Of a stretch of DNA of 64,000 nucleotides, positions 1 through 64,000 are shown piece after piece; within the stretch, counting starts at the first letter, position 1; each line of letters starts with the position of its first letter. The translations under genes were made by a program, and so were the position numbers. Below the pieces are notes generated by a model. It had not been told where the DNA came from. It did no database searches and saw only the letters and a program-made list of their open reading frames with translations. Location of the stretch: contig NZ_QPMJ01000001.1 in assembly GCF_003369835.1 (NCBI RefSeq), positions 1,483,589 to 1,547,588 on the forward strand, read 5' to 3'. Source of the DNA: Halorussus rarus. Lineage in GTDB: Archaea; Halobacteriota; Halobacteria; Halobacteriales; Haladaptataceae.

Positions 1-674
1 TTCTCGTCGTAGACGATGAGCACGAGGCCCTCGGACTCGGAACCGACGAACCCGAAGGGGAGCGGCTCGTCGGTCCGCCGGATCGAGAGCCGCCCGGTCT
101 CCAGCGCCTCCGCGAGCCGGTCGGTGTGGTCCTGCTGGAGGTACTCCAAGACCGGCGTCTCGAGCACCAGGTCGGCCGTCAGGTCGCCGTCGACGATCTC
201 CTCGTGGAAGATGTCGACGAACTGGGCGAGCACGACCGGAGTGGCCCCGAACACGCGGTCGGCGCGCCGGACCAGGTCGTCGATGTACTCGACGGGCCGG
301 GTCGGCGCGTGCCGCTCGGCGAGCACGGTGTCGGCCCCCAGCACCGGGTCGACCGTCACCGGCGCGTCGGCCGGCAGCACCGACAGCAGCCCGGCGCAGT
401 CGTGGATGCCGGCCGCGTGGGTCTCGAACGCCCGGTACTCGTCGGCGAGCAGCCGGCCCACGAGCGTGAGACGGACTCCCTCGTCGGTCTCGGTCACGAG
501 CCCCTGCTCCTCGAGCTCGCGCACCGCCTTGTACACCGTCGAGCGCGAGACGGCCAGTTCGTCGCGCAGGTCGCGCTTGGCGGTCGGGCCCTCGGCCAGC
601 CTGTCGAGGAACGGTCTGCGCTTGACGACGGTCGATATCACGTCGCGAAAGTCCGCGTCGTTGGCCCCGGTCAT
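1..674 (-). CDS. HTH transcriptional regulator, 3' end cut by window edge
   Basis: The minus-strand reading begins MTGANDADFRDVISTVVKRR and continues off the left edge, so about 224 residues are visible. Residues roughly 15-65 form a winged helix-turn-helix of MarR/TrmB type (KRDLRDELAVSRSTVYKAVR, then a wing ending VTETDEGVRLT). The rest resembles the C-terminal sensor part of haloarchaeal one-component regulators, ending in LVLIVYDE at the edge. The large plus-strand readings across the same bases are arginine/serine-rich shadows. Ligand and targets cannot be read from the sequence. It is transcribed away from the DUF7344 gene at 918. Confidence 0.8.
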   Translation of the reverse strand, partial: MTGANDADFRDVISTVVKRRPFLDRLAEGPTAKRDLRDELAVSRSTVYKAVRELEEQGLVTETDEGVRLTLVGRLLADEYRAFETHAAGIHDCAGLLSVLPADAPVTVDPVLGADTVLAERHAPTRPVEYIDDLVRRADRVFGATPVVLAQFVDIFHEEIVDGDLTADLVLETPVLEYLQQDHTDRLAEALETGRLSIRRTDEPLPFGFVGSESEGLVLIVYDE

Positions 675-904
675 ATCAGTTCTCGGTGGGATGCTCCCTC
701 TTTTACGACGCGCGTGACCTATTCGTTTCGGTGCCTTTCACGGCCCTCGGGGATGATTCGACGTCGGAGCGTCGCTCCTCGAACCCGGATCTGTTTCGTC
801 CTTCGAAACGTGTCCGACGAGCGTACACGCGGTTCCGACGCCGAACCCAGTCCGGTCGATTACAGTCAAATGGTACCAAGGCTAGCGTTCCGGTGCGCGC
901 GGCC

Positions 905-912
905 GGAGGTGA
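905..912 (+). promoter_or_regulatory. Strong Shine-Dalgarno site for the DUF7344 gene
   Basis: GGAGGTGA lies five bases before the ATG at 918 and is an uninterrupted match to the anti-Shine-Dalgarno end of haloarchaeal 16S rRNA. It fixes the start codon and shows that this gene is translated from a leadered mRNA. Confidence 0.7.
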
Positions 913-917
913 CACCC

Positions 918-1250
918 ATGATAGGAAACAGAGACGATTCGGAGCCCGGACGACCGGCGCACGCGCCCGACGAGCGGGAACTGACCCCCCAGACCGTGTG
1001 GGACCTGCTCGCGGACTCGCTCAGGCGCCGAACGCTCCGGGCGCTCGACGCCGACGAGGGCCGGGTGGCGCTCGCCGACCTCGCCGAGCGAGTGGCCGAC
1101 GAGCGACCGGTCGACGCCGTGGCGGTCCAGCTCCACCACAACCACCTGCCGAAGCTGGCGGCGTACGGCCTCGCGACCTACGACGCCGACGCGAACGAGG
1201 TCGTCGCCGAGAGCGTGCCGGAGTGGGTCGAACCGTTCCTCGACGCCTGA
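918..1250 (+). CDS. DUF7344-type winged-helix protein
   Basis: A 110-residue acidic protein. Residues 25-95 carry the pattern of the haloarchaeal DUF7344 winged-helix domain: TVWDLLADSLRRRTLRAL, an acidic segment, then VQLHHNHLPKLAAYGLATYD. It is probably a small DNA-binding regulator. The start is set by the Shine-Dalgarno site just upstream; longer in-frame extensions run through unrelated leader sequence. A second member of the same family is at 56662-57093. The target is unknown. Confidence 0.85.
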   Translation: MIGNRDDSEPGRPAHAPDERELTPQTVWDLLADSLRRRTLRALDADEGRVALADLAERVADERPVDAVAVQLHHNHLPKLAAYGLATYDADANEVVAESVPEWVEPFLDA

Positions 1251-1286
1251 CCCGCGGCGCGACGCCGGGAATCAGTCGGCCTCGAA

Positions 1287-2039
1287 TCACCGCATCAGTT
1301 CGCCGCCGTTGACCTCCAGGGTCTCGCCGGTCACGAACCCGGCGTCCCTGAGGTACGCGACAGCCTCGGCGATGTCCTCCGGCTGTCCGAACCGACCCAG
1401 CGGGATCTCGGCCAGTTCCTCGCGCTTCTCCGCCTCGGTCCGGTCGGCGGTCATGTCGGTCTCGACGTGGCCCGGGGCGACCGCGTTCACCCTGACGTCC
1501 GGCGCGAAGTCCGCGGCGTGGCTCTTCGTCAGTCCGAGGATGCCGGACTTCGAGGCCGCGTAGTGGCACTCCACGGGAGCACCGGTGTGGGCCAGGATCG
1601 AGGAGACGTTGGTGACCGACGGCGTGGGCGCTGGGCCGTCGTCGCTCTCGGCCGCATCGCGGAGGTGCGGCAGGGCCGCCTTCGTCACGTTGAACGCGCC
1701 GTTGACGTTGGTGTCCATCACCCGGTCGAAGTCCGCCGGCGAGAGGTCCTCGGTGAAGACGTGCTGGTCGACCCCGGCGTTGTTGACGACGTGGGCGACG
1801 CCGCCGAAGGCCTCGACCGTCGCGTCCACGAGGTCCGCCGCGGCCTCGGCGTCCCCGACGTCCGCGCGGACCGCGACCGCCTCGCTGTCGGTCTCCTCCT
1901 CGATTCGCTCGGCGACCGTCCGGGCCTTCTGGGCGCTCGACGCGTAGTTGACCGCCACGTCGTAGCCGTCGCGCGCGAACCGCCGTGCGACGGCTCGACC
2001 GATACCCCGGGACGACCCGGTGACGAGTGCTGCGGGCAT
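1287..2039 (-). CDS. SDR family oxidoreductase (FabG-like)
   Basis: A 250-residue short-chain dehydrogenase/reductase, full length for the family. The Rossmann nucleotide motif TGSSRGIGRA is at residues 7-16, VNNAG near residue 88, and the catalytic Tyr-x3-Lys (YAASK) near residue 160. It ends GFVTGETLEVNGGELMR, the usual end of 3-oxoacyl-ACP and acetoacetyl-CoA reductases. It probably uses NADPH on a 3-oxoacyl or similar carbonyl; the substrate cannot be fixed. The start MPAALVTGSS is the only one that places the Rossmann motif at the N terminus. Confidence 0.9.
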   Translation of the reverse strand: MPAALVTGSSRGIGRAVARRFARDGYDVAVNYASSAQKARTVAERIEEETDSEAVAVRADVGDAEAAADLVDATVEAFGGVAHVVNNAGVDQHVFTEDLSPADFDRVMDTNVNGAFNVTKAALPHLRDAAESDDGPAPTPSVTNVSSILAHTGAPVECHYAASKSGILGLTKSHAADFAPDVRVNAVAPGHVETDMTADRTEAEKREELAEIPLGRFGQPEDIAEAVAYLRDAGFVTGETLEVNGGELMR

Positions 2040-2100
2040 ACCACAACGACGGCACGCCGCGACCTTGTCGCTTATGCCGGCCGAGCGTGACGGCCCACGC

Positions 2101-2715
2101 ATGAGCGACCCCGGACCGGACCCAGACCCCAGAGGGAACGCCCGCGCCGGCGCGGACGCCGACGACCCGCTGGACGATCCCGAGATCGAGGACCTGCTCG
2201 ACGAACTGGAGGAACTGGAGGAGACCGTCGACGACCCCGACGAGCGCGAGCAGGTCCGCGAGACGATGCGTATGGCCCGCCGGGTCTCGACGCCGGGCGC
2301 GTTCGGCCGGGTCATCCGGGGGTTCGACCGCCACGACGCCGCCGAGGCGCTGGTCGGCAGCGTGGTCGTCGGGGTGCCGATGCTGGTCGAGGGCGGGACG
2401 CTGGAGGTCGGGGCGTTCATCGCGGCCAACCCGTGGGCGTTCGGGGTGACGCTGCTGGGCGCGGTCGGGCTGGTGATCGGCGTGCTGTACGTCGCCGAGA
2501 TCCAGCAGGTCGAGATCTACCGGCCGCTGTTCGGGGTGGTTCCCCGTCGGCTGGTCGGCGTGCTCGCCATCTCGTTCGCCACCGCGTTCGTCATGATGAC
2601 CGCCTGGGGCCGGGTGACGTGGACCGAACCGTGGCTCGCGCTCTGCCAGGTCGTGGTCGCGTTCGCGCCGATGGCGCTCGGCGGCGCGCTCGGCGACATC
2701 CTGCCGGGGTCCTGA
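2101..2715 (+). CDS. DUF2391-type integral membrane protein
   Basis: A 204-residue protein with a very acidic N-terminal half (residues 15-65, rich in Asp and Glu with a coiled-coil-like LLDELEELEETVDD) followed by four or five membrane helices from about residue 80, including VGSVVVGVPMLVE, FGVTLLGAVGLVIGVLYVA and LVGVLAISFATAFVMMTAW. It ends ALGGALGDILPGS. The arrangement fits the DUF2391 (COG4711) family, of unknown function. It is divergent from the SDR gene with a 61-base gap, so the two share a promoter region. Confidence 0.75.
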   Translation: MSDPGPDPDPRGNARAGADADDPLDDPEIEDLLDELEELEETVDDPDEREQVRETMRMARRVSTPGAFGRVIRGFDRHDAAEALVGSVVVGVPMLVEGGTLEVGAFIAANPWAFGVTLLGAVGLVIGVLYVAEIQQVEIYRPLFGVVPRRLVGVLAISFATAFVMMTAWGRVTWTEPWLALCQVVVAFAPMALGGALGDILPGS

Positions 2716-2866
2716 GCCGCCGGGGACCGGACTCTCGCGCCGCCGGCCGACGCGTCCGGAGCCGGACGCCCGCGGGCCGTCACGGCCGCCGCGACGGACC
2801 GACACAAAGTATATTAGCCCAGTGCGGGTAATGGTAGCTGTTGACGCGCGAATTCTGGTGATCCGT

Positions 2867-3022
2867 ATGATAGAATGTCCACACTGCGGTTCGGAGCTGA
2901 ATCGGCGAACTAACTCTCAGCAGCGGCGGAGCGGCGATCCGCTCGGCGCGAAATCGACCGGTTCAGAGCTCGTCTCCTGTCCGGACTGCGACGAGGTCAT
3001 CGACGGGTTCTCCGCCCACTGA
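2867..3022 (+). CDS. Small double-CPxC zinc-ribbon protein
   Basis: A 51-residue protein beginning MIECPHCGSELN and ending with CPDCDEVIDGFSAH. Two CPxC knuckles about 30 residues apart are expected to bind one zinc ion. Small CPxCG proteins are common in haloarchaea, and several act as regulators or partner proteins; the role here is unknown. The ATG at 2867 is preferred over 2831 because it places the first knuckle at the N terminus. Confidence 0.75.
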   Translation: MIECPHCGSELNRRTNSQQRRSGDPLGAKSTGSELVSCPDCDEVIDGFSAH

Positions 3023-3076
3023 CGTCCCCGACTCGCTCCCTTTTCGCGACCGACGCGCGCTCGCGACGTCCCGTCC

Positions 3077-3502
3077 TCACAGCGCCGCCAGCGCCTCGCG
3101 GGCGTTCTCGACCGCGGCGTCCTTCTTGGCCGGGTAGGCCTCGACCTTCGCCCGGAAGGTGATGCCCTCCCCGAGCGCGGCCTCGCCGCGGTACGCGGTC
3201 TGTTTGTCGAGTCGGAGGAACAGCGAGCAGTTCTCGTCGACGCGCTCGTCGAGTTCGTCGAGCAGGTCGTCGACGTCGGGGAGTTCGGCGACCTTCGAGA
3301 GGACGTGACGCATCTCGTCGGCGTTCTCGACCCGGGCCGAGAGCACCAGGATGCGGTCGCCGTGGTGGCCCTCGCTCTTCGCGCGCTCGATCTCGAACTC
3401 CTCGGGGAGGTAGGTCCGGAGCGCCTGCTCGACGCGCTTGTCGTCCTCGGTGGCGTAGCAGAACGCCCGGAGGTCGATGTAGTGGAACGGGACTTCGGCC
3501 AT
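3077..3502 (-). CDS. RNA-binding protein of COG1325 (predicted exosome-associated)
   Basis: A 141-residue protein, MAEVPFHYIDLRAFCYATED onward, matching the archaeal RNA_binding (PF01877, COG1325) family by length and motifs (FHYIDLRAFCYATED, GHHGDRILVLSARVENADEM, RLDKQTAYRGEAAL). Genomic context has linked the family to the archaeal exosome and RNase P; no exosome gene is nearby here. The single ATG at 3502 is the obvious start. Confidence 0.85.
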   Translation of the reverse strand: MAEVPFHYIDLRAFCYATEDDKRVEQALRTYLPEEFEIERAKSEGHHGDRILVLSARVENADEMRHVLSKVAELPDVDDLLDELDERVDENCSLFLRLDKQTAYRGEAALGEGITFRAKVEAYPAKKDAAVENAREALAAL

Positions 3503-3610
3503 GGAGAGGGGTAGGAGGCCCGGACTGAAAAAGGCGTTTCGTTCGGTTCAGCGGGTCACGGGCGAGTTTCGGAGGCGGGCTTTCCGGTTCTGAGACCTAG
3601 CACACTCCAC

Positions 3611-3784
3611 CGTGGCGCGCACTGGCGCGGCCCTCGTGGCCGCGCCAATGTGCGCGAGGGACGAGGAGCGCAGGCCGGAGCGTAGTGTAGGCCGAGCACC
3701 GCAAGAGGCTGGGGAGGGGTGAGGCCGTTGCGGGGCAGTGCGGTCGCGGAAATTCATATGTGACGGCAGTAGCTAGCTCAGTTA
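3611..3784. repeat. Dispersed structured repeat, copy A
   Basis: This 413-base gap between genes holds one of two copies of a repeat; the other is at 18285-18430. It opens with a hairpin at 3617-3655: outer arms GCGCAC/GTGCGC, inner arms TGGCGCGGCC/GGCCGCGCCA, loop CTCGT and a two-base bulge. Shared blocks follow: CGAGGGACGAG, GAGGCTGGGGAGG, TGAGGCCGTTGCGG and TGACGGCAGTAGCTAGCTC. A segment at about 3666-3704 differs completely from copy B. Spurious reading frames cross it, but no real gene is visible. Bases 3785-3915 show nothing else. Confidence 0.8.
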
Positions 3785-3915
3785 CAGCTCCGACCGACCT
3801 CGAAACCGCGTAGCCGACCGGACAATTCAGAGTGGCACCCTTCACCGAGCGAAGCCGCGATGCCACTGGCCGACGGATCCACTGACGAAATACCGAACCG
3901 AGAAATCGCCGCGAT

Positions 3916-4104
3916 CTACTCCTCGTCTTCGACCGCTTCGAGCGAGTCCTCGGGGATGCCGGTCTCTTGGCCCTCCTCGAAGCTGACGGTGTAGGTGCTG
4001 TCGCCGAACATCGTGTCCATCACCTGGGTGATCTGTCCCTCCTCGCCGTCGTACTCGCTGTGCTCGTCGTGCAGGATGACGCGGTCGTCTTCCTCGAAGC
4101 TCAT
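3916..4104 (-). CDS. DUF1918-like small protein
   Basis: A 62-residue acidic protein, MSFEEDDRVILHDEHSEYDG then ITQVMDTMFGDSTYTVSFEE and a tail rich in Glu. The length and the DDRVILHD...GEEGQITQV pattern fit the small SH3-like barrel proteins annotated as DUF1918 in haloarchaea. Function unknown. A TATA-like CTTTTATC on the minus strand near 4130 is about 25 nt before the ATG, so the transcript is probably leaderless. Confidence 0.75.
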   Translation of the reverse strand: MSFEEDDRVILHDEHSEYDGEEGQITQVMDTMFGDSTYTVSFEEGQETGIPEDSLEAVEDEE

Positions 4105-4285
4105 GGTGTCGACTAACCTCGCGGCCGATAAAAGCGACCCGGTTCTGCGCGGCGGCCCAGCCGTTCCGGGCGGGCTCGCGCTACCGTGACAGACAAGCAC
4201 ATACTTTATATAATAGTTCTGGTAATACCGGATTGGATACCTCAACCGTGCGGAAAGCTACCAATTCACTTAAGGTGTCATAAAC

Positions 4286-5497
4286 ATGAAGAAGTCGAAA
4301 ATCGGAGTCGGACTGATCGGAATCGGTTCCCTGTTGTTCGTGGCCAGGAGCGTCGCACCCGGCCTGTTCTTCACCGGGCCGCTGGAGATGCTGACCGCGA
4401 TTCCCGGAGGTGCGGCGACGTTCGTCTGGTTCGGAATTCTCCTGTACGCGTACGACCGATACGGGCTGAGTCTCTCGCGGTCGTCCGGGACGACGCCGGG
4501 CCTCCAGCGACAGGACGTCATCGCGTCCACGAACTGGTCGCGCGAGAACAAACACCAGATCCGGAAGCTGTTCGGCGTCGGGCTGGCGACCGCGGGCGTG
4601 CTCGCGTGGGCGCTCTCGTCGGTCCTCGGCGTCGGCGGTCTCAAACTGCTCTGGCTGCTGGTCGCGGCCGTCGGCGTCGGCATGATCGTGCTGTCGTGGC
4701 GACTCGCCCGCGGCATCAAGGCCGACCACACCCGGGAGGTGTCGGTGCGACTGCCCGACCAGATCGCGCTCCACACCTTCCACGTCCGGCTTCGCCAGCT
4801 GGTCGAGGACCGGGGGTACGCCGTCGTCTCGGATACGTCGCCGAGCGAGGGCGGCCGCAGCGCCGCGTTCGCCGACGGCGTCTGGCTCTCCCACGGCAGT
4901 TTCAAGGCCCGGCGTCGTCCCGTGTCCGAGTCCCGGACGCTCGTCCCGGAAGTCGAGAACGATCCGTACCTCTCGAAGCTCCTGACCGCCATCACGGTCG
5001 GGTTCGTCGGCATCCTCGGCGGCATCAGCCTGACGCAGGTGCGTCCGGCGCCGACCGCGGCCGACCCGAACATGGCGCTGTACGACGGCGCTCACCTGCT
5101 CGGATGGCTGTTCGTGCTGGGCGGGGTCGGGCTGGTCGCCTACGGCTACGTCCGCCGAACGCGCGAGTGGGCCGAGATCTACTGCGTCGAGGAGGGGACG
5201 GTGTACGGGTCGAACGTCAACCTCTACGACGAGGCGACCCGGGCCGACTTCGACGGTCACGCGACGCCGAACGTCTCGGCGCCCGACACGGCCTGCGAGA
5301 TCGTCGTCACGCTCGGCGGGACGTGTACCAGTCTCTACGACGAGCGTCAACTGGAGAGCGACCTCCAGTCACTGGCCGAGGCGGTGCAGGGCGTCGCGCG
5401 CGATCAGCGCCACGAGTTCTTCGAGGACGAGGCCGACCTCTCGCCCGGCGACATCGAGCGCCCGACCGAGCCGAGCAGTCGGTCGGTCAGCGAGTAG
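4286..5497 (+). CDS. Multispanning membrane protein of unknown function
   Basis: A 403-residue protein that I do not recognise. About six membrane segments can be seen: residues 5-25, 33-55, two around 95-145, one near 235-255 and one near 275-295. A cytosolic domain lies between the fourth and fifth, and a soluble acidic tail follows residue 300. A TATA-like TTTATATAA at about 4205 and a weaker TTAAG near 4269 precede the ATG. It is convergent with the lipoprotein hydrolase at 5521, 23 bases away. Confidence 0.7.
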   Translation: MKKSKIGVGLIGIGSLLFVARSVAPGLFFTGPLEMLTAIPGGAATFVWFGILLYAYDRYGLSLSRSSGTTPGLQRQDVIASTNWSRENKHQIRKLFGVGLATAGVLAWALSSVLGVGGLKLLWLLVAAVGVGMIVLSWRLARGIKADHTREVSVRLPDQIALHTFHVRLRQLVEDRGYAVVSDTSPSEGGRSAAFADGVWLSHGSFKARRRPVSESRTLVPEVENDPYLSKLLTAITVGFVGILGGISLTQVRPAPTAADPNMALYDGAHLLGWLFVLGGVGLVAYGYVRRTREWAEIYCVEEGTVYGSNVNLYDEATRADFDGHATPNVSAPDTACEIVVTLGGTCTSLYDERQLESDLQSLAEAVQGVARDQRHEFFEDEADLSPGDIERPTEPSSRSVSE

Positions 5498-5520
5498 CAC
5501 TGTCCGCGTCTAGCGGCCCA

Positions 5521-7101
5521 TCATTCGCTCGCGGTCGTCGTCCCGCCGGGCGTATTCGAGTCCGTCTCGCCGGTCGCGGTCGTGGTACCGCTCCCCGTCG
5601 CGGTGTCATCCGCGACGGTGGTCCCGGTGGTCGTCCCGGGCGTGGCGGTTCCGCCGTCGGTGGTCTCGGACGGACCGACGTCGACGCCTGTCACCCGAAC
5701 TGCGAACGCCGCCAGGTCGACCACGACCCGCTTCGCGACGTTGTTCTGCTCGAGGTACTCGGCGTTCCCCGGCTTGCCGGTGCCGGGCATGAAGAGGTGG
5801 TTAAGCCTGTCGTACCGCCGGACGGTGACGTTCGACTCGTCGGCGAGCGCGTTCTTCCAGAGCGGGAGGTCGTCCTCGACGGTGACCTGGTAGTCGCGCT
5901 CGCCGAACAGGAGCAACCGGGGGACGTCGAGGCGCCGGGCGGTCGCCAGGTGGTCGTACTCGGCGAGCGTGCGCCAGTACTCGTCGCCGCCGAGGAACAC
6001 CACCTCGTCGTCCGGGAAGTCGAGCGAGCGTATCTGCTGGACCACTTGGCGCACCTGCTCGAGTCGGTCCCGCTCGGCCTCCGTTACGGTCCCGTCGCGG
6101 TTCGCGAGGTACTCGTTCTGGTCGAGGATCGCCCGACCGGCCGACCGGGCCAGGGGTGCGAGCATGACGACGCCCGCGAGGTTGTCGTCGCGGGCGGCGA
6201 TGCGCGGGGCCAGCGTCCCGCCGATGCTGTGGCCGGCGACGACCACGTCCCCGTCGGCGACGATCTCGGTCTCGCGGAGTCGCTCGACCGCGGCGAGCGC
6301 GTCGTTGGTCACCGCCTCGTCGATGGTGATCTCGGCGAAGTCGACCTCGCACGCCGCGGTGCGCTTCTCGTAGCGGAGGACGGCGACGCCGCGGGAGGCC
6401 AGCCCCCACGCGAGGTCCTTGTAGGGCTTGTTCGGCCCGACGGTCCCGTCGCGGTCGCTCGGTCCCTGGCCGTGGACCAGCACGACGCCGGGCGCCCGCT
6501 CGACGCCCTCGGGGAGCGTCAGCGTCCCGCCGAGCGCGCAGGAGTCGGTCGCTCGCAGCGTCACCTCGCGCTCGGCGAACGACAACTGGTCGGCGTACGG
6601 CGGCGGCGACCAGTTCCCGGCCGGGGGCCGGAGCCGGAACCCGGCGATGCCCTCGGGACCGAACGCGACGATCACCTCGAGCCGGCCGCGGGCGAACTCG
6701 GCGACGCCCGTCACCACCTCTCGGTCGCCCTGGGAGGTGACCTCGAGTCCGGTCAGCACGCGGAACGCGCCGTACTCGTCCTCGAAGCCGGTCCAGACCT
6801 GGCGGAGCTGGTCGGCGGTAATCTGTTCGGCGACCGACGGGCTGAACCGCTCGTGGGCGGTCTCGTACGAGCCGTCGGCGATGAGGCCGACGAACTCCCT
6901 CGCCCGTCGCTTTACCTCCGCGGTGTCGGCGGAGGTGGCTGTCGTCGTCGATCCGGTCGCGGCGGTCGTCGTCGACGATTCGGCGTCCGTCTCGGTCGTC
7001 GCGGTTGTCGTGCTGTCGCCGGCGCCCTGACAGCCGGCGAGGAGCGCGGTCAGGCCGCTCCCCGCGGCGGTCAGGACGGTTCGTCGGTCGTGGTCTGGCA
7101 T
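5521..7101 (-). CDS. Tat lipoprotein: DUF3887-like domain plus alpha/beta hydrolase
   Basis: A 526-residue exported protein. The N terminus has a twin-arginine lipoprotein signal, DRRTVLTAAGSGLTALLAGC, with the lipobox Cys near residue 23. A threonine-rich linker follows, then a DUF3887-like domain (about residues 60-150: REFVGLIADGSYETAHERFS) and an alpha/beta hydrolase domain with HGQGPSDRDG, the nucleophile elbow GHSIGG, the acid loop LLFGERDYQV and the final His in LNHLFMPG. A second Thr/Gly-rich tail ends it. It probably acts as a cell-surface esterase or peptidase; the substrate is unknown. The start is chosen at the Tat signal, not at 7206. Confidence 0.85.
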   Translation of the reverse strand: MPDHDRRTVLTAAGSGLTALLAGCQGAGDSTTTATTETDAESSTTTAATGSTTTATSADTAEVKRRAREFVGLIADGSYETAHERFSPSVAEQITADQLRQVWTGFEDEYGAFRVLTGLEVTSQGDREVVTGVAEFARGRLEVIVAFGPEGIAGFRLRPPAGNWSPPPYADQLSFAEREVTLRATDSCALGGTLTLPEGVERAPGVVLVHGQGPSDRDGTVGPNKPYKDLAWGLASRGVAVLRYEKRTAACEVDFAEITIDEAVTNDALAAVERLRETEIVADGDVVVAGHSIGGTLAPRIAARDDNLAGVVMLAPLARSAGRAILDQNEYLANRDGTVTEAERDRLEQVRQVVQQIRSLDFPDDEVVFLGGDEYWRTLAEYDHLATARRLDVPRLLLFGERDYQVTVEDDLPLWKNALADESNVTVRRYDRLNHLFMPGTGKPGNAEYLEQNNVAKRVVVDLAAFAVRVTGVDVGPSETTDGGTATPGTTTGTTVADDTATGSGTTTATGETDSNTPGGTTTASE

Positions 7102-7224
7102 CGATCTGTGTCGTGAGCAGGTCGTCTGGGTCGGTTCGTTGCGTGCCGTAGTTCGTCGCTCGATCGAGGCGTCCGTCGACTCGGGCGGCCGGCAGCCGCA
7201 GGGCAATCCTGTTAGTCGCGTATC

Positions 7225-7257
7225 GTAAAGTGTCCTTTACTGTAAAGCCTACTTTAC
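7225..7257. promoter_or_regulatory. Tandem palindromic operator, four GTAAAG half-sites
   Basis: Four six-base half-sites alternate in orientation: GTAAAG (7225-7230), TGTC spacer, CTTTAC (7235-7240), one base, GTAAAG (7242-7247), CCTA spacer, CTTTAC (7252-7257). The two units have the same GTAAAG-N4-CTTTAC form with different spacers, and the inner pair makes a further CTTTAC-T-GTAAAG palindrome. On the minus strand a TATA-like TTTTATG near 7263-7269 places the expected transcription start of the lipoprotein gene inside this block, as for a repressor site. The rest of the 420-base gap (7102-7521) shows no gene. Confidence 0.65.
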
Positions 7258-7521
7258 AATCCTACATAAAACCACCGTCGAGCGTCCGTCGCACTGCGAC
7301 CCCGGGCCGAGTTCGCTGAACGGCGTCTCCCAGATCCGATGACTCCCGCCGGGTCGACTGCGGTCGAACCGCGTGACCGCGGGACAGCGTCGGGGCTCGG
7401 TCGACCGACCGAAGGCTTATTCTTGCGGCCCCCGAAACCTTCAGATTATGACTCGACGTCCCGCGCTCGCCGCCCGGTCGGCCCGCCCGCTCGGACCAGT
7501 GCCCCGGTCTCCGTCGCCGAG

Positions 7522-8085
7522 ATGACGACCATCGACGACCTCTGGTACCTCGCCACGCAGGCCGAGCAGCGGGCCGAGCAGGCCCACCACCGGCTGACCG
7601 ACAGCTACGACGAGTTCCTCGAACGCACCCACGCCCGCCGGGTCTCTCGGCCCCGGTTCCGGACGCTCGCCGAGCGCATCGCCGAGTTCGGCGCGCCCTA
7701 CGGCGCCCACTCGGTCGTCTACCGGCCGTCGGGCGAACTCCTGCTCGTGCGCCACGCCGACGTCGGCATGTGGGTCGTCCCGGGCGGCGAGCCCGACCCC
7801 GGCGAGTCGTTCCGGGAGGCCGCCGAGCGCGAACTCGCCGAGGAGGCCGGCGTGGAGGCCACCTACCGAGGCCTGGCGATGAACGTCCGGGTCGAGGTCC
7901 GATGCGACGACTACTCGACGTGGGGCGTCCTCCCGCTGTTCGAGGCCCGCGTCGAGAGCGACCGGGCGCCCGACCCCGACGACCCGGACGGCGAGATCAC
8001 CGACGCGCGGTGGTTCGACGACCTCCCCGAGGACACCCGCGACCGCGAGGACCTGCAGGCGTGGCGGGAGTTCGCGCTGGGGTGA
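7522..8085 (+). CDS. NUDIX hydrolase
   Basis: A 187-residue protein. The Nudix box near residues 90-112 matches G-x5-E-x7-REL-x-EE-x-G-V exactly (GEPDPGESFREA... ending EEAGV). An N-terminal helical extension (MTTIDDLWYLATQAEQRAEQ) precedes it, as in a haloarchaeal NUDIX subgroup. It should hydrolyse a nucleoside diphosphate linked to some moiety; the substrate is not predictable. I prefer the ATG at 7522, since the extension back to 7339 is low-complexity leader. Confidence 0.88.
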   Translation: MTTIDDLWYLATQAEQRAEQAHHRLTDSYDEFLERTHARRVSRPRFRTLAERIAEFGAPYGAHSVVYRPSGELLLVRHADVGMWVVPGGEPDPGESFREAAERELAEEAGVEATYRGLAMNVRVEVRCDDYSTWGVLPLFEARVESDRAPDPDDPDGEITDARWFDDLPEDTRDREDLQAWREFALG

Positions 8086-8119
8086 GTCGCAGGGACCGCC
8101 GGGAAAAGAGATGACGCTA

Positions 8120-9484
8120 CTACACTCGGTCCGCGTCGACCTCGTCTAGCTCGTCTGTCGCGACTACGATTTCGTCGTCGGTGATGCGCTCGATGCGGTC
8201 CTCGCGCAGTCGGTAGTACTCCTCGTCCTCGTCGACGCCGAGCCGAGACATGACCTTCTCGGCCAGACTCGGGTGAGGGTCGACGAAGGCCACGTTGTCG
8301 TTGACGTCGATGACCTCCCCGATCTCGTCCCCGGTCGCGTCGACGACCTGTTTGCCCTCGTCGGACTCCTCGGGCAGCACCCGGATCTCCTCGTCAGCTT
8401 CGACCGCGGCGCCGGTGTCGGTCTCGGCCACCGTCTCGGTCTCGGTCTCGACCACGGTATCGCCCTCGATTCCGGTGTCGGTTTCGTACTCGCCGCGCTC
8501 GACGAGGCCCGTTTCGACTGCCCGTTCGCCCACGACGTCGCGGTCGAGGAGCTCCCCGTCGACGACCTCCGTCGTGAGGCGGGTGCGGTCGGAGAGCTCC
8601 CGCTCGAACCGTCGGCGCGAGGTGAGGTAGGTGGTCAGGACGTCGTCGTCCGTGAACTCGCTGTCGATGTCGTACGTCTCGGTGTCGACGACCGCGTCCT
8701 CGCGGGTGTCGGCGTCGACGTCGACGACGTCGCCCTCCAGCAGCTGCTGGTGGACGGCGTCGACGTCGATTTGGGCCTCGAGGTCCCGGTCGGCGACCTC
8801 GTCGGTCTCGGAGACGTCGACGTCGGTGACGCGGGTCTCGACCGTGTAGCGGTCGACCTCCTCGATCGTCACGGTCCAGTCCTCCCGGACGTCGACGGTG
8901 ACGTCGAACGGGTACTCGTCGTACTGTTCGAGCGACCCCGTTTCGACGTCGTCCGCGAGGAACCGGTCGGTACCGTACGAGCCCGCGTAATCGAACTCCG
9001 CGTCCTCGCCGACGACGTCGCACGTCTGGCACTCGCGGTCGGTGAGTTCCACGTCGACCACGTTCCGCTCGACGGTGTCGCGGTCGACGACCTCGCTCTC
9101 GAGGGTCGTCTCCTCGACGATGGTCTCCTCGACCACCGTCGTCTCGGTGACCGTACCGGTGATCGTCTCGCCCTCGAGGAGCCGTTCCTCGGCCTCCTCC
9201 CGGTCTAGCTCGTCGGCGTCCGAGACGACCGTGTCGAGGGTGGTGTCGCGGTCGCTCACCTCCAGCGGGACCCGGTCCTCGCTCTCGCCGCGGTAGGTGA
9301 CGACGCGGTCCGTGTCGTCGACCTCCCGGTGGAACGCGTTCCAGTCGAGGCGCTCGTGGTCGTCCGTCACCTCGTCCTCGTGGACGAGTCGGATCTGGTC
9401 ACCCTCGCGCACGGGGACGGTGTCGTGTTCGTCGGCCCACGTCTCGATGTCGTTCCGGTCGCTACTGATTCTCCGTTCTGTCAT
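8120..9484 (-). CDS. Highly acidic repeat-rich protein with C-terminal PRC-barrel-like domain
   Basis: A 454-residue protein made mostly of Asp, Glu, Val, Thr and Arg, with only two lysines. Residues 60-340 repeat loosely a beta-strand pattern of the kind VVDRDTVERNVVDVELTDR. Residues about 370-445 (GKQVVDATGDEIGEVIDVND, then VDPHPSLAEKVMSRLG) resemble a PRC-barrel. A single CxxC pair (CQTC) lies near residue 155. No signal peptide or membrane helix is present. Its function is unknown. It is divergent from the SPW membrane gene, suggesting shared control. Confidence 0.75.
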   Translation of the reverse strand: MTERRISSDRNDIETWADEHDTVPVREGDQIRLVHEDEVTDDHERLDWNAFHREVDDTDRVVTYRGESEDRVPLEVSDRDTTLDTVVSDADELDREEAEERLLEGETITGTVTETTVVEETIVEETTLESEVVDRDTVERNVVDVELTDRECQTCDVVGEDAEFDYAGSYGTDRFLADDVETGSLEQYDEYPFDVTVDVREDWTVTIEEVDRYTVETRVTDVDVSETDEVADRDLEAQIDVDAVHQQLLEGDVVDVDADTREDAVVDTETYDIDSEFTDDDVLTTYLTSRRRFERELSDRTRLTTEVVDGELLDRDVVGERAVETGLVERGEYETDTGIEGDTVVETETETVAETDTGAAVEADEEIRVLPEESDEGKQVVDATGDEIGEVIDVNDNVAFVDPHPSLAEKVMSRLGVDEDEEYYRLREDRIERITDDEIVVATDELDEVDADRV

Positions 9485-9622
9485 AGATAGCCTCTCATCT
9501 CCAGTACTGGGGCTCGGACTCGGTTAAGCGGAATGGCCCACCGTTCCGTATCGTCTCGTTACCCGTTCGGGGAGCCAGCAGACTCTTTGGGTCGCCAACG
9601 CAACCCCCGTACGTGAGAATCA

Positions 9623-10090
9623 ATGAGCAACCGCAACACTGACGCCGAGTACGACGCGGACCGCGACGTCGATTCGGACATGGATCCGAACCCGTACGAG
9701 CGCGGCAAGTGGCTGTCGGGGATCATCGCGCTCATCGGCGCGTGGATGGTCCTGCAGGCGTTCCTGTTCGACATGGTCGCCTCGCAGTTCTGGAACGACG
9801 TCATCGTGGGCGCGCTCCTGCTCGTCGTCGGTGGGTACAACTACTCGCGACGGGGGAGCGACAAGGTCGGCAGCGTCGGTGCTGCAGCGGTCGCAGCGCT
9901 GCTCGGCCTGTGGCTGATCGCGGCCCCGTTCATGTTCGGGTGGGACGCCGGCGCCACCGAGGCGGTGAATCCGCTCGTGTTCTGGAACGACATCATCGTC
10001 GGCGCGATCACGTTCGGCATCGGGGCCTTCAGCGCGTACGCGGCCCGGGACCAGAAGCAGGAAGCCGAACGGCTCGGCCGCGAGGCCTGA
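9623..10090 (+). CDS. SPW repeat membrane protein
   Basis: A 155-residue protein with an acidic N-terminal tail (about 27 residues) and four membrane helices arranged as two similar halves. Each half has a W/L-rich helix ending at a Phe-Met/Phe-Asp position and a second helix beginning FWND-V/I-IVGA. This is the SPW repeat layout (PF03779). The molecular role of the family is unknown. The C-terminal tail is charged and probably cytosolic. Confidence 0.85.
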   Translation: MSNRNTDAEYDADRDVDSDMDPNPYERGKWLSGIIALIGAWMVLQAFLFDMVASQFWNDVIVGALLLVVGGYNYSRRGSDKVGSVGAAAVAALLGLWLIAAPFMFGWDAGATEAVNPLVFWNDIIVGAITFGIGAFSAYAARDQKQEAERLGREA

Positions 10091-10144
10091 CGCGACGTCG
10101 GCGAGACCGCCCTCGACGAGGCTGTTTTCCGATCGGCGATTCCG

Positions 10145-10390
10145 CTACGTGACCTTCTTTCGGTGATAGACCGCGACGTGATACCTGGTGAGAACCACCG
10201 AGAACGCGACCACGAGCGCCGCGAAGAGGCCGATGAAGGCGAGCGAGCCGTCGTGAACGAAGCCGTTGATCAACTGCAGGAGTGCGAACGCCGGGAGACC
10301 GAGCGTGTAGATGCCCGTCCGGACCGGGAACTCCCGTACCATCTGGAAGAACGCGTCGTACTCGTCCGTCAGCCCTCTGTCTGCCCCCAT
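10145..10390 (-). CDS. Small two-helix membrane protein
   Basis: An 81-residue protein with a soluble N terminus (MGADRGLTDEYDAFFQMVRE) and two hydrophobic helices, TGIYTLGLPAFALLQLINGF and LAFIGLFAALVVAFSVVLTR, then a basic tail HRKKVT. A TATA-like ACTATAC near 10421-10427 lies about 35 nt upstream of the ATG. I do not recognise the family. Confidence 0.7.
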   Translation of the reverse strand: MGADRGLTDEYDAFFQMVREFPVRTGIYTLGLPAFALLQLINGFVHDGSLAFIGLFAALVVAFSVVLTRYHVAVYHRKKVT

Positions 10391-10506
10391 ATGTCTCGTT
10401 CACGGTCTTTCGAGGACGGAGTATAGTCTTTTCGGAGAGCGCCGACGGAACAAGCCCCGGTCGGAGAAGTAGTCGCCCCCGCAGCTCGTCATCCGGTCCG
10501 TCCGAC

Positions 10507-11328
10507 TCAGCCGTGCGAGACGCCGTCGCGCGACTCGGCCTGCTTCCGGCGGAGAGCGGCCCGGGCGTTGCTGGCGTCGTAGCCGAAGAACACGTTCTCG
10601 CCGTACTCGCCGGCCACCTCGGCGGCGTGGATGAGATTGTCCACGTCCACGTCGACCGCGTAGAGCTCCACGCTGAAGGGGACGTCCAGCGCGTCGGCGA
10701 ATCCGCTGGCGATGGTCTCGAGCCAGTAGGTGGTGGTGTAGGCCATGTCGTACAGGGGAACGACGAACTCGTCGACGTACTCTGAGAGCGCGTCGAGGTC
10801 CAGGCCAGCCCGCTCGTAGAGGTGGCCCGGATACGGGTCGGGGTAGAGCGTGAGGTAGGTCCGGCCCGGAATCCGGTCGGCGGCCTCCGCGACGAACTCG
10901 GTGACGACGTCGGCGCGCCACGCCATGCGGTCGTCGAACTCGCTCTCCTCGAACAGCCGATTGCAGCGGTCGCAGTGGCAGTACTCGGCGCGCGGGAAGC
11001 CGACGTCGTCGAGTCGGACGTCGGGGGTGGCCTCGGCGCAGTCCGAGACGATCTCGAGGACGCCCTCGCGGTAGTCCTCGCGGGTCGGGCAGACGTACGC
11101 CCAGTCGAAGTACGGCCGCTCGCGGGTCGCGCGCTCGCCCGCGTCGCTGACCGGCGCGAGGTCGGGCTCGGCGTCGACGGCGGCGTTGTCGCCGAAGCAC
11201 GACACCATGTTCACCGCGCCGGCGACCGGCTCGGCCGACCGCCCGGTGACGTCCTTGACCTCGTAGAAGCCCGCGTCGAACTCCGGCCAGTCGAGTTCCT
11301 CCTCGTTGCGCGTGACGACGCCGAACAT
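10507..11328 (-). CDS. Conserved hypothetical, TIM-barrel glycosidase-like
   Basis: A 273-residue protein that I cannot assign firmly. Features seen: an N-terminal half with FDWAYVCPTREDYREGVLEI, a Cys cluster FPRAEYCHCDRCNRLFEESE near residues 135-155, then RTYLTLYPDPYPGHLYERAG and a strand-helix pattern ending VFFGYDASNA. The Cys cluster preceded by a beta strand and alternating beta/alpha units recall uncharacterised glycoside-hydrolase-like TIM barrels. No signal peptide, so probably cytosolic. The call is inference; the coding status is solid because codon bias and acidic composition match the neighbours. Confidence 0.65.
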   Translation of the reverse strand: MFGVVTRNEEELDWPEFDAGFYEVKDVTGRSAEPVAGAVNMVSCFGDNAAVDAEPDLAPVSDAGERATRERPYFDWAYVCPTREDYREGVLEIVSDCAEATPDVRLDDVGFPRAEYCHCDRCNRLFEESEFDDRMAWRADVVTEFVAEAADRIPGRTYLTLYPDPYPGHLYERAGLDLDALSEYVDEFVVPLYDMAYTTTYWLETIASGFADALDVPFSVELYAVDVDVDNLIHAAEVAGEYGENVFFGYDASNARAALRRKQAESRDGVSHG

Positions 11329-11437
11329 ACCGGACGTTGGCGGGCGCGCGGGGTAAGTCGTTCGCTCTCGGGCGGTCGCTCGCCCTTCGCCTCGCGGTGT
11401 ACCCGCGGTGTATCGCGCCGCGGCGACGTTCGGTCGG

Positions 11438-12181
11438 CTACCCGCGGTTACAACTGTCCGGTAGGCTGGCGTTGGACGCCGCCGACCGCGGGGCGTCGCC
11501 GACCGACCAGTTCGTGGCTTCGCCCTTCATCACCAGCGCCTCGCCGACCGTTCCGTTCTCGACGACGATGTCGGGCTTGTCGTCGTCGGTCGTCGGGTCG
11601 TACGTCGCCGGGTCGGACGCCTGACCGCCCAGCGAGGCGTTGCCGCAGAGGGTCGCGGCGTCGACGTCGAGTCGGTCGATGACGACCCCGGTGACGGTCT
11701 GGTTCCTGGTCCAGTGGCGGTCGAGCGTCCGGTTCTCGACGTTCGGGTCGATGAACCCGCCGCCGGGGATGCTGAGGATGGACTTGTTCCGGACGACCAG
11801 CGTCCCCGCGGTCACGTTCTTCAACCGCGCGCGCTCGAGGAAGAACTGGCCGACCGTCACGTTCGGGAGCGTGACGTTCGTCCGCCGACCCTCGGGTGTC
11901 GTGGCGTTGCGGATCACGACCTCCTCGACCGTCGCGTTCACCACCGTGGCGTTGCGGAGGAGCCACGTCTTGACCGTCACGTTGTCGAGCGAAACCTTGT
12001 ACTGCAGGAGGGCGTCGCCGCCGCGCCGAACCGTCTCGTTCCCGTCTGCCGCATCGTCAGCGGCCGTCCCCGCCGCGCGGTCCGCGACGGCGCTACCGGT
12101 CGCGCCGCCGGCGACCGGACCGACGCCGGCCAGCAGGACCAGCGCGGCCACGGCGACCGCGGGGAGTGGTCGTGGGCTCAT
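11438..12181 (-). CDS. Secreted, densely N-glycosylatable protein of unknown function
   Basis: A 247-residue protein with a Sec-type signal peptide (MSPRPLPAVAVAALVLLAGV, cleavage likely after VAGG). The mature part has about fifteen N-x-S/T sequons in roughly 200 residues, many as repeats of the form NVTV, RNAT and KNVT within a beta-rich pattern. It is presumably a surface or secreted protein glycosylated by AglB. No catalytic motif is visible. A TATA-like CGTTTATCC near 12206-12214 precedes the ATG by about 29 nt (leaderless). Confidence 0.75.
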   Translation of the reverse strand: MSPRPLPAVAVAALVLLAGVGPVAGGATGSAVADRAAGTAADDAADGNETVRRGGDALLQYKVSLDNVTVKTWLLRNATVVNATVEEVVIRNATTPEGRRTNVTLPNVTVGQFFLERARLKNVTAGTLVVRNKSILSIPGGGFIDPNVENRTLDRHWTRNQTVTGVVIDRLDVDAATLCGNASLGGQASDPATYDPTTDDDKPDIVVENGTVGEALVMKGEATNWSVGDAPRSAASNASLPDSCNRG

Positions 12182-12385
12182 GTCCGCGAACGTACTCCGA
12201 CGCGAAGGATAAACGAAAACGACCGTTTCCGACCGTTTCTCAACGTAACGGGACGTTATGGCGGGGTAGCAGACACTTATCCGTCGTCCCGGGAAGACGG
12301 ACGCTCCGCCGCGTCGGTCTACGCGGTGCGTGGAAAGTCGATAGCCGGAGAAGCGGGGAAGCGGGACAGGCGAGGCGACGGCCGG

Positions 12386-12847
12386 TTACTCGACCGCGAT
12401 GTGGGCCGCGAGGTCCTCGCGAACGATGGTCTCGCAGTACTCGCACCGGACGCCGTCGTCGAGCACCTCGAACTCGGTGTCGACGGGTTCGTCGGCGTTA
12501 GTGATGCAGTTGTGGTTGGGACACGACAGGACGCCGACCACGCGGTCGGGGCGCTCGAGGTACTGCTTCTCGACGACCTCGTAGTCCCGGATGATGTTGA
12601 TGGTCGCCTCGGGCGCGATGAGCGAGAGCACGTCCACCTCGTCCTGGCTCAGCTCGCGGTCCTCGACCTTCACGATGTCCTTGTGGCCCATCTGGTCGCT
12701 CGGGACGTTCATCCCGACGCTGACCGTCTCGCCCGACGCGCCGTCGATGCCCAGGATGGCGAGGACGTTGAGCGCCTGGCCGGCGCGGATGTGGTCGATG
12801 ACGGTGCCCCTCGGGATCTTGCTCACGCGGAGCTGGTGGTCGCTCAT
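12386..12847 (-). CDS. pyrI: Aspartate carbamoyltransferase regulatory subunit
   Basis: A 153-residue protein. The N-terminal allosteric domain is present ([20 protein letters not shown]), and the C-terminal zinc domain has Cys109, Cys114, Cys135 and Cys138 (CPNHNC and CEYC). It regulates and tethers the PyrB catalytic trimers, which commit carbamoyl phosphate and aspartate to pyrimidine synthesis in the cytosol. Its ATG overlaps the end of pyrB by four bases (12844-12847), so the two are translationally coupled. The length is normal. Confidence 0.97.
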
Positions 12848-13758
12848 CGGTCTCCCTCCAGTAGCTGGTCGAGCAGCGCCATCCGGACCGGCACGCCGTT
12901 GTGGGCCTGCTCGAAGTAGGCGGCGTACTCGGTGTCGTCGACCTCGGGCGCGATCTCGTCGACCCGCGGCAGCGGGTGCATCACGGTCAGCTCGTCCTTC
13001 GCGTCTTCGAGAGTCTCGAGGTCGATGCCGTACTCGCCGGCGATCTCCTGGTACTCGTTCTCGTCGGGGAACCGCTCGCGCTGGATGCGGGTGACGTACA
13101 GCACGTCGAGCTCGGGCAGGATGTCGTCGAGTTCGGTGTGCTCGCGGACGTTCGCGCCGGCCTCGTGGAGGTCGTAGCGCACGCTCCGGGGGAGCTTGAG
13201 GCTCTCGGGGCTGACGAAGTGCTGGCTGGCGTCGAAGTTGGTCAGCGCGTGGGCCAGCGAGTGGACCGTCCGGCCGTACTTCAGGTCGCCCATGATGCCG
13301 ATGGTGAGGTCGTCGAGGCCGGCGTTCTCCCGGATGGTGTAGAGGTCCAGCAGGGTCTGGGTCGGGTGGTGGCCCGCGCCGTCGCCCGCGTTCAGCAGCG
13401 GCACGTCCACGAACTCGCCGACCATCTTGGCCGCGCCCTGGCTCGGGTGGCGCAGCACGAGCGCGTCGGCGTATCCCGCGACGACCCGGGCGGTGTCGGC
13501 GAGGCTCTCGCCCTTCTTGACCGACGACGACTCGACGGTGCCCATGTCGACCGCGTCGCCGCCGAGGCGCTTGATGGCGGTCTCGAAGCTCATCTTGGTC
13601 CGGGTGCTCGGCTCGTAGAAGCACAGGCCCAGGATGGCGTCGGGGTGGCGGTCGCCGAACGCGGCCGGGTCGGCGTCGAACTCGGCCGCGCGGTCGAGGA
13701 CCGACTCCACGTCCTCCCGGGAGAGCTGTTTCGCGGTTATGAGGTGGTCGTGCCGCAT
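12844..13758 (-). CDS. pyrB: Aspartate carbamoyltransferase catalytic subunit
   Basis: A 304-residue protein, normal length. It carries the carbamoyl-phosphate loop STRTK at residues 51-55, HPSQGA, the HHPTQTLLD aspartate/phosphate segment near residue 130, and the late [10 protein letters not shown] loop. It catalyses carbamoyl phosphate + L-aspartate to N-carbamoyl-L-aspartate + phosphate, the first committed pyrimidine step. It is first gene of the pyrBI pair, reading leftwards. Confidence 0.97.
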
Positions 13759-13891
13759 TGGTAGTGTATGGGTGGTGGGTGCTCCTTGAATCTCTCGGAG
13801 TGGGGCGGCGCCGCCGAGCGACGGCTAGGAAGCGAACTCCCGGCCCGCCCTCGCCGCTGGATTCATCCGGTTCCAGCCCAACAAGGTGTTG

Positions 13892-15229
13892 ATGAGTTCC
13901 TCACCGCCCGGCCCGAACGGCGAACCGCTGTTCGGCAGCAGCCGCCGGTACGCCCGCGACCCGTTCCGGTTCCTGTCGGCGTGCGAGCAGGCGTACGGCG
14001 ACGTGGTCCGGTTCGACCTCGGTCCGCTGGACACGTACCTCCTGACCGACCCCACGGACGTCGAGCGGGTGCTGGTCTCGGAGGCCGAGAAGTTCCGGAA
14101 GCCCGAGTTCCAGGACGACGCGCTCGGGGACCTGCTCGGGAAGGGGCTCCTGCTCAGCGAGGGCCAGACCTGGCGCGAGCAGCGCAAGCTCGCCACGCCG
14201 GCGTTCGCGCCGGGTCGGCTGACCGGGTTCGCCGAGAACATCGTCGCGCACAACGACGACCTGCTCGCCGACTGGTCGGACGGCGCCGAGGTCGACGTCG
14301 AACTCGACATGACGGAGGTGACGCTCGCGGTCATCGTCGACCTGATGCTCGGCACCGACCTGAACGACCGCCGGGTCCGGACCATCCGCGAGGCGCTGGA
14401 GCCGCTGGGCGCCCGGTTCGAGCCCGACCCCGTCCGGTTCGCCGCGCCCCGGTGGCTCCCGATGCCCGGCGACGGCGAGTACCGGAACGCGGTCGAGACG
14501 ATGGAGGGCGTCATCGACGACATCGTCTCGGAGCGGCGAGGCACCCACGGCGACCCCGCCGCCGACGGGGGGCCGGACGACCTGCTCTCGATCCTGCTGC
14601 GGGCCCAGGACCGCGGCGAGCAGTCCGACCGCATGATCCGCGACGAGGTGATGACGATGCTGCTGGCCGGCCACGACACCACCGCGCTCACGCTGACCTA
14701 CACCTGGTACCTGCTCTCCCAGCACCCCGACGTCGAGCGCCGGGTCCACGAAGAAGTCGATTCGGTGGTCGGCGACGACCCGCCGACGATGGCCGACGTC
14801 CGGGACCTGGGCCTCGTCGAGCGAGTCGTCGACGAGGCGATGCGGCTGTATCCGCCGGTGTACACGATGTTCCGCGAGCCGAAGGGCCGCGTCGAACTGG
14901 GCGGCTATCAGATTCCGGACGACGCCGCAATCATGCTCTCGCAGTGGGCGCTGCACCGCTCGGCGCGGTACTGGGACGCCCCCGACGCGTTCGACCCCGA
15001 CCGGTGGACCCGGGACGTCGACCGGCCGCGGTTCGCGTACTTCCCGTTCGGCGGCGGGCCGCGCCACTGCATCGGCAAGCACCTCGCCAAACTGGAGGCC
15101 AAACTCATTCTCGCCCGGACTGCCCAGCACTACCGGCTCGAATACGCCCGGCAGCGCGACCCGGAGCTTCGGCCGACGCTGACGATGCACCCCAAGGACG
15201 GGATGCCGATGCGGGTCCACGAGCGGTGA
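13892..15229 (+). CDS. Cytochrome P450
   Basis: A 445-residue haem mono-oxygenase. The I-helix oxygen-activation motif AGHDTT is near residue 258, the ExxR charge pair (EAMR) near 314, and the haem loop FPFGGGPRHCIG with its Cys ligand near 392. There is no membrane anchor, so it is a soluble class of P450 needing an external ferredoxin; none is adjacent. Substrate unknown; haloarchaeal P450s are placed in groups such as CYP174 but the group cannot be fixed by eye. GTG and TTG codons just before the ATG at 13892 are less likely starts. Confidence 0.95.
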   Translation: MSSSPPGPNGEPLFGSSRRYARDPFRFLSACEQAYGDVVRFDLGPLDTYLLTDPTDVERVLVSEAEKFRKPEFQDDALGDLLGKGLLLSEGQTWREQRKLATPAFAPGRLTGFAENIVAHNDDLLADWSDGAEVDVELDMTEVTLAVIVDLMLGTDLNDRRVRTIREALEPLGARFEPDPVRFAAPRWLPMPGDGEYRNAVETMEGVIDDIVSERRGTHGDPAADGGPDDLLSILLRAQDRGEQSDRMIRDEVMTMLLAGHDTTALTLTYTWYLLSQHPDVERRVHEEVDSVVGDDPPTMADVRDLGLVERVVDEAMRLYPPVYTMFREPKGRVELGGYQIPDDAAIMLSQWALHRSARYWDAPDAFDPDRWTRDVDRPRFAYFPFGGGPRHCIGKHLAKLEAKLILARTAQHYRLEYARQRDPELRPTLTMHPKDGMPMRVHER

Positions 15230-15394
15230 GCGGTCGGCGGTCTGGTTCGAGCGACGACCGCATCAAGGTTTAAATCCGAGAACGGGTCCCGACCGGACGC
15301 CTCGCGCGGTCGCCCGCCGTCGGGGGCGGGGACCACCAGTCCGACTACCCCGAAAGGGCTGAGCCTTAAGATTCCCCGCGTCGGAGCTACCGGT

Positions 15395-15742
15395 ATGCCG
15401 ACCGCCTACATCACCGCACCGCCCGAGGATGCGACCGAACTCGCCGAGGCGCTCGTCGAGGAACGGCTCGCGGCCTGTGTCAACCGGTTCCCCTGCACCT
15501 CGGTCTACCGGTGGGAGGGCGAAGTCCACCGGGACGACGAGGTAGTGCTGCTCGCCAAGACCACCGACGAGGCTTACGACCGCCTCGAAGCCCGGGTCGA
15601 GGAGCTCCATCCCTACGACGTACCGTGTATCGAGTGGTTCGAGGAGGCTGACGTGCTGGATTCCTTCGGAGAGTGGCGCGACGCGGAGGTCGCTGCCGAG
15701 GCGGTCGAAAGGGAAGACGCCACCGCCGGGGAGGGCGCCTGA
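15395..15742 (+). CDS. cutA: Divalent cation tolerance protein CutA
   Basis: A 115-residue CutA1 protein: TAYITAPPEDATELAEALVE, ERLAACVNRFPCTSVYRWEG, DDEVVLLAKTT and the YDVPCIEWFE strand are family hallmarks. CutA forms PII-like trimers and is linked to metal tolerance, though its molecular role is unsettled. An acidic C-terminal extension is haloarchaeal. TATA-like CTTAAG at 15364 lies about 28 nt from the ATG. Its stop overlaps the start of the next small ORF. Confidence 0.93.
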   Translation: MPTAYITAPPEDATELAEALVEERLAACVNRFPCTSVYRWEGEVHRDDEVVLLAKTTDEAYDRLEARVEELHPYDVPCIEWFEEADVLDSFGEWRDAEVAAEAVEREDATAGEGA

Positions 15743-15846
15743 TGGACCGGAACACCGGTCCGTGGGCGCTGGTCGTCGGCGTGTTACTCGTCGCCCTGGC
15801 AGCGATCGCCCGGGGCGCGCTGCGCCGGCTGCGTGGCCGGGAGTAG
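15742..15846 (+). CDS. 34-residue single-span membrane peptide, coupled to cutA
   Basis: The TGA of cutA (15740-15742) shares one base with this ATG (TGATG), a standard coupling arrangement. The peptide starts MDRNTGPWALVVGVLLVALA, continues with an Arg-rich tail (RGALRRLRGRE) and stops at 15846, just before the convergent phosphatase gene. One membrane helix with a positive cytosolic tail is predicted. Homologues would be needed to prove that it is a gene. Confidence 0.5.
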   Translation: MDRNTGPWALVVGVLLVALAAIARGALRRLRGRE

Positions 15847-15853
15847 CGGCTCG

Positions 15854-16528
15854 TCAGTCTCGACGCCGCAGTTCGCCCAGCACCGAGAGCGTCGCCTCGG
15901 AGTACGACTCGTCGAGCACCACGTCGGCCGCGCGCCTGGCCTTCTCGTCGGCGTTGGCGACCGCGTAGGACTCGCCGGCGACGCCGAACGTCGAGACGTC
16001 GTTCTCCGAGTCGCCGATCGCGACGAACTCCGCGGGGTCGCGGTCGAGGAGCCGCGCGACCGACTTCAGCCCGATGCCCTTCTCGATGCTGGGCGACTTG
16101 ACGTGGTAGGCGAAGCCGGTGTCCACCACTTCGAGACCGTGCTCGGCCGCCAATTCCTCCAGCGGACCGAGCGTCTGGTCGCGCGCGACCGCGACCTCGG
16201 TCTCGCGCCACCGGTTCGTGAGGTCGGTCGGGCCCCACCCGAGGTCGTGGCCCGCGGCGACGTACTCCTCGGCGACCCTCCGTGCGGCCTCGCCGTCGCC
16301 GTTCCGAGTCACCTCCTCGCCCGACAGGACGATGCCGCCGTTCTCGGCGATGACGTTCTGCTCGACGTACATGAAGTGGCAGAGCGCCACGGGGTACGGG
16401 AACGCCTTCCCGGTGGCCACGACGACCGGCGCGTCCCAGTCCGGGAGCACGTCGAAGAATCGCGGGTCCACGGAGTCGTCGGGCCGGGTCATCGTGCCGT
16501 CGATGTCGAGGACGAGCGGCGGAACCAT
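15854..16528 (-). CDS. Phosphoglycolate phosphatase-type HAD hydrolase
   Basis: A 224-residue HAD-superfamily protein with the Asp nucleophile motif DIDGTM at residues 8-13, motif II VVATGK, a Cof-type cap, Lys in VKSPSIEKG, and the metal motif GDSENDVSTF near residue 170. Length and motifs match archaeal phosphoglycolate phosphatase (2-phosphoglycolate to glycolate, Mg2+-dependent). Other small phosphosugars are possible substrates. It is separated from glpK, which is upstream on the same strand, by about 115 bases. Confidence 0.9.
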   Translation of the reverse strand: MVPPLVLDIDGTMTRPDDSVDPRFFDVLPDWDAPVVVATGKAFPYPVALCHFMYVEQNVIAENGGIVLSGEEVTRNGDGEAARRVAEEYVAAGHDLGWGPTDLTNRWRETEVAVARDQTLGPLEELAAEHGLEVVDTGFAYHVKSPSIEKGIGLKSVARLLDRDPAEFVAIGDSENDVSTFGVAGESYAVANADEKARRAADVVLDESYSEATLSVLGELRRRD

Positions 16529-16643
16529 GGCTCACCGTGGGAGCGTCACCGACAAAAACCGGTCGTTCGACGTGCAGCACCCCGGCGAAATCTCTCGGCC
16601 GACTCGCTCGAGAAACCGGTCTCGAACCCGGCGCTCCGCGGTA

Positions 16644-18185
16644 TCAGGAGGGGTCGTCGCGCGCCCAGTCGCGCGACCGCTCGACAGCTTCGCTCCACCG
16701 GTCGTACCTCGCGTCTGCGGTGGCCTCGTCCATCTCGGGATCGAACTGCCGGTCGACCCGCCAGTTGTCGCGGAGTTCGTCGACGTCCGCCCAGTAGCCG
16801 ACCGCGAGGCCGGCGGCGTAGGCCGCCCCGAGTGCGGTGGTCTCGTCGACTTCCGGCCGGACGATCTCGGCGCCGAGGATGTCGGCCTGGAGCTGGCAGA
16901 GGTAGTTGTTCTTGACCGCGCCGCCGTCGACCCGGAGGTCGTCGAGTTCGAGCCCGCAGTCCGCGACCATCGCCTCCGCCACGTCCCGGGTCTGGTAGGC
17001 GATGGATTCGAGCGTGGCCCGGACGACGTGCTCGCGGCGGGTCCCCCGGGTCATCCCGACGATGGTGCCCCGGGCCCGCGGGTCCCAGTGGGGCGCGCCG
17101 AGGCCGGTGAACGCCGGGACGACGTAGACCCCGTCGGTCGAGTCGACGCTCCGGGCGAGGCTCTCGGTCTCGGCGGCGTCCTCGACGAGCGTCACGTCCT
17201 CGAGCCACTCGATGGCCGCGCCCGTGGCGAAGATCGAGCCCTCGAGCGCGTACTGGACGGGGTCGCCCGAGCGGTGGAATCCCACCGTGGTGAGCAGGCC
17301 GTGGTCGCTGTCGACCGGCTCGTCGCCCGTGTTCATCAGGAAGAAGCTCCCCGTGCCGTAGGTGTTCTTGGCGTCGCCGGCGTCGAAGCAGGTCTGGCCG
17401 AACAGCGCGGCCTGCTGGTCGCCGAGCGCGCCGGCCACCGGGACCGCCGCGCCGAGGAACCCTTCCGGGTCGGTCGTCCCGTAGTAGTCCTCGTCGCTGG
17501 AGGGCCGGACTTCGGGGAGGCAAGCTGCCGGGACGTCGAACTCCGCGAGCAGGTCGTCGTCCCACGCCATCTCGCGGATGTCGAACAGCATCGTCCGCGA
17601 GGCGTTGGTCGCGTCGGTGACGTGCTCGCCGGTGAGATTGTAGACCAGCCACGAGTCGACGGTCCCGAACAGGATCTCGCCCTCGGCGGCGCGCGCCCGG
17701 AGGTCGGCCGGCCGGGCGCGCCGGGTCTTGATGGGGTCGGCGTTCTCCAGCAGCCACTCGGCCTTCGTCGCCGAGAAGTAGGCGTCGGGCAGCAGTCCGG
17801 TCTTCTCGCGGATCGTCTCGGCCTTCCCCTCGTCTTCCAGCTGTTCGACCCGGTCGGTGGTCCGGCGGTCCTGCCAGACGATCGCGTTGTACACCGGCTT
17901 GCCGGTGTCGCGGTCCCAGAGCAGGGTGGTCTCGCGCTGGTTGGTCACGCCGATGGCGGTCAGCCGGTCGGCCTCGATGCCGGCGTCTGCGAGCGCCGCC
18001 CGGGTCACGCTCTTCGTGTTCTCCCAGATCTCGACCGGGTCGTGCTCGACCCACCCGGGTTCGGGGTAGAACTGCTCGTGGGTCTCGTAGGCCTCCGCGA
18101 CGACGGTCCCGTCGTGGTCGAACACCATGAACCGGGTGCCGGTGGTCCCCTGGTCGATGGCGCCGACGTAGGTGTCGGCCGTCAT
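16644..18185 (-). CDS. glpK: Glycerol kinase
   Basis: A 513-residue FGGY-family kinase: GAIDQGTTGTRFMVFD (ATP loop) at residues 7-22, NQRETTLLWD, IVWQDRRT, the GDQQAALFGQ segment, GTGSFFLMNTG, and the late GGAVKNNYLCQLQADIL motif. It phosphorylates glycerol to sn-glycerol 3-phosphate with ATP. It is divergent from glpABC, so together they make up a complete glycerol catabolic locus. The start at 18185 is the one that opens directly with the kinase fold; the in-frame start at 18251 would add unrelated residues. Confidence 0.97.
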   Translation of the reverse strand: MTADTYVGAIDQGTTGTRFMVFDHDGTVVAEAYETHEQFYPEPGWVEHDPVEIWENTKSVTRAALADAGIEADRLTAIGVTNQRETTLLWDRDTGKPVYNAIVWQDRRTTDRVEQLEDEGKAETIREKTGLLPDAYFSATKAEWLLENADPIKTRRARPADLRARAAEGEILFGTVDSWLVYNLTGEHVTDATNASRTMLFDIREMAWDDDLLAEFDVPAACLPEVRPSSDEDYYGTTDPEGFLGAAVPVAGALGDQQAALFGQTCFDAGDAKNTYGTGSFFLMNTGDEPVDSDHGLLTTVGFHRSGDPVQYALEGSIFATGAAIEWLEDVTLVEDAAETESLARSVDSTDGVYVVPAFTGLGAPHWDPRARGTIVGMTRGTRREHVVRATLESIAYQTRDVAEAMVADCGLELDDLRVDGGAVKNNYLCQLQADILGAEIVRPEVDETTALGAAYAAGLAVGYWADVDELRDNWRVDRQFDPEMDEATADARYDRWSEAVERSRDWARDDPS

Positions 18186-18246
18186 GGCTCGGACTGGGTC
18201 GGCCAGCGTGATAACGATACGGCCGACCGCAGACCAGAGCGCGGAC

Positions 18247-18265
18247 TTCACAACATACGTGTGAA
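18247..18265. promoter_or_regulatory. Operator-like inverted repeat between glpK and glpA
   Basis: TTCACA and TGTGAA form a perfect six-base inverted repeat around a seven-base spacer. It is 62 bases before the glpK ATG and just upstream of a TATA-like stretch (GTATCGTTATCA on the minus strand, 18209-18220). A glycerol-responsive or GlpR-type regulator is a reasonable guess; the sequence does not identify it. The remaining gap up to 18575 holds repeat copy B and no gene. Confidence 0.45.
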
Positions 18266-18284
18266 CTCCTCGACTCCTGAGTCC

Positions 18285-18430
18285 GGCGCACGCTGGCGCG
18301 ACCCTCGTGGTCGCGCCAGTGCGTGCGAGGGACGAGCGAGCGAAGCGAGCGAGGAGGCTGGGGAGGTGTGAGGCCGTTGCGGTGCTGTCCGGTTGCGGTA
18401 ACAGAGGTGACGGCAGTAGCTAGCTCGGTT
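18285..18430. repeat. Dispersed structured repeat, copy B
   Basis: The partner of copy A at 3611-3784, in the same orientation. Its hairpin spans 18287-18327: outer arms CGCACG/CGTGCG, inner arms CTGGCGCGACC/GGTCGCGCCAG, loop CTCGT, bulge TG. The inner stem has an A-T pair where copy A has G-C. Shared blocks CGAGGGACGAG, GAGGCTGGGGAGG, TGAGGCCGTTGCGG and TGACGGCAGTAGCTAGCTC follow in the same order. The variable segment here is a short CGAGCGAAG-type run. It sits inside the divergent glpK-glpA promoter region. Confidence 0.8.
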
Positions 18431-18575
18431 GATTACCCCCAATTTCGGCATCCAATACCGTCCTCTGTCGGAATTGCAGGAGCTGAATCTGACAGCACTA
18501 CCCGGTCCGCCTTTCGGAGACCGCAACTGCGAGACAGCAGTACACTCAAGTCCGCACGGGCCAACATCCGAGCGA

Positions 18576-20342
18576 ATGACCGACACCGAGGTCCTCGTCG
18601 TCGGCGGGGGGTCGACGGGCTGCGGCGTCGCCCGGGACCTCGCCATGCGCGGGGTCGACGTGACGCTCGTCGAGAAGGGGAACCTCACCAACGGAACGAC
18701 CGGTCGGATGCACGGGCTGCTCCACAGCGGCGGTCGGTACGCGGTCTCCGATAAATCGAGCGCCGAGGAGTGCATCCGGGAGAACCGCGTGCTCCGGGAC
18801 ATCGCCGGCCACTGCGTCGAGATGACCGGCGGCCTGTTCGTGCAGTTGGCGGGCGACCCGGACGAGTACTTCGAGGAGAAGCTGGCCGGCTGCCGCGACT
18901 GCGGCATCCCGGCCGAGGTCCTGAGCGGGGAGGAGGCCCGCGAGCAGGAGCCCTACCTGACGAAGGACGTGAAGCGCGCGATTCGGGTGCCCGACGGCGC
19001 CGTCGACCCGTTCCGGCTCTGCGTGGCCAACGCCGCCAGCGCCGAGCGACACGGCGCGCGCATCGAGACCCACGCGGAGGTGACCGACGTGCTGGTCGAC
19101 GACAGCGGTGACAGCGGCGACGGTGGGGGCGGCAGCAACGACGAGGGAGAGCGCCGAGTCCGGGGAATCGAAGTGCGCCACGACTCCGGCCCCGGCGAGC
19201 GCGAGCACCGGAAAGCGGGCGAGACCGAGGAGATCACGGCCGAGCACGTCGTCAACGCCACGGGCGCCTGGGCCGGCCAGGTCGGCGCGATGGCGGGCGT
19301 CGACGTGGCGGTCCGGCCCTCCAAGGGCGCGATGGTGGTGATGAACTGCCGGCAGGTCGACACCGTGGTCAACCGATGCCGGCCGAAGGGCGACGCCGAC
19401 ATCGTGGTTCCCCACGAGACCACCGCCATCCTGGGCACGACGGACGTGGAGGTCGAGGACCCCGAGGAGTACTCCGAGGAGCGCTGGGAGGTCGACCTGA
19501 TGATAGACGAGCTCTCGCGGCTCGTCCCCATCCTCGCGGAGGCCCGGACCGTCCGGTCGTTCTGGGGCGTCCGCCCGCTCTACGAACCGCCGGGAACCGG
19601 CACCGCCGACCCGACCGACATCACCCGGGACTACTTCCTGCTCGACCACGCCGAGCGCGACGAACTGACGGGGTTCACCACCATCGTCGGCGGGAAGTTC
19701 ACGACCTACCGGCTGATGGCCGAGGAGATCGCCGACCACGTCTGCGACGAACTGGGCGTCTCCGCGGAGTGCCGGACTGCCGAGGTCCCCCTACCGGGCA
19801 GCGAGGACGCCTCGGTCCTCGACGACTACATGGCGGAGTTCGGCCTCCGATCGCCCGTCGGCCGGCGGAGCGTCCAGCGCCTCGGCAGTCGCGCCGACGA
19901 GGTGCTTTCGACCGACGGGCCGAATCCGGTGCTCTGCGACTGCGAGGCGGTGACGAGGGCGGAGGTCCGGGACGCCATCGACGAGTCGGGCACCGACCTC
20001 AACGCGGTCCGCATCCGGACCCGGGCCTCGATGGGCAACTGCCAGGGCGGGTTCTGCTGCCAGCAGCTGGCGGCCGAACTCCACCCCGAGTACGACGAGC
20101 CGCAGGCCCGCGAGGCGCTCGACGAGCTGTTCGAGGAGCGCTGGAAGGGCGAGCGCCACGCGCTCTGGGGCGAACAGCTCTCGCAGGCCGCGCTCAACTA
20201 CGCGCTCCACGCGACCACGATGAACCGGGACCGCGACCCGGCCGACCGCGACGGCCGAATCTCGTTCGACGACTTCGACGCGGGCGAGACCCTCGAGATG
20301 GAGGAAAAGCGCGGTGGAACGGAGGGGCAGCGTGGCGATTGA
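18576..20342 (+). CDS. glpA: Anaerobic-type glycerol-3-phosphate dehydrogenase subunit A
   Basis: A 588-residue flavoprotein. FAD-binding [17 protein letters not shown] is near residues 11-27 and HSGGRYAV near 50. The DAO fold runs to about residue 400, and a C-terminal Cys-rich BFD-like domain ([11 protein letters not shown] then [10 protein letters not shown]) should hold an Fe-S cluster. It oxidises glycerol 3-phosphate to dihydroxyacetone phosphate. A run of Gly, Ser, Asp and Glu near residues 178-195 is a halophilic insertion. The ATG at 18576 starts the flavin fold; an ORF extension to 18429 enters the repeat and is rejected. Confidence 0.95.
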
Positions 20343-21651
20343 GGACGACGTCACGGTCGTCGGAGGCGGCCTCGCGGGCATGACCGCGGCGCTCGCGGCC
20401 GCTCGCGAGGGCGCGGCCGTCCGGGTGGTCTCGCACAAGGATTCGACGCTCCGGAGCGCCAGCGGTCTGGTCGACGTGCTGGGGTACGATTCCGACGATG
20501 AACTGCTCGCGGACCCCTTCGAGGCGATTCCGGACCTGCCCGAGCGCCACCCGTACCGAACGGTCGGTGCGGCGGGCGTCAGGGAGGGTTTCGCGCTGTT
20601 CGACGACGTGGTCGGCGACCGCTACCGCGGCGACCACACCGACCTGAACGCGCTCGTCCCGACCCACGGCGGGACCGTCAAGCCCACCGCGCGGTACCCC
20701 GCGAGCGTCGCGCCCGGACTCGCCAGCGACGACCGGCCGGTCCTGCTGGTCGGCTTCGAGACCGTGCCCGACTTCGACGCGCCGCTCGCGGCCGACCACC
20801 TTCGGGCCGCAGGCGTCCCCTTCCCGGTCCGGGGTGTCACGGTCCGGTTCCCCGGCGGCTTCCGGGCCGACGCCGCCCGGACCAGGCTGGCGGACGCGCT
20901 CGACGCGGACGAACGCGTGGCAGTCGGCGACGACGCGGGACCGTACTCCGAGTCGCTGCCGATTCGCCGCGCGCTCGCCGAGACCGCGAAGGACCACCTC
21001 CGGGGAGAGAAGCGGGTCGGCTTCCCGGCCCTGCTCGGCCGGCACGAGACCGAGGAAGTGCGGGCCGACCTCGAGGCCGAACTAGACGCGGCCGTCTTCG
21101 AGGTGCCGACGGGGCCGCCGAGCCTGCCGGGGATGCGCCTCGAAGGCGCGCTCCGCGGGGCCTGCCGGGAGGCCGGCGTCCGATTCACCACGGGGAATCC
21201 GGTGGTGGACTTCGAGATCGACGGCGAGGCTGACGATTCCGACCCGGATTCCCTCGCGGCGGTCCGCGTCGAGCGCAACGGCGCGGCGATTCCCTTCCAC
21301 GCCGACCAGTTCGTGCTGGCGACCGGCGGACTGGTCGGGAAGGGCGTCGACTCCGACCGCGAGCGAGTGCGCGAACCGATCTTCGACTGCTACGTCCCGC
21401 ACCCGGACGACCGGTACGACTGGTCGGCCGACGGGGCGTTCGGCGACCACGCCTTCGCGCGATTCGGCGTGGAGACCGACGACGACCTCCGGCCGCTCGA
21501 CCGACGGGGCGACCCGGAGTTCGGAAACCTGCGGGCGGCCGGCGCGGTGCTGGGCGGCTACGACTTCGCCGCGGAGAAGTCCGGGTCGGGAGTCTCGCTC
21601 GCCACGGGGCTCGCGGCCGGGCGGCGCGCGGCCGAGGAGGCGACGAGATAA
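20332..21651 (+). CDS. glpB: Glycerol-3-phosphate dehydrogenase subunit B
   Basis: A 439-residue second flavoprotein of the complex, opening [20 protein letters not shown] with a dinucleotide-binding motif. Other features are [22 protein letters not shown]-like [24 protein letters not shown] and an end [21 protein letters not shown] choose GTG at 20332, which follows GGAGGGG by five bases; GTG at 20314 is possible. It overlaps glpA by 11 bases, so translation is coupled. Confidence 0.92.
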
Positions 21652-21653
21652 CG

Positions 21654-23078
21654 ATGAGTGACGCACCGAACGCGAACGACGCGAGCGAGACAGGCTCCCC
21701 GAACGAACCGGACGACCCCCACGACGCGAGGGAGGAGGCGACCGTCGAGAGCGACGAGTTCGAGCCGGTGCACGTCTTCGAGGAGAGCGAGGAGATGGAC
21801 CTCCGGCCGGGCAGCGACGACTGCTACAAGTGCTCGACCTGCGACTCGGTCTGCCCGGTCGCGGAGGTCGACGACGAGTTCCCCGGCCCGAAGTTCCAGG
21901 GCCCCGAGCAGTGGCGGCTCAAGCGCAAGGGCGACCGGGATGTCGACGAGTCGGTGATGTCGTGCTCGAACTGCATGCGCTGCGACTCGTCGTGTCCTTC
22001 CGACGTTCCCCTCAGCCAGATGCACAACACGGCTCGCGGGGAGTTCGTGGAGGAACAGATGGAGAAGCTCTCGCGGGAGTACGTCCGCAATCGAATCCTG
22101 GCGAACTACCGATTCTTCGCCGAAGTGGCGAGCAGGATGCCGCGGCTCGCCAACTTCGTGATGGGCAACTCGCTCGTCCAGGCCGTCAACGAGAGGCTGC
22201 TCGGCATCACCGCCGAGCGCGACTTCCCCGAGTTCGCCGACGAGACGTTCCGGGAGTGGTGGGAGAAGCGAGGCGGCAGCGCCGCCTCGAAGAAGCGAGC
22301 GCGGGAGGCGCGAGCGGAGCGCGGGGGCGCGCAGGCCAGGAGCGAGGACAAGCGCGTGGCGTACTTCCACGGCTGCTACTCGAACTACAACACCCCTGAG
22401 GTGGGCAAGGCGATGGTGCGACTCTACGAGCACTTCGGCTACGAGGTGCTGGTCCCCCCGCAGAAGTGCTCGGGCACGCCGATGTTCGCCAACGGGATGC
22501 TGGCCGACGCCCGGCGCGCGGCCGAGACGAACGTCCGGGAACTCGCGGCCGCTATCGAAAGCGGCGCGGACATCGTCGCCTCCTGCACCTCGTGCTCGAT
22601 GTCGCTCCGCCAGGAGTACCCCGAACTGTTCGACTTCGAGGGGACCGCCGGCGTCGCGGCCCGGACCTACGAGGCCCTCGAGTACCTGCGACTCCACGAG
22701 GACCTCGACGGTTCGCTGGAGGCGGCCGACGCCGATCTCGACGGCGCCGCCTTCGCGTACCACGCGCCCTGTCACGCCCGCAACCAGGGCGTCGACGGCC
22801 AGGCGGTCGAACTGCTCGACCGACTCGACGGCGCCGACGCCGAGGACGTCGGCCCCTCGTGCTCGGGCATCTCGGGCACCTACGGCTGGAAGGCCGAGAA
22901 GTACGACGCGTCGATGGAGATCGGCGCCGAGATGTTCGACCACATGGAGGAATCGCCGGCCGAGACGGGGCTGACCGAGTGCCCGACCTGCGCGATGCAG
23001 ATGGAACACGGAACGGGCTACGAGGTCCGCCACCCGCTCGAGGTGCTTGCCGAGGCGCTGGTCGACGGCGAGAACTGA
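21654..23078 (+). CDS. glpC: Glycerol-3-phosphate dehydrogenase subunit C, membrane-linked Fe-S protein
   Basis: A 474-residue protein. After an acidic 50-residue N terminus come two 4Fe-4S motifs, CYKCSTCDSVCP and CSNCMRCDSSCP, then two CCG-type cysteine domains (YFHGCYSNYN, PPQKCSGTPMF, SCTSCSMSLRQEYP; HAPCHARNQG, GPSCSGISGTYGWK, CPTCAMQM). It passes electrons from GlpAB to the quinone pool. It starts two bases after glpB and ends the glpABC operon. Confidence 0.95.
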   Translation: MSDAPNANDASETGSPNEPDDPHDAREEATVESDEFEPVHVFEESEEMDLRPGSDDCYKCSTCDSVCPVAEVDDEFPGPKFQGPEQWRLKRKGDRDVDESVMSCSNCMRCDSSCPSDVPLSQMHNTARGEFVEEQMEKLSREYVRNRILANYRFFAEVASRMPRLANFVMGNSLVQAVNERLLGITAERDFPEFADETFREWWEKRGGSAASKKRAREARAERGGAQARSEDKRVAYFHGCYSNYNTPEVGKAMVRLYEHFGYEVLVPPQKCSGTPMFANGMLADARRAAETNVRELAAAIESGADIVASCTSCSMSLRQEYPELFDFEGTAGVAARTYEALEYLRLHEDLDGSLEAADADLDGAAFAYHAPCHARNQGVDGQAVELLDRLDGADAEDVGPSCSGISGTYGWKAEKYDASMEIGAEMFDHMEESPAETGLTECPTCAMQMEHGTGYEVRHPLEVLAEALVDGEN

Positions 23079-23122
23079 GAAAATCGGGGCTCGGTTCGGC
23101 TACCCGGCCGCTTCCGAGGCGA

Positions 23123-23338
23123 TTACGAGGCGTTCCGGTCGGCGAGCGCGAGGAGTTCGCCGTACCCCTCGTTCTCGGGGAACTCCGAGATTACGTGCTG
23201 GAGTTCGCCGGTGGAGGCGGCCTCTGCGACCACGCCCGTCACCGCCTGCGAAGCGTGCTTCGGGCTCGCGTCGGGGTCGAGCCGGTCGCCCACGCGGTCG
23301 GTGAACTCCGCACCGCCGGACCCGAAGTCGGGACCGAG
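23123..23338 (-). pseudogene. Truncated DUF2267 C-terminal half
   Basis: Reading leftwards directly after the TAA of the membrane gene at 23339, and in the same frame, the translation runs GAEFTDRVGDRLDPDASPKH, continues AVTGVVAEAASTGELQHVIS and ends FPENEGYGELLALADRNAS. This is the second half of a DUF2267 domain (the x-EFVDRVAER...AGEIEQVRDQLP pattern), with no first half and no ATG. A GTG at 23293 could start a 56-residue peptide. A decayed gene is the simpler reading. Confidence 0.45.
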
Positions 23339-23755
23339 TTACTCCGCTGTATCTCCGTCCCACGAGACGCCGGCGGTCACGAGCCACGCGCCGACGAGGA
23401 CGCCGAGTGCGTCGGTGACGGCCGCGGACAGCGCCGTCATCCGGAACGGGCCCCGCCAGGGCCCGGCCGAAATCGCCCCGACGTGGTCTGGGTTCGGCGC
23501 GACGAAGTGGAAGTAGACGCCGAACACGAGCGACGCAGCCATCGAGACGGCGAGGGCCGTCGCTCCTGTCGCTTCCTGTCCGCGCCAGAGCAATCCGAGC
23601 GCGACCAGCGGCGCGAGCACTATCACCCCGTAGACGAACGCCCACTGCCACCGCGAGAGCGGGACCGGAATCGCGGCGTGCGGAACGCCGTGAGCCGCGC
23701 TCGCCGCGGTGTGCAGACCGACGGCGAGCGCCGCGACCCGGAGTTCGCGCGCCAT
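23339..23755 (-). CDS. Four-helix membrane protein, unknown function
   Basis: A 138-residue hydrophobic protein with about four helices: residues 5-25, 40-58 (FVYGVIVLAPLVALGLLW), 65-85 and 108-130. HFVAPNPDHVGAIS lies between the third and fourth. I do not recognise the family. Its ATG is adjacent to the stop of the epimerase gene (23755/23756), so the two form an operon. Confidence 0.7.
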   Translation of the reverse strand: MARELRVAALAVGLHTAASAAHGVPHAAIPVPLSRWQWAFVYGVIVLAPLVALGLLWRGQEATGATALAVSMAASLVFGVYFHFVAPNPDHVGAISAGPWRGPFRMTALSAAVTDALGVLVGAWLVTAGVSWDGDTAE

Positions 23756-24805
23756 CTACGGCTCGGCCGCCTCCGCGGAATCGTCGGTCCTCGAGCCGTC
23801 GCCGTGACTCGTCCTCACCGCTTTCCCGCGCCACTCGTACCCGGCCGCGGTCTCGCGGACGGTCCCGTCCCCGCACCACCGCTCGACCACCGCGTCGAGT
23901 CCCTCCCGGTAGGTCGGATACCGCGGTTCCCAGTCGAAGTCGCGCCGGAACCGCTCGGCGGTCGTGGGCATCGGACTCGTCAGCAGCCGGACCGTCGCCT
24001 CGCCCGCGAGGTACTTCGCCAGCCACACCGGTACGCGGCGGGGCTCGGGCGCGTCGAGACGGTCCGCGAACGCCCGAATGAAGTCGGCGGTCGTGACGTG
24101 TTCCTCGTCGACGACGTGGTAGAGGCCGACAGAGTCGCTCTCGACTGCCTCGGCGAACGCCCGCGCAGCGTCGTCGACGTGCAGGACGGAGAGTTCCGCG
24201 TCCTTGCGACCGAGCAGACCGCCGCCGAGTATCGGCATGTTGCCGGCGAGCAGTTCCTCCCCGAACGTTCGCGTGTGGGCCGAGTCGTGAGCGTAGAAGA
24301 AGCCACAGCGGAGGACGGTCGTCTCGAATCCAGCCTCCCGGGCCGCCTCCCGAGCGATGCGCTCGGCGTCCAGCGCCGACTGAGTGGTCCGGTCCGGGTT
24401 CGGCTTCGCGGTCTCGTCGAACCGCGAGCCGTCCGGCTGGCGGGCGACCCAGACGACGCTCTGCTGGACGAAGCGGTCCGCACCGACGTCGGCCGCGACC
24501 GCGGTCAGGTTCCGCGCGCCCTCGCGACGCACGCGGTCGTTTCGCTCCCAGTCCCCGTCGGTCGGTTTTCGAGCCGTCGGGATAGCGGTGGCTGCGTGGA
24601 CCACGGCGTCGGCTCCCGCCGCGGCGTCGCGGAGCGAGTCGCGGTCGAGCACGTCGCCGCGCCGCGGGTCTCCGCCCCGCGCCCGGACCAGTTCGTCGCC
24701 CGAGTCGGTCCGCGTCAGGCCGACGATCGCGTGACCCCGGTCGGCGAGGTCGGCAACGAGTCGCCGCCCGAGGACGCCGGTCGCGCCCGCGATGAACACT
24801 CGCAT
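23756..24805 (-). CDS. NAD(P)-dependent epimerase/dehydratase-like protein
   Basis: A 349-residue extended SDR. The N terminus has the GATGVLGRRL nucleotide motif (residues 7-16), then GDVLDRDSLRDAAAGADAVV. The usual catalytic YxxxK is not obvious: QQSVVWVARQ is followed by LDAERIAREA where Tyr and Lys would be expected. It is therefore probably an atypical NmrA-like or epimerase-like member rather than a sugar epimerase. The ATG at 24805 is used because the upstream extension is promoter sequence. It is divergent from the HTH regulator at 24891. Confidence 0.82.
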   Translation of the reverse strand: MRVFIAGATGVLGRRLVADLADRGHAIVGLTRTDSGDELVRARGGDPRRGDVLDRDSLRDAAAGADAVVHAATAIPTARKPTDGDWERNDRVRREGARNLTAVAADVGADRFVQQSVVWVARQPDGSRFDETAKPNPDRTTQSALDAERIAREAAREAGFETTVLRCGFFYAHDSAHTRTFGEELLAGNMPILGGGLLGRKDAELSVLHVDDAARAFAEAVESDSVGLYHVVDEEHVTTADFIRAFADRLDAPEPRRVPVWLAKYLAGEATVRLLTSPMPTTAERFRRDFDWEPRYPTYREGLDAVVERWCGDGTVRETAAGYEWRGKAVRTSHGDGSRTDDSAEAAEP

Positions 24806-24860
24806 GGACGAACGGACGGGCGGCCCGACGGTAGCGGTTCTGCCGGACCTGCGCGGTGGG

Positions 24861-24870
24861 TTTATAACTT
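24861..24870 (+). promoter_or_regulatory. TATA box for the Bat-type regulator
   Basis: TTTATAACTT lies about 26 bases before the ATG at 24891, the spacing expected if transcription starts at or next to the start codon. This indicates a leaderless mRNA. Confidence 0.6.
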
Positions 24871-24890
24871 CGGCAGTCGCGGGTCTCGGC

Positions 24891-25544
24891 ATGCGTCGCG
24901 TCCAGTTGACGTTCTACGCGCCCGACGCCGAGGTCCACCCGATCCACACGATGCTGGCCGAGCGCGACTACGTGGACGCCGCCGAGATGGTCCACTGGAA
25001 CGACGCGGGCGAGACCATGACCCACGCGTTCTACGTCGAGGGCGACCGGGAGGCGTTCTCCGCGGAACTCGCCGAGACGCCCGAGGTGCGGGCGTACGAC
25101 GTCACGCCGGTCGACGACCGCGGCTTCTACGCCCACGTCCGGGCCGAGACGACCCCCGTCCAGCGGGCGATGTTCGACGCCTACCGCGAGGGCGGCGTCG
25201 TGGTCACCTCGACCCTCGAACACACCGACGACGGCGGCGTCACCTTCGACGCGGTCGGCACCGCGGACGCGCTACAGGAACTTCACGACACGGCGCCCGA
25301 GGAGGTCGTCGTCAGGGTCGAGCGGGTCGGCGGAATCGAGGCCACCCCGGAGACGGTGGCGGCGGTTCTCTCCGCGCGCCAGCGCGAGGCGGTCGAGACG
25401 GCCGTCGCGGCGGGCTACTACGACGTGCCCCGGACCGCGAGCCACGAGGACGTGGCCGAGGCGCTGGACTGCGCGCCGAGCACGGCGTCCGAGCACCTCC
25501 GGAAGGCCGAATCGAAGGTACTGCGGGCGCTGTTCGGGGAGTAG
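24891..25544 (+). CDS. Bat-type HTH transcriptional regulator (HTH-10)
   Basis: A 217-residue protein. The C-terminal 55 residues form the bacterio-opsin activator-type HTH: LSARQREAVETAVAAGYYDV, then ASHEDVAEALDCAPSTASEH and LRKAESKVL. The N-terminal part is an uncharacterised sensor or input domain seen in many haloarchaeal HTH-10 proteins. It probably activates or represses nearby or remote genes; no target is visible. The TATA-to-ATG spacing supports the start. Confidence 0.9.
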   Translation: MRRVQLTFYAPDAEVHPIHTMLAERDYVDAAEMVHWNDAGETMTHAFYVEGDREAFSAELAETPEVRAYDVTPVDDRGFYAHVRAETTPVQRAMFDAYREGGVVVTSTLEHTDDGGVTFDAVGTADALQELHDTAPEEVVVRVERVGGIEATPETVAAVLSARQREAVETAVAAGYYDVPRTASHEDVAEALDCAPSTASEHLRKAESKVLRALFGE

Positions 25545-25572
25545 AGTCGGAAGTCGAACCGGGCCGAAGAAG

Positions 25573-26544
25573 TCAGTCGTTCCGCGGCGCCGCGGTCGGC
25601 GTCGGTTCCTCCTCCACGTAGTCGAGGTCGTCGGTGTAGTAGTCGACCAGCAGGACCGCGAAGGCGCCGACGAAGCCGGCGGTGAGGACCGTGGCGAAAC
25701 GGGTCGGCGTCCACGCGCCGCCAGCACCGAGTATTTCGGCGACTGGAAGTCGAAGCGCGCCGACCATCAGCGCGACGAGGAACGTCAGCGTCACCTCCCG
25801 GTGGTTCGCCAGCGCCCACTTCACCACCCGGGCGAAGGTGAGGATGCCGACCGCCGCACCCGCGACGAACGACGCGACCGCCACCGCGTGACCGACCACG
25901 GGGTCAAGCGAGCCGCCCCGGACGACGCCGATGGTCTCGTCGATGAACGCGTGGAGCGTGTTCGTCATGAAGATGTACTGGCCGAACAGGATGAGCAGCA
26001 GCGACCCCGAGACGCCGGGCAGGATCATCGCACAGATCGCTATCGCACCGGCGAGGAACAGCACGACCGGCGAGTGGGGTATCGCCGCAGCGGCCGACTG
26101 GTCGGCGAGCAGGAACGCGACGACCAGTCCGACGACCGCGGCGACCTTCTCGCCGGTCGTGTCGAGTCGGACCTCGCTCCACAGGACGAACGCGGACGCC
26201 GCGATGAGACCGAAGAAGAACGCGAACAGGACCGCGGGCGAGGACTTCTCGATGCTTGCTATCGCACCTGTCACGCCGACGACGGCGGTGATGATGCCCG
26301 CGCCGAGCACGAGCAGGAACGCAACGTCCATCTCGCGGAGCATCCCGGCGATACGACCTCGCGCATCCGGGTCGTACGCGCGGGGCAGGGCGGCCAACAC
26401 GCCGGGCTCGAAGGCGGCGATGGCGCCGACGAGCCGCTCGTAGATGCCGGTTATCAGCGCGATGGTGCCCCCAGAGACGCCGGGGACCGCGTCGGCGGCG
26501 CCCATGAACACGCCCTTGAGGTAGATGGAGAGCCACTCTCGCAT
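25573..26544 (-). CDS. DUF368 membrane protein, polyprenyl-phosphate transporter family
   Basis: A 323-residue protein with about nine membrane helices. The diagnostic paired motifs are DAVPGVSGGTIALITGIYER near residue 20 and LPGVSGSLLLILFGQYIF in the middle. DUF368 (PopT) proteins in bacteria return undecaprenyl phosphate across the membrane. Here the gene lies 155 bases downstream of aglB on the same strand, so it may recycle dolichyl phosphate released by the oligosaccharyltransferase. Family membership is seen; the dolichyl role is inference. Confidence 0.88.
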   Translation of the reverse strand: MREWLSIYLKGVFMGAADAVPGVSGGTIALITGIYERLVGAIAAFEPGVLAALPRAYDPDARGRIAGMLREMDVAFLLVLGAGIITAVVGVTGAIASIEKSSPAVLFAFFFGLIAASAFVLWSEVRLDTTGEKVAAVVGLVVAFLLADQSAAAAIPHSPVVLFLAGAIAICAMILPGVSGSLLLILFGQYIFMTNTLHAFIDETIGVVRGGSLDPVVGHAVAVASFVAGAAVGILTFARVVKWALANHREVTLTFLVALMVGALRLPVAEILGAGGAWTPTRFATVLTAGFVGAFAVLLVDYYTDDLDYVEEEPTPTAAPRND

Positions 26545-26699
26545 TGCGAGACGGGTACGACGACCGTCCGGAAAACGGTTTGCTTTCTCGCAGGGCGCGG
26601 AGATACCGGTGGAGCGGCCGTGACGGGACGGAGCGAAGAAATCCGATACCGAACTGAGGAGAACTGGCGTGGAATCGTCGGGTCGTTCCGACGCCGGCT

Positions 26700-29600
26700 T
26701 CAGTCCCGACCGGCGAGGACGAGCGCCCCCGCGTAGGCGCCGACGAGGCCGGCGCGCGCCGGGACCGTCTCCTCGCGCTCGGGCGCGGCCGAGTCGGGCG
26801 CCGCCATCGCCGACGAGTTCGTGGCGTTGCCGTCGGTCGCGTTGCCGCCGGCCGTCTGATCGCCGTCGTCGGTCTGGTTACCGGCGGCCGTCTCGTTCGA
26901 CGGGGACTGGTCACCCGCGCTCGTCTGGTTGCCCGACGAGTCGTTCTGGTTCTGCTGGAGCGGGACTGACGTCTCCGTCAGCTCGACGGTGACGTTCTGC
27001 TCGCTCTCGCCGATGACCTGACCCTCGGTGACCGGAGCGGTCGCGTTGTGGTAGGTCAGGTTCCCGCTCTCGACGGTGCGGGGCGTGGTGAACTGGTACG
27101 GACCCGCAGCCCGCACGCTGACATTAGTGTACCCCTCCTCGGTACCCCACTCGTCGTACCCGGTCGTGGAGTACGGCAGCGTCATCGTGAACTGGCCGTC
27201 CTGGCCGGTCTCGGCCTGCTGGGTGTAGGTGAACGATCCGTTCTGGCCGGTCGGCGACAGCCGGACGCTCGCCGTGACCGTCGTGTTGGCCGGGGCGGAC
27301 CCGGTCACCGTCGCGCCGGGCACGCGCTCGAACGTCTTGACCCACGACGGCGAGGTGCGGAACAGCGCCTGCGGGTTCACGCCCGCCCGCTGGAGCAGCC
27401 GCATCTCTGTCCGGAGCGTCCGGGCGTACTGCGAGGAGTTCGTGGCCGACGACTGGCTCTGCTTGACGACGCGGTAGTGTTCGAGCGCCGGAATCGGCTC
27501 GCTCGGGAACGGCCCGACGCCGCCGATCTGGGCCGTCGAGTCGTTGGCGACGAACTGTCGGGCCTGCTGCATCGTGTCGAACCGCCGGATGACGCTCGCG
27601 TTCGGCGACTGGGGCGTCTGGGCGAACACGTCGGGGTTCGCGCCCGAGATGCGGTCGTAGTCGATCACGACCGGGCTCGGCTCGACCCGGCTCCCGTGGT
27701 AGTTGTAGAGCCGCGAGGCCATCGTCTCGTAGTAGGCCTGGTCCTTCATCCGGAAGAGGACGCGGGGCTGGCTCTGGCTCTGCTGGTTCAGGCCGGTGTA
27801 CACGCGCGTGTAGTAGTCCCACCGGCTGGCGTCGTCCTTGAACACCGTCGGCGCGGAGAACTTGGCGGTGGGTTCGACCATCTTCCAGTCGACCATCACG
27901 TAGCGGGTCTCCTCGGCGCTGTCGTTTCCGAGCGTCTCGAGGACGTCGTTCGCCTGCCGCTCGCTCTGGGAGAGCAGATAGTTCGCCGCGGTGGTGGCGC
28001 CCTCCTGGAACGGGTTGGCGTCGGGGATGCGCTCGCCCTCCACGGTGATCCAGTGGCCGTAGTCCCACCACGACATCACGCCGTAGGCGCCCTCCGGATA
28101 GTCGAAGTCGCCGTCGTTCTGGCGGTAGGTGCCGTAGTAGTCGAGTTCGCCCGCGTTGTTGGCGTTACCGTAGTCGCCCTCCGCAGGCGTGTTGTTCGCC
28201 ATCCAGTCGAGCGACCCGTCCCATTCGGTTATCGCCCCGGGACGCGTCTGTCCGGACTCCATCGCGGTCCGGGTCTGGTCGATGTTGGGGGCTCCAGACG
28301 TGCCGAGGCTCGCCGGCGTGACGAGCACGGGGACGATGAGCAGCACCACGAACACGATCGCGAGGACCTGGTACCCCTCGACGTTCGTCAGCGACTCGCG
28401 GTCGGTGAGGTTCGCCACCGAGAGTATCTGCTTGAGGAGGTAGGCGTTCAGCACCGCGACGGGGACCGCGAGGTAGTAGTTGAACCGCACCTGGGTGAAC
28501 GCGGCGGCGGTGATGAACGCCGCCCAGACCAGCACGAGCAGGAGTTCGGCGCGGTGGTCGTCGTTGCGGTAGGTGTTCCAGATCATCCAGACAGCGGCGA
28601 CGGCTGCGGTGAACAGCATCAGCCCGTACTCCTGGATGATGACGTCGTACCAGGCGATGCCGTACTGCGGGTAGGTCTGGGAGAGGAACGGCTGGGCCTC
28701 GGCGATGGTCCGGGTCGCGGCGTTCGTGCCGAATCCGATAACACGAAGGACGTTGTTCCGGATGAGATTGAACAGTGACGGGAGCGCCAGATAGACAAAG
28801 CCGGTTATCGCGAGGATAATGCCCCCGACCGTGGCCGGATAGAGCGCGGTCCCGAGGTCCCGGGCGTCCCACTCGCGGGCGAGCCACGCCATGAACACGC
28901 AGCCGACAGCCACCGCGAACGCGAGCAGCGGCTGGAGCGGCGAGAACTTGGTCGGGCTCGGATTCAGCGTGCCGAGCGGGACCAGCAGGAGCAGGCCCGC
29001 TACAGCCATGCTCACCGCGCCGACGAACCCGAGGTGGTCGGGGCTGACGCCGCGGACGTAGTCGGCGGTCAGCTTCAGCCCGAAGAAGACGCCGAAGATG
29101 CCGACGAGGAGCACGCCCGGCGGCCACGTCCAGATGTAGAGTGCGGTGGCGACGCCGGCGAGCGCGCTGTAGACGAGCGGCGCGCGGAGCGCCTCGATGT
29201 CGCGGTCGGCGACCAGTTCGTAGACGGGCCTCTCGCGCTCGCCGACGGTTAGCGCGACCATCATCGCGAGCACGGCGAACGTCTGGAACAGCGGCTCGGC
29301 GATGTTGTGGTCGGCGAACCCGACCAGGCCGCGGCGGAGGAACGTGCCGGGGAACAGCGCCAGGACGACGACGCCGAACAGGCCGCCGGGGCGACCGCCG
29401 AGGCGCTTGCCCACCAGGTACGTCGGTATCGCGATGAGGGCGCCGAAGACCGCGGGCGCGACCAGGAGGGTCTTAGCCACGAGCGTGCTGGAGGGGTCGC
29501 CCAGGCCGACCACGAGGGCGGCAGTGGCAACCAGTTGGTCGTAGAGGGTGCCGAACTGGCCCACGCTGGTGCCGAACGGGAAGTAGGTCCAGGGGTCGAA

Positions 29601-29843
29601 CGGCATCGTGGCGGGCCAGTTGTGCACCGTGTACTGCACCTGGCGGAGGTGGTACCAGGCGTCGTTACCAGCGAAGTACACCTCGCCGTCTCTGATGAAC
29701 TGTCCGTACGACTGGAGCCGCACCCACAGCATGAACGCGATCGCTGCGGCGAGCACGGGGACGTGATACCAGTCCTCGAAGCTGTCGAGGACCGACTCGG
29801 CGGTGTCGGTCGAGTCCTCGACCTGCTCGGTCTGCTGGCTCAT
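26700..29843 (-). CDS. aglB: Dolichyl-linked oligosaccharyltransferase AglB
   Basis: A 1047-residue STT3-family protein. A soluble N-terminal tail precedes about 13 membrane helices. The first DxD-type catalytic motif is AGNDAWYHLRQ near residues 58-68, and the acceptor-binding WWDYGHW motif is near residue 591. The C-terminal extracellular domain has many sequons and a Thr/Asn/Asp-rich stretch, with a final hydrophobic segment. It transfers the lipid-linked glycan to Asn in N-x-S/T on the outer face of the membrane. Length is within the haloarchaeal range. A glycan gene island follows upstream. Confidence 0.96.
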   Translation of the reverse strand: MSQQTEQVEDSTDTAESVLDSFEDWYHVPVLAAAIAFMLWVRLQSYGQFIRDGEVYFAGNDAWYHLRQVQYTVHNWPATMPFDPWTYFPFGTSVGQFGTLYDQLVATAALVVGLGDPSSTLVAKTLLVAPAVFGALIAIPTYLVGKRLGGRPGGLFGVVVLALFPGTFLRRGLVGFADHNIAEPLFQTFAVLAMMVALTVGERERPVYELVADRDIEALRAPLVYSALAGVATALYIWTWPPGVLLVGIFGVFFGLKLTADYVRGVSPDHLGFVGAVSMAVAGLLLLVPLGTLNPSPTKFSPLQPLLAFAVAVGCVFMAWLAREWDARDLGTALYPATVGGIILAITGFVYLALPSLFNLIRNNVLRVIGFGTNAATRTIAEAQPFLSQTYPQYGIAWYDVIIQEYGLMLFTAAVAAVWMIWNTYRNDDHRAELLLVLVWAAFITAAAFTQVRFNYYLAVPVAVLNAYLLKQILSVANLTDRESLTNVEGYQVLAIVFVVLLIVPVLVTPASLGTSGAPNIDQTRTAMESGQTRPGAITEWDGSLDWMANNTPAEGDYGNANNAGELDYYGTYRQNDGDFDYPEGAYGVMSWWDYGHWITVEGERIPDANPFQEGATTAANYLLSQSERQANDVLETLGNDSAEETRYVMVDWKMVEPTAKFSAPTVFKDDASRWDYYTRVYTGLNQQSQSQPRVLFRMKDQAYYETMASRLYNYHGSRVEPSPVVIDYDRISGANPDVFAQTPQSPNASVIRRFDTMQQARQFVANDSTAQIGGVGPFPSEPIPALEHYRVVKQSQSSATNSSQYARTLRTEMRLLQRAGVNPQALFRTSPSWVKTFERVPGATVTGSAPANTTVTASVRLSPTGQNGSFTYTQQAETGQDGQFTMTLPYSTTGYDEWGTEEGYTNVSVRAAGPYQFTTPRTVESGNLTYHNATAPVTEGQVIGESEQNVTVELTETSVPLQQNQNDSSGNQTSAGDQSPSNETAAGNQTDDGDQTAGGNATDGNATNSSAMAAPDSAAPEREETVPARAGLVGAYAGALVLAGRD

Positions 29844-29885
29844 TGAGTTGAGGGAGTGGTAATACGCGCATAAGCCTTATCATCT

Positions 29886-29897
29886 GGACACGTGTCC
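29886..29897. promoter_or_regulatory. Perfect palindrome upstream of aglB
   Basis: GGACACGTGTCC is a 12-base perfect palindrome 43 bases before the aglB ATG, next to a TATA-like GCTTATG on the minus strand (about 29870-29876). Its position, just upstream of the TATA box, fits an activator site, but a chance palindrome cannot be excluded. Confidence 0.3.
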
Positions 29898-30088
29898 GCT
29901 TGGGCACCTGTTTGCTGTCGTTCCGTGTTCGATGTGCAAGTATCCCCGGCTCGCATTACGTGGCCTGTCACTACGAGGGCCGTAGGAGAACCTCCGAGGC
30001 GTTAGTTGTGACTACCCATGCGCGACCGTCCGATGTTGACCGGACAGTTTAGTAGCTAATAAGTTGGGGAAGCGTATAGCGGTTTACG

Positions 30089-31402
30089 ATGAACCTGGCC
30101 CTCGTTACGGTGGACTCTCTCCGTGCAGACCACGTCGGCTGTTACGGTTACGAGCGGGAGACAACGCCGAATATCGATAATTTAGCCTCCCACTCCCACA
30201 CATTCACCGATACTGTCGCTCATGCTTGCGCTACACGGCCTTCTTTTCCGTCGCTTCTCACGTCTACTCAAGGGATGCTCTACGGGGGTTTCGACCACCT
30301 CTCCGACGAGCAAATTCCAATCTCCGTTCCACTCTCGGAGCGGGGGTACGCTACCGGAGGATTTCACTCGAACCCCTTTCTCTCCGCCGAGTTCGGTTAC
30401 GCTCGGGGATTCGACGTCTTCAGTGACTCAGAGGACGACCCGACGCTCGTTTCTCGAATCCGGCGCTATGTCTCGAACAACCTCGACGGACCGCTCCACG
30501 ACCTGCTGGAGTGGCTGTACAACCGAGGGCAGGAACACGCGGGTGTGGACGTAGGGTCGTACTACCAAGACGCAGCGTCGCTCACCGACGAGGCGCTAGC
30601 GTGGGTAGAATCCGCAGAAGAACCGTGGTTCCTGTGGGTCCACTACATGGATCCCCATCACCCCTATATCCCGCCCGACGAACACCAAGTGTTCGGCGAG
30701 ACCCAGTCGAAGCGCCGCGGGGTGAAACTCCGCCAGCAGGTCCTCGAAGATCCTGATTCGCTCTCCGACGAGGACTGGTCGGATCTAATTGACCTCTACG
30801 ACGCGGAGATTCGATACACCGACACCGAAATCGGCCGTCTAATCGACAGTCTGGACGACGCGACGTGGATGCTAACGGCGGATCACGGCGAGGAGTTTTA
30901 CGAACACGGAAACTTCGGGCACAAGAACCGCTTCTACGAGGAGCACGTCCACGTTCCCCTACTGTTCGGCGGAACCGAAGGATCGGGCCGCCACGACGAT
31001 CTCGTGGGCCTCAACGACGTTCCTGCGACCCTGCTGGAGGAGGCCGAAATCGACGTGCCGGAGACTTACCGCGGTCAGCATGTCCTGTCTGGCGAGCGCG
31101 ACCGAGTCGTCGGTGGGTGGGGCAGTGACGCCGGGACCAACCTCGATGAGATTCGTCTGATGAGTCGGACCAGTGAGGAGAAGTACATCCGGAACGTCGA
31201 GACCGATACTGAGCAACGCTACGACCTGCGAAACGACCCGAACGAGCAAGAGAACATCGCCGCGAACGGGATTCCAAACGAACACGTTTCCGCAGTTGAG
31301 ATCTTCGTTGACGAGATACAGGATACGGCCGGTCGCTCAGAGTCGGTCGAAGTCGGTGACGACATCGAAGAACGACTCAAAAACCTCGGATACAAGGAAT
31401 GA
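30089..31402 (+). CDS. Sulfatase-fold (alkaline phosphatase superfamily) enzyme, Thr at nucleophile position
   Basis: A 437-residue soluble protein: TVDSLRADHVGCYGY (first metal Asp), FLWVHYMDPHHPYIPP, MLTADHGEEFYEHG (metal Asp-His) and the closing EERLKNLGYKE typical of haloarchaeal sulfatase-like proteins. Where sulfatases have C/S-x-P-x-R, this protein reads T-R-P-S-F (residues 49-53), so no formylglycine can form. A phosphodiesterase, phosphatase or phosphotransferase acting on glycans is more likely. TATA-like CTAATAAG lies about 28 nt before the ATG. Its last four bases overlap the flippase start. Confidence 0.88.
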   Translation: MNLALVTVDSLRADHVGCYGYERETTPNIDNLASHSHTFTDTVAHACATRPSFPSLLTSTQGMLYGGFDHLSDEQIPISVPLSERGYATGGFHSNPFLSAEFGYARGFDVFSDSEDDPTLVSRIRRYVSNNLDGPLHDLLEWLYNRGQEHAGVDVGSYYQDAASLTDEALAWVESAEEPWFLWVHYMDPHHPYIPPDEHQVFGETQSKRRGVKLRQQVLEDPDSLSDEDWSDLIDLYDAEIRYTDTEIGRLIDSLDDATWMLTADHGEEFYEHGNFGHKNRFYEEHVHVPLLFGGTEGSGRHDDLVGLNDVPATLLEEAEIDVPETYRGQHVLSGERDRVVGGWGSDAGTNLDEIRLMSRTSEEKYIRNVETDTEQRYDLRNDPNEQENIAANGIPNEHVSAVEIFVDEIQDTAGRSESVEVGDDIEERLKNLGYKE

Positions 31403-32832
31403 GTCGGACTGGGAGTTTCGGTCTGGAGGTGTCCAAGGGGTTTGTGGGGAAGATACTGCTCATGCTCGTCGGATTCGCGGGGAGCATCGTCTTCGCGCGC
31501 GTTCTCGGGCCGGTTGGCTACGGTGCCTTCCACGTCGTCGTCGCACTAACAAACGTCCTCGACAATCCCATCAGCGGCCTCGGCACTGCATGCAAGAAAC
31601 GCATCTCCGAACACGGCCAAGACGCTGGAGCCATCCTTACCATCGGCCTTGCCGTGACCGCTGGAATGGGACTTCTCGTCGGCGGTCTCCTACTAGTCGT
31701 AGGGCCGCACTTTAACTACTTCGATATCGAGAACGGCCCGCTGTACGTCACCGTCGCGTTCTTCGGCATCATCTTCTTCAAGGTCCTGCAACCGATGGTC
31801 GCCGGTCAGGGTCAGTTCGGGACCGCTGTGTTCCTCGACTCCATGCGGTCGTTCTTCACAATTCCGATCCAGTTAGTACTGATCTTCCTCGGATGGGGCA
31901 TCGCCGGGATGGTCTATGGGCTCACCGCCGCATCCCTGCTGACAGTCCCGATTACACTCTACGTCCTCGGCGTCCGTCCGGCGATGCCCGACCGAGAGGC
32001 GATCCGGAGCATTTGGGAGTACGCGAAGTTCTCCGTTCCGAGCAACTTCATCGGCACCGCATACGGGAAGGTTGATATCTTGCTCCTCGGTGCGATTCTC
32101 GGATCGGGTGCATCGGGTCAGTACAAAATCGCCATGCAACTCGTCCTTCCCGGTGCGTCCCTCTCAATGGTGATGCGATCGGGGCTGTTTACCGAGGTTA
32201 GTTCGCAGTCGAGTCGCGGCGAGGGCATCGCCCAACAGGTCACGAATAACGTCGCGTTCGCATCGGTGCTGGCCATCCCGCTGTTCTTCGGTGCGCTGGC
32301 GATGCCGGAGTCCATCGTCGTCACGATCTTTGGGAGTGAGTATCGCGCGGCCGCGCCGCTCCTCGTGGGCCTCGCCGCGTACCAAATCCTCCAGACACAA
32401 TCGTCCCAGATTTCGTCGGTACTCGAGGGCCTTGACCGGCCGGACCTCAGGATGTACATCGTCGCCGTGACGCTCGTGACGAACGTAGTACTCGGCGTCA
32501 TTCTCGTCCGTAACCTCGGCACGGCCGGCATCGTCGTCGCTACCATCATCGCCGAGGCTCTAAAGTTCTCGTGGATGACGTACCTCGCGCGTCAGCACGT
32601 GAAGTACGAAATTTTCCCGACCCCCGTTCGATACCAGTTCGTCGCCGCTATCGGGATGTTCGTGATAGTAGAACTCCTCCACCGGTGGTGGGGCGTGAGG
32701 TCGTGGTTCGACCTCCTAGCTATCGTCGGTGCTGGGGCCGCCATCTACGCTGTGGTATTGATATTGCTCTCTGAGATCTTCATGCACACCGCTAAAAGCA
32801 TTCTTGCTGACGCTCGAGAGCAGTATCGGTAA
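31399..32832 (+). CDS. Flippase of the polysaccharide/oligosaccharide exporter family
   Basis: A 477-residue protein with about 14 membrane helices, starting GFVGKILLMLVGFAGSIVFA. Helix pattern and length fit the Wzx/MurJ-like MVF exporter family, to which AglR-type archaeal flippases belong. It should move lipid-linked glycans to the outer face of the membrane for AglB. It is coupled to the sulfatase-fold gene by an ATGA overlap. Base composition is lower in GC than the flanking chromosome. Confidence 0.9.
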   Translation: MSRTGSFGLEVSKGFVGKILLMLVGFAGSIVFARVLGPVGYGAFHVVVALTNVLDNPISGLGTACKKRISEHGQDAGAILTIGLAVTAGMGLLVGGLLLVVGPHFNYFDIENGPLYVTVAFFGIIFFKVLQPMVAGQGQFGTAVFLDSMRSFFTIPIQLVLIFLGWGIAGMVYGLTAASLLTVPITLYVLGVRPAMPDREAIRSIWEYAKFSVPSNFIGTAYGKVDILLLGAILGSGASGQYKIAMQLVLPGASLSMVMRSGLFTEVSSQSSRGEGIAQQVTNNVAFASVLAIPLFFGALAMPESIVVTIFGSEYRAAAPLLVGLAAYQILQTQSSQISSVLEGLDRPDLRMYIVAVTLVTNVVLGVILVRNLGTAGIVVATIIAEALKFSWMTYLARQHVKYEIFPTPVRYQFVAAIGMFVIVELLHRWWGVRSWFDLLAIVGAGAAIYAVVLILLSEIFMHTAKSILADAREQYR

Positions 32833-32904
32833 TCAAGAACCATGGTCCAAATTTGAACGATTTTCCGGCTTTCTTCTAACTGCAGGTGCCCGTATTTTCA
32901 GTAA
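32833..32904. terminator. T-rich convergent intergenic region
   Basis: Between two convergent genes this stretch has T-rich runs on the plus strand (GATTTTCC, CTTTCTTCT, ATTTTC) and A/T runs on the other. Archaeal transcription ends at U-rich tracts, so it probably terminates the flippase transcript and perhaps that of the opposing gene. Confidence 0.4.
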
Positions 32905-33810
32905 CTAAATGTAGCCAAGGTCGCGGAGTTGCTCTTCTGGGATGTCGATATCTTCTTCGTCGACAGTCGCATCATCGACATGGTTTTCGACCCATTCTTT
33001 CACGTCGAAGACACTTTCCGGCCGCGTGTCTAGTGTGGTAGAAGAGAACGCACGCCAAGAGTGACTGCCAATGTCTTGGTCCCGCTTTCGAGACACCCAA
33101 GGAGTATCTATTCCGTGATCGCTGATTATAAGCAGTTCGTCCTCCGAAGACATCGCTGATCGGATTTCACTGACTCGCTCCGCAGTCCACTGGTACGTGT
33201 CGTAGTAGCGCTTTTGATTGTTCCGATAGACGTGTCCAGTGGCATCGATTACGTGGATGTGTGTCGCTACGAGGTTCAAATCATGGTTGAGCATCTCGCG
33301 ACACCACCCGAACTGCTCGGCGGCGATTCCGCGGATTTCGCGGTCGAATTCCTGCATCGACATGTCGTTCTGGTTCGCTTCTCTGAATATGTCCCATGCG
33401 CGCTGAAGTTCCTCTCCGCGGTGGACGCCTGGCCAGTTGTGAACGACTCGCCCCGGCCCGTTTAAGAAAGTTGGGGCATCAACTTCCTCCAATTCCCAGT
33501 CTGCACCGGTAACTCTTTCAGCTGCCTCCCCCAAGGCAGCACGGTGCTTACCCGGAAGCCAGCCCACAAATCGGGACGCAAAGTTTACCACGGGATTGTC
33601 CCACTGACTAGTTCGCTCCTTTGTTATCCCATGTTTTGAAGGGTGGTATCCCGTCGCAATTGTGGGCCACACTTCGATTGTATGGGGTTTCTCGTACATA
33701 TATGAAAAGGTTTCACACTCCCCATAGGTGGATAGTTGGAATTCGTCCGTTCCGGATCGCTCTACATGAGCGGGATCAAGCGCGTCAAGAGCGAGCACAA
33801 CGAGGGTCAT
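32905..33810 (-). CDS. Alkaline-phosphatase-superfamily phosphodiesterase-like protein
   Basis: A 301-residue protein: TLVVLALDALDPAHV (metal Asp), PTIATGYHPSKHGIT (as in nucleotide pyrophosphatases), THIHVIDATGHVYR, LLIISDHGID (metal Asp-His), and the end IPEEQLRDLGYI shared with the two sulfatase-fold neighbours. It probably cleaves or transfers a phospho-group on a glycan or lipid. It lacks the sulfatase C/S-x-P-x-R motif. A minus-strand TTATTAAAG near 33836 predicts a leaderless transcript. Confidence 0.82.
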   Translation of the reverse strand: MTLVVLALDALDPAHVERSGTDEFQLSTYGECETFSYMYEKPHTIEVWPTIATGYHPSKHGITKERTSQWDNPVVNFASRFVGWLPGKHRAALGEAAERVTGADWELEEVDAPTFLNGPGRVVHNWPGVHRGEELQRAWDIFREANQNDMSMQEFDREIRGIAAEQFGWCREMLNHDLNLVATHIHVIDATGHVYRNNQKRYYDTYQWTAERVSEIRSAMSSEDELLIISDHGIDTPWVSRKRDQDIGSHSWRAFSSTTLDTRPESVFDVKEWVENHVDDATVDEEDIDIPEEQLRDLGYI

Positions 33811-33875
33811 CTGCTCGTACTATGCCACTACCCGCTTTAATAACGACGGATTTGGATTTCTTCTGCGACCGAAAC

Positions 33876-34937
33876 TCACTCATCGAGTGCTTCAAGAATT
33901 CTCATAGTATCGTACGCGTCCTCTAGAGGGACTGGTGGTTCCCCTTGACCTTGAATTGCGTCTACGAACTGATCAATCACCACGTAGTGGCCATTACTGT
34001 GCTCACCGCGTTCGTCGCCCTGTTTCCGATACCACTCGCGTTCAAGATAGCTAAACGCGTTCTTACCAACATTAAATACGTGTTGCCCCGCAGCATCAAG
34101 ACTGTCGATAACGAGTGAACCGGCCGAGAATCCCGACTTAGTCGTGTAATCGAACGTCCCTTTTTTCATGAAATCGACGCGAAGCTCACCATCTGTTCCG
34201 TGAACGTGTAGCTGATCCTGCGAGACTGAATTAGTGATTATTTTTATAGTTATTAAACGGCCTTCAGTATCTTGTGCCTCGATGGAGACCCCGTCGAATT
34301 CTATCGGTTCGCCATAGTCTGCAAAATTTTGTTTCGAGACGCAGACAATCTCGTCCAATCGCCCTACGAATTCGAGGGGGACGTACGCTTGATGGGGACT
34401 CCCCTCGCCGAGTTCTCCACCCGGAAGCTCATATACCCAGTCACCGCGGGGTGTTTCCAGGAGGTACTCGTCCTTTGAGAACAACATTGTCGCCGACACA
34501 ACGTCTCCGATTTCATCGTTTTTCACGCGATTGAGTGCTTCCTGAACAAACGGAAGGAATAGTTTATTGTGGACGACCGAAACGAGAGTGTCAGTTTCGT
34601 CGACGATGTCAATTAGTTTCTGGACCTCCTTGCTATTCATTGCCGCCGGTTTCTCGATAAGAGCTGGGATTCCTGCTTCGAGAACCACTTCCGCGATTGC
34701 CACGTGAGTCTGTGGAGGTGTACAGATGTGGACGGAATCGAGATCCTCCTCAGCCAACATCTGCTCGAGGTCGGTGTACGCAGTTGCCCCGGTTTCGCGT
34801 GCTACCGAACGAACTCGGTCTTCGTCTAAGTCACAGACTGCAGCTAGTGTCGTACGAGGGTTTATTTCGATAGCTGGGACGTGTTGGTTCGGTCCTGCGT
34901 TCCCACAACCAATAATAGCTGTCGCAATCTGGCTCAT
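33876..34937 (-). CDS. Gfo/Idh/MocA family oxidoreductase
   Basis: A 353-residue sugar-type dehydrogenase: ATAIIGCGNAGPNQH (Rossmann) at residues 5-19, VHICTPPQTHVAIAEVVLEA, and the catalytic EKPAAMN segment near residue 95, then the C-terminal beta-sheet domain. It likely oxidises or reduces a sugar nucleotide or glycan precursor using NAD(P). It is in the glycan island. A TATA-like TTTATTAT on the minus strand near 34960 is about 26 nt before the ATG. Confidence 0.9.
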   Translation of the reverse strand: MSQIATAIIGCGNAGPNQHVPAIEINPRTTLAAVCDLDEDRVRSVARETGATAYTDLEQMLAEEDLDSVHICTPPQTHVAIAEVVLEAGIPALIEKPAAMNSKEVQKLIDIVDETDTLVSVVHNKLFLPFVQEALNRVKNDEIGDVVSATMLFSKDEYLLETPRGDWVYELPGGELGEGSPHQAYVPLEFVGRLDEIVCVSKQNFADYGEPIEFDGVSIEAQDTEGRLITIKIITNSVSQDQLHVHGTDGELRVDFMKKGTFDYTTKSGFSAGSLVIDSLDAAGQHVFNVGKNAFSYLEREWYRKQGDERGEHSNGHYVVIDQFVDAIQGQGEPPVPLEDAYDTMRILEALDE

Positions 34938-34946
34938 GGCCGAGAA

Positions 34947-34958
34947 TCTTCGCGAAGA
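34947..34958. promoter_or_regulatory. Palindrome between TATA box and start of the oxidoreductase
   Basis: TCTTCGCGAAGA is a perfect 12-base palindrome lying between the TATA-like box (about 34960-34967) and the ATG at 34937 on the minus strand. It would overlap the region of polymerase loading, the usual place for an archaeal repressor site. Confidence 0.4.
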
Positions 34959-35087
34959 TAATAAATGCCTGCGGTTTTCTCTCGACGATTCGTCAAAGAC
35001 AAGAGTTCTGCCTCGGTCAGAAGCGTGTTGTCGAAACGAATACGCTTTAACCCGTCGAACCGCTATTATCGGCTACCGTACGAACAA

Positions 35088-35663
35088 ATGCATGCTATAT
35101 TCGATAAAGTTACGGTGGTCGTTCCTACCGCTCGAGCGAACATCGTCACCCCCGAAACCATCCCATCAGACGCGGAGGTCGTCGTTCGCCGGGACGACGG
35201 ACTCAACGCCGCTAGAAACGCCGGCGTCGAAGAGGCGAGTAATGATTGGATAGTTATCGCCGACGACGACATCGAATTTCCGACTGAGACGGTCGCAGGG
35301 ACGATTGAGCGAATGAACGACCGGACGCTCGCAGGTCTCGCCGATTTTCCACCGTTACGGTGGATTATCGGACGGTTGATGATATTCCATCGGGACCTCT
35401 GGCGAACCGTAGGTGGATTCGACGAGAGCAGACATCATGGTGGAGACACGGATTTCGCCATCCGTGTCGAGAAGGTTGGCGGGCAGGTACTCCAACTCGA
35501 CCGGGAGTCGGTCCCTCACTACGACGAGGACACGGGCAAGGGGATGGACGAGTTCGAGCATTTAGAGTGGATGGTGTATCTTGTCCGGCGGCATCCAACG
35601 ACGTTCGGACCGGTAGCGGCCCGTATCCTTGGCAGGAAAGTCCTGAAGATACTTAAGAGTTAG
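35088..35663 (+). CDS. Small family 2 glycosyltransferase
   Basis: A 191-residue GT-A protein, short for the family. Visible are VTVVVPTARANIVTPETIP, LNAARNAGVEEASNDW, the metal-binding IADDDIEFP, MIFHRDLWRTVGGFDES, and a C-terminal basic part. It should transfer a sugar from a nucleotide donor to the lipid-linked glycan. The start MHAIFDK at 35088 follows a CTATTATC box by about 20-27 nt; the ORF extension to 34965 is promoter. It is complete, since both the DDD motif and the acceptor-side GGFDES are present. Confidence 0.85.
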   Translation: MHAIFDKVTVVVPTARANIVTPETIPSDAEVVVRRDDGLNAARNAGVEEASNDWIVIADDDIEFPTETVAGTIERMNDRTLAGLADFPPLRWIIGRLMIFHRDLWRTVGGFDESRHHGGDTDFAIRVEKVGGQVLQLDRESVPHYDEDTGKGMDEFEHLEWMVYLVRRHPTTFGPVAARILGRKVLKILKS

Positions 35664-35678
35664 GAAATCGACCGGTGT

Positions 35679-37130
35679 TCAGGCGTATCCAAGATCTTCG
35701 AGTCGCTTCTGAGTCATCTCGTCCACGTCGCCCATCCCATCACTTTCGTCGCGCACGCCCCGGTCCTCAATGGACTCGAAGGTCGATTCGACCCAGTCAC
35801 TGGCGTCGGCGTCGTCGATCCTCGTCGCCGCTTTCGAGTCGCAGACGAGAACTGACACGGTCTCATCTCGCCAGGTCATATCTTTGCGGACGAAGCTACC
35901 CTCATCGCGGTAAACTGCTCTGGCGTCACCGTTGAACCGCCAGAGATCGTCGCAGTACTTGCTCGCACGCTCCTCCATCGGTTCTTCGAGACCATGCGAG
36001 GAAGCGACGACTGGCCCGTCCGGAACGAAGGCCGCCTCGTCCCAATCGTCGTCCAATAGCGAGTGGACCGCCTCGGGGAACTGCGTAAGTGACGCCGGCT
36101 CAGAGACGCATTCGCTGTCTCGCTGGCCGGGGGCACGGACCACCAGTGGTACGTGAAGGAGAGTCTCGTGGATGCCCGCACCGTGAGCGGCGACCCGCGC
36201 TCCGGGCCTGATTCGACTTGGTTCACCGAATCCCTCACCGTGATCAGCGGTGATGACAACCAGCGTATCTTCGAGGACGCCGCGCTCGTCTAGGACTTTC
36301 ATCACATGACCGATCTGATTATCCATTTGGTGAATTGTTCCGTCGTAGAGACCTTCGAGGGCCTTGCGTTGCCACCACGGTCGCCGACCGCCATTGAATT
36401 CCCAGACTTGGTCTTTCATCTCCTCTTGCAGGTCGCGTAACTTCTCGCCGCCCCAGCCATCGTGGCCGGTGTCAGGTTCGTAGGGGAGGTGGCCGTCCAT
36501 GAAGTTGATGCAGGCCGCCCACGGACCGTCGCGCTCGGCTTCCCAGTCCAGGAAGAGATCGGCATACACCTCCGAGGGCGTGCTCGCGGTCAGCGTGTCT
36601 GGGAGGTACCGCGGGTAGTCCCACGCGAGTTTCGTGACGACGCCGTTGACCAGCGACTGCAACGGCGCGTCGCTTGCGAGACAGTGCCGGAGATACGCGA
36701 GATACTGCCCCTGTCCCTCGGTCAGCACGAAGTTGCTCGGATCCACCGCGTCGGGATACGGTAGATTCCGGGCGCCCTCCACGGTGTCGAAGGCGTCCTT
36801 CAGCCCGACGTCCATATCCGTGATCCAGGTGTTCTCGGAGAAGACGCCCGTCTCGTAGCCGTGGTCGTCCCGCAACTCCTCGAAGATCGTGTGCCCTTTA
36901 CGAAGCGAGTGTTTCGCGCGCGTGACGCCGTGTTCCTCGACGTGAAGCCCGGTAAACATGCTAGTATGACTCGGAAGACTCCACGTCCCGGGTGATCGAG
37001 CCTGCTCGTAGACCGTCGCTTCCTCTGCGAACGTTTCAAGAAATGGTGTAGTTTCGTGTTCGTGTCCGTAGAGGCTCGTGTTGCTCGCCCGGACACTATC
37101 AAGAACTATTAGAAGGACATTGGGATTCAT
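35679..37130 (-). CDS. Sulfatase-fold enzyme with Ser nucleophile position
   Basis: A 483-residue soluble protein. VLLIVLDSVRASNTSLYGHE gives the first metal Asp, TWSLPSHTSMFTG the nucleophile loop, and VVITADHGEGFGEP the late metal site. The loop reads S-L-P-S-H (residues 51-55), so Ser is at the nucleophile and His replaces the Arg of C/S-x-P-x-R. Sulfatase activity is therefore uncertain. Its tail (TQKRLEDLGYA) matches the other two superfamily members in this island. TATA-like TTATACATCC near 37153-37162 predicts a leaderless mRNA. Confidence 0.88.
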   Translation of the reverse strand: MNPNVLLIVLDSVRASNTSLYGHEHETTPFLETFAEEATVYEQARSPGTWSLPSHTSMFTGLHVEEHGVTRAKHSLRKGHTIFEELRDDHGYETGVFSENTWITDMDVGLKDAFDTVEGARNLPYPDAVDPSNFVLTEGQGQYLAYLRHCLASDAPLQSLVNGVVTKLAWDYPRYLPDTLTASTPSEVYADLFLDWEAERDGPWAACINFMDGHLPYEPDTGHDGWGGEKLRDLQEEMKDQVWEFNGGRRPWWQRKALEGLYDGTIHQMDNQIGHVMKVLDERGVLEDTLVVITADHGEGFGEPSRIRPGARVAAHGAGIHETLLHVPLVVRAPGQRDSECVSEPASLTQFPEAVHSLLDDDWDEAAFVPDGPVVASSHGLEEPMEERASKYCDDLWRFNGDARAVYRDEGSFVRKDMTWRDETVSVLVCDSKAATRIDDADASDWVESTFESIEDRGVRDESDGMGDVDEMTQKRLEDLGYA

Positions 37131-37176
37131 TAGTGTGGACCTTGTGCTTTGGATGTATAACTTCGCCGCTTTCCGC

Positions 37177-38250
37177 TCATTTCGATTTGTACCGCCTCTC
37201 TAATTTGTCTATAATAGCCGGCCACTCTGCGATTTGCGTATCGTCAGTATCAGTGTTCCGGACTTTAATGACTGCTTCGGCCACGGTCATAGCATCGACT
37301 TCGTGGATGTCAATAACTCCAGAAGTGGACGTCCAGTCGTCGAGCGCACTCCCGGTCCGGACGACGCAAGGCGTCCCGCTGGCCAGCGCCTCGGCCACCG
37401 TCATGCCGTACGCCTCGAACTCCGAGAGCAGGAGATAGGCCGCCGCGCCGGCGTAGAGGCCCGGCAGGCGCTCGTCGTCAACGTAGCCCAGGAACTCCAC
37501 GCGCTCGCTGACCCCGACCTCGCGGGCGACGCGCTCCAACTCCGACCGGTAGTCGCCCGACCCGGCGACCACCAGGTCGTATTCCGGGAGTTCGGGGAGG
37601 GCGCGAATCGCGTGCTGGACGCCCTTGTACGCCTCCAGTCGACCGACGCAGAGCAGATAGGGGCGCTCTCGCTCCTCTGGCATCGCGTCCGCGAATCGCT
37701 CGACGTCGAGGCCGTTCGGTATCACGGTGGCGTCCACACCGAAGTCCGCCCGCAACTGCTCGCGCTCCCACTCGCTGACTGCGACGAGGTCGTCGGCGCG
37801 TCGGAGCGCCCACCCGCCGAGCGGTCGGTAGAGCGAGAGCAGTCGGTCCCGGAGGTCGCTCGCGCTCCCGCCGTGGTAGTGAGGAGTCACGACGAACCGG
37901 ACGTCGTCGGCTCCCCGGCGGAACCCGAATGTTTCTGTCACCCCGAGCGCTGCGAAGAACGCGGGCAGCGAGTGGTAGTTGTGGGCGTGAACGACGTCGG
38001 GGTCGGTCCGCCGGACCGCGGGCGCGATGCCGGGCGCGACGTGAAACGCGCCGCCGGGCGCGAACCCGGGAAACCGACGGACTCGAACGCCGTCACGCGT
38101 CTCGCGGCGAGGGAGCCCGTCAGCGGCGTCGGCAGTGAACACCGTTACGTCATGGCCGCGGGCGACGAGTCGTCGACTGATCTCCGCGACGTGGGTCTCG
38201 ACGCCGCCTGTGTGAGGCGGATACCGCGGCGCGACTTGAAGAATGTTCAT
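37177..38250 (-). CDS. Family 4 glycosyltransferase with composition-shifted C terminus
   Basis: A 357-residue GT-B protein: NILQVAPRYPPHTGGVETHV, VVHAHNYHS, VSEWEREQLR, VIPNGLDVERF, LLCVGRLEAYKGVQH and the donor-binding LSEFEAYGMTVAEALASG near residue 290. It adds a sugar from a nucleotide donor to a growing lipid-linked glycan. The final 50 or so codons (37177-37340) change abruptly from GC-rich to AT-richer sequence, like the island next door, so the gene's end may be recombinant. An intact reading frame is kept. Confidence 0.9.
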   Translation of the reverse strand: MNILQVAPRYPPHTGGVETHVAEISRRLVARGHDVTVFTADAADGLPRRETRDGVRVRRFPGFAPGGAFHVAPGIAPAVRRTDPDVVHAHNYHSLPAFFAALGVTETFGFRRGADDVRFVVTPHYHGGSASDLRDRLLSLYRPLGGWALRRADDLVAVSEWEREQLRADFGVDATVIPNGLDVERFADAMPEERERPYLLCVGRLEAYKGVQHAIRALPELPEYDLVVAGSGDYRSELERVAREVGVSERVEFLGYVDDERLPGLYAGAAAYLLLSEFEAYGMTVAEALASGTPCVVRTGSALDDWTSTSGVIDIHEVDAMTVAEAVIKVRNTDTDDTQIAEWPAIIDKLERRYKSK

Positions 38251-38260
38251 CGACGCCTCC

Positions 38261-39403
38261 TCACTCGAACGCTTCCCGTAGCTCCTCGTCGACTTCCCAC
38301 GTGCCGTCGCCCTTCCCGCGGAGGAGTTCAACCGCGGCGTGCAGGAGCGACACCTGCGAGTCGAAGACGGCGTAGACGGCCTGGAGCGGGCCGAGAAGGT
38401 CCTTTTGACCCAGCCAGACAAAGGCAGCCAGCGCGGCCGGGACCGCCAGACCGGCTGCACCCGCGACCGAGACGCCGGCCGCCGTGAGCGCGAGCACGTC
38501 GAGCGCCACCAGCCACGGCGAGACGACCATGAACCACCAGTTGAACGGCAGGACGACCTTCCCGTACTTGCCGTACCTGCCGAGCGCGTCGCGGTGCTGG
38601 GCGAGCAGCCGGATGAGCCCCATCCCGCGACGGTCCTTCTGGAGTCGTCGCTTGCCGAAGCCCGAGTGAGACGCCTCCTTGTACCGGATCGCGGGGTCGA
38701 ACAGCACGCGACCACCCCCTCGGCGAATCTTCAGCGCGAGTTCGGTGTCGTCGGCAAGCGAGTTCGGGTCGATGGGGACGATGGCGTCGTTCTCGAATGC
38801 CGAGAACGGGCCGTGGAAGATGAGCGTCGAGTCGAGGTGCGACTCCAGCGTCTGGATGTGGGCCTGCACTCCGCGGTAGCCGGCCTCCACCTCGCTCCCC
38901 CCGAGAACTTCGGCGTTCTGTCCCGTGACGGCCGCCACGTCGGGGTCGGCGAGGTTGGCGGCGGCCTCCTGAAGCGCGTCGTCGGCGACGTAGGAGTCGC
39001 AGTCGGTCTTGACGACCATCTCGTTCTCTGCGGCGGCGTACGCGTCGTTGAGTGCGGGTGCGAGCCCCCGCCGCTCCTGCTCGCGGATCAGGTTCAGGTC
39101 GGGGTGCTCGCGGTCGGCGAAGTAGTCTTCGATGATCTCGGGCGTCTCGTCGTCGCTGGAGTCGACGACGACCAGTTCCACCTTCTCCATCGGATAGTCG
39201 AGCGAGACGACGTCATCGAGCTTCTTCTCGATGATGCCCGACTCGTTGTACGTCGGGAGCACGATGCTGACCGTCGGTTCGGCCTCGCGCTTCTCGGCGG
39301 AGGACCCGCCCGGCCGGATTAGCGCGTAGAGGGTCAAAAACGCGAGGTAGGGGAGCGCCGTGGCGGCGACCAGCGCCCCGGCAGCGGCGACGAGAGCGTT
39401 CAT
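38261..39403 (-). CDS. Membrane family 2 glycosyltransferase
   Basis: A 380-residue protein with an N-terminal membrane segment, a GT-A domain (VSIVLPTYNESGIIEKKLDD, KTDCDSYVADDAL, LADDTELALKIRRGG, QKDRRGMGLI) and two or three C-terminal helices near residues 285-330. This is the layout of processive or dolichol-phosphate-type glycosyltransferases. It is 10 bases upstream of the family 4 gene on the same strand, so they form an operon. Substrate unknown. Confidence 0.9.
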   Translation of the reverse strand: MNALVAAAGALVAATALPYLAFLTLYALIRPGGSSAEKREAEPTVSIVLPTYNESGIIEKKLDDVVSLDYPMEKVELVVVDSSDDETPEIIEDYFADREHPDLNLIREQERRGLAPALNDAYAAAENEMVVKTDCDSYVADDALQEAAANLADPDVAAVTGQNAEVLGGSEVEAGYRGVQAHIQTLESHLDSTLIFHGPFSAFENDAIVPIDPNSLADDTELALKIRRGGGRVLFDPAIRYKEASHSGFGKRRLQKDRRGMGLIRLLAQHRDALGRYGKYGKVVLPFNWWFMVVSPWLVALDVLALTAAGVSVAGAAGLAVPAALAAFVWLGQKDLLGPLQAVYAVFDSQVSLLHAAVELLRGKGDGTWEVDEELREAFE

Positions 39404-39507
39404 AAGACCGGATATGGAATCGGGCTATAACATACTGTTGGTCGCTCGTCGGGACGGCATAGCGAAAAATGGGATTCGGACGGGACGTGAGAGGAAGGCC
39501 CGTCGTA

Positions 39508-40185
39508 TTAGACCGTGACGGCGTTCTCTTGCGAGAGCGACTGCGGGACGTTCGCGCGGTAGATGGTCACTGCGCCGTACTGAGTGGTCAGTTTGAGTTC
39601 GACCTCTTGACCTTCGGAGAGACGGGAATTAGCAATCGCGGTGGTATTCATCGCGATCTTGAAGCGGTCGTCCTGCTCGTCAAGGACCGGGACGGAGTCG
39701 TCGGGGTCCTTGATTGCAGAGACGTTGAAGTAGTCATACGAACCAAGGTCGGAGTCGGTGATACTGCCACCTTTGTCACCTGGTTGTTGTACCGCGTAGC
39801 CTTCTTTAGTATCTGTGTTTGCCTCCGTCAGCGTGGTGGCGCGGTTCGGACCGATCCACTCGATCGTCGCGGTCGAGAGATTGATGTCATCGGAACCGGA
39901 CCCGCGCATCACCGTGAGGTTGATGTAGTCGACCTCCTCGTTGGCGACGTGTCCGAACCCGCTGACGACCTGCACGCGGTTCGAGACCTGCGCACTGCTC
40001 TCCTGACCGGTCTGTTCACTCTTCGTCTGGAGGAACCCGGCCGTGTTGATGAGCACGCCCGCCGCGATCGCCGCGACCAGCACCATCGCGATGAACACGA
40101 TGAGCGTACCGATACCCACCTGACCGCGGTCGTTGACCGCGCCCTCGATTCTGTCTGTTGCCGCTGAGAGATATTTTCCTATCAT
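39508..40185 (-). CDS. Archaellin (archaeal flagellin)
   Basis: A 225-residue protein beginning [20 protein letters not shown], then the class III cleavage site and hydrophobic core [20 protein letters not shown] that form the archaellum filament helix. The globular part carries four sequons (NLT, NLS, NVS, NTT). The 20-residue leader is longer than usual. No other archaellum gene is near, so it is an orphan locus. A TATA-like TATATATAG at 40241-40249 (plus-strand reading) is about 56 nt before the start. aglJ lies divergently upstream. Confidence 0.88.
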
Positions 40186-40240
40186 CCTTCGTACCGTATT
40201 GCGTTCGGGAACTTTCCCACTGGTGACGTACCACCACCAA

Positions 40241-40249
40241 TATATATAG
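40241..40249 (-). promoter_or_regulatory. TATA box of the archaellin gene
   Basis: On the minus strand the sequence reads CTATATATA, a strong archaeal TATA box, 56 bases before the archaellin ATG, leaving a leader of about 30 nt. Confidence 0.6.
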
Positions 40250-40395
40250 TATTCGTCCGTTTTCACGCCTGATAATCGGGGGGCGTAACGGGGTTGACTG
40301 CCGCCTAGAGCCCCCGACGCGAAAGAGCTGTCCGAGAGAGTCGGGAAACGACCGGTTGGAAAGCCTTTTGCGCTCGTGGTGACCACGCACTCCTA

Positions 40396-41304
40396 ATGGC
40401 CGACCGCGAGGACGTCTGCGTGCTCATCCCGACGCTGAACGAGGCCGAGACGATCGGCGACGTGATCGACGGGTTCACGAGTCGCGGATTCGAGAACGTC
40501 CTCGTCGTCGACGGGAACTCGACCGACGGGACGACGGACGAGGCCCGCGAGCACAGCGCGCGCGTGATGCAGCAGTCCGGCACCGGGAAGGGACAGGCGA
40601 TCCGAGAGGCGGTCCGGCACATCGACGCCGAGTACGTGCTGATGCTCGACGGCGACGGGACCTACCGACCTGAGGACGCCGACGTGATGCTCGAACCGCT
40701 CCTGGAGGGGCGGTACGAACACGTCATCGGCAACCGCTTCGCGGACATGGAGGACGGTGCGATGAGCCGACTCAACCGATTCGGCAACGGGATGTTCAAC
40801 CGGGTGTTCCGCCACATCCACGGCGAGAACTTCGAGGACATCCTGAGCGGCTACCGGGCGTTCACCCGCGAATCGATGGAGAATTTCTACCTCGACGCCG
40901 ACGGATTCGGGGTCGAGACGGAGATGGCGGTCGAGTGCGTCAAGCACGACGTGGCCACGACGGTCGTCCCCATCCGGTACGAGGCCCGGCCCAACGGGTC
41001 GGACACCAACCTCCACCCGATCCGGGACGGCGGAGTCATCCTGCTCACGCTCTACCAGCTGGCAAAGACGAGCAACCCGCTGTTCTACTTCGGAAGCGTC
41101 GGCGTGCTGAGCGGGCTGTTCGGGGTCGCCGTGGCGGCCTACGTCGGATACGAGTGGTTCGTGAAAGTCCCCCGCGAGAGCCACGAAGTGCTGGCGATCG
41201 TCGCGGCGTTCGGCATCCTGTTCGGGGTGCAACTGGTGATGTTCGGGGTCCTCTCGGACCTCATCGTGACGCTGCACCGCGAGCAGATGCGGCGGCTGGA
41301 CTGA
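40396..41304 (+). CDS. aglJ: N-glycan-initiating glycosyltransferase AglJ
   Basis: A 302-residue protein with the GT-A domain (CVLIPTLNEAETIGDVIDGF, VDGNSTDGT, MLDGDGTYRPEDAD, NRFADMEDGAMSRLNRFGN, DILSGYRAFTRES) and two C-terminal helices (FGSVGVLSGLFGVAVAAYVG and a second near residue 270). This matches AglJ, which in Haloferax loads the first hexose onto dolichyl phosphate for N-glycosylation. It is cytosolic-face membrane-bound. The gene is divergent from an archaellin and near aglB, supporting the role. Confidence 0.9.
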   Translation: MADREDVCVLIPTLNEAETIGDVIDGFTSRGFENVLVVDGNSTDGTTDEAREHSARVMQQSGTGKGQAIREAVRHIDAEYVLMLDGDGTYRPEDADVMLEPLLEGRYEHVIGNRFADMEDGAMSRLNRFGNGMFNRVFRHIHGENFEDILSGYRAFTRESMENFYLDADGFGVETEMAVECVKHDVATTVVPIRYEARPNGSDTNLHPIRDGGVILLTLYQLAKTSNPLFYFGSVGVLSGLFGVAVAAYVGYEWFVKVPRESHEVLAIVAAFGILFGVQLVMFGVLSDLIVTLHREQMRRLD

Positions 41305-41387
41305 CGGCTCATCTCTCGGCCACGTTATCTGTCTCAACTGAAAATCGACGGTAGCGTTATTCCGCTCCCTGGAGTAGGTGGCCTGTC

Positions 41388-43088
41388 ATGCCAGAGGGCC
41401 ACAACCTCGCCGACTACGACGAACTGCGCGAATCGTTCTCGTGGGACGACATCTACGCCGAGGCCGACTGGGACGCGCCCAACGAACTCAACGTCGGCCA
41501 CGAGGTCTGCGACCGTCACGCGGAGGGCGGCGATGCAATCGCACTTCGACAGGTGAGCGAGGACGGCGACCTCACGGAGACGACGTTCCAGGAACTGGCC
41601 GACCTGTCCGGGCGGTTCGCCAACGCGCTCGAGGACCTGGGCGTCGACCGCGGGGACCGCGTGTTCTCGTACATGCCCCGCGTCCCGGAGCACTACGTGG
41701 CGCTGGTCGGAACGCTCAAGCGCGGCGCGGTGTTCGGCGGCGTCAACGAGCGGTTCGGTCCGGACGGCATCTCCTACCGCCTCGACGACTGCGACGCGTC
41801 GGTCGTCGTGACGACGAGCGACAACCGCGACACGGTCGACGACGCGCTCGACGACGCCCCGTCGGTCGAGCACGTGATTACGGTGGACCGGGGCGAGGCT
41901 GGGAGCGATGGGGAAGTGGCGTCCGACGACGTCCACTTCGCCGACGCGCTCGACGACGCGAGTCCGGAGTACGACGCGGTCCGAACCGGCGGGGAGGACG
42001 ACGCGCTGCTCTATTACACCAGCGGGACGACCGGCCCGGCGAAGGGCGTGCTCCACAAGCAGCGGTGGGTCGCCGGCGTCGCGGCCACCCAGCGGTACGC
42101 GGTGGACCTCCAGCCCGGCGACCTCTACTGGTCGACCGCGGACCTCGGGTGGCTCACGGGGCCCATCAACACCCTCGGCGCGTGGTTCTGGGGCGCGTCG
42201 CTGTTCACCTACGAGGGCGAGTTCGACGCCGAGTCGTGGGCCGAACTGCTGGACGAGTACCCGATTTCGGTTCTATTCAGCGTCCCGACGGCGTACCGGA
42301 TGCTCAGGGAGAACGACGACGTGCTGGCGGACGCGGACCTCGACCTCCGCCACGCGCTCTCCATCGGCGAGCCGCTCTCGGGCGGCGTGGTCGACTGGGG
42401 CGAGCAGACCCTCGGCGTCACCATCCACGACACCTACGGCCAGACCGAGACCGGGAACATGATCATCAACAACTACCCGACGATGGAGCTCCGACCGGGC
42501 AGCATGGGCAAGCCGCTGCCGGGCGTCGAGGCCGAGGTCGTGGACCCCGAGACCGGCGAGCCGATGGAACCGGGCGAGACGGGCGAGATCGCCCAGCGCG
42601 GCGACTACCCCTGCTTCTTCGCCGAGTACTGGGAAGAGCCCGAGAAGACCGCGGCGTGTTTCGTGGACGGACCCGAGGGTGAGTGGTACCTTTCGGGCGA
42701 CCTGGCCAGGAAGGACGAGGACGGCTACTTCTGGTTCGAGGGCCGGGCCGACGACGTCATCATCTCGTCGGGCTACCGCATCGGCCCGTTCGAGGTCGAG
42801 AGCTCGCTCGGCGAACACTCGGCGGTCGCCGAGGCGGCGGTGGTCCCCAAGCCCGACCGCGAGCGCGGCAACATCGTGAAAGCCTACGTCGTCCCGAGCG
42901 AGGGCGCCGAGCCGTCCGACGACCTCGCGGAGGAGATCAGGACCCACGTCCGCGACGAGCTCTCGGCCCACGAGTACCCCCGCGAGATCGAGTTCGTCGA
43001 CGACCTCCCCAAGACGGTCACGGGGAAGATCCGCCGGACGGAGTTGCAGGACGAGGCCGAACAGGAAGCTGACGTCGAGCGGGAGTAG
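41388..43088 (+). CDS. AMP-forming acyl-CoA synthetase
   Basis: A 566-residue ANL-superfamily enzyme. The phosphate loop YYTSGTTGPAKGVLHK is near residue 205, the DTYGQTETGN motif near 345, YLSGDLARKDEDGYFWFEGR near 430 and the catalytic Lys in PKTVTGKIRR near 545. The length and the GQTETG motif fit acetyl-CoA synthetase-like medium-chain synthetases. It activates a carboxylic acid with ATP and CoA; the acyl length cannot be fixed by eye. It stands alone in the window. Confidence 0.92.
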   Translation: MPEGHNLADYDELRESFSWDDIYAEADWDAPNELNVGHEVCDRHAEGGDAIALRQVSEDGDLTETTFQELADLSGRFANALEDLGVDRGDRVFSYMPRVPEHYVALVGTLKRGAVFGGVNERFGPDGISYRLDDCDASVVVTTSDNRDTVDDALDDAPSVEHVITVDRGEAGSDGEVASDDVHFADALDDASPEYDAVRTGGEDDALLYYTSGTTGPAKGVLHKQRWVAGVAATQRYAVDLQPGDLYWSTADLGWLTGPINTLGAWFWGASLFTYEGEFDAESWAELLDEYPISVLFSVPTAYRMLRENDDVLADADLDLRHALSIGEPLSGGVVDWGEQTLGVTIHDTYGQTETGNMIINNYPTMELRPGSMGKPLPGVEAEVVDPETGEPMEPGETGEIAQRGDYPCFFAEYWEEPEKTAACFVDGPEGEWYLSGDLARKDEDGYFWFEGRADDVIISSGYRIGPFEVESSLGEHSAVAEAAVVPKPDRERGNIVKAYVVPSEGAEPSDDLAEEIRTHVRDELSAHEYPREIEFVDDLPKTVTGKIRRTELQDEAEQEADVERE

Positions 43089-43129
43089 CCGGCCGCGACC
43101 GACTACTCGCCGTCGGGTCGCACCTGTCC

Positions 43130-44293
43130 TCAGTCGTCGGGGTCGAGCGCGTCTTCCAGCGCGTCCCCGAACACGTTGAACGCGAGCACCGTCGCGGTGA
43201 GCAGCACCGCCGGCGGCGCGGTGACCCACCACGCCGGGGAGATGCCGAAGTCCTTGATACCCATGGCGATGGTCTGGCCCCACGAGAGGACCGCCGGGTC
43301 GCCTAACCCGAGGAACGACAGCGCGGCCTCGGTGAGGATCAGCATCGGCACCTGGAGGGTCGCGTTCGTGAGCACGGGCCCGGCGACGTTCGGCAGCAGG
43401 TGCCGGCGGGCGATGGTCCGCTCGCCCGCACCGATGGTCTTCGCGGCCCGCACGTACTGGGCCTCGCGGAGTTCGAGCGCCTCGTTGCGGACGAGTCGGG
43501 CGAGCCCGCCCCAGCTCACCAGCCCGAACACGACGACCATCAGGAACAGTCGGTGGTCGGTGACCCAGGGCCGGAGGACGAGGTAGATGAGGAACGCCGG
43601 GAGGGTCTGGAAGAGCTCCGCGATCCGCATCAGCACCGCATCGACGCGGCCGCCGGCGTACGCGGCAACGAATCCGACGGCGACGCCCGTCGGCACCAGC
43701 AGCGTCGCCGAGACCAGCGCGACCTGGAGCGTCGACCGCGCCCCGAGGATCGCGTACGGGACGACGCCTTTCCCGGTGGAGGTCGTCCCGAGCGGGTACT
43801 GCCAGGTGCCGTGACACCGGCCGTCCGCGACCCGACCCACGCACGACGTGACGTGGATGGTGTCGACCGAGAGCCAGACCGGGGGCTGGTAGGCGTGGAG
43901 GATGCTGAGCTTCGGCGGCGACACGACGAGCGGACCGAGCAGTCCGACGGCGAAGAACGCGAGCAGGTAACAGAGGCTCGCGACCCCGAGCCGGTTCGTC
44001 CGGAAGCGAGACCAGTAGCGCGCGGCGGTTCGGCGGTTCCGAGCTACCGGGATCGCGACGAAGGCGAGCAGCGCGATCAGCGACGCGCCGGTCAGCCAGT
44101 CGAGCCACGAGAACGTCGCGACCAGCGGCAGTCGACCCGGACCGAAGCGGTCCGCGAGGTAGGCGACCGCGAGCAGTCCGACCCCGACGACGAACGCTCG
44201 GACGTGCCAGCCGATTCGTCCGCCGTCGGGGTCCACGCGCTCCCAGTCGAGGGTCTCGAATCGCTCGTTCCGCGACGGGGGACCAGAGCTCAT
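43130..44293 (-). CDS. Peptide-type ABC transporter permease (DppC-like)
   Basis: A 387-residue permease with an N-terminal extension of extra helices, then the BPD_transp_1 core. The EAA loop reads ALELREAQYVRAAKTIGAGE with ARRHLLPN following. About six to eight membrane segments. It would form a heterodimer with the divergent DppB-like protein at 44525. Neither a binding protein nor an ATPase is nearby, so the rest of the transporter must be encoded elsewhere. A shared palindromic TATA region lies between the two. Confidence 0.9.
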   Translation of the reverse strand: MSSGPPSRNERFETLDWERVDPDGGRIGWHVRAFVVGVGLLAVAYLADRFGPGRLPLVATFSWLDWLTGASLIALLAFVAIPVARNRRTAARYWSRFRTNRLGVASLCYLLAFFAVGLLGPLVVSPPKLSILHAYQPPVWLSVDTIHVTSCVGRVADGRCHGTWQYPLGTTSTGKGVVPYAILGARSTLQVALVSATLLVPTGVAVGFVAAYAGGRVDAVLMRIAELFQTLPAFLIYLVLRPWVTDHRLFLMVVVFGLVSWGGLARLVRNEALELREAQYVRAAKTIGAGERTIARRHLLPNVAGPVLTNATLQVPMLILTEAALSFLGLGDPAVLSWGQTIAMGIKDFGISPAWWVTAPPAVLLTATVLAFNVFGDALEDALDPDD

Positions 44294-44327
44294 GTATCGA
44301 ACTACTCCGAAAAGATTGTCGGATAAG

Positions 44328-44341
44328 TATAAATATTTATA
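44328..44341. promoter_or_regulatory. Palindromic TATA element between divergent permease genes
   Basis: TATAAATATTTATA is a perfect 14-base palindrome that can serve as a TATA box in both directions. It lies 35 bases before the dppC-like ATG and about 184 bases before the dppB-like GTG. The long plus-strand leader (44342-44524) contains no convincing gene; it ends with CGGAGG a few bases before the GTG. Confidence 0.55.
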
Positions 44342-44524
44342 TTACATCATCGCCCATCTCGGTCCACCTAAGTCACCGATGCTCGTTCTGCCCTCCCGCC
44401 CGAAGGCCGACGGAGACTGGTCTCGGTCGTCGCGGACCGGAACCCCATCGTCCGGTCCCGACTACCCGAACGGAATCCAAATCGCTCCGCTCGCCGCCGT
44501 CGTTGCCGAACGGAGGTTCCAGGC

Positions 44525-45505
44525 GTGAGCCGGCGCTCGTTCGTGCTCCGGCGGCTCGCCGGGATGGTCGTCACCGTCTGGGTCGTCCTCACGATCGGGT
44601 TCGCGTTCGTCACGTCGGTCGCGGATCCCCAGCGGTACCGCGTCAGCAACGCGGCCGCGATGAGCGGCGGGAACGCGACGGAGGCGGTGAACGCCTACCT
44701 CGCGGCCACGAACCAGAACGTTCCCATCACGCGGCGGTACGTCGACTGGCTGTCGGGGCTCCTGCGGCTCGACCTCGGCTGGTCGTTCAGCTACGAGGCG
44801 CCGGTCTGGTCGGTGCTGGTCGACCACGTCGAGTTCACGCTCGCGTACTTCGTGCCGGCGCTCGCGTTCGCGGTGGTCGCGGGCACCGCGGTTCGGATGT
44901 ACACGGTCGCGACCGAGAGCAGTAGTTTCGGCCGGCTGACGGACGGCCTCTCGTACATCGGCGTGAGCATTCCGATATTCCTGTTCGCGTACCTGCTGAA
45001 GTGGTGGGTGCTCCCGTACTACTTCGTGGCGACGGGCGACGAGATAACCTACTTCTCCTCGCGGAGCCCCCTCGCCCCGGCCAACCTCCAGGCGGCGGTC
45101 TACCCGGCCGCGGTGATGGGGCTGTACCTGTTCGGCATCCAGCTGCGCCACGCCGGGACCGAACTCGGCGAGTACGCGTCGGCCCAGTTCGTCAAGACCG
45201 CCCGCGGGAAGGGGGCCGGCGTCTGGCGGGTCGGTCGGCACATCGTGCGGAACACGGTCGTCTCGCTGCTGTCGCTGTTCTTCGTCGACCTGCTCGGGAT
45301 GGTGCTGGTCGCGATCGTGGTCGTCGAGGCGGTCGCGGGCGTCCCGGGCCTCGGGACGCTGACGCTCGGGGCGATGCAGGGCGGCCACGACCTGCCGCTG
45401 ATGCTCGGGGTCTCGCTCCTGCCGGTGGTGCTCGGGGTCGTCGCCAATTTCGCGCAGGACATCGGGTACGCCCTGCTCTATCCTCACGTCGACGTCGAGG
45501 AGTGA
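44525..45505 (+). CDS. Peptide-type ABC transporter permease (DppB-like)
   Basis: A 326-residue permease: MSRRSFVLRRLAGMVVTVWV at the N terminus and a large external loop, then the conserved EAA-type loop (YASAQFVKTARGKGAGVWRV, GRHIVRNTV) and GVPGLGTLTLGAMQGGHDLP near the end. It starts with GTG after a good ribosome site (GGAGG). With the divergent DppC-like permease it could import di- or oligopeptides, or nickel. The core lengths are normal for the family. Confidence 0.9.
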   Translation: MSRRSFVLRRLAGMVVTVWVVLTIGFAFVTSVADPQRYRVSNAAAMSGGNATEAVNAYLAATNQNVPITRRYVDWLSGLLRLDLGWSFSYEAPVWSVLVDHVEFTLAYFVPALAFAVVAGTAVRMYTVATESSSFGRLTDGLSYIGVSIPIFLFAYLLKWWVLPYYFVATGDEITYFSSRSPLAPANLQAAVYPAAVMGLYLFGIQLRHAGTELGEYASAQFVKTARGKGAGVWRVGRHIVRNTVVSLLSLFFVDLLGMVLVAIVVVEAVAGVPGLGTLTLGAMQGGHDLPLMLGVSLLPVVLGVVANFAQDIGYALLYPHVDVEE

Positions 45506-45538
45506 ACGGGCGGAAGACGATGTGAGAGCGGAGTCCCT

Positions 45539-45976
45539 TCAGACGACGCCACGGGCCAGCGACCCGAGCGCCGACAGGCCCACCGGAATCCCGACGCTCA
45601 GGTAGAGCAGCCGACCCATCCCGAGGTAGGCCCCGAGTCCGCCGGCCGAGGCCACGAGGCCGGCGAAGACCGCCCAGGCGAGCAGTCCGAACCCGACCCC
45701 GGCCAGCAGGCCGCGCTTCAGGTCCCTCGAGGCGAGTCCGACCAGCGCCCCGCCCAGCAGGAAGCCGTACCAGTGGACCCACGCCGCCGCGAGGCCCGCG
45801 GCGGCACCGGCCGCAAGCGCGGCCCACCTGGCTCTGGTGTCGGTCCGTATCTCGGCCAGCGCTGTCCGCACCGCGCCGCGGTCTGCGCCGGACGGGTCGC
45901 CGTCGTCCTCGGTCGGTTCTCCGTCGCCGGTGGAGTCGTCGCGAGGGGGGACGGTCCCCTCCGAGACGTCGCTCAT
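45539..45976 (-). CDS. Small membrane protein downstream of the acylase
   Basis: A 145-residue protein with an acidic 30-residue N terminus and three or four membrane helices (RWAALAAGAAAGLAAAWVHW, LLGGALVGLASRD, a third near residue 95, a last one near 130). No recognised family. Its ATG overlaps the stop of the acylase by four bases, so they are co-translated. Confidence 0.75.
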   Translation of the reverse strand: MSDVSEGTVPPRDDSTGDGEPTEDDGDPSGADRGAVRTALAEIRTDTRARWAALAAGAAAGLAAAWVHWYGFLLGGALVGLASRDLKRGLLAGVGFGLLAWAVFAGLVASAGGLGAYLGMGRLLYLSVGIPVGLSALGSLARGVV

Positions 45977-48354
45977 CGGTCGCCCTCCGGCTCGAAGGTG
46001 ATGGCGGTGTCGCCGGCGAGGTCGCGGCTCATGGACTTGTACTTCCCGTCGGCCCAGAGCCGGAGCTGGTCGTCGTAGTGGTCGGAGAAGTACTCCCCGG
46101 AGTTGCCGCCCGGCAGGACGCAGACCGACTGTTCGCGCTCGGCCACGGGGCAGACCATCCGCCAGCTGCTGCCGACCGCCGACTCCTTGCGGTAGTTGTT
46201 CAGGGTGTAGGCCGACCCGTCGGTCGGGTACGCCGGGTAGTTGAGGAACGGCTGGCCGAACGGGTGGGTGATGGCCCCGGTGGTGTTGTAGTCGCCGTAG
46301 GTCGCGCCGTCTTCGACCTCGTCGAGGGCTGTCCGGAGCGCCCTGGCCATCGCGGCCTCGCGGCCCGCGTCGCCGAACCACCGGCTGTCGTCGGGCAGCG
46401 TCGCCAGCACCCAGTCGTTCGGGTAGTACGACTCGTCGAGCCCTGCGGCCTCGAACTCCTCGCCGAACGTCTCTCGGCGGAACTGCTCGAACCACTTCAC
46501 GAAGACCAGCGCGGCCCGCGAGTCGCGGGTCATCCGGGCATCCCAGTCCCTGAACAGGTCGGCGGCGTCGGCGAGACCCCGGCCCTCGGCCGCGGCGGCC
46601 AATTCCTCGCGCAACTGCTCGGCGCGGGCCGATTTGGCGTCGCGCTGGACGCGCCGCATGAACTGCGGATCCATGGGGTTGTCCGACGTCGCTCGCTCGT
46701 CGAGCATCTCGTAGAGCCGCTGACCCCGGTAGGGCGTGCTGTAGCGCTCGCCGATGTAATGTTGGGGGTCGTCGGCGATGCGCTGGTTCGCGGTACCGAG
46801 GTAGTCGGGGTTGATAACGTGGGGCTTCTCCTCGAACGGGACGAACCCCTCCCACGAGGAGACGCCGAAGGGCTCGAAGCCCCGCCACTCACCCTCGCCC
46901 GCCGACCCGTCGAACACCCGGGTGCCCGAGACCTCCTCGCCGCCCACTGTTCGAATCGGAATCTTCCCCGTCACGTAGTAGAGGGTGTTGCCGTCCCGGT
47001 CGGCGTACACCACGTTCTGGGTCGGCAGATCCATCTTCCGGGTCGCCGCGAGGAAGTCGTCCATCCCCCTGCTCTTGCTGTAGAGGTGAATCGCTCGCGA
47101 GGTGCGAGTCGCCGTGAGTCCGGTCCACGAGACGCCCACCCGCTGGCCCTCGCGTTCGAGCGCCGGGCCGTGGACCGTCTTCCGGACCGTGACCGTTCTG
47201 TCGTCGCCGTCGCTGACCCGGATGGTATGCTCCTCGGTGTCGAACTCGCGCCACTCGCCCTCGTACCGGTAGCGGTCGCCCGCATCGTCGGTATCGTAGC
47301 GGTAGAAGTCGATGACGTCGGCCCCGGCGTTGGTGAACCCCCAGGCGCCCGCGTGGTTCTCGCCGATGACGACGAACGGGACGCCCGGGAAGGTGACCCC
47401 GCGGACGCTCACGTCGTCGGTCCGGAGGTTCATCTCGTACCAGACCGGCGGCGCCATCAGCGAGAGGTGGGGGTCGTTGGCGACGATGGGATTTCCGCTC
47501 GCGGTCTGGTTCCCCGAGACGACCCAGCTGTTCGACCCCACGCCCGGCGGGCGCTCGAACTCGCCGACCCAGTCGAGCAGGGCGCCGCCATCGAAGTCGC
47601 TCGACGGCGTGACGGTCCGCCGTGAACCGGCGCTGGTACCGGTGGTGGCGGACTCGCTCTCGCTCCTGATGATCGGCGAATCGTGGTCCATCCGGGAGGG
47701 GTAGAGCTGGTCCGCAGCGTCGGCGCCGAGCTTCCGGGCGATCCGCTCCCGACGGAGCGTCCAGAAGCTCCCGGTCAGCCCCCACGAGATCTGCTGCTCC
47801 ATCAGCATCGTGTCGGCGGGGGTCCACGGGTCGGGCTCGTAGTCGAGCAGGCCGAACTCCAGCGGGAGCGCCTCCCGCTTCCGACAGGCGTTGACGCCGT
47901 CCGAGAACGCCTCGACCGCCGCCCCGGTCGGAGTGTCGTCGAGCAGTTCGAGGTTCGCGGCCGCGCCGCCCGCGAAGTCCATCTTGACGTGGAACTCGTC
48001 GGAGTCGAGCGCGCGCTCGCCGACGACTTCCGAGAGCTGCCCGCGCATCACCCGGCGCTGGAGGTCCATCTGGAACAGTCGGTCGGCGGCCTGAGCGTAC
48101 CCGACCGCGAAGTAGAGGGCGCGCTCGCCGTCGGCCTCGGCGTGTGCCGTCCCGTAGTCGTCGTATCGCACCTCGGCCGCCCCGTACGGGCTCTCGACCC
48201 GCCGGTCCGTCCGGTCGGTCGCGTCCCGCCACGCCGACCCGGAGTAGGGCGCGAACCGGTCGAGATACCCCCGGACCGGCGAGAGCGACCCGCCGACCGC
48301 GCCGCCGCCGACGATGGCCGCAACGAGGGCGCGCCGCGTCGTATCGAGGTCCAT
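45973..48354 (-). CDS. Penicillin acylase family protein (N-terminal nucleophile hydrolase)
   Basis: A 793-residue Ntn hydrolase. A Tat-like signal (TTRRALVAAIVGGGAVGGSL) begins it. The alpha part has YAQAADRLFQMDLQRRVMRG, and a spacer leads to the autocleavage site PPGVGSNSWVVSGNQTASG with Ser274 as the expected new N-terminal nucleophile. Then NDPHLSLMAPPVWYEMNL and, late, GGNSGEYFSDHYDDQ. It should hydrolyse amide bonds, for example acyl-homoserine lactones, acylated amino compounds or peptides, outside the cell. The length is typical. Operon partner: the small membrane protein after it. Confidence 0.92.
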   Translation of the reverse strand: MDLDTTRRALVAAIVGGGAVGGSLSPVRGYLDRFAPYSGSAWRDATDRTDRRVESPYGAAEVRYDDYGTAHAEADGERALYFAVGYAQAADRLFQMDLQRRVMRGQLSEVVGERALDSDEFHVKMDFAGGAAANLELLDDTPTGAAVEAFSDGVNACRKREALPLEFGLLDYEPDPWTPADTMLMEQQISWGLTGSFWTLRRERIARKLGADAADQLYPSRMDHDSPIIRSESESATTGTSAGSRRTVTPSSDFDGGALLDWVGEFERPPGVGSNSWVVSGNQTASGNPIVANDPHLSLMAPPVWYEMNLRTDDVSVRGVTFPGVPFVVIGENHAGAWGFTNAGADVIDFYRYDTDDAGDRYRYEGEWREFDTEEHTIRVSDGDDRTVTVRKTVHGPALEREGQRVGVSWTGLTATRTSRAIHLYSKSRGMDDFLAATRKMDLPTQNVVYADRDGNTLYYVTGKIPIRTVGGEEVSGTRVFDGSAGEGEWRGFEPFGVSSWEGFVPFEEKPHVINPDYLGTANQRIADDPQHYIGERYSTPYRGQRLYEMLDERATSDNPMDPQFMRRVQRDAKSARAEQLREELAAAAEGRGLADAADLFRDWDARMTRDSRAALVFVKWFEQFRRETFGEEFEAAGLDESYYPNDWVLATLPDDSRWFGDAGREAAMARALRTALDEVEDGATYGDYNTTGAITHPFGQPFLNYPAYPTDGSAYTLNNYRKESAVGSSWRMVCPVAEREQSVCVLPGGNSGEYFSDHYDDQLRLWADGKYKSMSRDLAGDTAITFEPEGDR

Positions 48355-48465
48355 GCTCGCAGGTGTCGCGGTCCTCACATAAAACGACCGTTCCACGCGG
48401 TGTGGGTTGTTCCGCGTTGTTTCCGAACGGCGTCCCCCGGTACCGTCGCGGCGGGTGGGCCGCGG

Positions 48466-49194
48466 TCAACTCGTTCGAGCGTCCGTCACTTCGGTCGACT
48501 CGGACTCGTCGCGGTCGTTCCGGTCGCGCCGGGCCGACCGGCCCAGCGGCCGGGTCGCGATGAGACCGTCCACACCCCGGCGTTCGAGCGCCCAGGCGAG
48601 CGGCCTGGTCGCGACGGGCCAGGCGTGGACCGCCATCCCGACTTCGTGGGCGCTCTCGACGAGGTCGGTGAGGAAGCACAGCGACCAGTGAGGGTTGGCG
48701 TACTCGACGCCGATGGCCTCCGCGGTGAGGAAGTTGGCGTCCGGCCGCACGCCGAAGTTGAACGCCAGGGGGATCGACTCGTCGAGCATCCGGGTGCGCC
48801 AGAGCGGGTCGGGGTGGAGCGACGAGATCACGACCTCGTTCTCGACTCCGTCCAGCAGGGCGAGCAGGTCGGCGACGACGCCGGACCCCTTGATCTCGAG
48901 GTTGAGGTCCACCTCCGGCGGAATCACCTCCAGCACCTCGGTAAGGAGTGGGATACCCCAGTCGGAGTCCGCCACCCGGAGGTCGGCGAGTTCCGTCGCC
49001 GACAGGTCGGTCACGTCGCCGCGGCCGTCGGTGATCAGTTCCACGTTGTCCCAGTGGCACGCGACGAGTTCGCCGGAGCCACACCGACGCACGTCTAGCT
49101 CGACAGCGTCGGCGACCTTCGCGGCCTCGCGCGCGGCCCGGACGGTGTTCTCCGGGTACTCGTCGCCGAACCCTCGGTGGGCGATGACCTGCAC
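48466..49194 (-). CDS. Glycerophosphodiester phosphodiesterase
   Basis: About 242 residues from a GTG at 49194 (MQVIAHRGFGDEYPENTVRA). Motifs of the GDPD TIM barrel: HRG and ENT at the start, AVELDVRRCGSGELVACHWD (metal and catalytic sites), NLEIKGSG, and HAWPV late. It cleaves glycerophosphodiesters to glycerol 3-phosphate and an alcohol. A GTG at 49254 would add 20 residues, but a minus-strand TATA-like CATATTCT at 49262-49269 would put transcription start after it. The last 25 residues are polar. Confidence 0.85.
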   Translation of the reverse strand: MQVIAHRGFGDEYPENTVRAAREAAKVADAVELDVRRCGSGELVACHWDNVELITDGRGDVTDLSATELADLRVADSDWGIPLLTEVLEVIPPEVDLNLEIKGSGVVADLLALLDGVENEVVISSLHPDPLWRTRMLDESIPLAFNFGVRPDANFLTAEAIGVEYANPHWSLCFLTDLVESAHEVGMAVHAWPVATRPLAWALERRGVDGLIATRPLGRSARRDRNDRDESESTEVTDARTS

Positions 49195-49281
49195 GCGCGG
49201 CAGTTTGTAGTACGGAAAGAAGGGAGTAGTGGCTAACGTATCCGAAAGACTCACAGGTTTAGAATATGTCCTACCTTTTCG

Positions 49282-49863
49282 ATGACTAAGACATTGTCTG
49301 AGAAAGAGGATGAGACAGAGAGCGACACCACTCCTTCTGAGAATGCTTATGACAAGGAACTCCTCATCACGGAGTATACGCAGGCTGGGGAAGAATTCCG
49401 GTATCGAGATAGACTCTTACATAATTCGTACTATCTCCTGATTATTGCCTCAGTTGCTATTGTGGGAGTTATCATGAGGGAATTCCGCAGTGGTAATCTC
49501 CTGACTACGGGGCTATCTGTGATGATTGGAGGACTCGGGCTTTCGCTAATTGGAACAATAATATTAAATCATTTTATTCAACGACGTTCAGCTGAGTCTC
49601 TTCGAACTCGAACTGAACAATATGCAGAAGGAATTCATGACGAGCCAGTCCAACGGCCATTAGGCATCCAATACTGGGTAATTGGGAATAACTCAATAAT
49701 ATCTGGGAAACAGCTTCAAAAGTCTTCAACGTTCTGGGAGGAGTTGAAGAAGTGCCCTCAAGAAGTCTATTCAGCAAAAACCGTTTCCAACGTCACTTTC
49801 TGGGGTGGTCTTCTACTATTTGTCGTAGGTGGAGTAACTGTACTAACCGCTATATATGGGTAA
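49282..49863 (+). CDS. Low-GC membrane protein of unknown function
   Basis: A 193-residue protein unlike its neighbours: AT-rich codons, and Lys, Ile and Asn are common. It has an acidic N-terminal tail, then YLLIIASVAIVGVIM and TGLSVMIGGLGLSLIGTIIL as two close helices, a middle basic/polar part (RSAESLRTRTEQ) and a C-terminal helix FWGGLLLFVVGGVTVL. The two-helix plus helical layout recalls SLATT-type 2TM proteins, but that is a guess. TATA-like GTTTAGAATAT sits about 18-25 nt before the ATG. A 9-base direct repeat brackets it. Confidence 0.7.
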   Translation: MTKTLSEKEDETESDTTPSENAYDKELLITEYTQAGEEFRYRDRLLHNSYYLLIIASVAIVGVIMREFRSGNLLTTGLSVMIGGLGLSLIGTIILNHFIQRRSAESLRTRTEQYAEGIHDEPVQRPLGIQYWVIGNNSIISGKQLQKSSTFWEELKKCPQEVYSAKTVSNVTFWGGLLLFVVGGVTVLTAIYG

Positions 49864-49893
49864 GAACGAATCGAAGAAGGGACGCCTACGGCG

Positions 49894-50358
49894 CTACTCG
49901 TACAGCCACTGCTCGTCGACGCGCTCGTAGTCGACCAGTTCGTCCTCGTCGAAGAACAGGTCGATCTCGCGCTCGTTCGCGCCGGGGTCCTCGTGGTCCG
50001 AGCCGTGGATGACGTTGCGACCGAGGTCCAGGCCGTAGTCGCCCCGGATGGTGCCTGGGGCGGACTCGGCCGGGTCGGTCTCGCCCATCATCTTGCGGAC
50101 CTGCCGGGTCGCGTCCTGGCCCTCCCACACCATGGCGAAGACGGGGCCGGACGTGATGAAGTCGACCAGGCCCTCGAAGAACGGCTTGCCCTCGTGCTCG
50201 CCGTAGTGCTCCTCGGCGAGGTCCCGGTCGATCTGCGTGAACTTGCCGGCGACCATCTTCAGGCCGCGCTCCTCGAGCCGGGAGACGATCTCGCCGATGA
50301 GACCGCGCTGGACGCCGTCGGGCTTGACCATCACGAAGGTGCGCTCGGACTCGCTCAT
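49894..50358 (-). CDS. ndk: Nucleoside diphosphate kinase
   Basis: A 154-residue protein, normal length. [20 protein letters not shown] begins it; the phosphorylated His is in RNVIHGSD (His118). It exchanges phosphate between ATP and other nucleoside diphosphates. The ATG overlaps the end of rpl24e by four bases, so it is last in the ribosomal operon. Confidence 0.97.
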
Positions 50359-50546
50359 TGCTCGTCCTCCTCGGCGCCGCCTTCCTCGGTCCACTCGAGG
50401 TCGCGGGGTTCGCGGCCGAGGTCGGCGTTCTTCTCGCACTTCGCCGAGCAGAAGTGGACGGTGCTCCCGTCGGTGCGGACGAACATCGTCCCGGTGCCGG
50501 GCTCGATGTCGTCCCCGCAGAAGTCACACTCTCGGGTCTGGGGCAT
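50355..50546 (-). CDS. rpl24e: Ribosomal protein L24e
   Basis: A 63-residue protein: [20 protein letters not shown] and [20 protein letters not shown], with the four Cys of the zinc finger (C-x2-C and C-x3-C). A component of the 50S subunit. It is coupled by overlap to ndk and lies three bases after rps28e. Confidence 0.96.
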
Positions 50547-50549
50547 TGG

Positions 50550-50777
50550 TTACTGACCTCCGATGGAGTCGGCCTCGCGGGCGGTCTCGCGCAGCTGCAG
50601 CACGTCGCCCTCGCGGACGGGGCCGAGGCAGTTCCGCGTGATGATGCGGCCCTGGTTCTCGCCCTCGCGGATGCGGCACTTGACCTGCATGGCCTCGCCG
50701 TGCATCCCCGTCTTGCCGACGATCTCGATCACTTCGGCGGGCGTGGAGCCCTCTTCTTCGGTTTCCTCTGCGCTCAT
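50550..50777 (-). CDS. rps28e: Ribosomal protein S28e
   Basis: A 75-residue protein: [20 protein letters not shown] and [20 protein letters not shown] match S28e of the 30S subunit. It is 12 bases after rpl7ae in the order rpl7ae-rps28e-rpl24e-ndk, the common haloarchaeal arrangement. Confidence 0.96.
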
Positions 50778-50789
50778 GACTCAACCACC

Positions 50790-51152
50790 TCAGCGGAGTT
50801 CCTCGACCTTGTCGGCGATGTCGTCGACGTCGTCTTGCGCTTCGCCGGCGTCGGTGACCGCGGCGGCGGCGCTGCCGACTTCGAGGCCGGCGGCGTGGCC
50901 GATGTCGTCCTGGGTCTCGACGAAGACGAAGGGGATGCCCTTCTCGTCTGCCAGCTCGGGGAGGTGCATCACGATCTCCTCGGGCTGGACGTCCTCGGCG
51001 ATGTAGACGAGGTCGGCGTTGCCGCGCTCGACGGCCTTGGTCGTCTCGTTGGTTCCTTTCTTGACGGTTCCGGTGTCTCGGGCGACCTCAAGCGCCTCGA
51101 CGGCGCGGTCCTGAAGGTCGGCTGGGACGTCGAAGTTTACGTATACTGGCAT
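50790..51152 (-). CDS. rpl7ae: Ribosomal protein L7Ae, kink-turn binding protein
   Basis: A 120-residue protein with the RNA-binding core [20 protein letters not shown] and [21 protein letters not shown]7Ae binds kink-turns in 23S rRNA, box C/D and H/ACA RNAs and RNase P RNA. It is first in its operon. The start is secured by a strong ribosome site. The leader carries a kink-turn-like structure, described separately, that may be its own autoregulatory target. Confidence 0.97.
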
Positions 51153-51158
51153 AGGTTG

Positions 51159-51168
51159 TTCACCTCCC
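51159..51168 (-). promoter_or_regulatory. Ribosome binding site of rpl7ae
   Basis: On the minus strand GGGAGGTGAA lies six bases before the ATG at 51152, a strong Shine-Dalgarno match. Its first base overlaps the 3' arm of the leader stem, so access to it could depend on that structure. Confidence 0.75.
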
Positions 51169-51237
51169 TGCGCGTCGGCTCAGGCTCCCCTGCCGGGCGA
51201 TTCCTGTGCGGCTAGGAGCATCATCAACCGCGCGCAG
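51168..51237 (-). ncRNA. Kink-turn-like leader of the L7Ae operon mRNA
   Basis: In mRNA sense: 5' arm CTGCGCG-CGG, then TTGATGAT (box C-like), GCTCC, a loop of about 26 nt, GGAGC, CTGA (box D) and the 3' arm GCCG-A-CGCGCAG. The outer stem has ten Watson-Crick pairs with one bulged A, and GCTCC pairs perfectly with GGAGC. The internal loop pairs UGAUGA with CUGA, which allows tandem G-A pairs as in kink-turns. A minus-strand TATA-like CTTTTAAG near 51264-51271 would start transcription just before the stem. The rest of 51238-51453 has no visible gene. Confidence 0.6.
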
Positions 51238-51453
51238 GTCGTACCCTTGCGTAGTTCGTCCCCCCTTAAAAGCGCTTTCAAATGCGCCGACGGCGTGCGA
51301 AACGAACGCAAGGGAGAGCGCGTCACTCGCGGCCGGGCGCGGTCTGCCGGTCGCTCCGTGGGCTCGGTTCCCGGGCAACCGTTCTGCCCTGCCTCCTCTC
51401 CGCCACTCCCTGCGAAGGAAAGCCCCTTGTCCGCCTCGCTCGAACCCCCGACC

Positions 51454-53889
51454 ATGACTCTCGCCGAGGTCGCCGCCGCGCTCCGGGAGGAGGCCCGCGC
51501 GACCGACGAGCGCCGACTGCTCGTCCTGACCGGCGACCGCGACGCCTGTTACGAGGCGGCCGACCGCGCGCTCGACGCGGCCGAGGTCGACCGCGGCGCG
51601 ACCACGCTGGTCGGCACCGGGAGCCTCGGGTGCGAGCGCGTCGGCCCGCTTCGGGCCGACCGCCTGCTCGGGACGACCCGCGACTGCGTCGTCTTCGACG
51701 CCCACGCCGACTTCCGGCCGAACGCGGTCGGCCGGACCGTCGGGGCGGTCGACGGCGGCGGGCTGTTCGTGCTGCTGGCGCCGCCGCTCGACGAGTGGCC
51801 CGACCGTCGGTCCGACTTCGACCGGACGCTCGCGGTGCCGCCCGCCGGCGTCGACGACGTGACCGGGCGCTTCCGGCAGCGATTTGTGGAGACCCTGCGC
51901 GCCCACCGCGGGGTCGCGATCTTCGACGCCGATACGGGTCGCGTGGAGCAGGACGGGCTGACCCACCCGGCCCCTCGGCTCGGGACCGCCGGCGATCTGC
52001 CGGAACCGCCGGCCGACCGCGTGTTCCCGGTCGCGGCCTACGAGGCCTGTCTCACGGCCGACCAGATGGCGGTCGTCCGGGAACTGGAGGCGCTCCGTGC
52101 CGAAGGGAAGGCGACGGAAAACGGCGCGGACGCCGACCCGGACTCGACCGCCGTGGTCGTCGAGGCCGACCGCGGCAGGGGCAAGTCCAGCGCGGCGGGC
52201 ATCGCGGCCGGCGCGCTCGCCGCCGAGGGCGCCGACGTGCTGGTGACGGCCCCGGAGTACCGGAGCGCTCGCGAGGTGTTCGTCCGGGCCGCGGCGCTGC
52301 TGGAGGCGCTCGGCCGCGACGTCGAGACCGACCGCGACCCGCCGCGGGAGGTTCGCGTTCCGGACACCGAGGGAGACGGCGACGGAGGCCGGGTCCGATT
52401 CGAGTCCCCCACGGACGCCGCGGACCTGCTCGGCGACTCCGACGCCGGCCTCCGTACCTCGGAGTCGACCCCCCAGTCGGACGCGCCCGACGCGGTCATC
52501 GTCGACGAGGCCGCCGCGCTGTCGGTCCGGCTGCTCGAGCGCTTCCTGGCCGCGCCCCGGGTCGCGTTCGCGACGACCGTCCACGGCTACGAGGGCGCCG
52601 GTCGGGGATTCTCGGTCCGGTTCCGTGACCGGCTCGACGCGAGCGACCGCGCGGTTGTCGAGGCCCGGCTCGACGACCCCATCCGGTACGCCGGGGGCGA
52701 CCCGGTGGAGGCGTGGGCGTTCCGCGCGCTCCTGCTTGACGCCCGGCCGGCGGTCGACGAGGTGGTCCGGGACGCGACGCCCGAGTCGGTCGCGTACCGC
52801 GACCTCGCGCCCGACGACCTGCTGGCCGACGAGATGTTGCTCCGGGAGGCGTTCGGCCTGCTGGTGCTCGCACACTACCGGACCGAACCCGACGACCTCG
52901 CGCGGCTCCTCGACGCGCCGAACCTGACCGCGCGGGCGCTGGTCCGGGAGGACGCTGCGACCGGCCGCGACCGCGTCGTCGCGGTCGCGCTGCTGGCCCG
53001 CGAGGGCGACCTCCCCGCGGACGTGCGCGAACACATGTACGAGGGCGGCCGCGTCCGGGGCAACATGCTGCCGGACGTGCTGACCTCCCAGCTCAGGGAC
53101 GAGGACGCCGGAATCCCCGCCGGGATGCGGGTCGTGCGCATCGCCACCCACCACGCCGTGCGCTCGCGGGGACTCGGCTCCCGACTGCTCGCGGAGATCC
53201 GCGAGGAGTTCGAAGACGACCTCGACTGGCTCGGGGTCGGCTACGGCGCGACGCCCGACCTCCTCCGGTTCTGGCGCGCGAACGGCTACCGGACCGTCCA
53301 GCTCTCGACCACGCGCAACGACACCAGCGGCGAGTACTCGGCGCTGATGCTCGACCCCCTGAGCCCGTCGGGAAGAGACCTCCGCGACCGCCACGAGCGG
53401 TGGTTCGCGTCCCGCGTCGCGTCGATGCTGGCTGACCCCCTGCGCGACGCCGACCCGGACGTGGTGCGGGCGCTCCTGCGGTCGGTGGACGCTCCCGTCG
53501 CGCTCGACCTCTCGGACTGGGACTGGCGGACCGTCGCGGCGAGCGCCTACGGACCGGGGCTGTACGACGCCGCGCCCCGGCCGTTCCGACGAATCGCGCT
53601 CGAGTACTTCGTCGACCCGCACGACGGGACCGACTCGCCGTCCGGGGAGGAGCCGGCGGACCCAGAGAAGAGCGTGGCGCGAGCGGAGGAGCCGCCGCTG
53701 TCGGCCCGCGAGGAGCGCCTGCTGGTCCGGAAGGTGCTGCAGGGCCACCCGTGGCCGCGGGTCGCCGACGAACTCGGCTTCCACTCGGCGGGCCAGTGCA
53801 TGCGGGCGCTGGGCGACGCCTACGAACCGCTCGTCGACCGGTACGGAACGGAGGCCGCGATGGCCGAGAAGCGGCGGTACGAGGACTGA
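51454..53889 (+). CDS. tmcA: tRNA(Met) cytidine acetyltransferase TmcA
   Basis: An 811-residue protein. After an N-terminal DUF1726-like domain, a helicase-type ATPase has Walker A ADRGRGKSSA near residue 240 and Walker B VIVDEAAA near 349. A GNAT acetyltransferase domain follows (VVRIATHHAVRSRGLGSRLL, WLGVGYGATPDLLRFWRANG). The C-terminal tRNA-binding part ends DRYGTEAAMAEKRRYED. It acetylates C34 of elongator tRNA-Met with acetyl-CoA and ATP. Two acidic halophilic inserts occur near residues 225-235 and 310-340. It is divergent from the L7Ae operon. Confidence 0.95.
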   Translation: MTLAEVAAALREEARATDERRLLVLTGDRDACYEAADRALDAAEVDRGATTLVGTGSLGCERVGPLRADRLLGTTRDCVVFDAHADFRPNAVGRTVGAVDGGGLFVLLAPPLDEWPDRRSDFDRTLAVPPAGVDDVTGRFRQRFVETLRAHRGVAIFDADTGRVEQDGLTHPAPRLGTAGDLPEPPADRVFPVAAYEACLTADQMAVVRELEALRAEGKATENGADADPDSTAVVVEADRGRGKSSAAGIAAGALAAEGADVLVTAPEYRSAREVFVRAAALLEALGRDVETDRDPPREVRVPDTEGDGDGGRVRFESPTDAADLLGDSDAGLRTSESTPQSDAPDAVIVDEAAALSVRLLERFLAAPRVAFATTVHGYEGAGRGFSVRFRDRLDASDRAVVEARLDDPIRYAGGDPVEAWAFRALLLDARPAVDEVVRDATPESVAYRDLAPDDLLADEMLLREAFGLLVLAHYRTEPDDLARLLDAPNLTARALVREDAATGRDRVVAVALLAREGDLPADVREHMYEGGRVRGNMLPDVLTSQLRDEDAGIPAGMRVVRIATHHAVRSRGLGSRLLAEIREEFEDDLDWLGVGYGATPDLLRFWRANGYRTVQLSTTRNDTSGEYSALMLDPLSPSGRDLRDRHERWFASRVASMLADPLRDADPDVVRALLRSVDAPVALDLSDWDWRTVAASAYGPGLYDAAPRPFRRIALEYFVDPHDGTDSPSGEEPADPEKSVARAEEPPLSAREERLLVRKVLQGHPWPRVADELGFHSAGQCMRALGDAYEPLVDRYGTEAAMAEKRRYED

Positions 53890-53981
53890 GAGGGTTCGGT
53901 CGGGAAACCGGCAGCGTGGCCGAGAACGGGGAACGGTCCGTCGAACAGACGCCGAGTCCGAGACGAAGTGCGGCGGGAGCG

Positions 53982-54266
53982 TCAGTCGTCGTCCACAATC
54001 CGGACCTCGTCGGGACCGACCGCCACGGTGCAGTCGCAGTACTCGAACGCGACGAGTCCGCCGTCGCGGGGGAGGTCCGCGGACGTCCCGTCGAACAGGC
54101 GGTCGAGCGCATCGGGATCGAGGACGCCGTCCAGCGGCGGGAGGTCGAGCGGGTCGGCGCCGCGGACCGACGCGACCGCGCGGACCACCGCGACTGTCGG
54201 GGTCTCGTCCCCGACGCGGCGGACGGCGTCCGGGCTCGTGTCGAATAGGGTATCGGTCTCGTCCAT
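53982..54266 (-). CDS. HalOD1 output-domain protein
   Basis: A 94-residue protein: PTVAVVRAVASVRGADPLDL, PPLDGVLDPDALDRLFDG, VAFEYCDCTVAVGPDEVRIV. This is the HalOD1 domain, known as a stand-alone or fused output domain in haloarchaeal signalling. Acidic, no membrane segment. Role unknown. Confidence 0.88.
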   Translation of the reverse strand: MDETDTLFDTSPDAVRRVGDETPTVAVVRAVASVRGADPLDLPPLDGVLDPDALDRLFDGTSADLPRDGGLVAFEYCDCTVAVGPDEVRIVDDD

Positions 54267-54375
54267 ATCGATGGTTGTCGTGCGAATCGTGTCAATCGTT
54301 TGTTTTCCCGTGTAAACTCTTTAAATGGAGTCGGAGGCGACACATCGATGTATCGGCGCGTCGTACCGCCTCGCG

Positions 54376-54534
54376 ATGGAGTGCGCCGAGACCGACTGCT
54401 CGGAGCCCGCGACCGTCAGGCTCCACGTCCCGTGGGGCGAGAACCGCGAGGTCTGCGCGGGCCACGCCCGAGTGCTGGCCCGGCAGGACGGCGTCGTCGC
54501 GGACCCGGTCGGCGACAGTGAGGACTGGCCGTGA
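54376..54534 (+). CDS. Small Cys/His zinc-finger-like protein
   Basis: A 52-residue protein, MECAETDCSEPATVRLHVPW then REVCAGHARVLA. C-x4-C and C-x2-H pairs are spaced to bind zinc. TATA-like CTTTAAAT at 54318-54325 predicts transcription start near 54350, after the earlier in-frame ATG at 54325, so the ATG at 54376 is used. Function unknown. Confidence 0.65.
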   Translation: MECAETDCSEPATVRLHVPWGENREVCAGHARVLARQDGVVADPVGDSEDWP

Positions 54535-54546
54535 CCGGAATCGGGG

Positions 54547-55758
54547 TCAGTTCGCTCCCTCGCCAGTCGTCGCCTTCACGACGACGGGATTGATGGGCGC
54601 GCCGGTCGCCCGCTCGATGTTGAGCGGCGCGCCGGCGAACAGGAAGTCGTACACGCCGTCGCTCGCGCAGCTCTCGGCCAGGTCCTCGAGCCAGAGCACC
54701 TCGTTGAACGGAACGCCCAAGTTCCGGTGGAACGCGCCGTGGAGCGGCACGAGATACTCCTCGCCGTCGATGACCTGGACGTTCTTCTCGACGCTGAGCG
54801 TGTCGCCCCCGAGGACCGGGAACTCCATCTCGTGGACCCAGTTCACGAGGTCCTCACTGTAGCAGAGCCCCGGCTCTTCGAGCGGCGCCCACTCGTGCTC
54901 GGGGTCGTCGTCGCGGGCGCGGGCCGCCGACCCGGTCCGGATCAGCGGGACGTCCCGCTCGCGGAGCTCTACGCCCTGTTTGTCGGCGGTCTCTCGGAGG
55001 TCGGCCAGCGAGATGCACGCGTTGGGTTCGAGCCGGTTCGATTCGCCGCCCTTCGCCCGGCCGACGTCGAGCAGCACCCCGCGGCCAACGATGCCGTGGT
55101 CTGCGACCCCCGAGACGTCGGCCTTGCCGAGTCCTCGCGTCTCCTCGACCTGCTGGCCGTCGCAGGACTCGAGCGATTCGTCGAACCGCTTGGTCGCGGC
55201 GGTGGTGTCGGCGTCGAACCCGTTGTAGATCCGGTCGCCGTACCACGCGTGGCCCGGCGCGTCGACGTGGGTCGTCCCCTGCGGGTAGAGCCGGTTGAGA
55301 AACCGGTCGTCGCTGTACTTGATTCCGCCGGCCGACGGCTCGTGCTCGCCGCGCTCGTACGTCTGCGCGTCGCGGGTGTTGGTCCGGCGCGCGACCGTCC
55401 GCGTCGGGAAGATGGGATCCTTCGAGACCTCGCCGGTCATCGAGAGCTGGAGGGTGAACGTCTCCGCGCCGGTCGCTCCCTCCCTCGTAACGGCGGCCAA
55501 CCCGGCGAGCGCCTGCTCGCCGCCGAGGAAGTTGAACGCCCCCAGTTCGTCGTCCTCACCCCATCGCCCCCAGTTGCGCGGCATGTCCTCGAGCAGCGCT
55601 TCGAGGTCGCCCTCCGGTCGGTCGGACTGTGCGAGCGCAGCCGACGGTGTCACGCCGGCGGCCGCGAACGCGGCGAGCGCGCCGGTCCCCCGGAGCACGT
55701 CGCGTCGGTCGAGGTCGGTGTCGCACTCGCAGGTCGGGTCGTCGGTGTCATCGGTCAT
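54547..55758 (-). CDS. Exported cyclase family protein (kynurenine formamidase-like)
   Basis: A 403-residue protein with a Tat signal (LDRRDVLRGTGALAAFAAAG). The cyclase fold is shown by YPQGTTHVDAPGHAWYGDRI, where H-x-D-x3-H binds metal, VADHGIVGRGVLLDVGRA, DVPLIRTGS, and PLHGAFHRNLGVPFNEVLWL. The family includes arylformamidases and other metal-dependent hydrolases. The substrate is unknown. It is divergent from trpG. Confidence 0.9.
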   Translation of the reverse strand: MTDDTDDPTCECDTDLDRRDVLRGTGALAAFAAAGVTPSAALAQSDRPEGDLEALLEDMPRNWGRWGEDDELGAFNFLGGEQALAGLAAVTREGATGAETFTLQLSMTGEVSKDPIFPTRTVARRTNTRDAQTYERGEHEPSAGGIKYSDDRFLNRLYPQGTTHVDAPGHAWYGDRIYNGFDADTTAATKRFDESLESCDGQQVEETRGLGKADVSGVADHGIVGRGVLLDVGRAKGGESNRLEPNACISLADLRETADKQGVELRERDVPLIRTGSAARARDDDPEHEWAPLEEPGLCYSEDLVNWVHEMEFPVLGGDTLSVEKNVQVIDGEEYLVPLHGAFHRNLGVPFNEVLWLEDLAESCASDGVYDFLFAGAPLNIERATGAPINPVVVKATTGEGAN

Positions 55759-55980
55759 GTGTTTCCCCCGGCATTCCCCCGGGACTCCGTCGCTCCCGGC
55801 CGACGGTCCGCCCGGGACGGGAACCCCACCAGGTCGTGCTACGGAATGCCACGCGTATCGACTGCGGCGAGGACCAAGGATGTTTGGATGCTCACGGCCG
55901 GAAGCGGTCGCTGGCCTCCGAAGACGATATAACCGCGTCCGCCCATCTCACGACCGGAGCGCGGAGTCCGACCCCGACCA

Positions 55981-56610
55981 ATGTCCATCCTCGTCATCGA
56001 CAACTACGACTCGTTCGTCTACAACCTCGTCCAGTACGTGGGCGAGTTCGACCCCGAGGTCACGGTCCGGCGCAACGACGCCGTCACCGTGGAGGCGGTC
56101 CGGGACCTCGACCCCGACGGCATCGTCGTCTCGCCCGGCCCGGGGACCCCCGCGGAGGCCGGCGTCTCGGTCCCGCTGTTCGCCCGGACCGATTATCCCG
56201 TCCTCGGGGTGTGTCTCGGCCACCAGGCGCTCTGCGCGGCCGAGGGCGCGCCGGTCGGCCGCGCCCCGGAGGTGGTCCACGGCAAGTCCTCTCCCGTGGC
56301 TCACGACGGGGAGGGCGTCTTCGCGGGGCTGCCCGCGACGTTCGAGGTCGGGCGCTACCACTCCCTGGCGGTCGCCCGCGAGGACGTCCCCGAAAGCCTC
56401 GACGTCACCGCGTGGACGACCGGGGAGCAGCGAGAAGACGGAAGCGGCGAGCGGAGCGTCGACCGAGCGGACGACGAGCGAGGCGTCGTCATGGGCGTGC
56501 GTCACCGCGAGCGTCCCCACGTCGGCGTCCAGTTCCACCCCGAGAGCGTGCTGACCGACGTCGGCGAGCGGCTGGTCGAGAACTTCTGCGAGCTCTGCGG
56601 CGTCCGGTGA
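55981..56610 (+). CDS. Glutamine amidotransferase, anthranilate/aminodeoxychorismate synthase type
   Basis: A 209-residue class I amidotransferase: ILVIDNYDSFVYNLVQYVGE, VVSPGPGTPAEAG, the catalytic Cys in GVCLGHQALC and the late FHPESVLTD (His-Glu). It supplies ammonia from glutamine to a chorismate-using synthase. Whether trpG or pabA cannot be decided, because no component I gene is adjacent. An acidic insert near residues 150-165 is halophilic. TATA-like GATATAACC is at 55927-55935. Confidence 0.9.
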   Translation: MSILVIDNYDSFVYNLVQYVGEFDPEVTVRRNDAVTVEAVRDLDPDGIVVSPGPGTPAEAGVSVPLFARTDYPVLGVCLGHQALCAAEGAPVGRAPEVVHGKSSPVAHDGEGVFAGLPATFEVGRYHSLAVAREDVPESLDVTAWTTGEQREDGSGERSVDRADDERGVVMGVRHRERPHVGVQFHPESVLTDVGERLVENFCELCGVR

Positions 56611-56661
56611 GGATGCGACTCCGAACCCGGGCGAAATGCGCGCAGTCTTCATCGAGAACAG

Positions 56662-57093
56662 TTACGTCGAATCGACCTGCCGGACGTGGTCGACCCACTC
56701 GTCGAGCCACTCCCGACCCCGGTACTCCACGGTCCGTCGCTCGGGGTCGTACGCCGCCACCCCGTGGGACTCCAGCTTCGGCAGGTGGGCGTGGTGGAGT
56801 TCGACCGCCAGCGACCTGGCCTCGACCGCGTCGTCGGACCGCCCGGCGGCGACGGCGTCAGCGAGGGCCGCGAGCCCGAGCACGTCCTCGTCGGCTTCGC
56901 CGAGATGACGGAGCGCCTCCCGCCGGACCGGATCGGCGAGCAGTTCGAAGGCGGCGTCGAGCTTCTCCGACCGCGCCTCGCCGGTGCGAAGGTCCGCGGT
57001 CGGTTCGGGGTCCAGCGCGTGCCCCCCGAACGCGGCGTCCTCCGTCGTGGCGGTCCCCGTCTCGGCCGTGGCCTCGGATGGGTTGTCGCGCAT
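56662..57093 (-). CDS. DUF7344-type winged-helix protein
   Basis: A 143-residue acidic protein. The winged-helix part reads KLDAAFELLADPVRREALRH, DVLGLAALADAVAAG, VELHHAHLPKLESHGVAAYD, then a C-terminal DEWVDHVRQ. This is the same family as the gene at 918 and is likely a DNA-binding regulator. It is divergent from the aminotransferase at 57184, with a gap of 90 bases, and could act on it; that is inference. Confidence 0.85.
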   Translation of the reverse strand: MRDNPSEATAETGTATTEDAAFGGHALDPEPTADLRTGEARSEKLDAAFELLADPVRREALRHLGEADEDVLGLAALADAVAAGRSDDAVEARSLAVELHHAHLPKLESHGVAAYDPERRTVEYRGREWLDEWVDHVRQVDST

Positions 57094-57183
57094 TGGTCTG
57101 GGGGCTCCTGCCAGACGTTTGGAGTTACCGACGAATAAGGCGACTGCATGCACTGTCAGGGGCGGCCGCACATCCCGAAGACT

Positions 57184-58335
57184 ATGTCGGCGGTCCCCGA
57201 ACACCGGGACATGTTCCCCGACATCGCGTACATCGACTGGATCGAGGGTCGGCCGGCGGACGCCGCGTACGACCTCGGCTCGTCGGACCTCCGCCGCGCG
57301 CCCGCCGAGGCCGGCGAGCTCGTGCCCCCTGCGCTCGCAGAGGCACCGACCCAGGACGCGACGCTGGAGGCTCAGCTCGCGGCGACGTACGGCGTCGACG
57401 CCGAGAACGTCCTGGTGACCGCCGGAGCGACCCACGCCAACCTGCTGGCGGCCGTGACCGCGCTCGCGCGAGCCGGGGACGCCGAGACGAACGAGGGCGA
57501 CGACGAGCCGGTCGCCGCGGACTACCGCGTGCTGGTCGAGAAGCCGGGGTACGAGCCGCTGCTGGCGACGCCCGCGGGGCTGGGCGCGACCGTCGACCGG
57601 TTCCGTCGGCCCGCCGAGGACGGCTATCGGCTCGACCCCGAGCGGGTGACCGCGGCCGCGGTCGAGGACACGGTGCTGGTCACTGCGACGAACCGCCACA
57701 ACCCGAGCGGCAGCCGGGCGAGTCGGGACGACCTCGCCGCGGTCGCTCGCGCCGCGGGCGACCAGGAAGCGACGCTCCTCGTCGACGAGGTGTACGCGCC
57801 GTTCGACGCCGAGGCCGGCGACGGTCCCTTCGGCGGACCGACGGCGGCCGGGCTCCCGAACACCGTCGTCACGAACTCGGTGACCAAGTTCCTCGGGTTC
57901 GGCGACCTGCGCATCGGGTGGCTGGTCGGCGACGCCGAGTTCGTGGCGCGAGCGCGGTCGCTCGACCGCCACCTCGAACCGGTCGCGGAGCCGAGCCGAC
58001 GGGTGGCGGGTCGGGCGCTCGCCGACGCCGACCGACTCGCTGCCGGGTCGCGCGAGCGCGTCCGCGAGAATTCGCGGGCACTCGCAGCGTTCGCGGAGGA
58101 GCGTTCGGACCTCTCTGGGCGGGTCGAGCCCGGCTGTCCGTACGCGTTCTTGGCCCACGAGTCGGCCGACGGCGACGATGTGGCCGCGGCCGCGTGGGAG
58201 AACGGCGTGCTGGTCGTCCCCGGCCGGTTCTTCGACGACCCCGAGCGGTTCCGCATCGCGGCCTGTCGAGACCCGGAGACGACCCGGACGGGCCTCGACC
58301 GGCTCGGCGACGTACTGGACTCGCTCGCGGCGTGA
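57184..58335 (+). CDS. Class I/II pyridoxal-phosphate aminotransferase
   Basis: A 383-residue fold-type I enzyme: LVTAGATHANLLAAVTALAR, TNRHNPSGSRAS, LLVDEVYAPFD (Asp holding the PLP pyridine), the Schiff-base Lys in NSVTKFLGFGDLRIGW, and FRIAACRD near the end. It moves an amino group between an amino acid and a 2-oxo acid; the substrate is not identified. A second in-frame ATG at 57211 is possible. Near a chorismate amidotransferase, a link to aromatic or folate metabolism is conceivable but unproven. Confidence 0.9.
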   Translation: MSAVPEHRDMFPDIAYIDWIEGRPADAAYDLGSSDLRRAPAEAGELVPPALAEAPTQDATLEAQLAATYGVDAENVLVTAGATHANLLAAVTALARAGDAETNEGDDEPVAADYRVLVEKPGYEPLLATPAGLGATVDRFRRPAEDGYRLDPERVTAAAVEDTVLVTATNRHNPSGSRASRDDLAAVARAAGDQEATLLVDEVYAPFDAEAGDGPFGGPTAAGLPNTVVTNSVTKFLGFGDLRIGWLVGDAEFVARARSLDRHLEPVAEPSRRVAGRALADADRLAAGSRERVRENSRALAAFAEERSDLSGRVEPGCPYAFLAHESADGDDVAAAAWENGVLVVPGRFFDDPERFRIAACRDPETTRTGLDRLGDVLDSLAA

Positions 58336-58446
58336 GATTTGGGCGACGGCTCTCGACCGTTCTCGACGGGAGCCCTCGCAGCGCCGGCTGTCGCTGTCGG
58401 CGCTCCATCCGACCCGAAATATCGAAACCGGTCTTGGCTGACCGAT

Positions 58447-58701
58447 CTATGCGGACTGTGCGAACTGGAGTCCGCCGAACAGGGCCTGAACAAACAGGAC
58501 GAGCACCGCCATCGTGAGCGCCATGGCCCAGAGCACGTTCGCCATGTTGCCGTCGAGGAACGCCAGGCTGGCGAACGCGAGCACGACGAGACTCCCGGCC
58601 GCGACGAGCCCCTTCAGTATCCAGAAGTTCCTGGTGAGCCAGTTCCCCTGCGCGGTGTCCGCACCCTCGGTGCTGTCGACAGCGTCGGACACGTCGGCCA
58701 T
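58447..58701 (-). CDS. Small two-helix membrane protein
   Basis: An 84-residue protein with an acidic N terminus (MADVSDAVDSTEGADTAQGN), then WILKGLVAAGSLVVLAFASL and NVLWAMALTMAVLVLFVQAL as two helices. Found alone between genes; family not recognised. Confidence 0.7.
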   Translation of the reverse strand: MADVSDAVDSTEGADTAQGNWLTRNFWILKGLVAAGSLVVLAFASLAFLDGNMANVLWAMALTMAVLVLFVQALFGGLQFAQSA

Positions 58702-58874
58702 TGAACACGAAGCCGGAAAAGCGCGGTGGTGGTTGGCAGACCGAGTCCGGACCGGCGCGGGGATCGGCGGCGAGCGAGGACGGTCGGGCGGAACTGTCGG
58801 GCCCGCGGGGACCGCCGGATGATTTCGGCGACCTCTGCCAAAAGTTAAGACCCACCCACGCAATCGTAGTTCAC

Positions 58875-59171
58875 ATGGACGGAACACCGCAGGAAATCAC
58901 CAGCCTGGTCGGCCGGGAGGTGTACTCCAACAACGGCGTCTTCGTGGGCGAGGTCGAGGACGTGCAGTTGAACGTGGACGGCTGCGTCGTCGCGGGGCTC
59001 GCGCTCGGCGAACTCAACCACGAACTGTTCTCGAACGTGGTCGCCGGCCAGAACGGCGTCATCATCCCGTACCGGTGGGTGCGGGCGGTCGGCGACGTCA
59101 TCCTCGTCAACGACACCATCGAGCGACTCCGACAGCCCGACGGCGAGGGCGAAGAGGAAGTCGCGGTCTGA
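58875..59171 (+). CDS. PRC-barrel domain protein
   Basis: A 98-residue protein: EITSLVGREVYSNNGVFVGE, VEDVQLNVDG, and GVIIPYRWVRAVGDVILVND form one PRC-barrel, as in stand-alone archaeal members. PRC-barrels bind RNA or proteins and often regulate; the function here is unknown. TATA-like AAGTTAAG near 58843 is about 30 nt before the ATG. Confidence 0.88.
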   Translation: MDGTPQEITSLVGREVYSNNGVFVGEVEDVQLNVDGCVVAGLALGELNHELFSNVVAGQNGVIIPYRWVRAVGDVILVNDTIERLRQPDGEGEEEVAV

Positions 59172-59281
59172 GCGCCGGGCCCGACTCGCGGCCGGAACCG
59201 ACACTTCTGACGGATAACGATCCGCTTCGGCGAGCGACGCGTCGGACCGCACTCCGAACGAATAGCGGGTGCGACGGCCGA

Positions 59282-60733
59282 CTAGCTTCCGTTCGACCCC
59301 TCGCCGCTCTCGACGCCCATCGCGTCGAACAGCTTGCGCTTGACCGCCTCCTCGGTGAGCGACAGCAGGGTGTCGCGGTTGTCGTCGGTCGTCTCGATGC
59401 CGGTGAAGATGCCAAGCGGAATCTCGACGCTGGCCTGCGTCGAGTGGCCCGCGGCCTCGCCGATGTCGGCGAAGGCGTCCTGGAGCACCTTGCCGATGTT
59501 CATCCGGATGTCCTTCGAGCGGGCGGCGAGGTAGATGGTCTCCTCGGCGATGCCGAAGACGGCGGTGGTCGTGATGCCCTCCAGGTTCAGCAGGTGGGAG
59601 GCCGCCTGGGTCAGGGCGTCGCGATCCCGGATGAACCCCGCGTTGCTCACGAGGTGGCTGCCCTGGACCTCGCGGTTGGTGATCGCCTCCGCGAGCACGT
59701 CGAGCGTCTCGGGCGACATCGAGGGCGACTCGACCTGTTCGAGCGTGTCGTGGTTGGCGAACGGGTAGAGGTAGGCCGCGGCGGTCAGGTCCGCGGGGGT
59801 GGTGTCGCGCTTGAAGTCGAGCGTCTCGGCCCGGATGCCGTAGAGCAGCGCGGTGGCGACCTCCTCGCTGACGTTGAGGTCGAACTCCTGGATGTACTTC
59901 GTCAGGATGGTCGAGGTCGAGCTCACGCTCGGCCGGATGTCGACGAACTCGGCCTCGTACTCCTCGTCGGGCTCGAAGTGGTCGATGAAGATGTCGACCG
60001 GCCGGTCGAACGTCGCCTCGGTCGCCTTGGCGTGGTCGACCAGCGCGATGGTGTCGTAGGAGTCGACGTCGGCGTCGGCGTAGGGGAGCAGTTCGATGCC
60101 GAGCAGATTGACGAACGCCCGGTTCTCCTGGTGGCCGATGTCGCCGATGTAGAGGATGTCGGCATCGACGCCGAGGGTGTCGGCGATGGCCTGGAGCGCG
60201 ACCGCGCTGGCGATGGAGTCGGGGTCGGGGTTGTCGTGGGTGACGATGGCGAGCGCGTCGTCGGTCGCCTCGATGACCTCCGAGAGCTGCTGGGCCTTGT
60301 ACTCGAGTTCGCCGGTCTCCAGCGCGCGCAGGGCGGAGTCGGCGATGACCTCCGAGGGGTTGATGACCACGTCTGCGCCGAGTTCGGTGAGCTCGTCCTC
60401 CGAGACGGGGTCGCTCGCGCGCACGACGACGAACTGCTCGCCCCCGTTCTCGCGGATGTTCCGGACCGCCTCCTTGTTCGCCTCGACGTCCGAGGACATG
60501 ATGAGGACGACCTCGTTGTCCGCGATTGTCTCGTAGAGGTCCTCCTCGCGGATGTCGGCGGTCTGGGCGTTGAGGTCCTGGTCGCGCAGGGCTTCGACCC
60601 GGTCGGCGTCCCGGTCGATGATGAGAACGTCCTTGCCCTGGTCCACCAGTTCCTCGGCGACCGCGTGCCCGACGCTCCCGCAGCCCAGGATGGCGTAGTC
60701 GGACATCGAGGAGATGGTAATCCCGGCGCTCAT
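59282..60733 (-). CDS. TrkA-N plus DHH phosphoesterase fusion protein
   Basis: A 483-residue protein. Residues about 12-130 are a TrkA-N (RCK-type) Rossmann domain (YAILGCGSVGHAVAEELVDQ). The rest is a DHH/DHHA1 phosphoesterase: THDNPDPDSIASA, ALVDHAKATEATFD, IDHFEPDEEYEAEF, and an end with GEAAGHSTQASVEIPLG. It may cleave a nucleotide such as oligoRNA or cyclic dinucleotide, with NAD-like or ligand control through the Rossmann part. The family is widespread in archaea but the substrate is unclear. A start at 60706 (MSDYAILG) is also possible. Confidence 0.9.
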   Translation of the reverse strand: MSAGITISSMSDYAILGCGSVGHAVAEELVDQGKDVLIIDRDADRVEALRDQDLNAQTADIREEDLYETIADNEVVLIMSSDVEANKEAVRNIRENGGEQFVVVRASDPVSEDELTELGADVVINPSEVIADSALRALETGELEYKAQQLSEVIEATDDALAIVTHDNPDPDSIASAVALQAIADTLGVDADILYIGDIGHQENRAFVNLLGIELLPYADADVDSYDTIALVDHAKATEATFDRPVDIFIDHFEPDEEYEAEFVDIRPSVSSTSTILTKYIQEFDLNVSEEVATALLYGIRAETLDFKRDTTPADLTAAAYLYPFANHDTLEQVESPSMSPETLDVLAEAITNREVQGSHLVSNAGFIRDRDALTQAASHLLNLEGITTTAVFGIAEETIYLAARSKDIRMNIGKVLQDAFADIGEAAGHSTQASVEIPLGIFTGIETTDDNRDTLLSLTEEAVKRKLFDAMGVESGEGSNGS

Positions 60734-60920
60734 TGATACTGTGGCGTAGCTTCGGACCACACTTAACGTTCCCGAAGCAGACCTTCGACCCAGATTCCGG
60801 GGATCGAGGCGCGCGTTCGAAGGCGAGCCGTCTGTCGGTTTCGCCCCGGAATCGAAAGGGGTAACAGTCCGCGGAAACGGAAACGTATTTACGTCCCACC
60901 CGGTAATTTCGGGATGCGTT

Positions 60921-60994
60921 GGGCCGGTAGCTCAGTTAGGGAGAGCGTCTGACTCTTAATCAGACGGTCAGGGGTTCAAATCCCTTCCGGCCCG
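60921..60994 (+). tRNA. tRNA-Lys (anticodon CTT)
   Basis: A full 74-nt cloverleaf: acceptor arms GGGCCGG/CCGGCCC with G discriminator, D arm GCTC...GAGC, anticodon stem TCTGA/TCAGA with loop CTCTTAA (anticodon CTT, reading AAG), and T arm AGGGG-TTCAAAT-CCCTT. No intron; CCA is not encoded. A 27-nt hairpin lies 26 nt downstream. Confidence 0.97.
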
Positions 60995-61019
60995 TACTAC
61001 GACCATCTGCTGCCCTCAC

Positions 61020-61046
61020 GAACTGCGAGCCGTCGGCTCGCAGTTC
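61020..61046. repeat. Long hairpin downstream of tRNA-Lys
   Basis: GAACTGCGAGCCG and CGGCTCGCAGTTC form a perfect 13-base inverted repeat around a single T. The surrounding gap (60995-61147) has further short self-complementary runs and no gene. It may be a transcript-end or processing structure or a remnant of a mobile repeat. Confidence 0.5.
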
Positions 61047-61147
61047 CGTCGCTTGCGGTGAATCGCTGCGCTCGGGTTCTCCGAACCGCTCGCCTGCGAA
61101 TGCTAGCCTCGGCAGAGGATTCGAGTAGTCAATCAGCAATAACCATC

Positions 61148-61603
61148 TCACCGTGGTTCGTTCCACGTCAGCACGTACCGCTCTAAGGCATCCACTGATT
61201 CCTCGACGGACAGTTCCTCGGTGGCCAGCGATAAATCCGGAGATTCCGGCGTTTCGAACTTCGCGTGCATGGCCCGGACGCCGGACTCATCGATGGAGTC
61301 CTCGCGGTCACGGTTTCGCTCCAGTGCCGTTTTCAGACTCGCCGTGAGCACGACGAGATGGGTCTCGGGGAGCGCCCGGAACCGGTCCTGCCACTGCCGG
61401 CTGTAGAAGGTGCCGTCGAGAATCCAGTCGGTCTCGTGGTCCGCTTCTGTCACGCGCTCGTACATCTGGGGGTACGTGTTCCGCGAGAAGTCGTCGGAGT
61501 GGAGCAGTCGGAACTCGCGGCCGCGTTCGACCAGCCTGTCCCGCAGTCGCTCGGCAACGGTGGTCTTGCCGACCCCCGGCGGTCCGCAGAGGACGAGCTT
61601 CAC
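61148..61603 (-). CDS. P-loop kinase-like protein
   Basis: A 151-residue protein with Walker A GPPGVGKTTVAERL at residues 7-20, the HSDDFSRNTYPQ segment, WILDGTFYSRQWQDRF, and ASLKTALERNRDRED (lid). The length and order resemble adenylyl-sulfate kinase or archaeal PSTK-like small kinases. It likely phosphorylates a small molecule or nucleic-acid ligand; which one is unknown. Confidence 0.85.
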   Translation of the reverse strand: MKLVLCGPPGVGKTTVAERLRDRLVERGREFRLLHSDDFSRNTYPQMYERVTEADHETDWILDGTFYSRQWQDRFRALPETHLVVLTASLKTALERNRDREDSIDESGVRAMHAKFETPESPDLSLATEELSVEESVDALERYVLTWNEPR

Positions 61604-61636
61604 GTCGGGACAGTGGCCCGACCGCGTGAAAAGCGT

Positions 61637-62110
61637 TCAATCGAGCGTTTTCTCCATCTCGACGTGGGGGATGCCGGCCTCCTCGAACACGTCGCTGGTC
61701 GTCTCGTAGCCCAGCGACCGGTAGAACCCCTCGACCGGCGTCTGGGCGTGCATGGTGAGCGTCGAGAGGCCGCGCTCGGCGGCGGCGGTCGCTTCGAGTT
61801 CCGCCATAACGGCCCGGCCCCAGCCCTCGCCGCGACGCTCTTCCAGAACCGCGACGCGCTCGACCTTGCCGGTGGCGTCGCCGACCTCTCGGAGGCGGGC
61901 CGCGGCGACCGGCCGGAGGTCGCCGCCATCGACGCTTTCGTCGTACGATTCGGGCGCGTCGTAGCCCACGAAGTGGATCGCCTCGTCGTCCCTGCCGTCG
62001 ACTTCCAGGTCCTCCGGGACGCCCTGTTCCTCGACGAACACCTCGTACCGGACCGCGAGCGCGTCCTCGCGCTCGGCTTCGGTCTCGGCGCGGCGGACCT
62101 CGCCAGTCAT
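61637..62110 (-). CDS. GNAT family N-acetyltransferase
   Basis: A 157-residue protein: LAVRYEVFVEEQGVPEDLEV, GKVERVAVLEERRGEGWGRA (acetyl-CoA loop), TMHAQTPVEGFYRSLGYETT. The N-terminal pattern fits ElaA/YjcF-like GNAT proteins. It transfers acetyl from acetyl-CoA to an unknown amine. It is separated from the kinase-like gene by 33 bases, so the two may be co-transcribed. Confidence 0.9.
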   Translation of the reverse strand: MTGEVRRAETEAEREDALAVRYEVFVEEQGVPEDLEVDGRDDEAIHFVGYDAPESYDESVDGGDLRPVAAARLREVGDATGKVERVAVLEERRGEGWGRAVMAELEATAAAERGLSTLTMHAQTPVEGFYRSLGYETTSDVFEEAGIPHVEMEKTLD

Positions 62111-62194
62111 CGGTCGAGATTCCGGGGCGACGGTTCTGAACGTTTCGAACGGGGCGCGGCGGTAGCGTGGTTTTCGTCCGACGACGTCCGGCTC

Positions 62195-63220
62195 TCAGCG
62201 CGGCGACAGACCGACCCCCTCGGCGAGGAGTTCGTGCGAGCGGATCCTGTCGTCGGGGTCCTCGATGAGATTCTGGACGATCACCTCGTCGGCGCCGACC
62301 GCGTCGGTCATCTCGTCGAGCAGCGTCGCGAGCGTGTCCGGACTCCCCGAAATTGCGCGAGGCCACTCGCCCGGCGGGAGCGACTCCGGCGTCGGGTCGG
62401 GCACGCCGCCGAGTTCGTCGACCGCCTCATCGACCGACGGCGGCGGGCCGAAGGCGCCGCGTTGCATCCGCCTGTAGGCGGCCTCGGACGAGGCACGGAG
62501 CCGCGCAGCCTCGCGGTCGGTCTCGGCGCACGCGGCGTTGACGGCGAGCGCGCTGTGGGGGTCGTCCAGGCCGGCGTCGAACTCGGATTCCTCGAAGTGC
62601 TCGCGGTAGGTCGCCATGGCGTCCGCGGCCGCGGTCGGCCGGATGAACGCCGCGAACGCGTAGGGGAGTCCGAGGTCGCCGGCGATCTCCGCGCTCGCGG
62701 GACTCGACCCCAGCACCCAGACCTCGGGCGTCCCGTCGGGCGAGCGCGGAATCTCGATATCGCCGTACGGGTGGCTGTCCGGGAACGCGTCGTAGAGGTG
62801 TCGCGCGGTCTCCTCGATCTTCTCGGCGTGGTCGTCGCCCGCCCGACGCGGTCCGCCGGAGCGCAGCGCGCGGTCGGCAGCGGGCATGCCCGTCGCCCGG
62901 CCGAGCCCCAGGTCAATGCGACCCGGCGCGAGCGCGTCGAGCGAGGCGAACGTCTCGGCCACCTTGAACGGGGCGTAGTGGTTGAGCAGGACCGTGCCGG
63001 AGCCGACCCGGATCTCGTCGGTCTCGGCCGCCAGACGGGAGATCAGCACCTCGGGGGTCGTGCTCGCTATCGAGTCGGCCAGCCCGTGGTGTTCGGCCAC
63101 CCAGAACCGGGAGTAGCCGAGGCGCTCGGCCGTCTGCGCCAATTCGATCGTGTCCTCGTAGGCGTCGGTCGCGGTGCTCCCGGCCCGGACCGGGGCGATG
63201 TCGACTATCGAGAGTTCCAT
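62195..63220 (-). CDS. LLM-class flavin-dependent oxidoreductase
   Basis: A 341-residue luciferase-like TIM-barrel protein: LSIVDIAPVRAGSTATDAYE, SRFWVAEHHGLADSIASTTP, VLLNHYAPFKVAETFASLDA, GRIDLGLGRATGMPAADRAL and EVWVLGSSPASAEIA. The MsnO8/YhbW-like subgroup is a good match. It uses FMN or F420 to oxidise an unknown substrate. The start at the only suitable ATG gives normal length. Confidence 0.92.
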   Translation of the reverse strand: MELSIVDIAPVRAGSTATDAYEDTIELAQTAERLGYSRFWVAEHHGLADSIASTTPEVLISRLAAETDEIRVGSGTVLLNHYAPFKVAETFASLDALAPGRIDLGLGRATGMPAADRALRSGGPRRAGDDHAEKIEETARHLYDAFPDSHPYGDIEIPRSPDGTPEVWVLGSSPASAEIAGDLGLPYAFAAFIRPTAAADAMATYREHFEESEFDAGLDDPHSALAVNAACAETDREAARLRASSEAAYRRMQRGAFGPPPSVDEAVDELGGVPDPTPESLPPGEWPRAISGSPDTLATLLDEMTDAVGADEVIVQNLIEDPDDRIRSHELLAEGVGLSPR

Positions 63221-63418
63221 CGGATCGACTTACGGTTGAGCCCGGACGCAGTTACCGATTCCGTCGTCCGACAGTTCCGCCGGTTCGTGGTCCCGTTCCC
63301 GATCTCGGGTCGAGTCTCGACCCCGACAGATTCCGTCGTCGCCGGGGCTCCAACAGCAGAAACCACAGAATATAACGAAAACGTCGTCCAAGGGATTCGG
63401 CTGGAAGCACTACGAACC

Positions 63419-63538
63419 ATGCCGGACTTCGAGACGTACACCTGCGAGAACTGCGGCGACGAGTTCAAGGCCCACGAGAGCGCGAACGCCGCCGAGAACG
63501 GGTACTGCGGTCCGAAGTGCCAGACGTCGGCCGGCTAG
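63419..63538 (+). CDS. 39-residue zinc-finger peptide
   Basis: The peptide reads MPDFETYTCENCGDEFKAHE then ENGYCGPKCQTSAG. Two pairs, C-x2-C and C-x3-C, set about 19 residues apart, should bind one zinc, as in MYM/TRASH-like fingers. TATA-like ATATAAC lies near 63370, leaving a short leader. Function unknown. Confidence 0.7.
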   Translation: MPDFETYTCENCGDEFKAHESANAAENGYCGPKCQTSAG

Positions 63539-63594
63539 TTCGGTCGACGTCTGTTCCGACGATTCGCCTTTTACCCGGTCGTCGCGACGAGTCG

Positions 63595-64000
63595 CTACTC
63601 GTTGGGGCTGTAGTTGGGCGCCTCGTCGGTGATCATCACGTCGTGGGGGTGGCCCTCGGTCTGGCCCGCCGCGGAGACCCGGACGAACTCGCTGCGCTCC
63701 TTGAACGCCGGAATCGTCTCGGCGCCGACGTAGCCCATCCCGGACTGCATCCCGCCGACCAGCTGGTGAAGCTCGCTCTCCAGACTCCCCTTGTAGGGTT
63801 CGGCGGCCTCGACGCCCTCGGGGACGTACTCCTCGTCCTCCTCGGGCTCGTCCTTGAGGTAGCGGTCGCCGTCGCCCGACTGCATCGCGCCGACCGACCC
63901 CATCCCGCGGTACTGCTTGTACTTCTTGCCGTCGATGGTGATGACCCGGCCGGGCGCCTCGTCGGTGCCCGCGAAGTACGACCCGAGCATCACCGCGTCG
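63595..64000 (-). CDS. guaB: IMP dehydrogenase, C-terminal part cut by window edge
   Basis: About 135 C-terminal residues are visible: MLGSYFAGTDEAPGRVITID, KYKQYRGMGSVGAMQSGDGD, the YKGSLESELHQLVGGMQSGM stretch and the end AGQTEGHPHDVMITDEAPNY. These are the flap and monovalent-cation C-terminal segments of IMP dehydrogenase, which makes XMP from IMP for guanine nucleotide synthesis. The start is beyond the window. Confidence 0.95.
   Translation of the reverse strand, partial: DAVMLGSYFAGTDEAPGRVITIDGKKYKQYRGMGSVGAMQSGDGDRYLKDEPEEDEEYVPEGVEAAEPYKGSLESELHQLVGGMQSGMGYVGAETIPAFKERSEFVRVSAAGQTEGHPHDVMITDEAPNYSPNE

What the first reader, a model, noticed from the sequence alone, without database searches (positions are those of the whole stretch)
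51168..51237. Kink-turn-like, box C/D-like leader in front of the L7Ae gene
The leader folds as a ten-pair stem with one bulge, an internal loop with UUGAUGAU facing CUGA, and a second five-pair stem. This is close to the RNA that L7Ae itself binds, and its 3' arm touches the strong ribosome site. Autoregulation of L7Ae through a leader kink-turn is known in some other archaea; a haloarchaeal case with this geometry would be worth describing. The bulge is not the standard three nucleotides, so the exact register is uncertain.
Basis: partly seen in the sequence, partly recalled or inferred. Interest (0 to 1): 0.75.

Follow-up and report, generated by a model that had tools for sequence, protein, structure and literature searches.

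The report
Haloarchaeal L7Ae mRNA leader kink-turn
In salt-loving archaea the messenger RNA for ribosomal protein L7Ae begins with a hairpin that contains the kinked RNA shape this protein binds and ends at the ribosome-binding site, so the protein very probably switches off its own production; the principle is known, but this order-wide, unusually stable form has not been described in full.

Summary
Minus-strand RNA 51238-51167, in front of l7ae (ATG at 51152), folds as a 12-pair stem with one bulge, a kink-turn core and an inner stem. The same element precedes l7ae in all 80 haloarchaeal contigs fetched. It is also in 80 of 81 sampled genomes of the order, with no credible copy in about 312 other genomes of the phylum. 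In a second set of leaders, 20 of 23 pairs show double compensatory changes (164 cells, against at most 49 when partners are slid). The core fits a kink-turn: loop U, G1b, A2b and A1n are invariant in 136 distinct leaders. CUGA is not conserved (26/136); only its GA is. The usual loop has four nucleotides, but three in 11 leaders, which fixes the register. A TATA box 29-31 nt upstream in 118/128 places the hairpin at the mRNA 5' end; its 3' strand runs into the Shine-Dalgarno site. Best reading: L7Ae represses its own translation, as shown in Sulfolobus. Daume et al. (2017) tested a 50-bp Haloferax fragment and noted an upstream Kt-b strand, so the idea is not new. New here are the full structure, covariation, distribution and variant geometry. 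L7Ae binding to this form is untested.

The parts
51265..51271 (-). TATA-box-like element (TTTTAAG) of the l7ae promoter
   Evidence: A TTTA motif lies 29-31 nt before the C-stem start in 118 of 128 distinct leaders; this block is 93% identical across 9 Halorussus-like loci.
51239..51246 (-). predicted transcription start zone, immediately before the hairpin (inferred, not mapped)
   Evidence: Usual archaeal TATA-to-start distance applied to the constant TATA-to-stem spacing; inference.
51227..51238 (-). C-stem, 5' strand CCUGCGCGCGGU (last base U = -1b, wobble with G)
   Evidence: 9 of 12 pairs have double compensatory changes in A3, 97.8% of cells paired.
51223..51226 (-). kink-turn loop L, here 4 nt (UGAU); last nucleotide U (L3 position) invariant
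   Evidence: 4 nt in 125 and 3 nt in 11 of 136 distinct leaders; U invariant 136/136.
51221..51222 (-). Kt-b tandem GA (G1b, A2b)
   Evidence: Invariant 136/136.
51209..51220 (-). NC-stem, 5' strand UGCUCC-UA-GCCG
   Evidence: All 11 modelled pairs have double changes in A3, 90% of cells paired.
51202..51206 (-). apical loop motif CAGGA (AGGR conserved, role unknown)
   Evidence: AGG[AG] present in 134 of 139 distinct leaders, also where no complement exists in the 5' strand (for example L080).
51184..51195 (-). NC-stem, 3' strand CGGC-AGG-GGAGC
   Evidence: As for the NC 5' strand.
51180..51183 (-). Kt-n strand CUGA (G2n, A1n); 3n pyrimidine U
   Evidence: A1n 136/136; G2n 129/136, A in 7; CUGA itself only 26/136.
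51167..51179 (-). C-stem, 3' strand GCCG-A(bulge 51175)-CGCGCAGG; last G shared with the Shine-Dalgarno match
51160..51167 (-). Shine-Dalgarno site GGAGGUGA
   Evidence: Matches the complement of the archaeal 16S 3' end (general knowledge); an SD-like match in 136 of 139 leaders, mostly 6-9 nt before ATG.
50790..51152 (-). l7ae (ribosomal protein L7Ae), first gene of the operon
   Evidence: Pfam Ribosomal_L7Ae E 2.3e-25.
50550..50777 (-). rps28e, same operon
   Evidence: Pfam Ribosomal_S28e E 1.6e-29.
50355..50546 (-). rpl24e, same operon
   Evidence: Pfam Ribosomal_L24e E 5.6e-23.
49894..50358 (-). ndk (nucleoside diphosphate kinase), same operon
   Evidence: Pfam NDK E 1.1e-56.

Best explanation
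The leader is the autoregulatory L7Ae-binding site of the haloarchaeal l7ae-rps28e-rpl24e-ndk operon. The mRNA begins almost exactly at a long, GC-rich hairpin interrupted by a kink-turn (loop NNNU or NNU, then G.A and A.G pairs). When L7Ae exceeds its needs in ribosomes and box C/D and H/ACA sRNPs, the free protein binds and kinks the hairpin. It then stabilises the C-stem whose 3' strand runs into the Shine-Dalgarno site, so that the 30S subunit cannot load and translation of l7ae (and probably of the coupled genes behind it) falls. Shown here: the conserved structure with compensatory changes, the kink-turn core, the position against the SD, and exclusive association with l7ae. Inferred: L7Ae binding, repression, the transcript start, and the effect on downstream genes. 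Unlike the weak stem-loops described for other archaea, this hairpin is stable on its own, so the switch is more likely the kinked protein-RNA complex blocking the ribosome than folding of a floppy stem.
For: All 81 loci (window plus 80) match the covariance model at the leader and nowhere else in those loci. 78 of 81 genomes of the order hit in a genome scan, 2 more at looser filters. All 79 leaders checked for it have l7ae directly downstream. Covariation in A2 and A3 far exceeds slid and shuffled controls. L3=U, G1b, A2b, A1n invariant and G2n 129/136. Eleven leaders have the canonical 3-nt loop, and -1b:-1n appears as U.G, C-G (L022) and U-A (L027). The only other match in the own genome is at chance level. 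L7Ae autorepression through a 5'-UTR kink-turn is shown in vivo in S. acidocaldarius (PMC5539422), and a crystal structure exists for the A. fulgidus leader with L7Ae (PMC6298567). The GAU bulge plus GA reported in those leaders is also present here.
Against: The usual loop has 4 nt (or 3 nt plus an extra U in the C-stem), and most leaders have an unpaired pyrimidine next to the A.G pair, so this is not a textbook kink-turn. The hairpin is very stable alone (median MFE of leader segments -53 kcal/mol), whereas the published model expects little structure without protein (PMC6298567). The SD is predicted only about 30% unpaired even without protein. No binding or expression data exist for the full haloarchaeal leader. 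The apical AGGR motif is not explained by L7Ae binding.
Confidence: 0.78

Rival explanations
1. The leader is a structured autoregulator, but the regulator is another product of the operon (S28e or L24e) or a complex of several, with the kink-turn as scaffold and the apical AGGR loop and internal loop as the real recognition site.
For: The apical AGG[AG] motif is conserved in 134/139 leaders without a pairing partner. Operon-mates S28e and L24e are ribosomal proteins. Bacterial r-protein leaders use various operon members.
Against: The most rigid positions are exactly those L7Ae-family proteins read (L3 U, tandem GA). L7Ae is the first gene. Autoregulation by L7Ae is demonstrated in Sulfolobus.
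Confidence: 0.1
2. The hairpin is a constitutive 5'-terminal structure that stabilises the mRNA or sets a fixed low translation rate; the kink-turn merely shapes it, or is bound by L7Ae without regulatory effect.
For: Very stable without protein; at the predicted 5' end of the mRNA; SD partly occluded in predictions without protein.
Against: A plain stabilising stem needs no invariant UGA/GA core, yet that core is invariant across an order while helix sequences vary.
Confidence: 0.1
3. The element is processed out as, or acts as, a box C/D-like small RNA.
For: UGAUGA and, in some genera, CUGA resemble boxes C and D.
Against: CUGA is not conserved (26/136). The space between the boxes is a paired stem, not an open guide. 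No Rfam match. The element is tied to the l7ae SD and ATG in every genome.
Confidence: 0.02

Closest known systems
l7ae 5'-UTR kink-turn autoregulation (S. acidocaldarius; Daume et al. 2017, PMC5539422; A. fulgidus structure, Huang et al. 2019, PMC6298567)
   Same: Same gene, same site against the Shine-Dalgarno sequence, Kt-b with (G)AU loop followed by GA, Kt-n with GA, inferred same logic.
   Different: Long GC-rich hairpin stable without protein instead of a marginal stem; usual 4-nt loop; unpaired 3n pyrimidine; conserved purine bulge in the C-stem, apical AGGR motif and lineage-specific extra hairpins; hairpin at the predicted mRNA 5' end. The Haloferax fragment tested in 2017 was about 50 bp, while Kt-b lies 105-108 nt before ATG in the Haloferax loci, so the tested fragment would not contain this kink-turn, although the authors noted the upstream Kt-b in their legend.
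Archaeal box C/D kink-turn (sRNA)
   Same: UGAUGA strand, U at the third loop position, tandem G.A pairs; U.U next to them and CUGA in Halorussus, Haladaptatus and several Haloarcula.
   Different: No guide sequences, no terminal C/D architecture, CUGA not conserved; cis-element of an mRNA.
Yeast RPL30 (L30e) leader kink-turn
   Same: L7Ae-family protein controlling its own mRNA through a kink-turn (cited in PMC6298567).
   Different: Eukaryotic, also controls splicing; unrelated sequence.

Membership tests
l7ae 5'-UTR kink-turn autoregulatory element | Located in the 5' UTR of l7ae, adjacent to or overlapping the SD | tested here: met
l7ae 5'-UTR kink-turn autoregulatory element | Kt-b and Kt-n strands with tandem G.A / A.G | tested here: met
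   G1b, A2b, A1n 136/136; G2n 129/136
l7ae 5'-UTR kink-turn autoregulatory element | Two helices flanking the core, supported by covariation | tested here: met
   20 of 23 pairs with double changes;
l7ae 5'-UTR kink-turn autoregulatory element | L7Ae binds the leader | not testable with these tools
   needs a binding assay
l7ae 5'-UTR kink-turn autoregulatory element | Translation falls when L7Ae rises | not testable with these tools
   shown for S. acidocaldarius only; a 50-bp H. volcanii fragment was down-regulated in E. coli (PMC5539422)
standard simple kink-turn | 3-nt bulge | tested here: not met
   window and 125/136 leaders have 4 nt (or 3 plus an extra C-stem U); 11/136 have 3
standard simple kink-turn | G.A and A.G pairs followed directly by the NC helix | tested here: inconclusive
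   most leaders have one unpaired pyrimidine (3n) on the non-bulged strand; some can pair without it
box C/D sRNA | Conserved CUGA box D and guide sequence between boxes | tested here: not met
   CUGA 26/136; space between boxes is helical
any Rfam 15 family | match above gathering score | tested here: not met

The most novel reading that the evidence does not exclude
Haloarchaea have turned the simple l7ae kink-turn switch into a larger two-part device: a pre-folded 5'-terminal hairpin with a 4-nt-loop kink-turn that L7Ae reads, plus a conserved apical AGGR loop that docks a second partner (the 16S 3' end as a standby site, or another r-protein of the operon), so that translation responds to two inputs.
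Probability: 0.15. Interest if true: 0.7.

Novelty: new variant of a known kind. Interest (0 to 1): 0.48.

Why it matters
It would be an order-wide, covariation-supported translational leader in a group described as not typically using structured leaders (Babski et al. 2016, PMC4983044). It suggests that L7Ae autoregulation can work with a hairpin that is already folded, and it gives a natural series of 3-nt and 4-nt loops and of 2n=G and 2n=A kink-turns for testing L7Ae recognition. It also means that the 50-bp H. volcanii reporter of 2017 probably did not contain the natural site. A covariance model for annotation can be made at once.

Tried and rejected
Register with the first GA of UGAUGA paired (the box C/D reading): rejected, because the 3-nt-loop relatives keep only the second GA. 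CUGA as an essential box D: rejected by counts. Alternative hairpin UCCU/AGGA between the NC 5' strand and the apical loop: not kept in L080 or L150, where AGGGA remains, so rejected as a general switch. Mimicry of a 23S rRNA kink-turn: the 23S region around nt 200-330 of this genome shows no obvious primary-sequence resemblance (inspection only). Extra copies elsewhere: own genome none above chance; weak hits in G218 and G294 lie inside coding sequence. The own fibrillarin gene lies inside an operon and the model gives no hit near it; the leader of that operon was not read. Papers on TSS mapping and RNA processing in Haloferax/Halobacterium do not name L7Ae in the text searched; supplements were not readable.

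Full report
What is there. The window lies in a genome close to Halorussus (nearest named relatives are 91-98% identical in L7Ae; own genome place). On the minus strand the gene order is l7ae-rps28e-rpl24e-ndk (Pfam); the divergent neighbour is tmcA. The single sequence folds with -45.1 kcal/mol, z -3.64, no shuffle as good. Rfam knows nothing here nor in twenty relatives.

Conservation. One scan of the genome collection gave 80 haloarchaeal l7ae loci, and every one carries the element at the same place. Within nine Halorussus-like loci identity to the window is 0.92-1.00 over the stems and the SD, 0.82 in the apical loop block, and falls to 0.1-0.6 upstream of the promoter. A covariance model from 42 leaders searched against 393 genomes of the phylum hits 78 of 81 genomes of the order at E <= 1e-9. 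Two further genomes carry a reduced copy found at looser filters (L113, L114). The last (L115) has instead a minimal hairpin that can be drawn as a kink-turn. Among about 312 genomes outside the order one weak hit appears, and there is one weak second hit within the order; both lie inside coding sequence. All 79 leaders checked for it are directly followed by l7ae. The only other hit in the own genome is at E 3.5.

Covariation. On the plain MAFFT alignment, not fitted to the structure, 14 of 23 pairs have changes on both sides, 68 cells, against at most 28 in slid versions and 18 in shuffles. On the second set of genomes, 20 pairs and 164 cells against at most 49; that set overlaps in genera with the first, includes two chance matches, and its alignment is fitted to the model, which favours the structure. 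All eleven NC-stem pairs and nine of twelve C-stem pairs show compensatory change. RNAalifold on its own finds the same two helices, shifting part of the inner one by one base where the alignment has a misplaced gap.

The core. In 136 distinct leaders (the script's n-strand labels are off by one column, and I re-read them from the printed strings) the nucleotide before the bulged-strand GA is U in all, G1b and A2b in all, A1n in all, and 2n is G in 129 and A in 7. A 2n=A kink-turn bound by L7Ae is known from a crystal structure (PMC3985660). The loop is UGAU or CGAU (4 nt) in 125 and 3 nt in 11 (UGU, CGU, CAU). In the 4-nt form either of the two pyrimidines before GAU can pair with the -1n G, so the element can also be drawn as a GAU loop with one extra U in the C-stem. 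GAU is the loop of all six published leaders (PMC6298567). CUGA is found in 26 of 136; elsewhere CGA, UGA or AGA precedes the stem. Most leaders also have an unpaired pyrimidine at 3n.

Position. A TTTA motif lies 29-31 nt before the C-stem in 118 of 128 distinct leaders although the bases between vary, so the start of transcription should fall within a few bases of the hairpin; this is inference, not mapping. The 3' strand of the C-stem ends in the SD (GGAGGUGA here, AGGAGGUGA in many relatives). Predicted SD accessibility is about 0.31 without protein.

Mechanism. In S. acidocaldarius L7Ae represses its own mRNA through a 5'-UTR kink-turn, and a reporter with other archaeal leaders including a 50-bp H. 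volcanii fragment was repressed in E. coli (PMC5539422). In the Haloferax loci here Kt-b begins 105-108 nt before ATG, outside such a fragment. The authors noted an upstream Kt-b in the legend to their figure 5 and used another candidate in the fragment. The same paper saw high leader conservation only in Sulfolobales. The present data show strong conservation throughout Halobacteriales and give the full structure. I infer the same logic, with the difference that the haloarchaeal hairpin is stable by itself (median -53 kcal/mol), whereas the published leaders are weak. The kinked complex against the SD is then the likelier switch.

Unexplained. The apical loop keeps AGG[AG] in 134 of 139 distinct leaders, also where the 5' strand holds no complement. 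A purine bulge sits in the C-stem three pairs below the U.G in most leaders. Many families insert one or two extra hairpins between AGGA and the closing GGC.

Verdict. Observation confirmed, interpretation supported, novelty limited to a new, well-supported variant of a known regulatory element.

Noticed in passing
L116, L117, L119, L120, L122, L124 (upstream of l7ae): l7ae leaders outside the haloarchaea often carry a tandem GAUGA-NN-GAUGA before a short GC hairpin. In L116 the SD (AGGAGG) itself could form the 3' strand of the C-stem with CCU.
   Followed up: partly
L101, L102, L141, L153, L154, L170, L175, L176, L113/L114: One haloarchaeal family (f2) replaces 2n G by A in the kink-turn (CAAG or GAAAG).
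   Followed up: partly
L115 (G134), just before l7ae: A small-genome relative has instead a minimal hairpin GU-AAU-GA-CGCGC-UUCUU-GCGCG-GA-AC, which reads as a standard kink-turn.
   Followed up: no
window 51202-51206 and all relatives: Conserved AGG[AG] in the apical loop without a pairing partner; might contact the 16S 3' end or a protein.
   Followed up: partly
window 51166-51153: In Halorussus and Haladaptatus the SD can form a small hairpin with the bases just before ATG (AGGUgaacaACCU); not general in the order.
   Followed up: no
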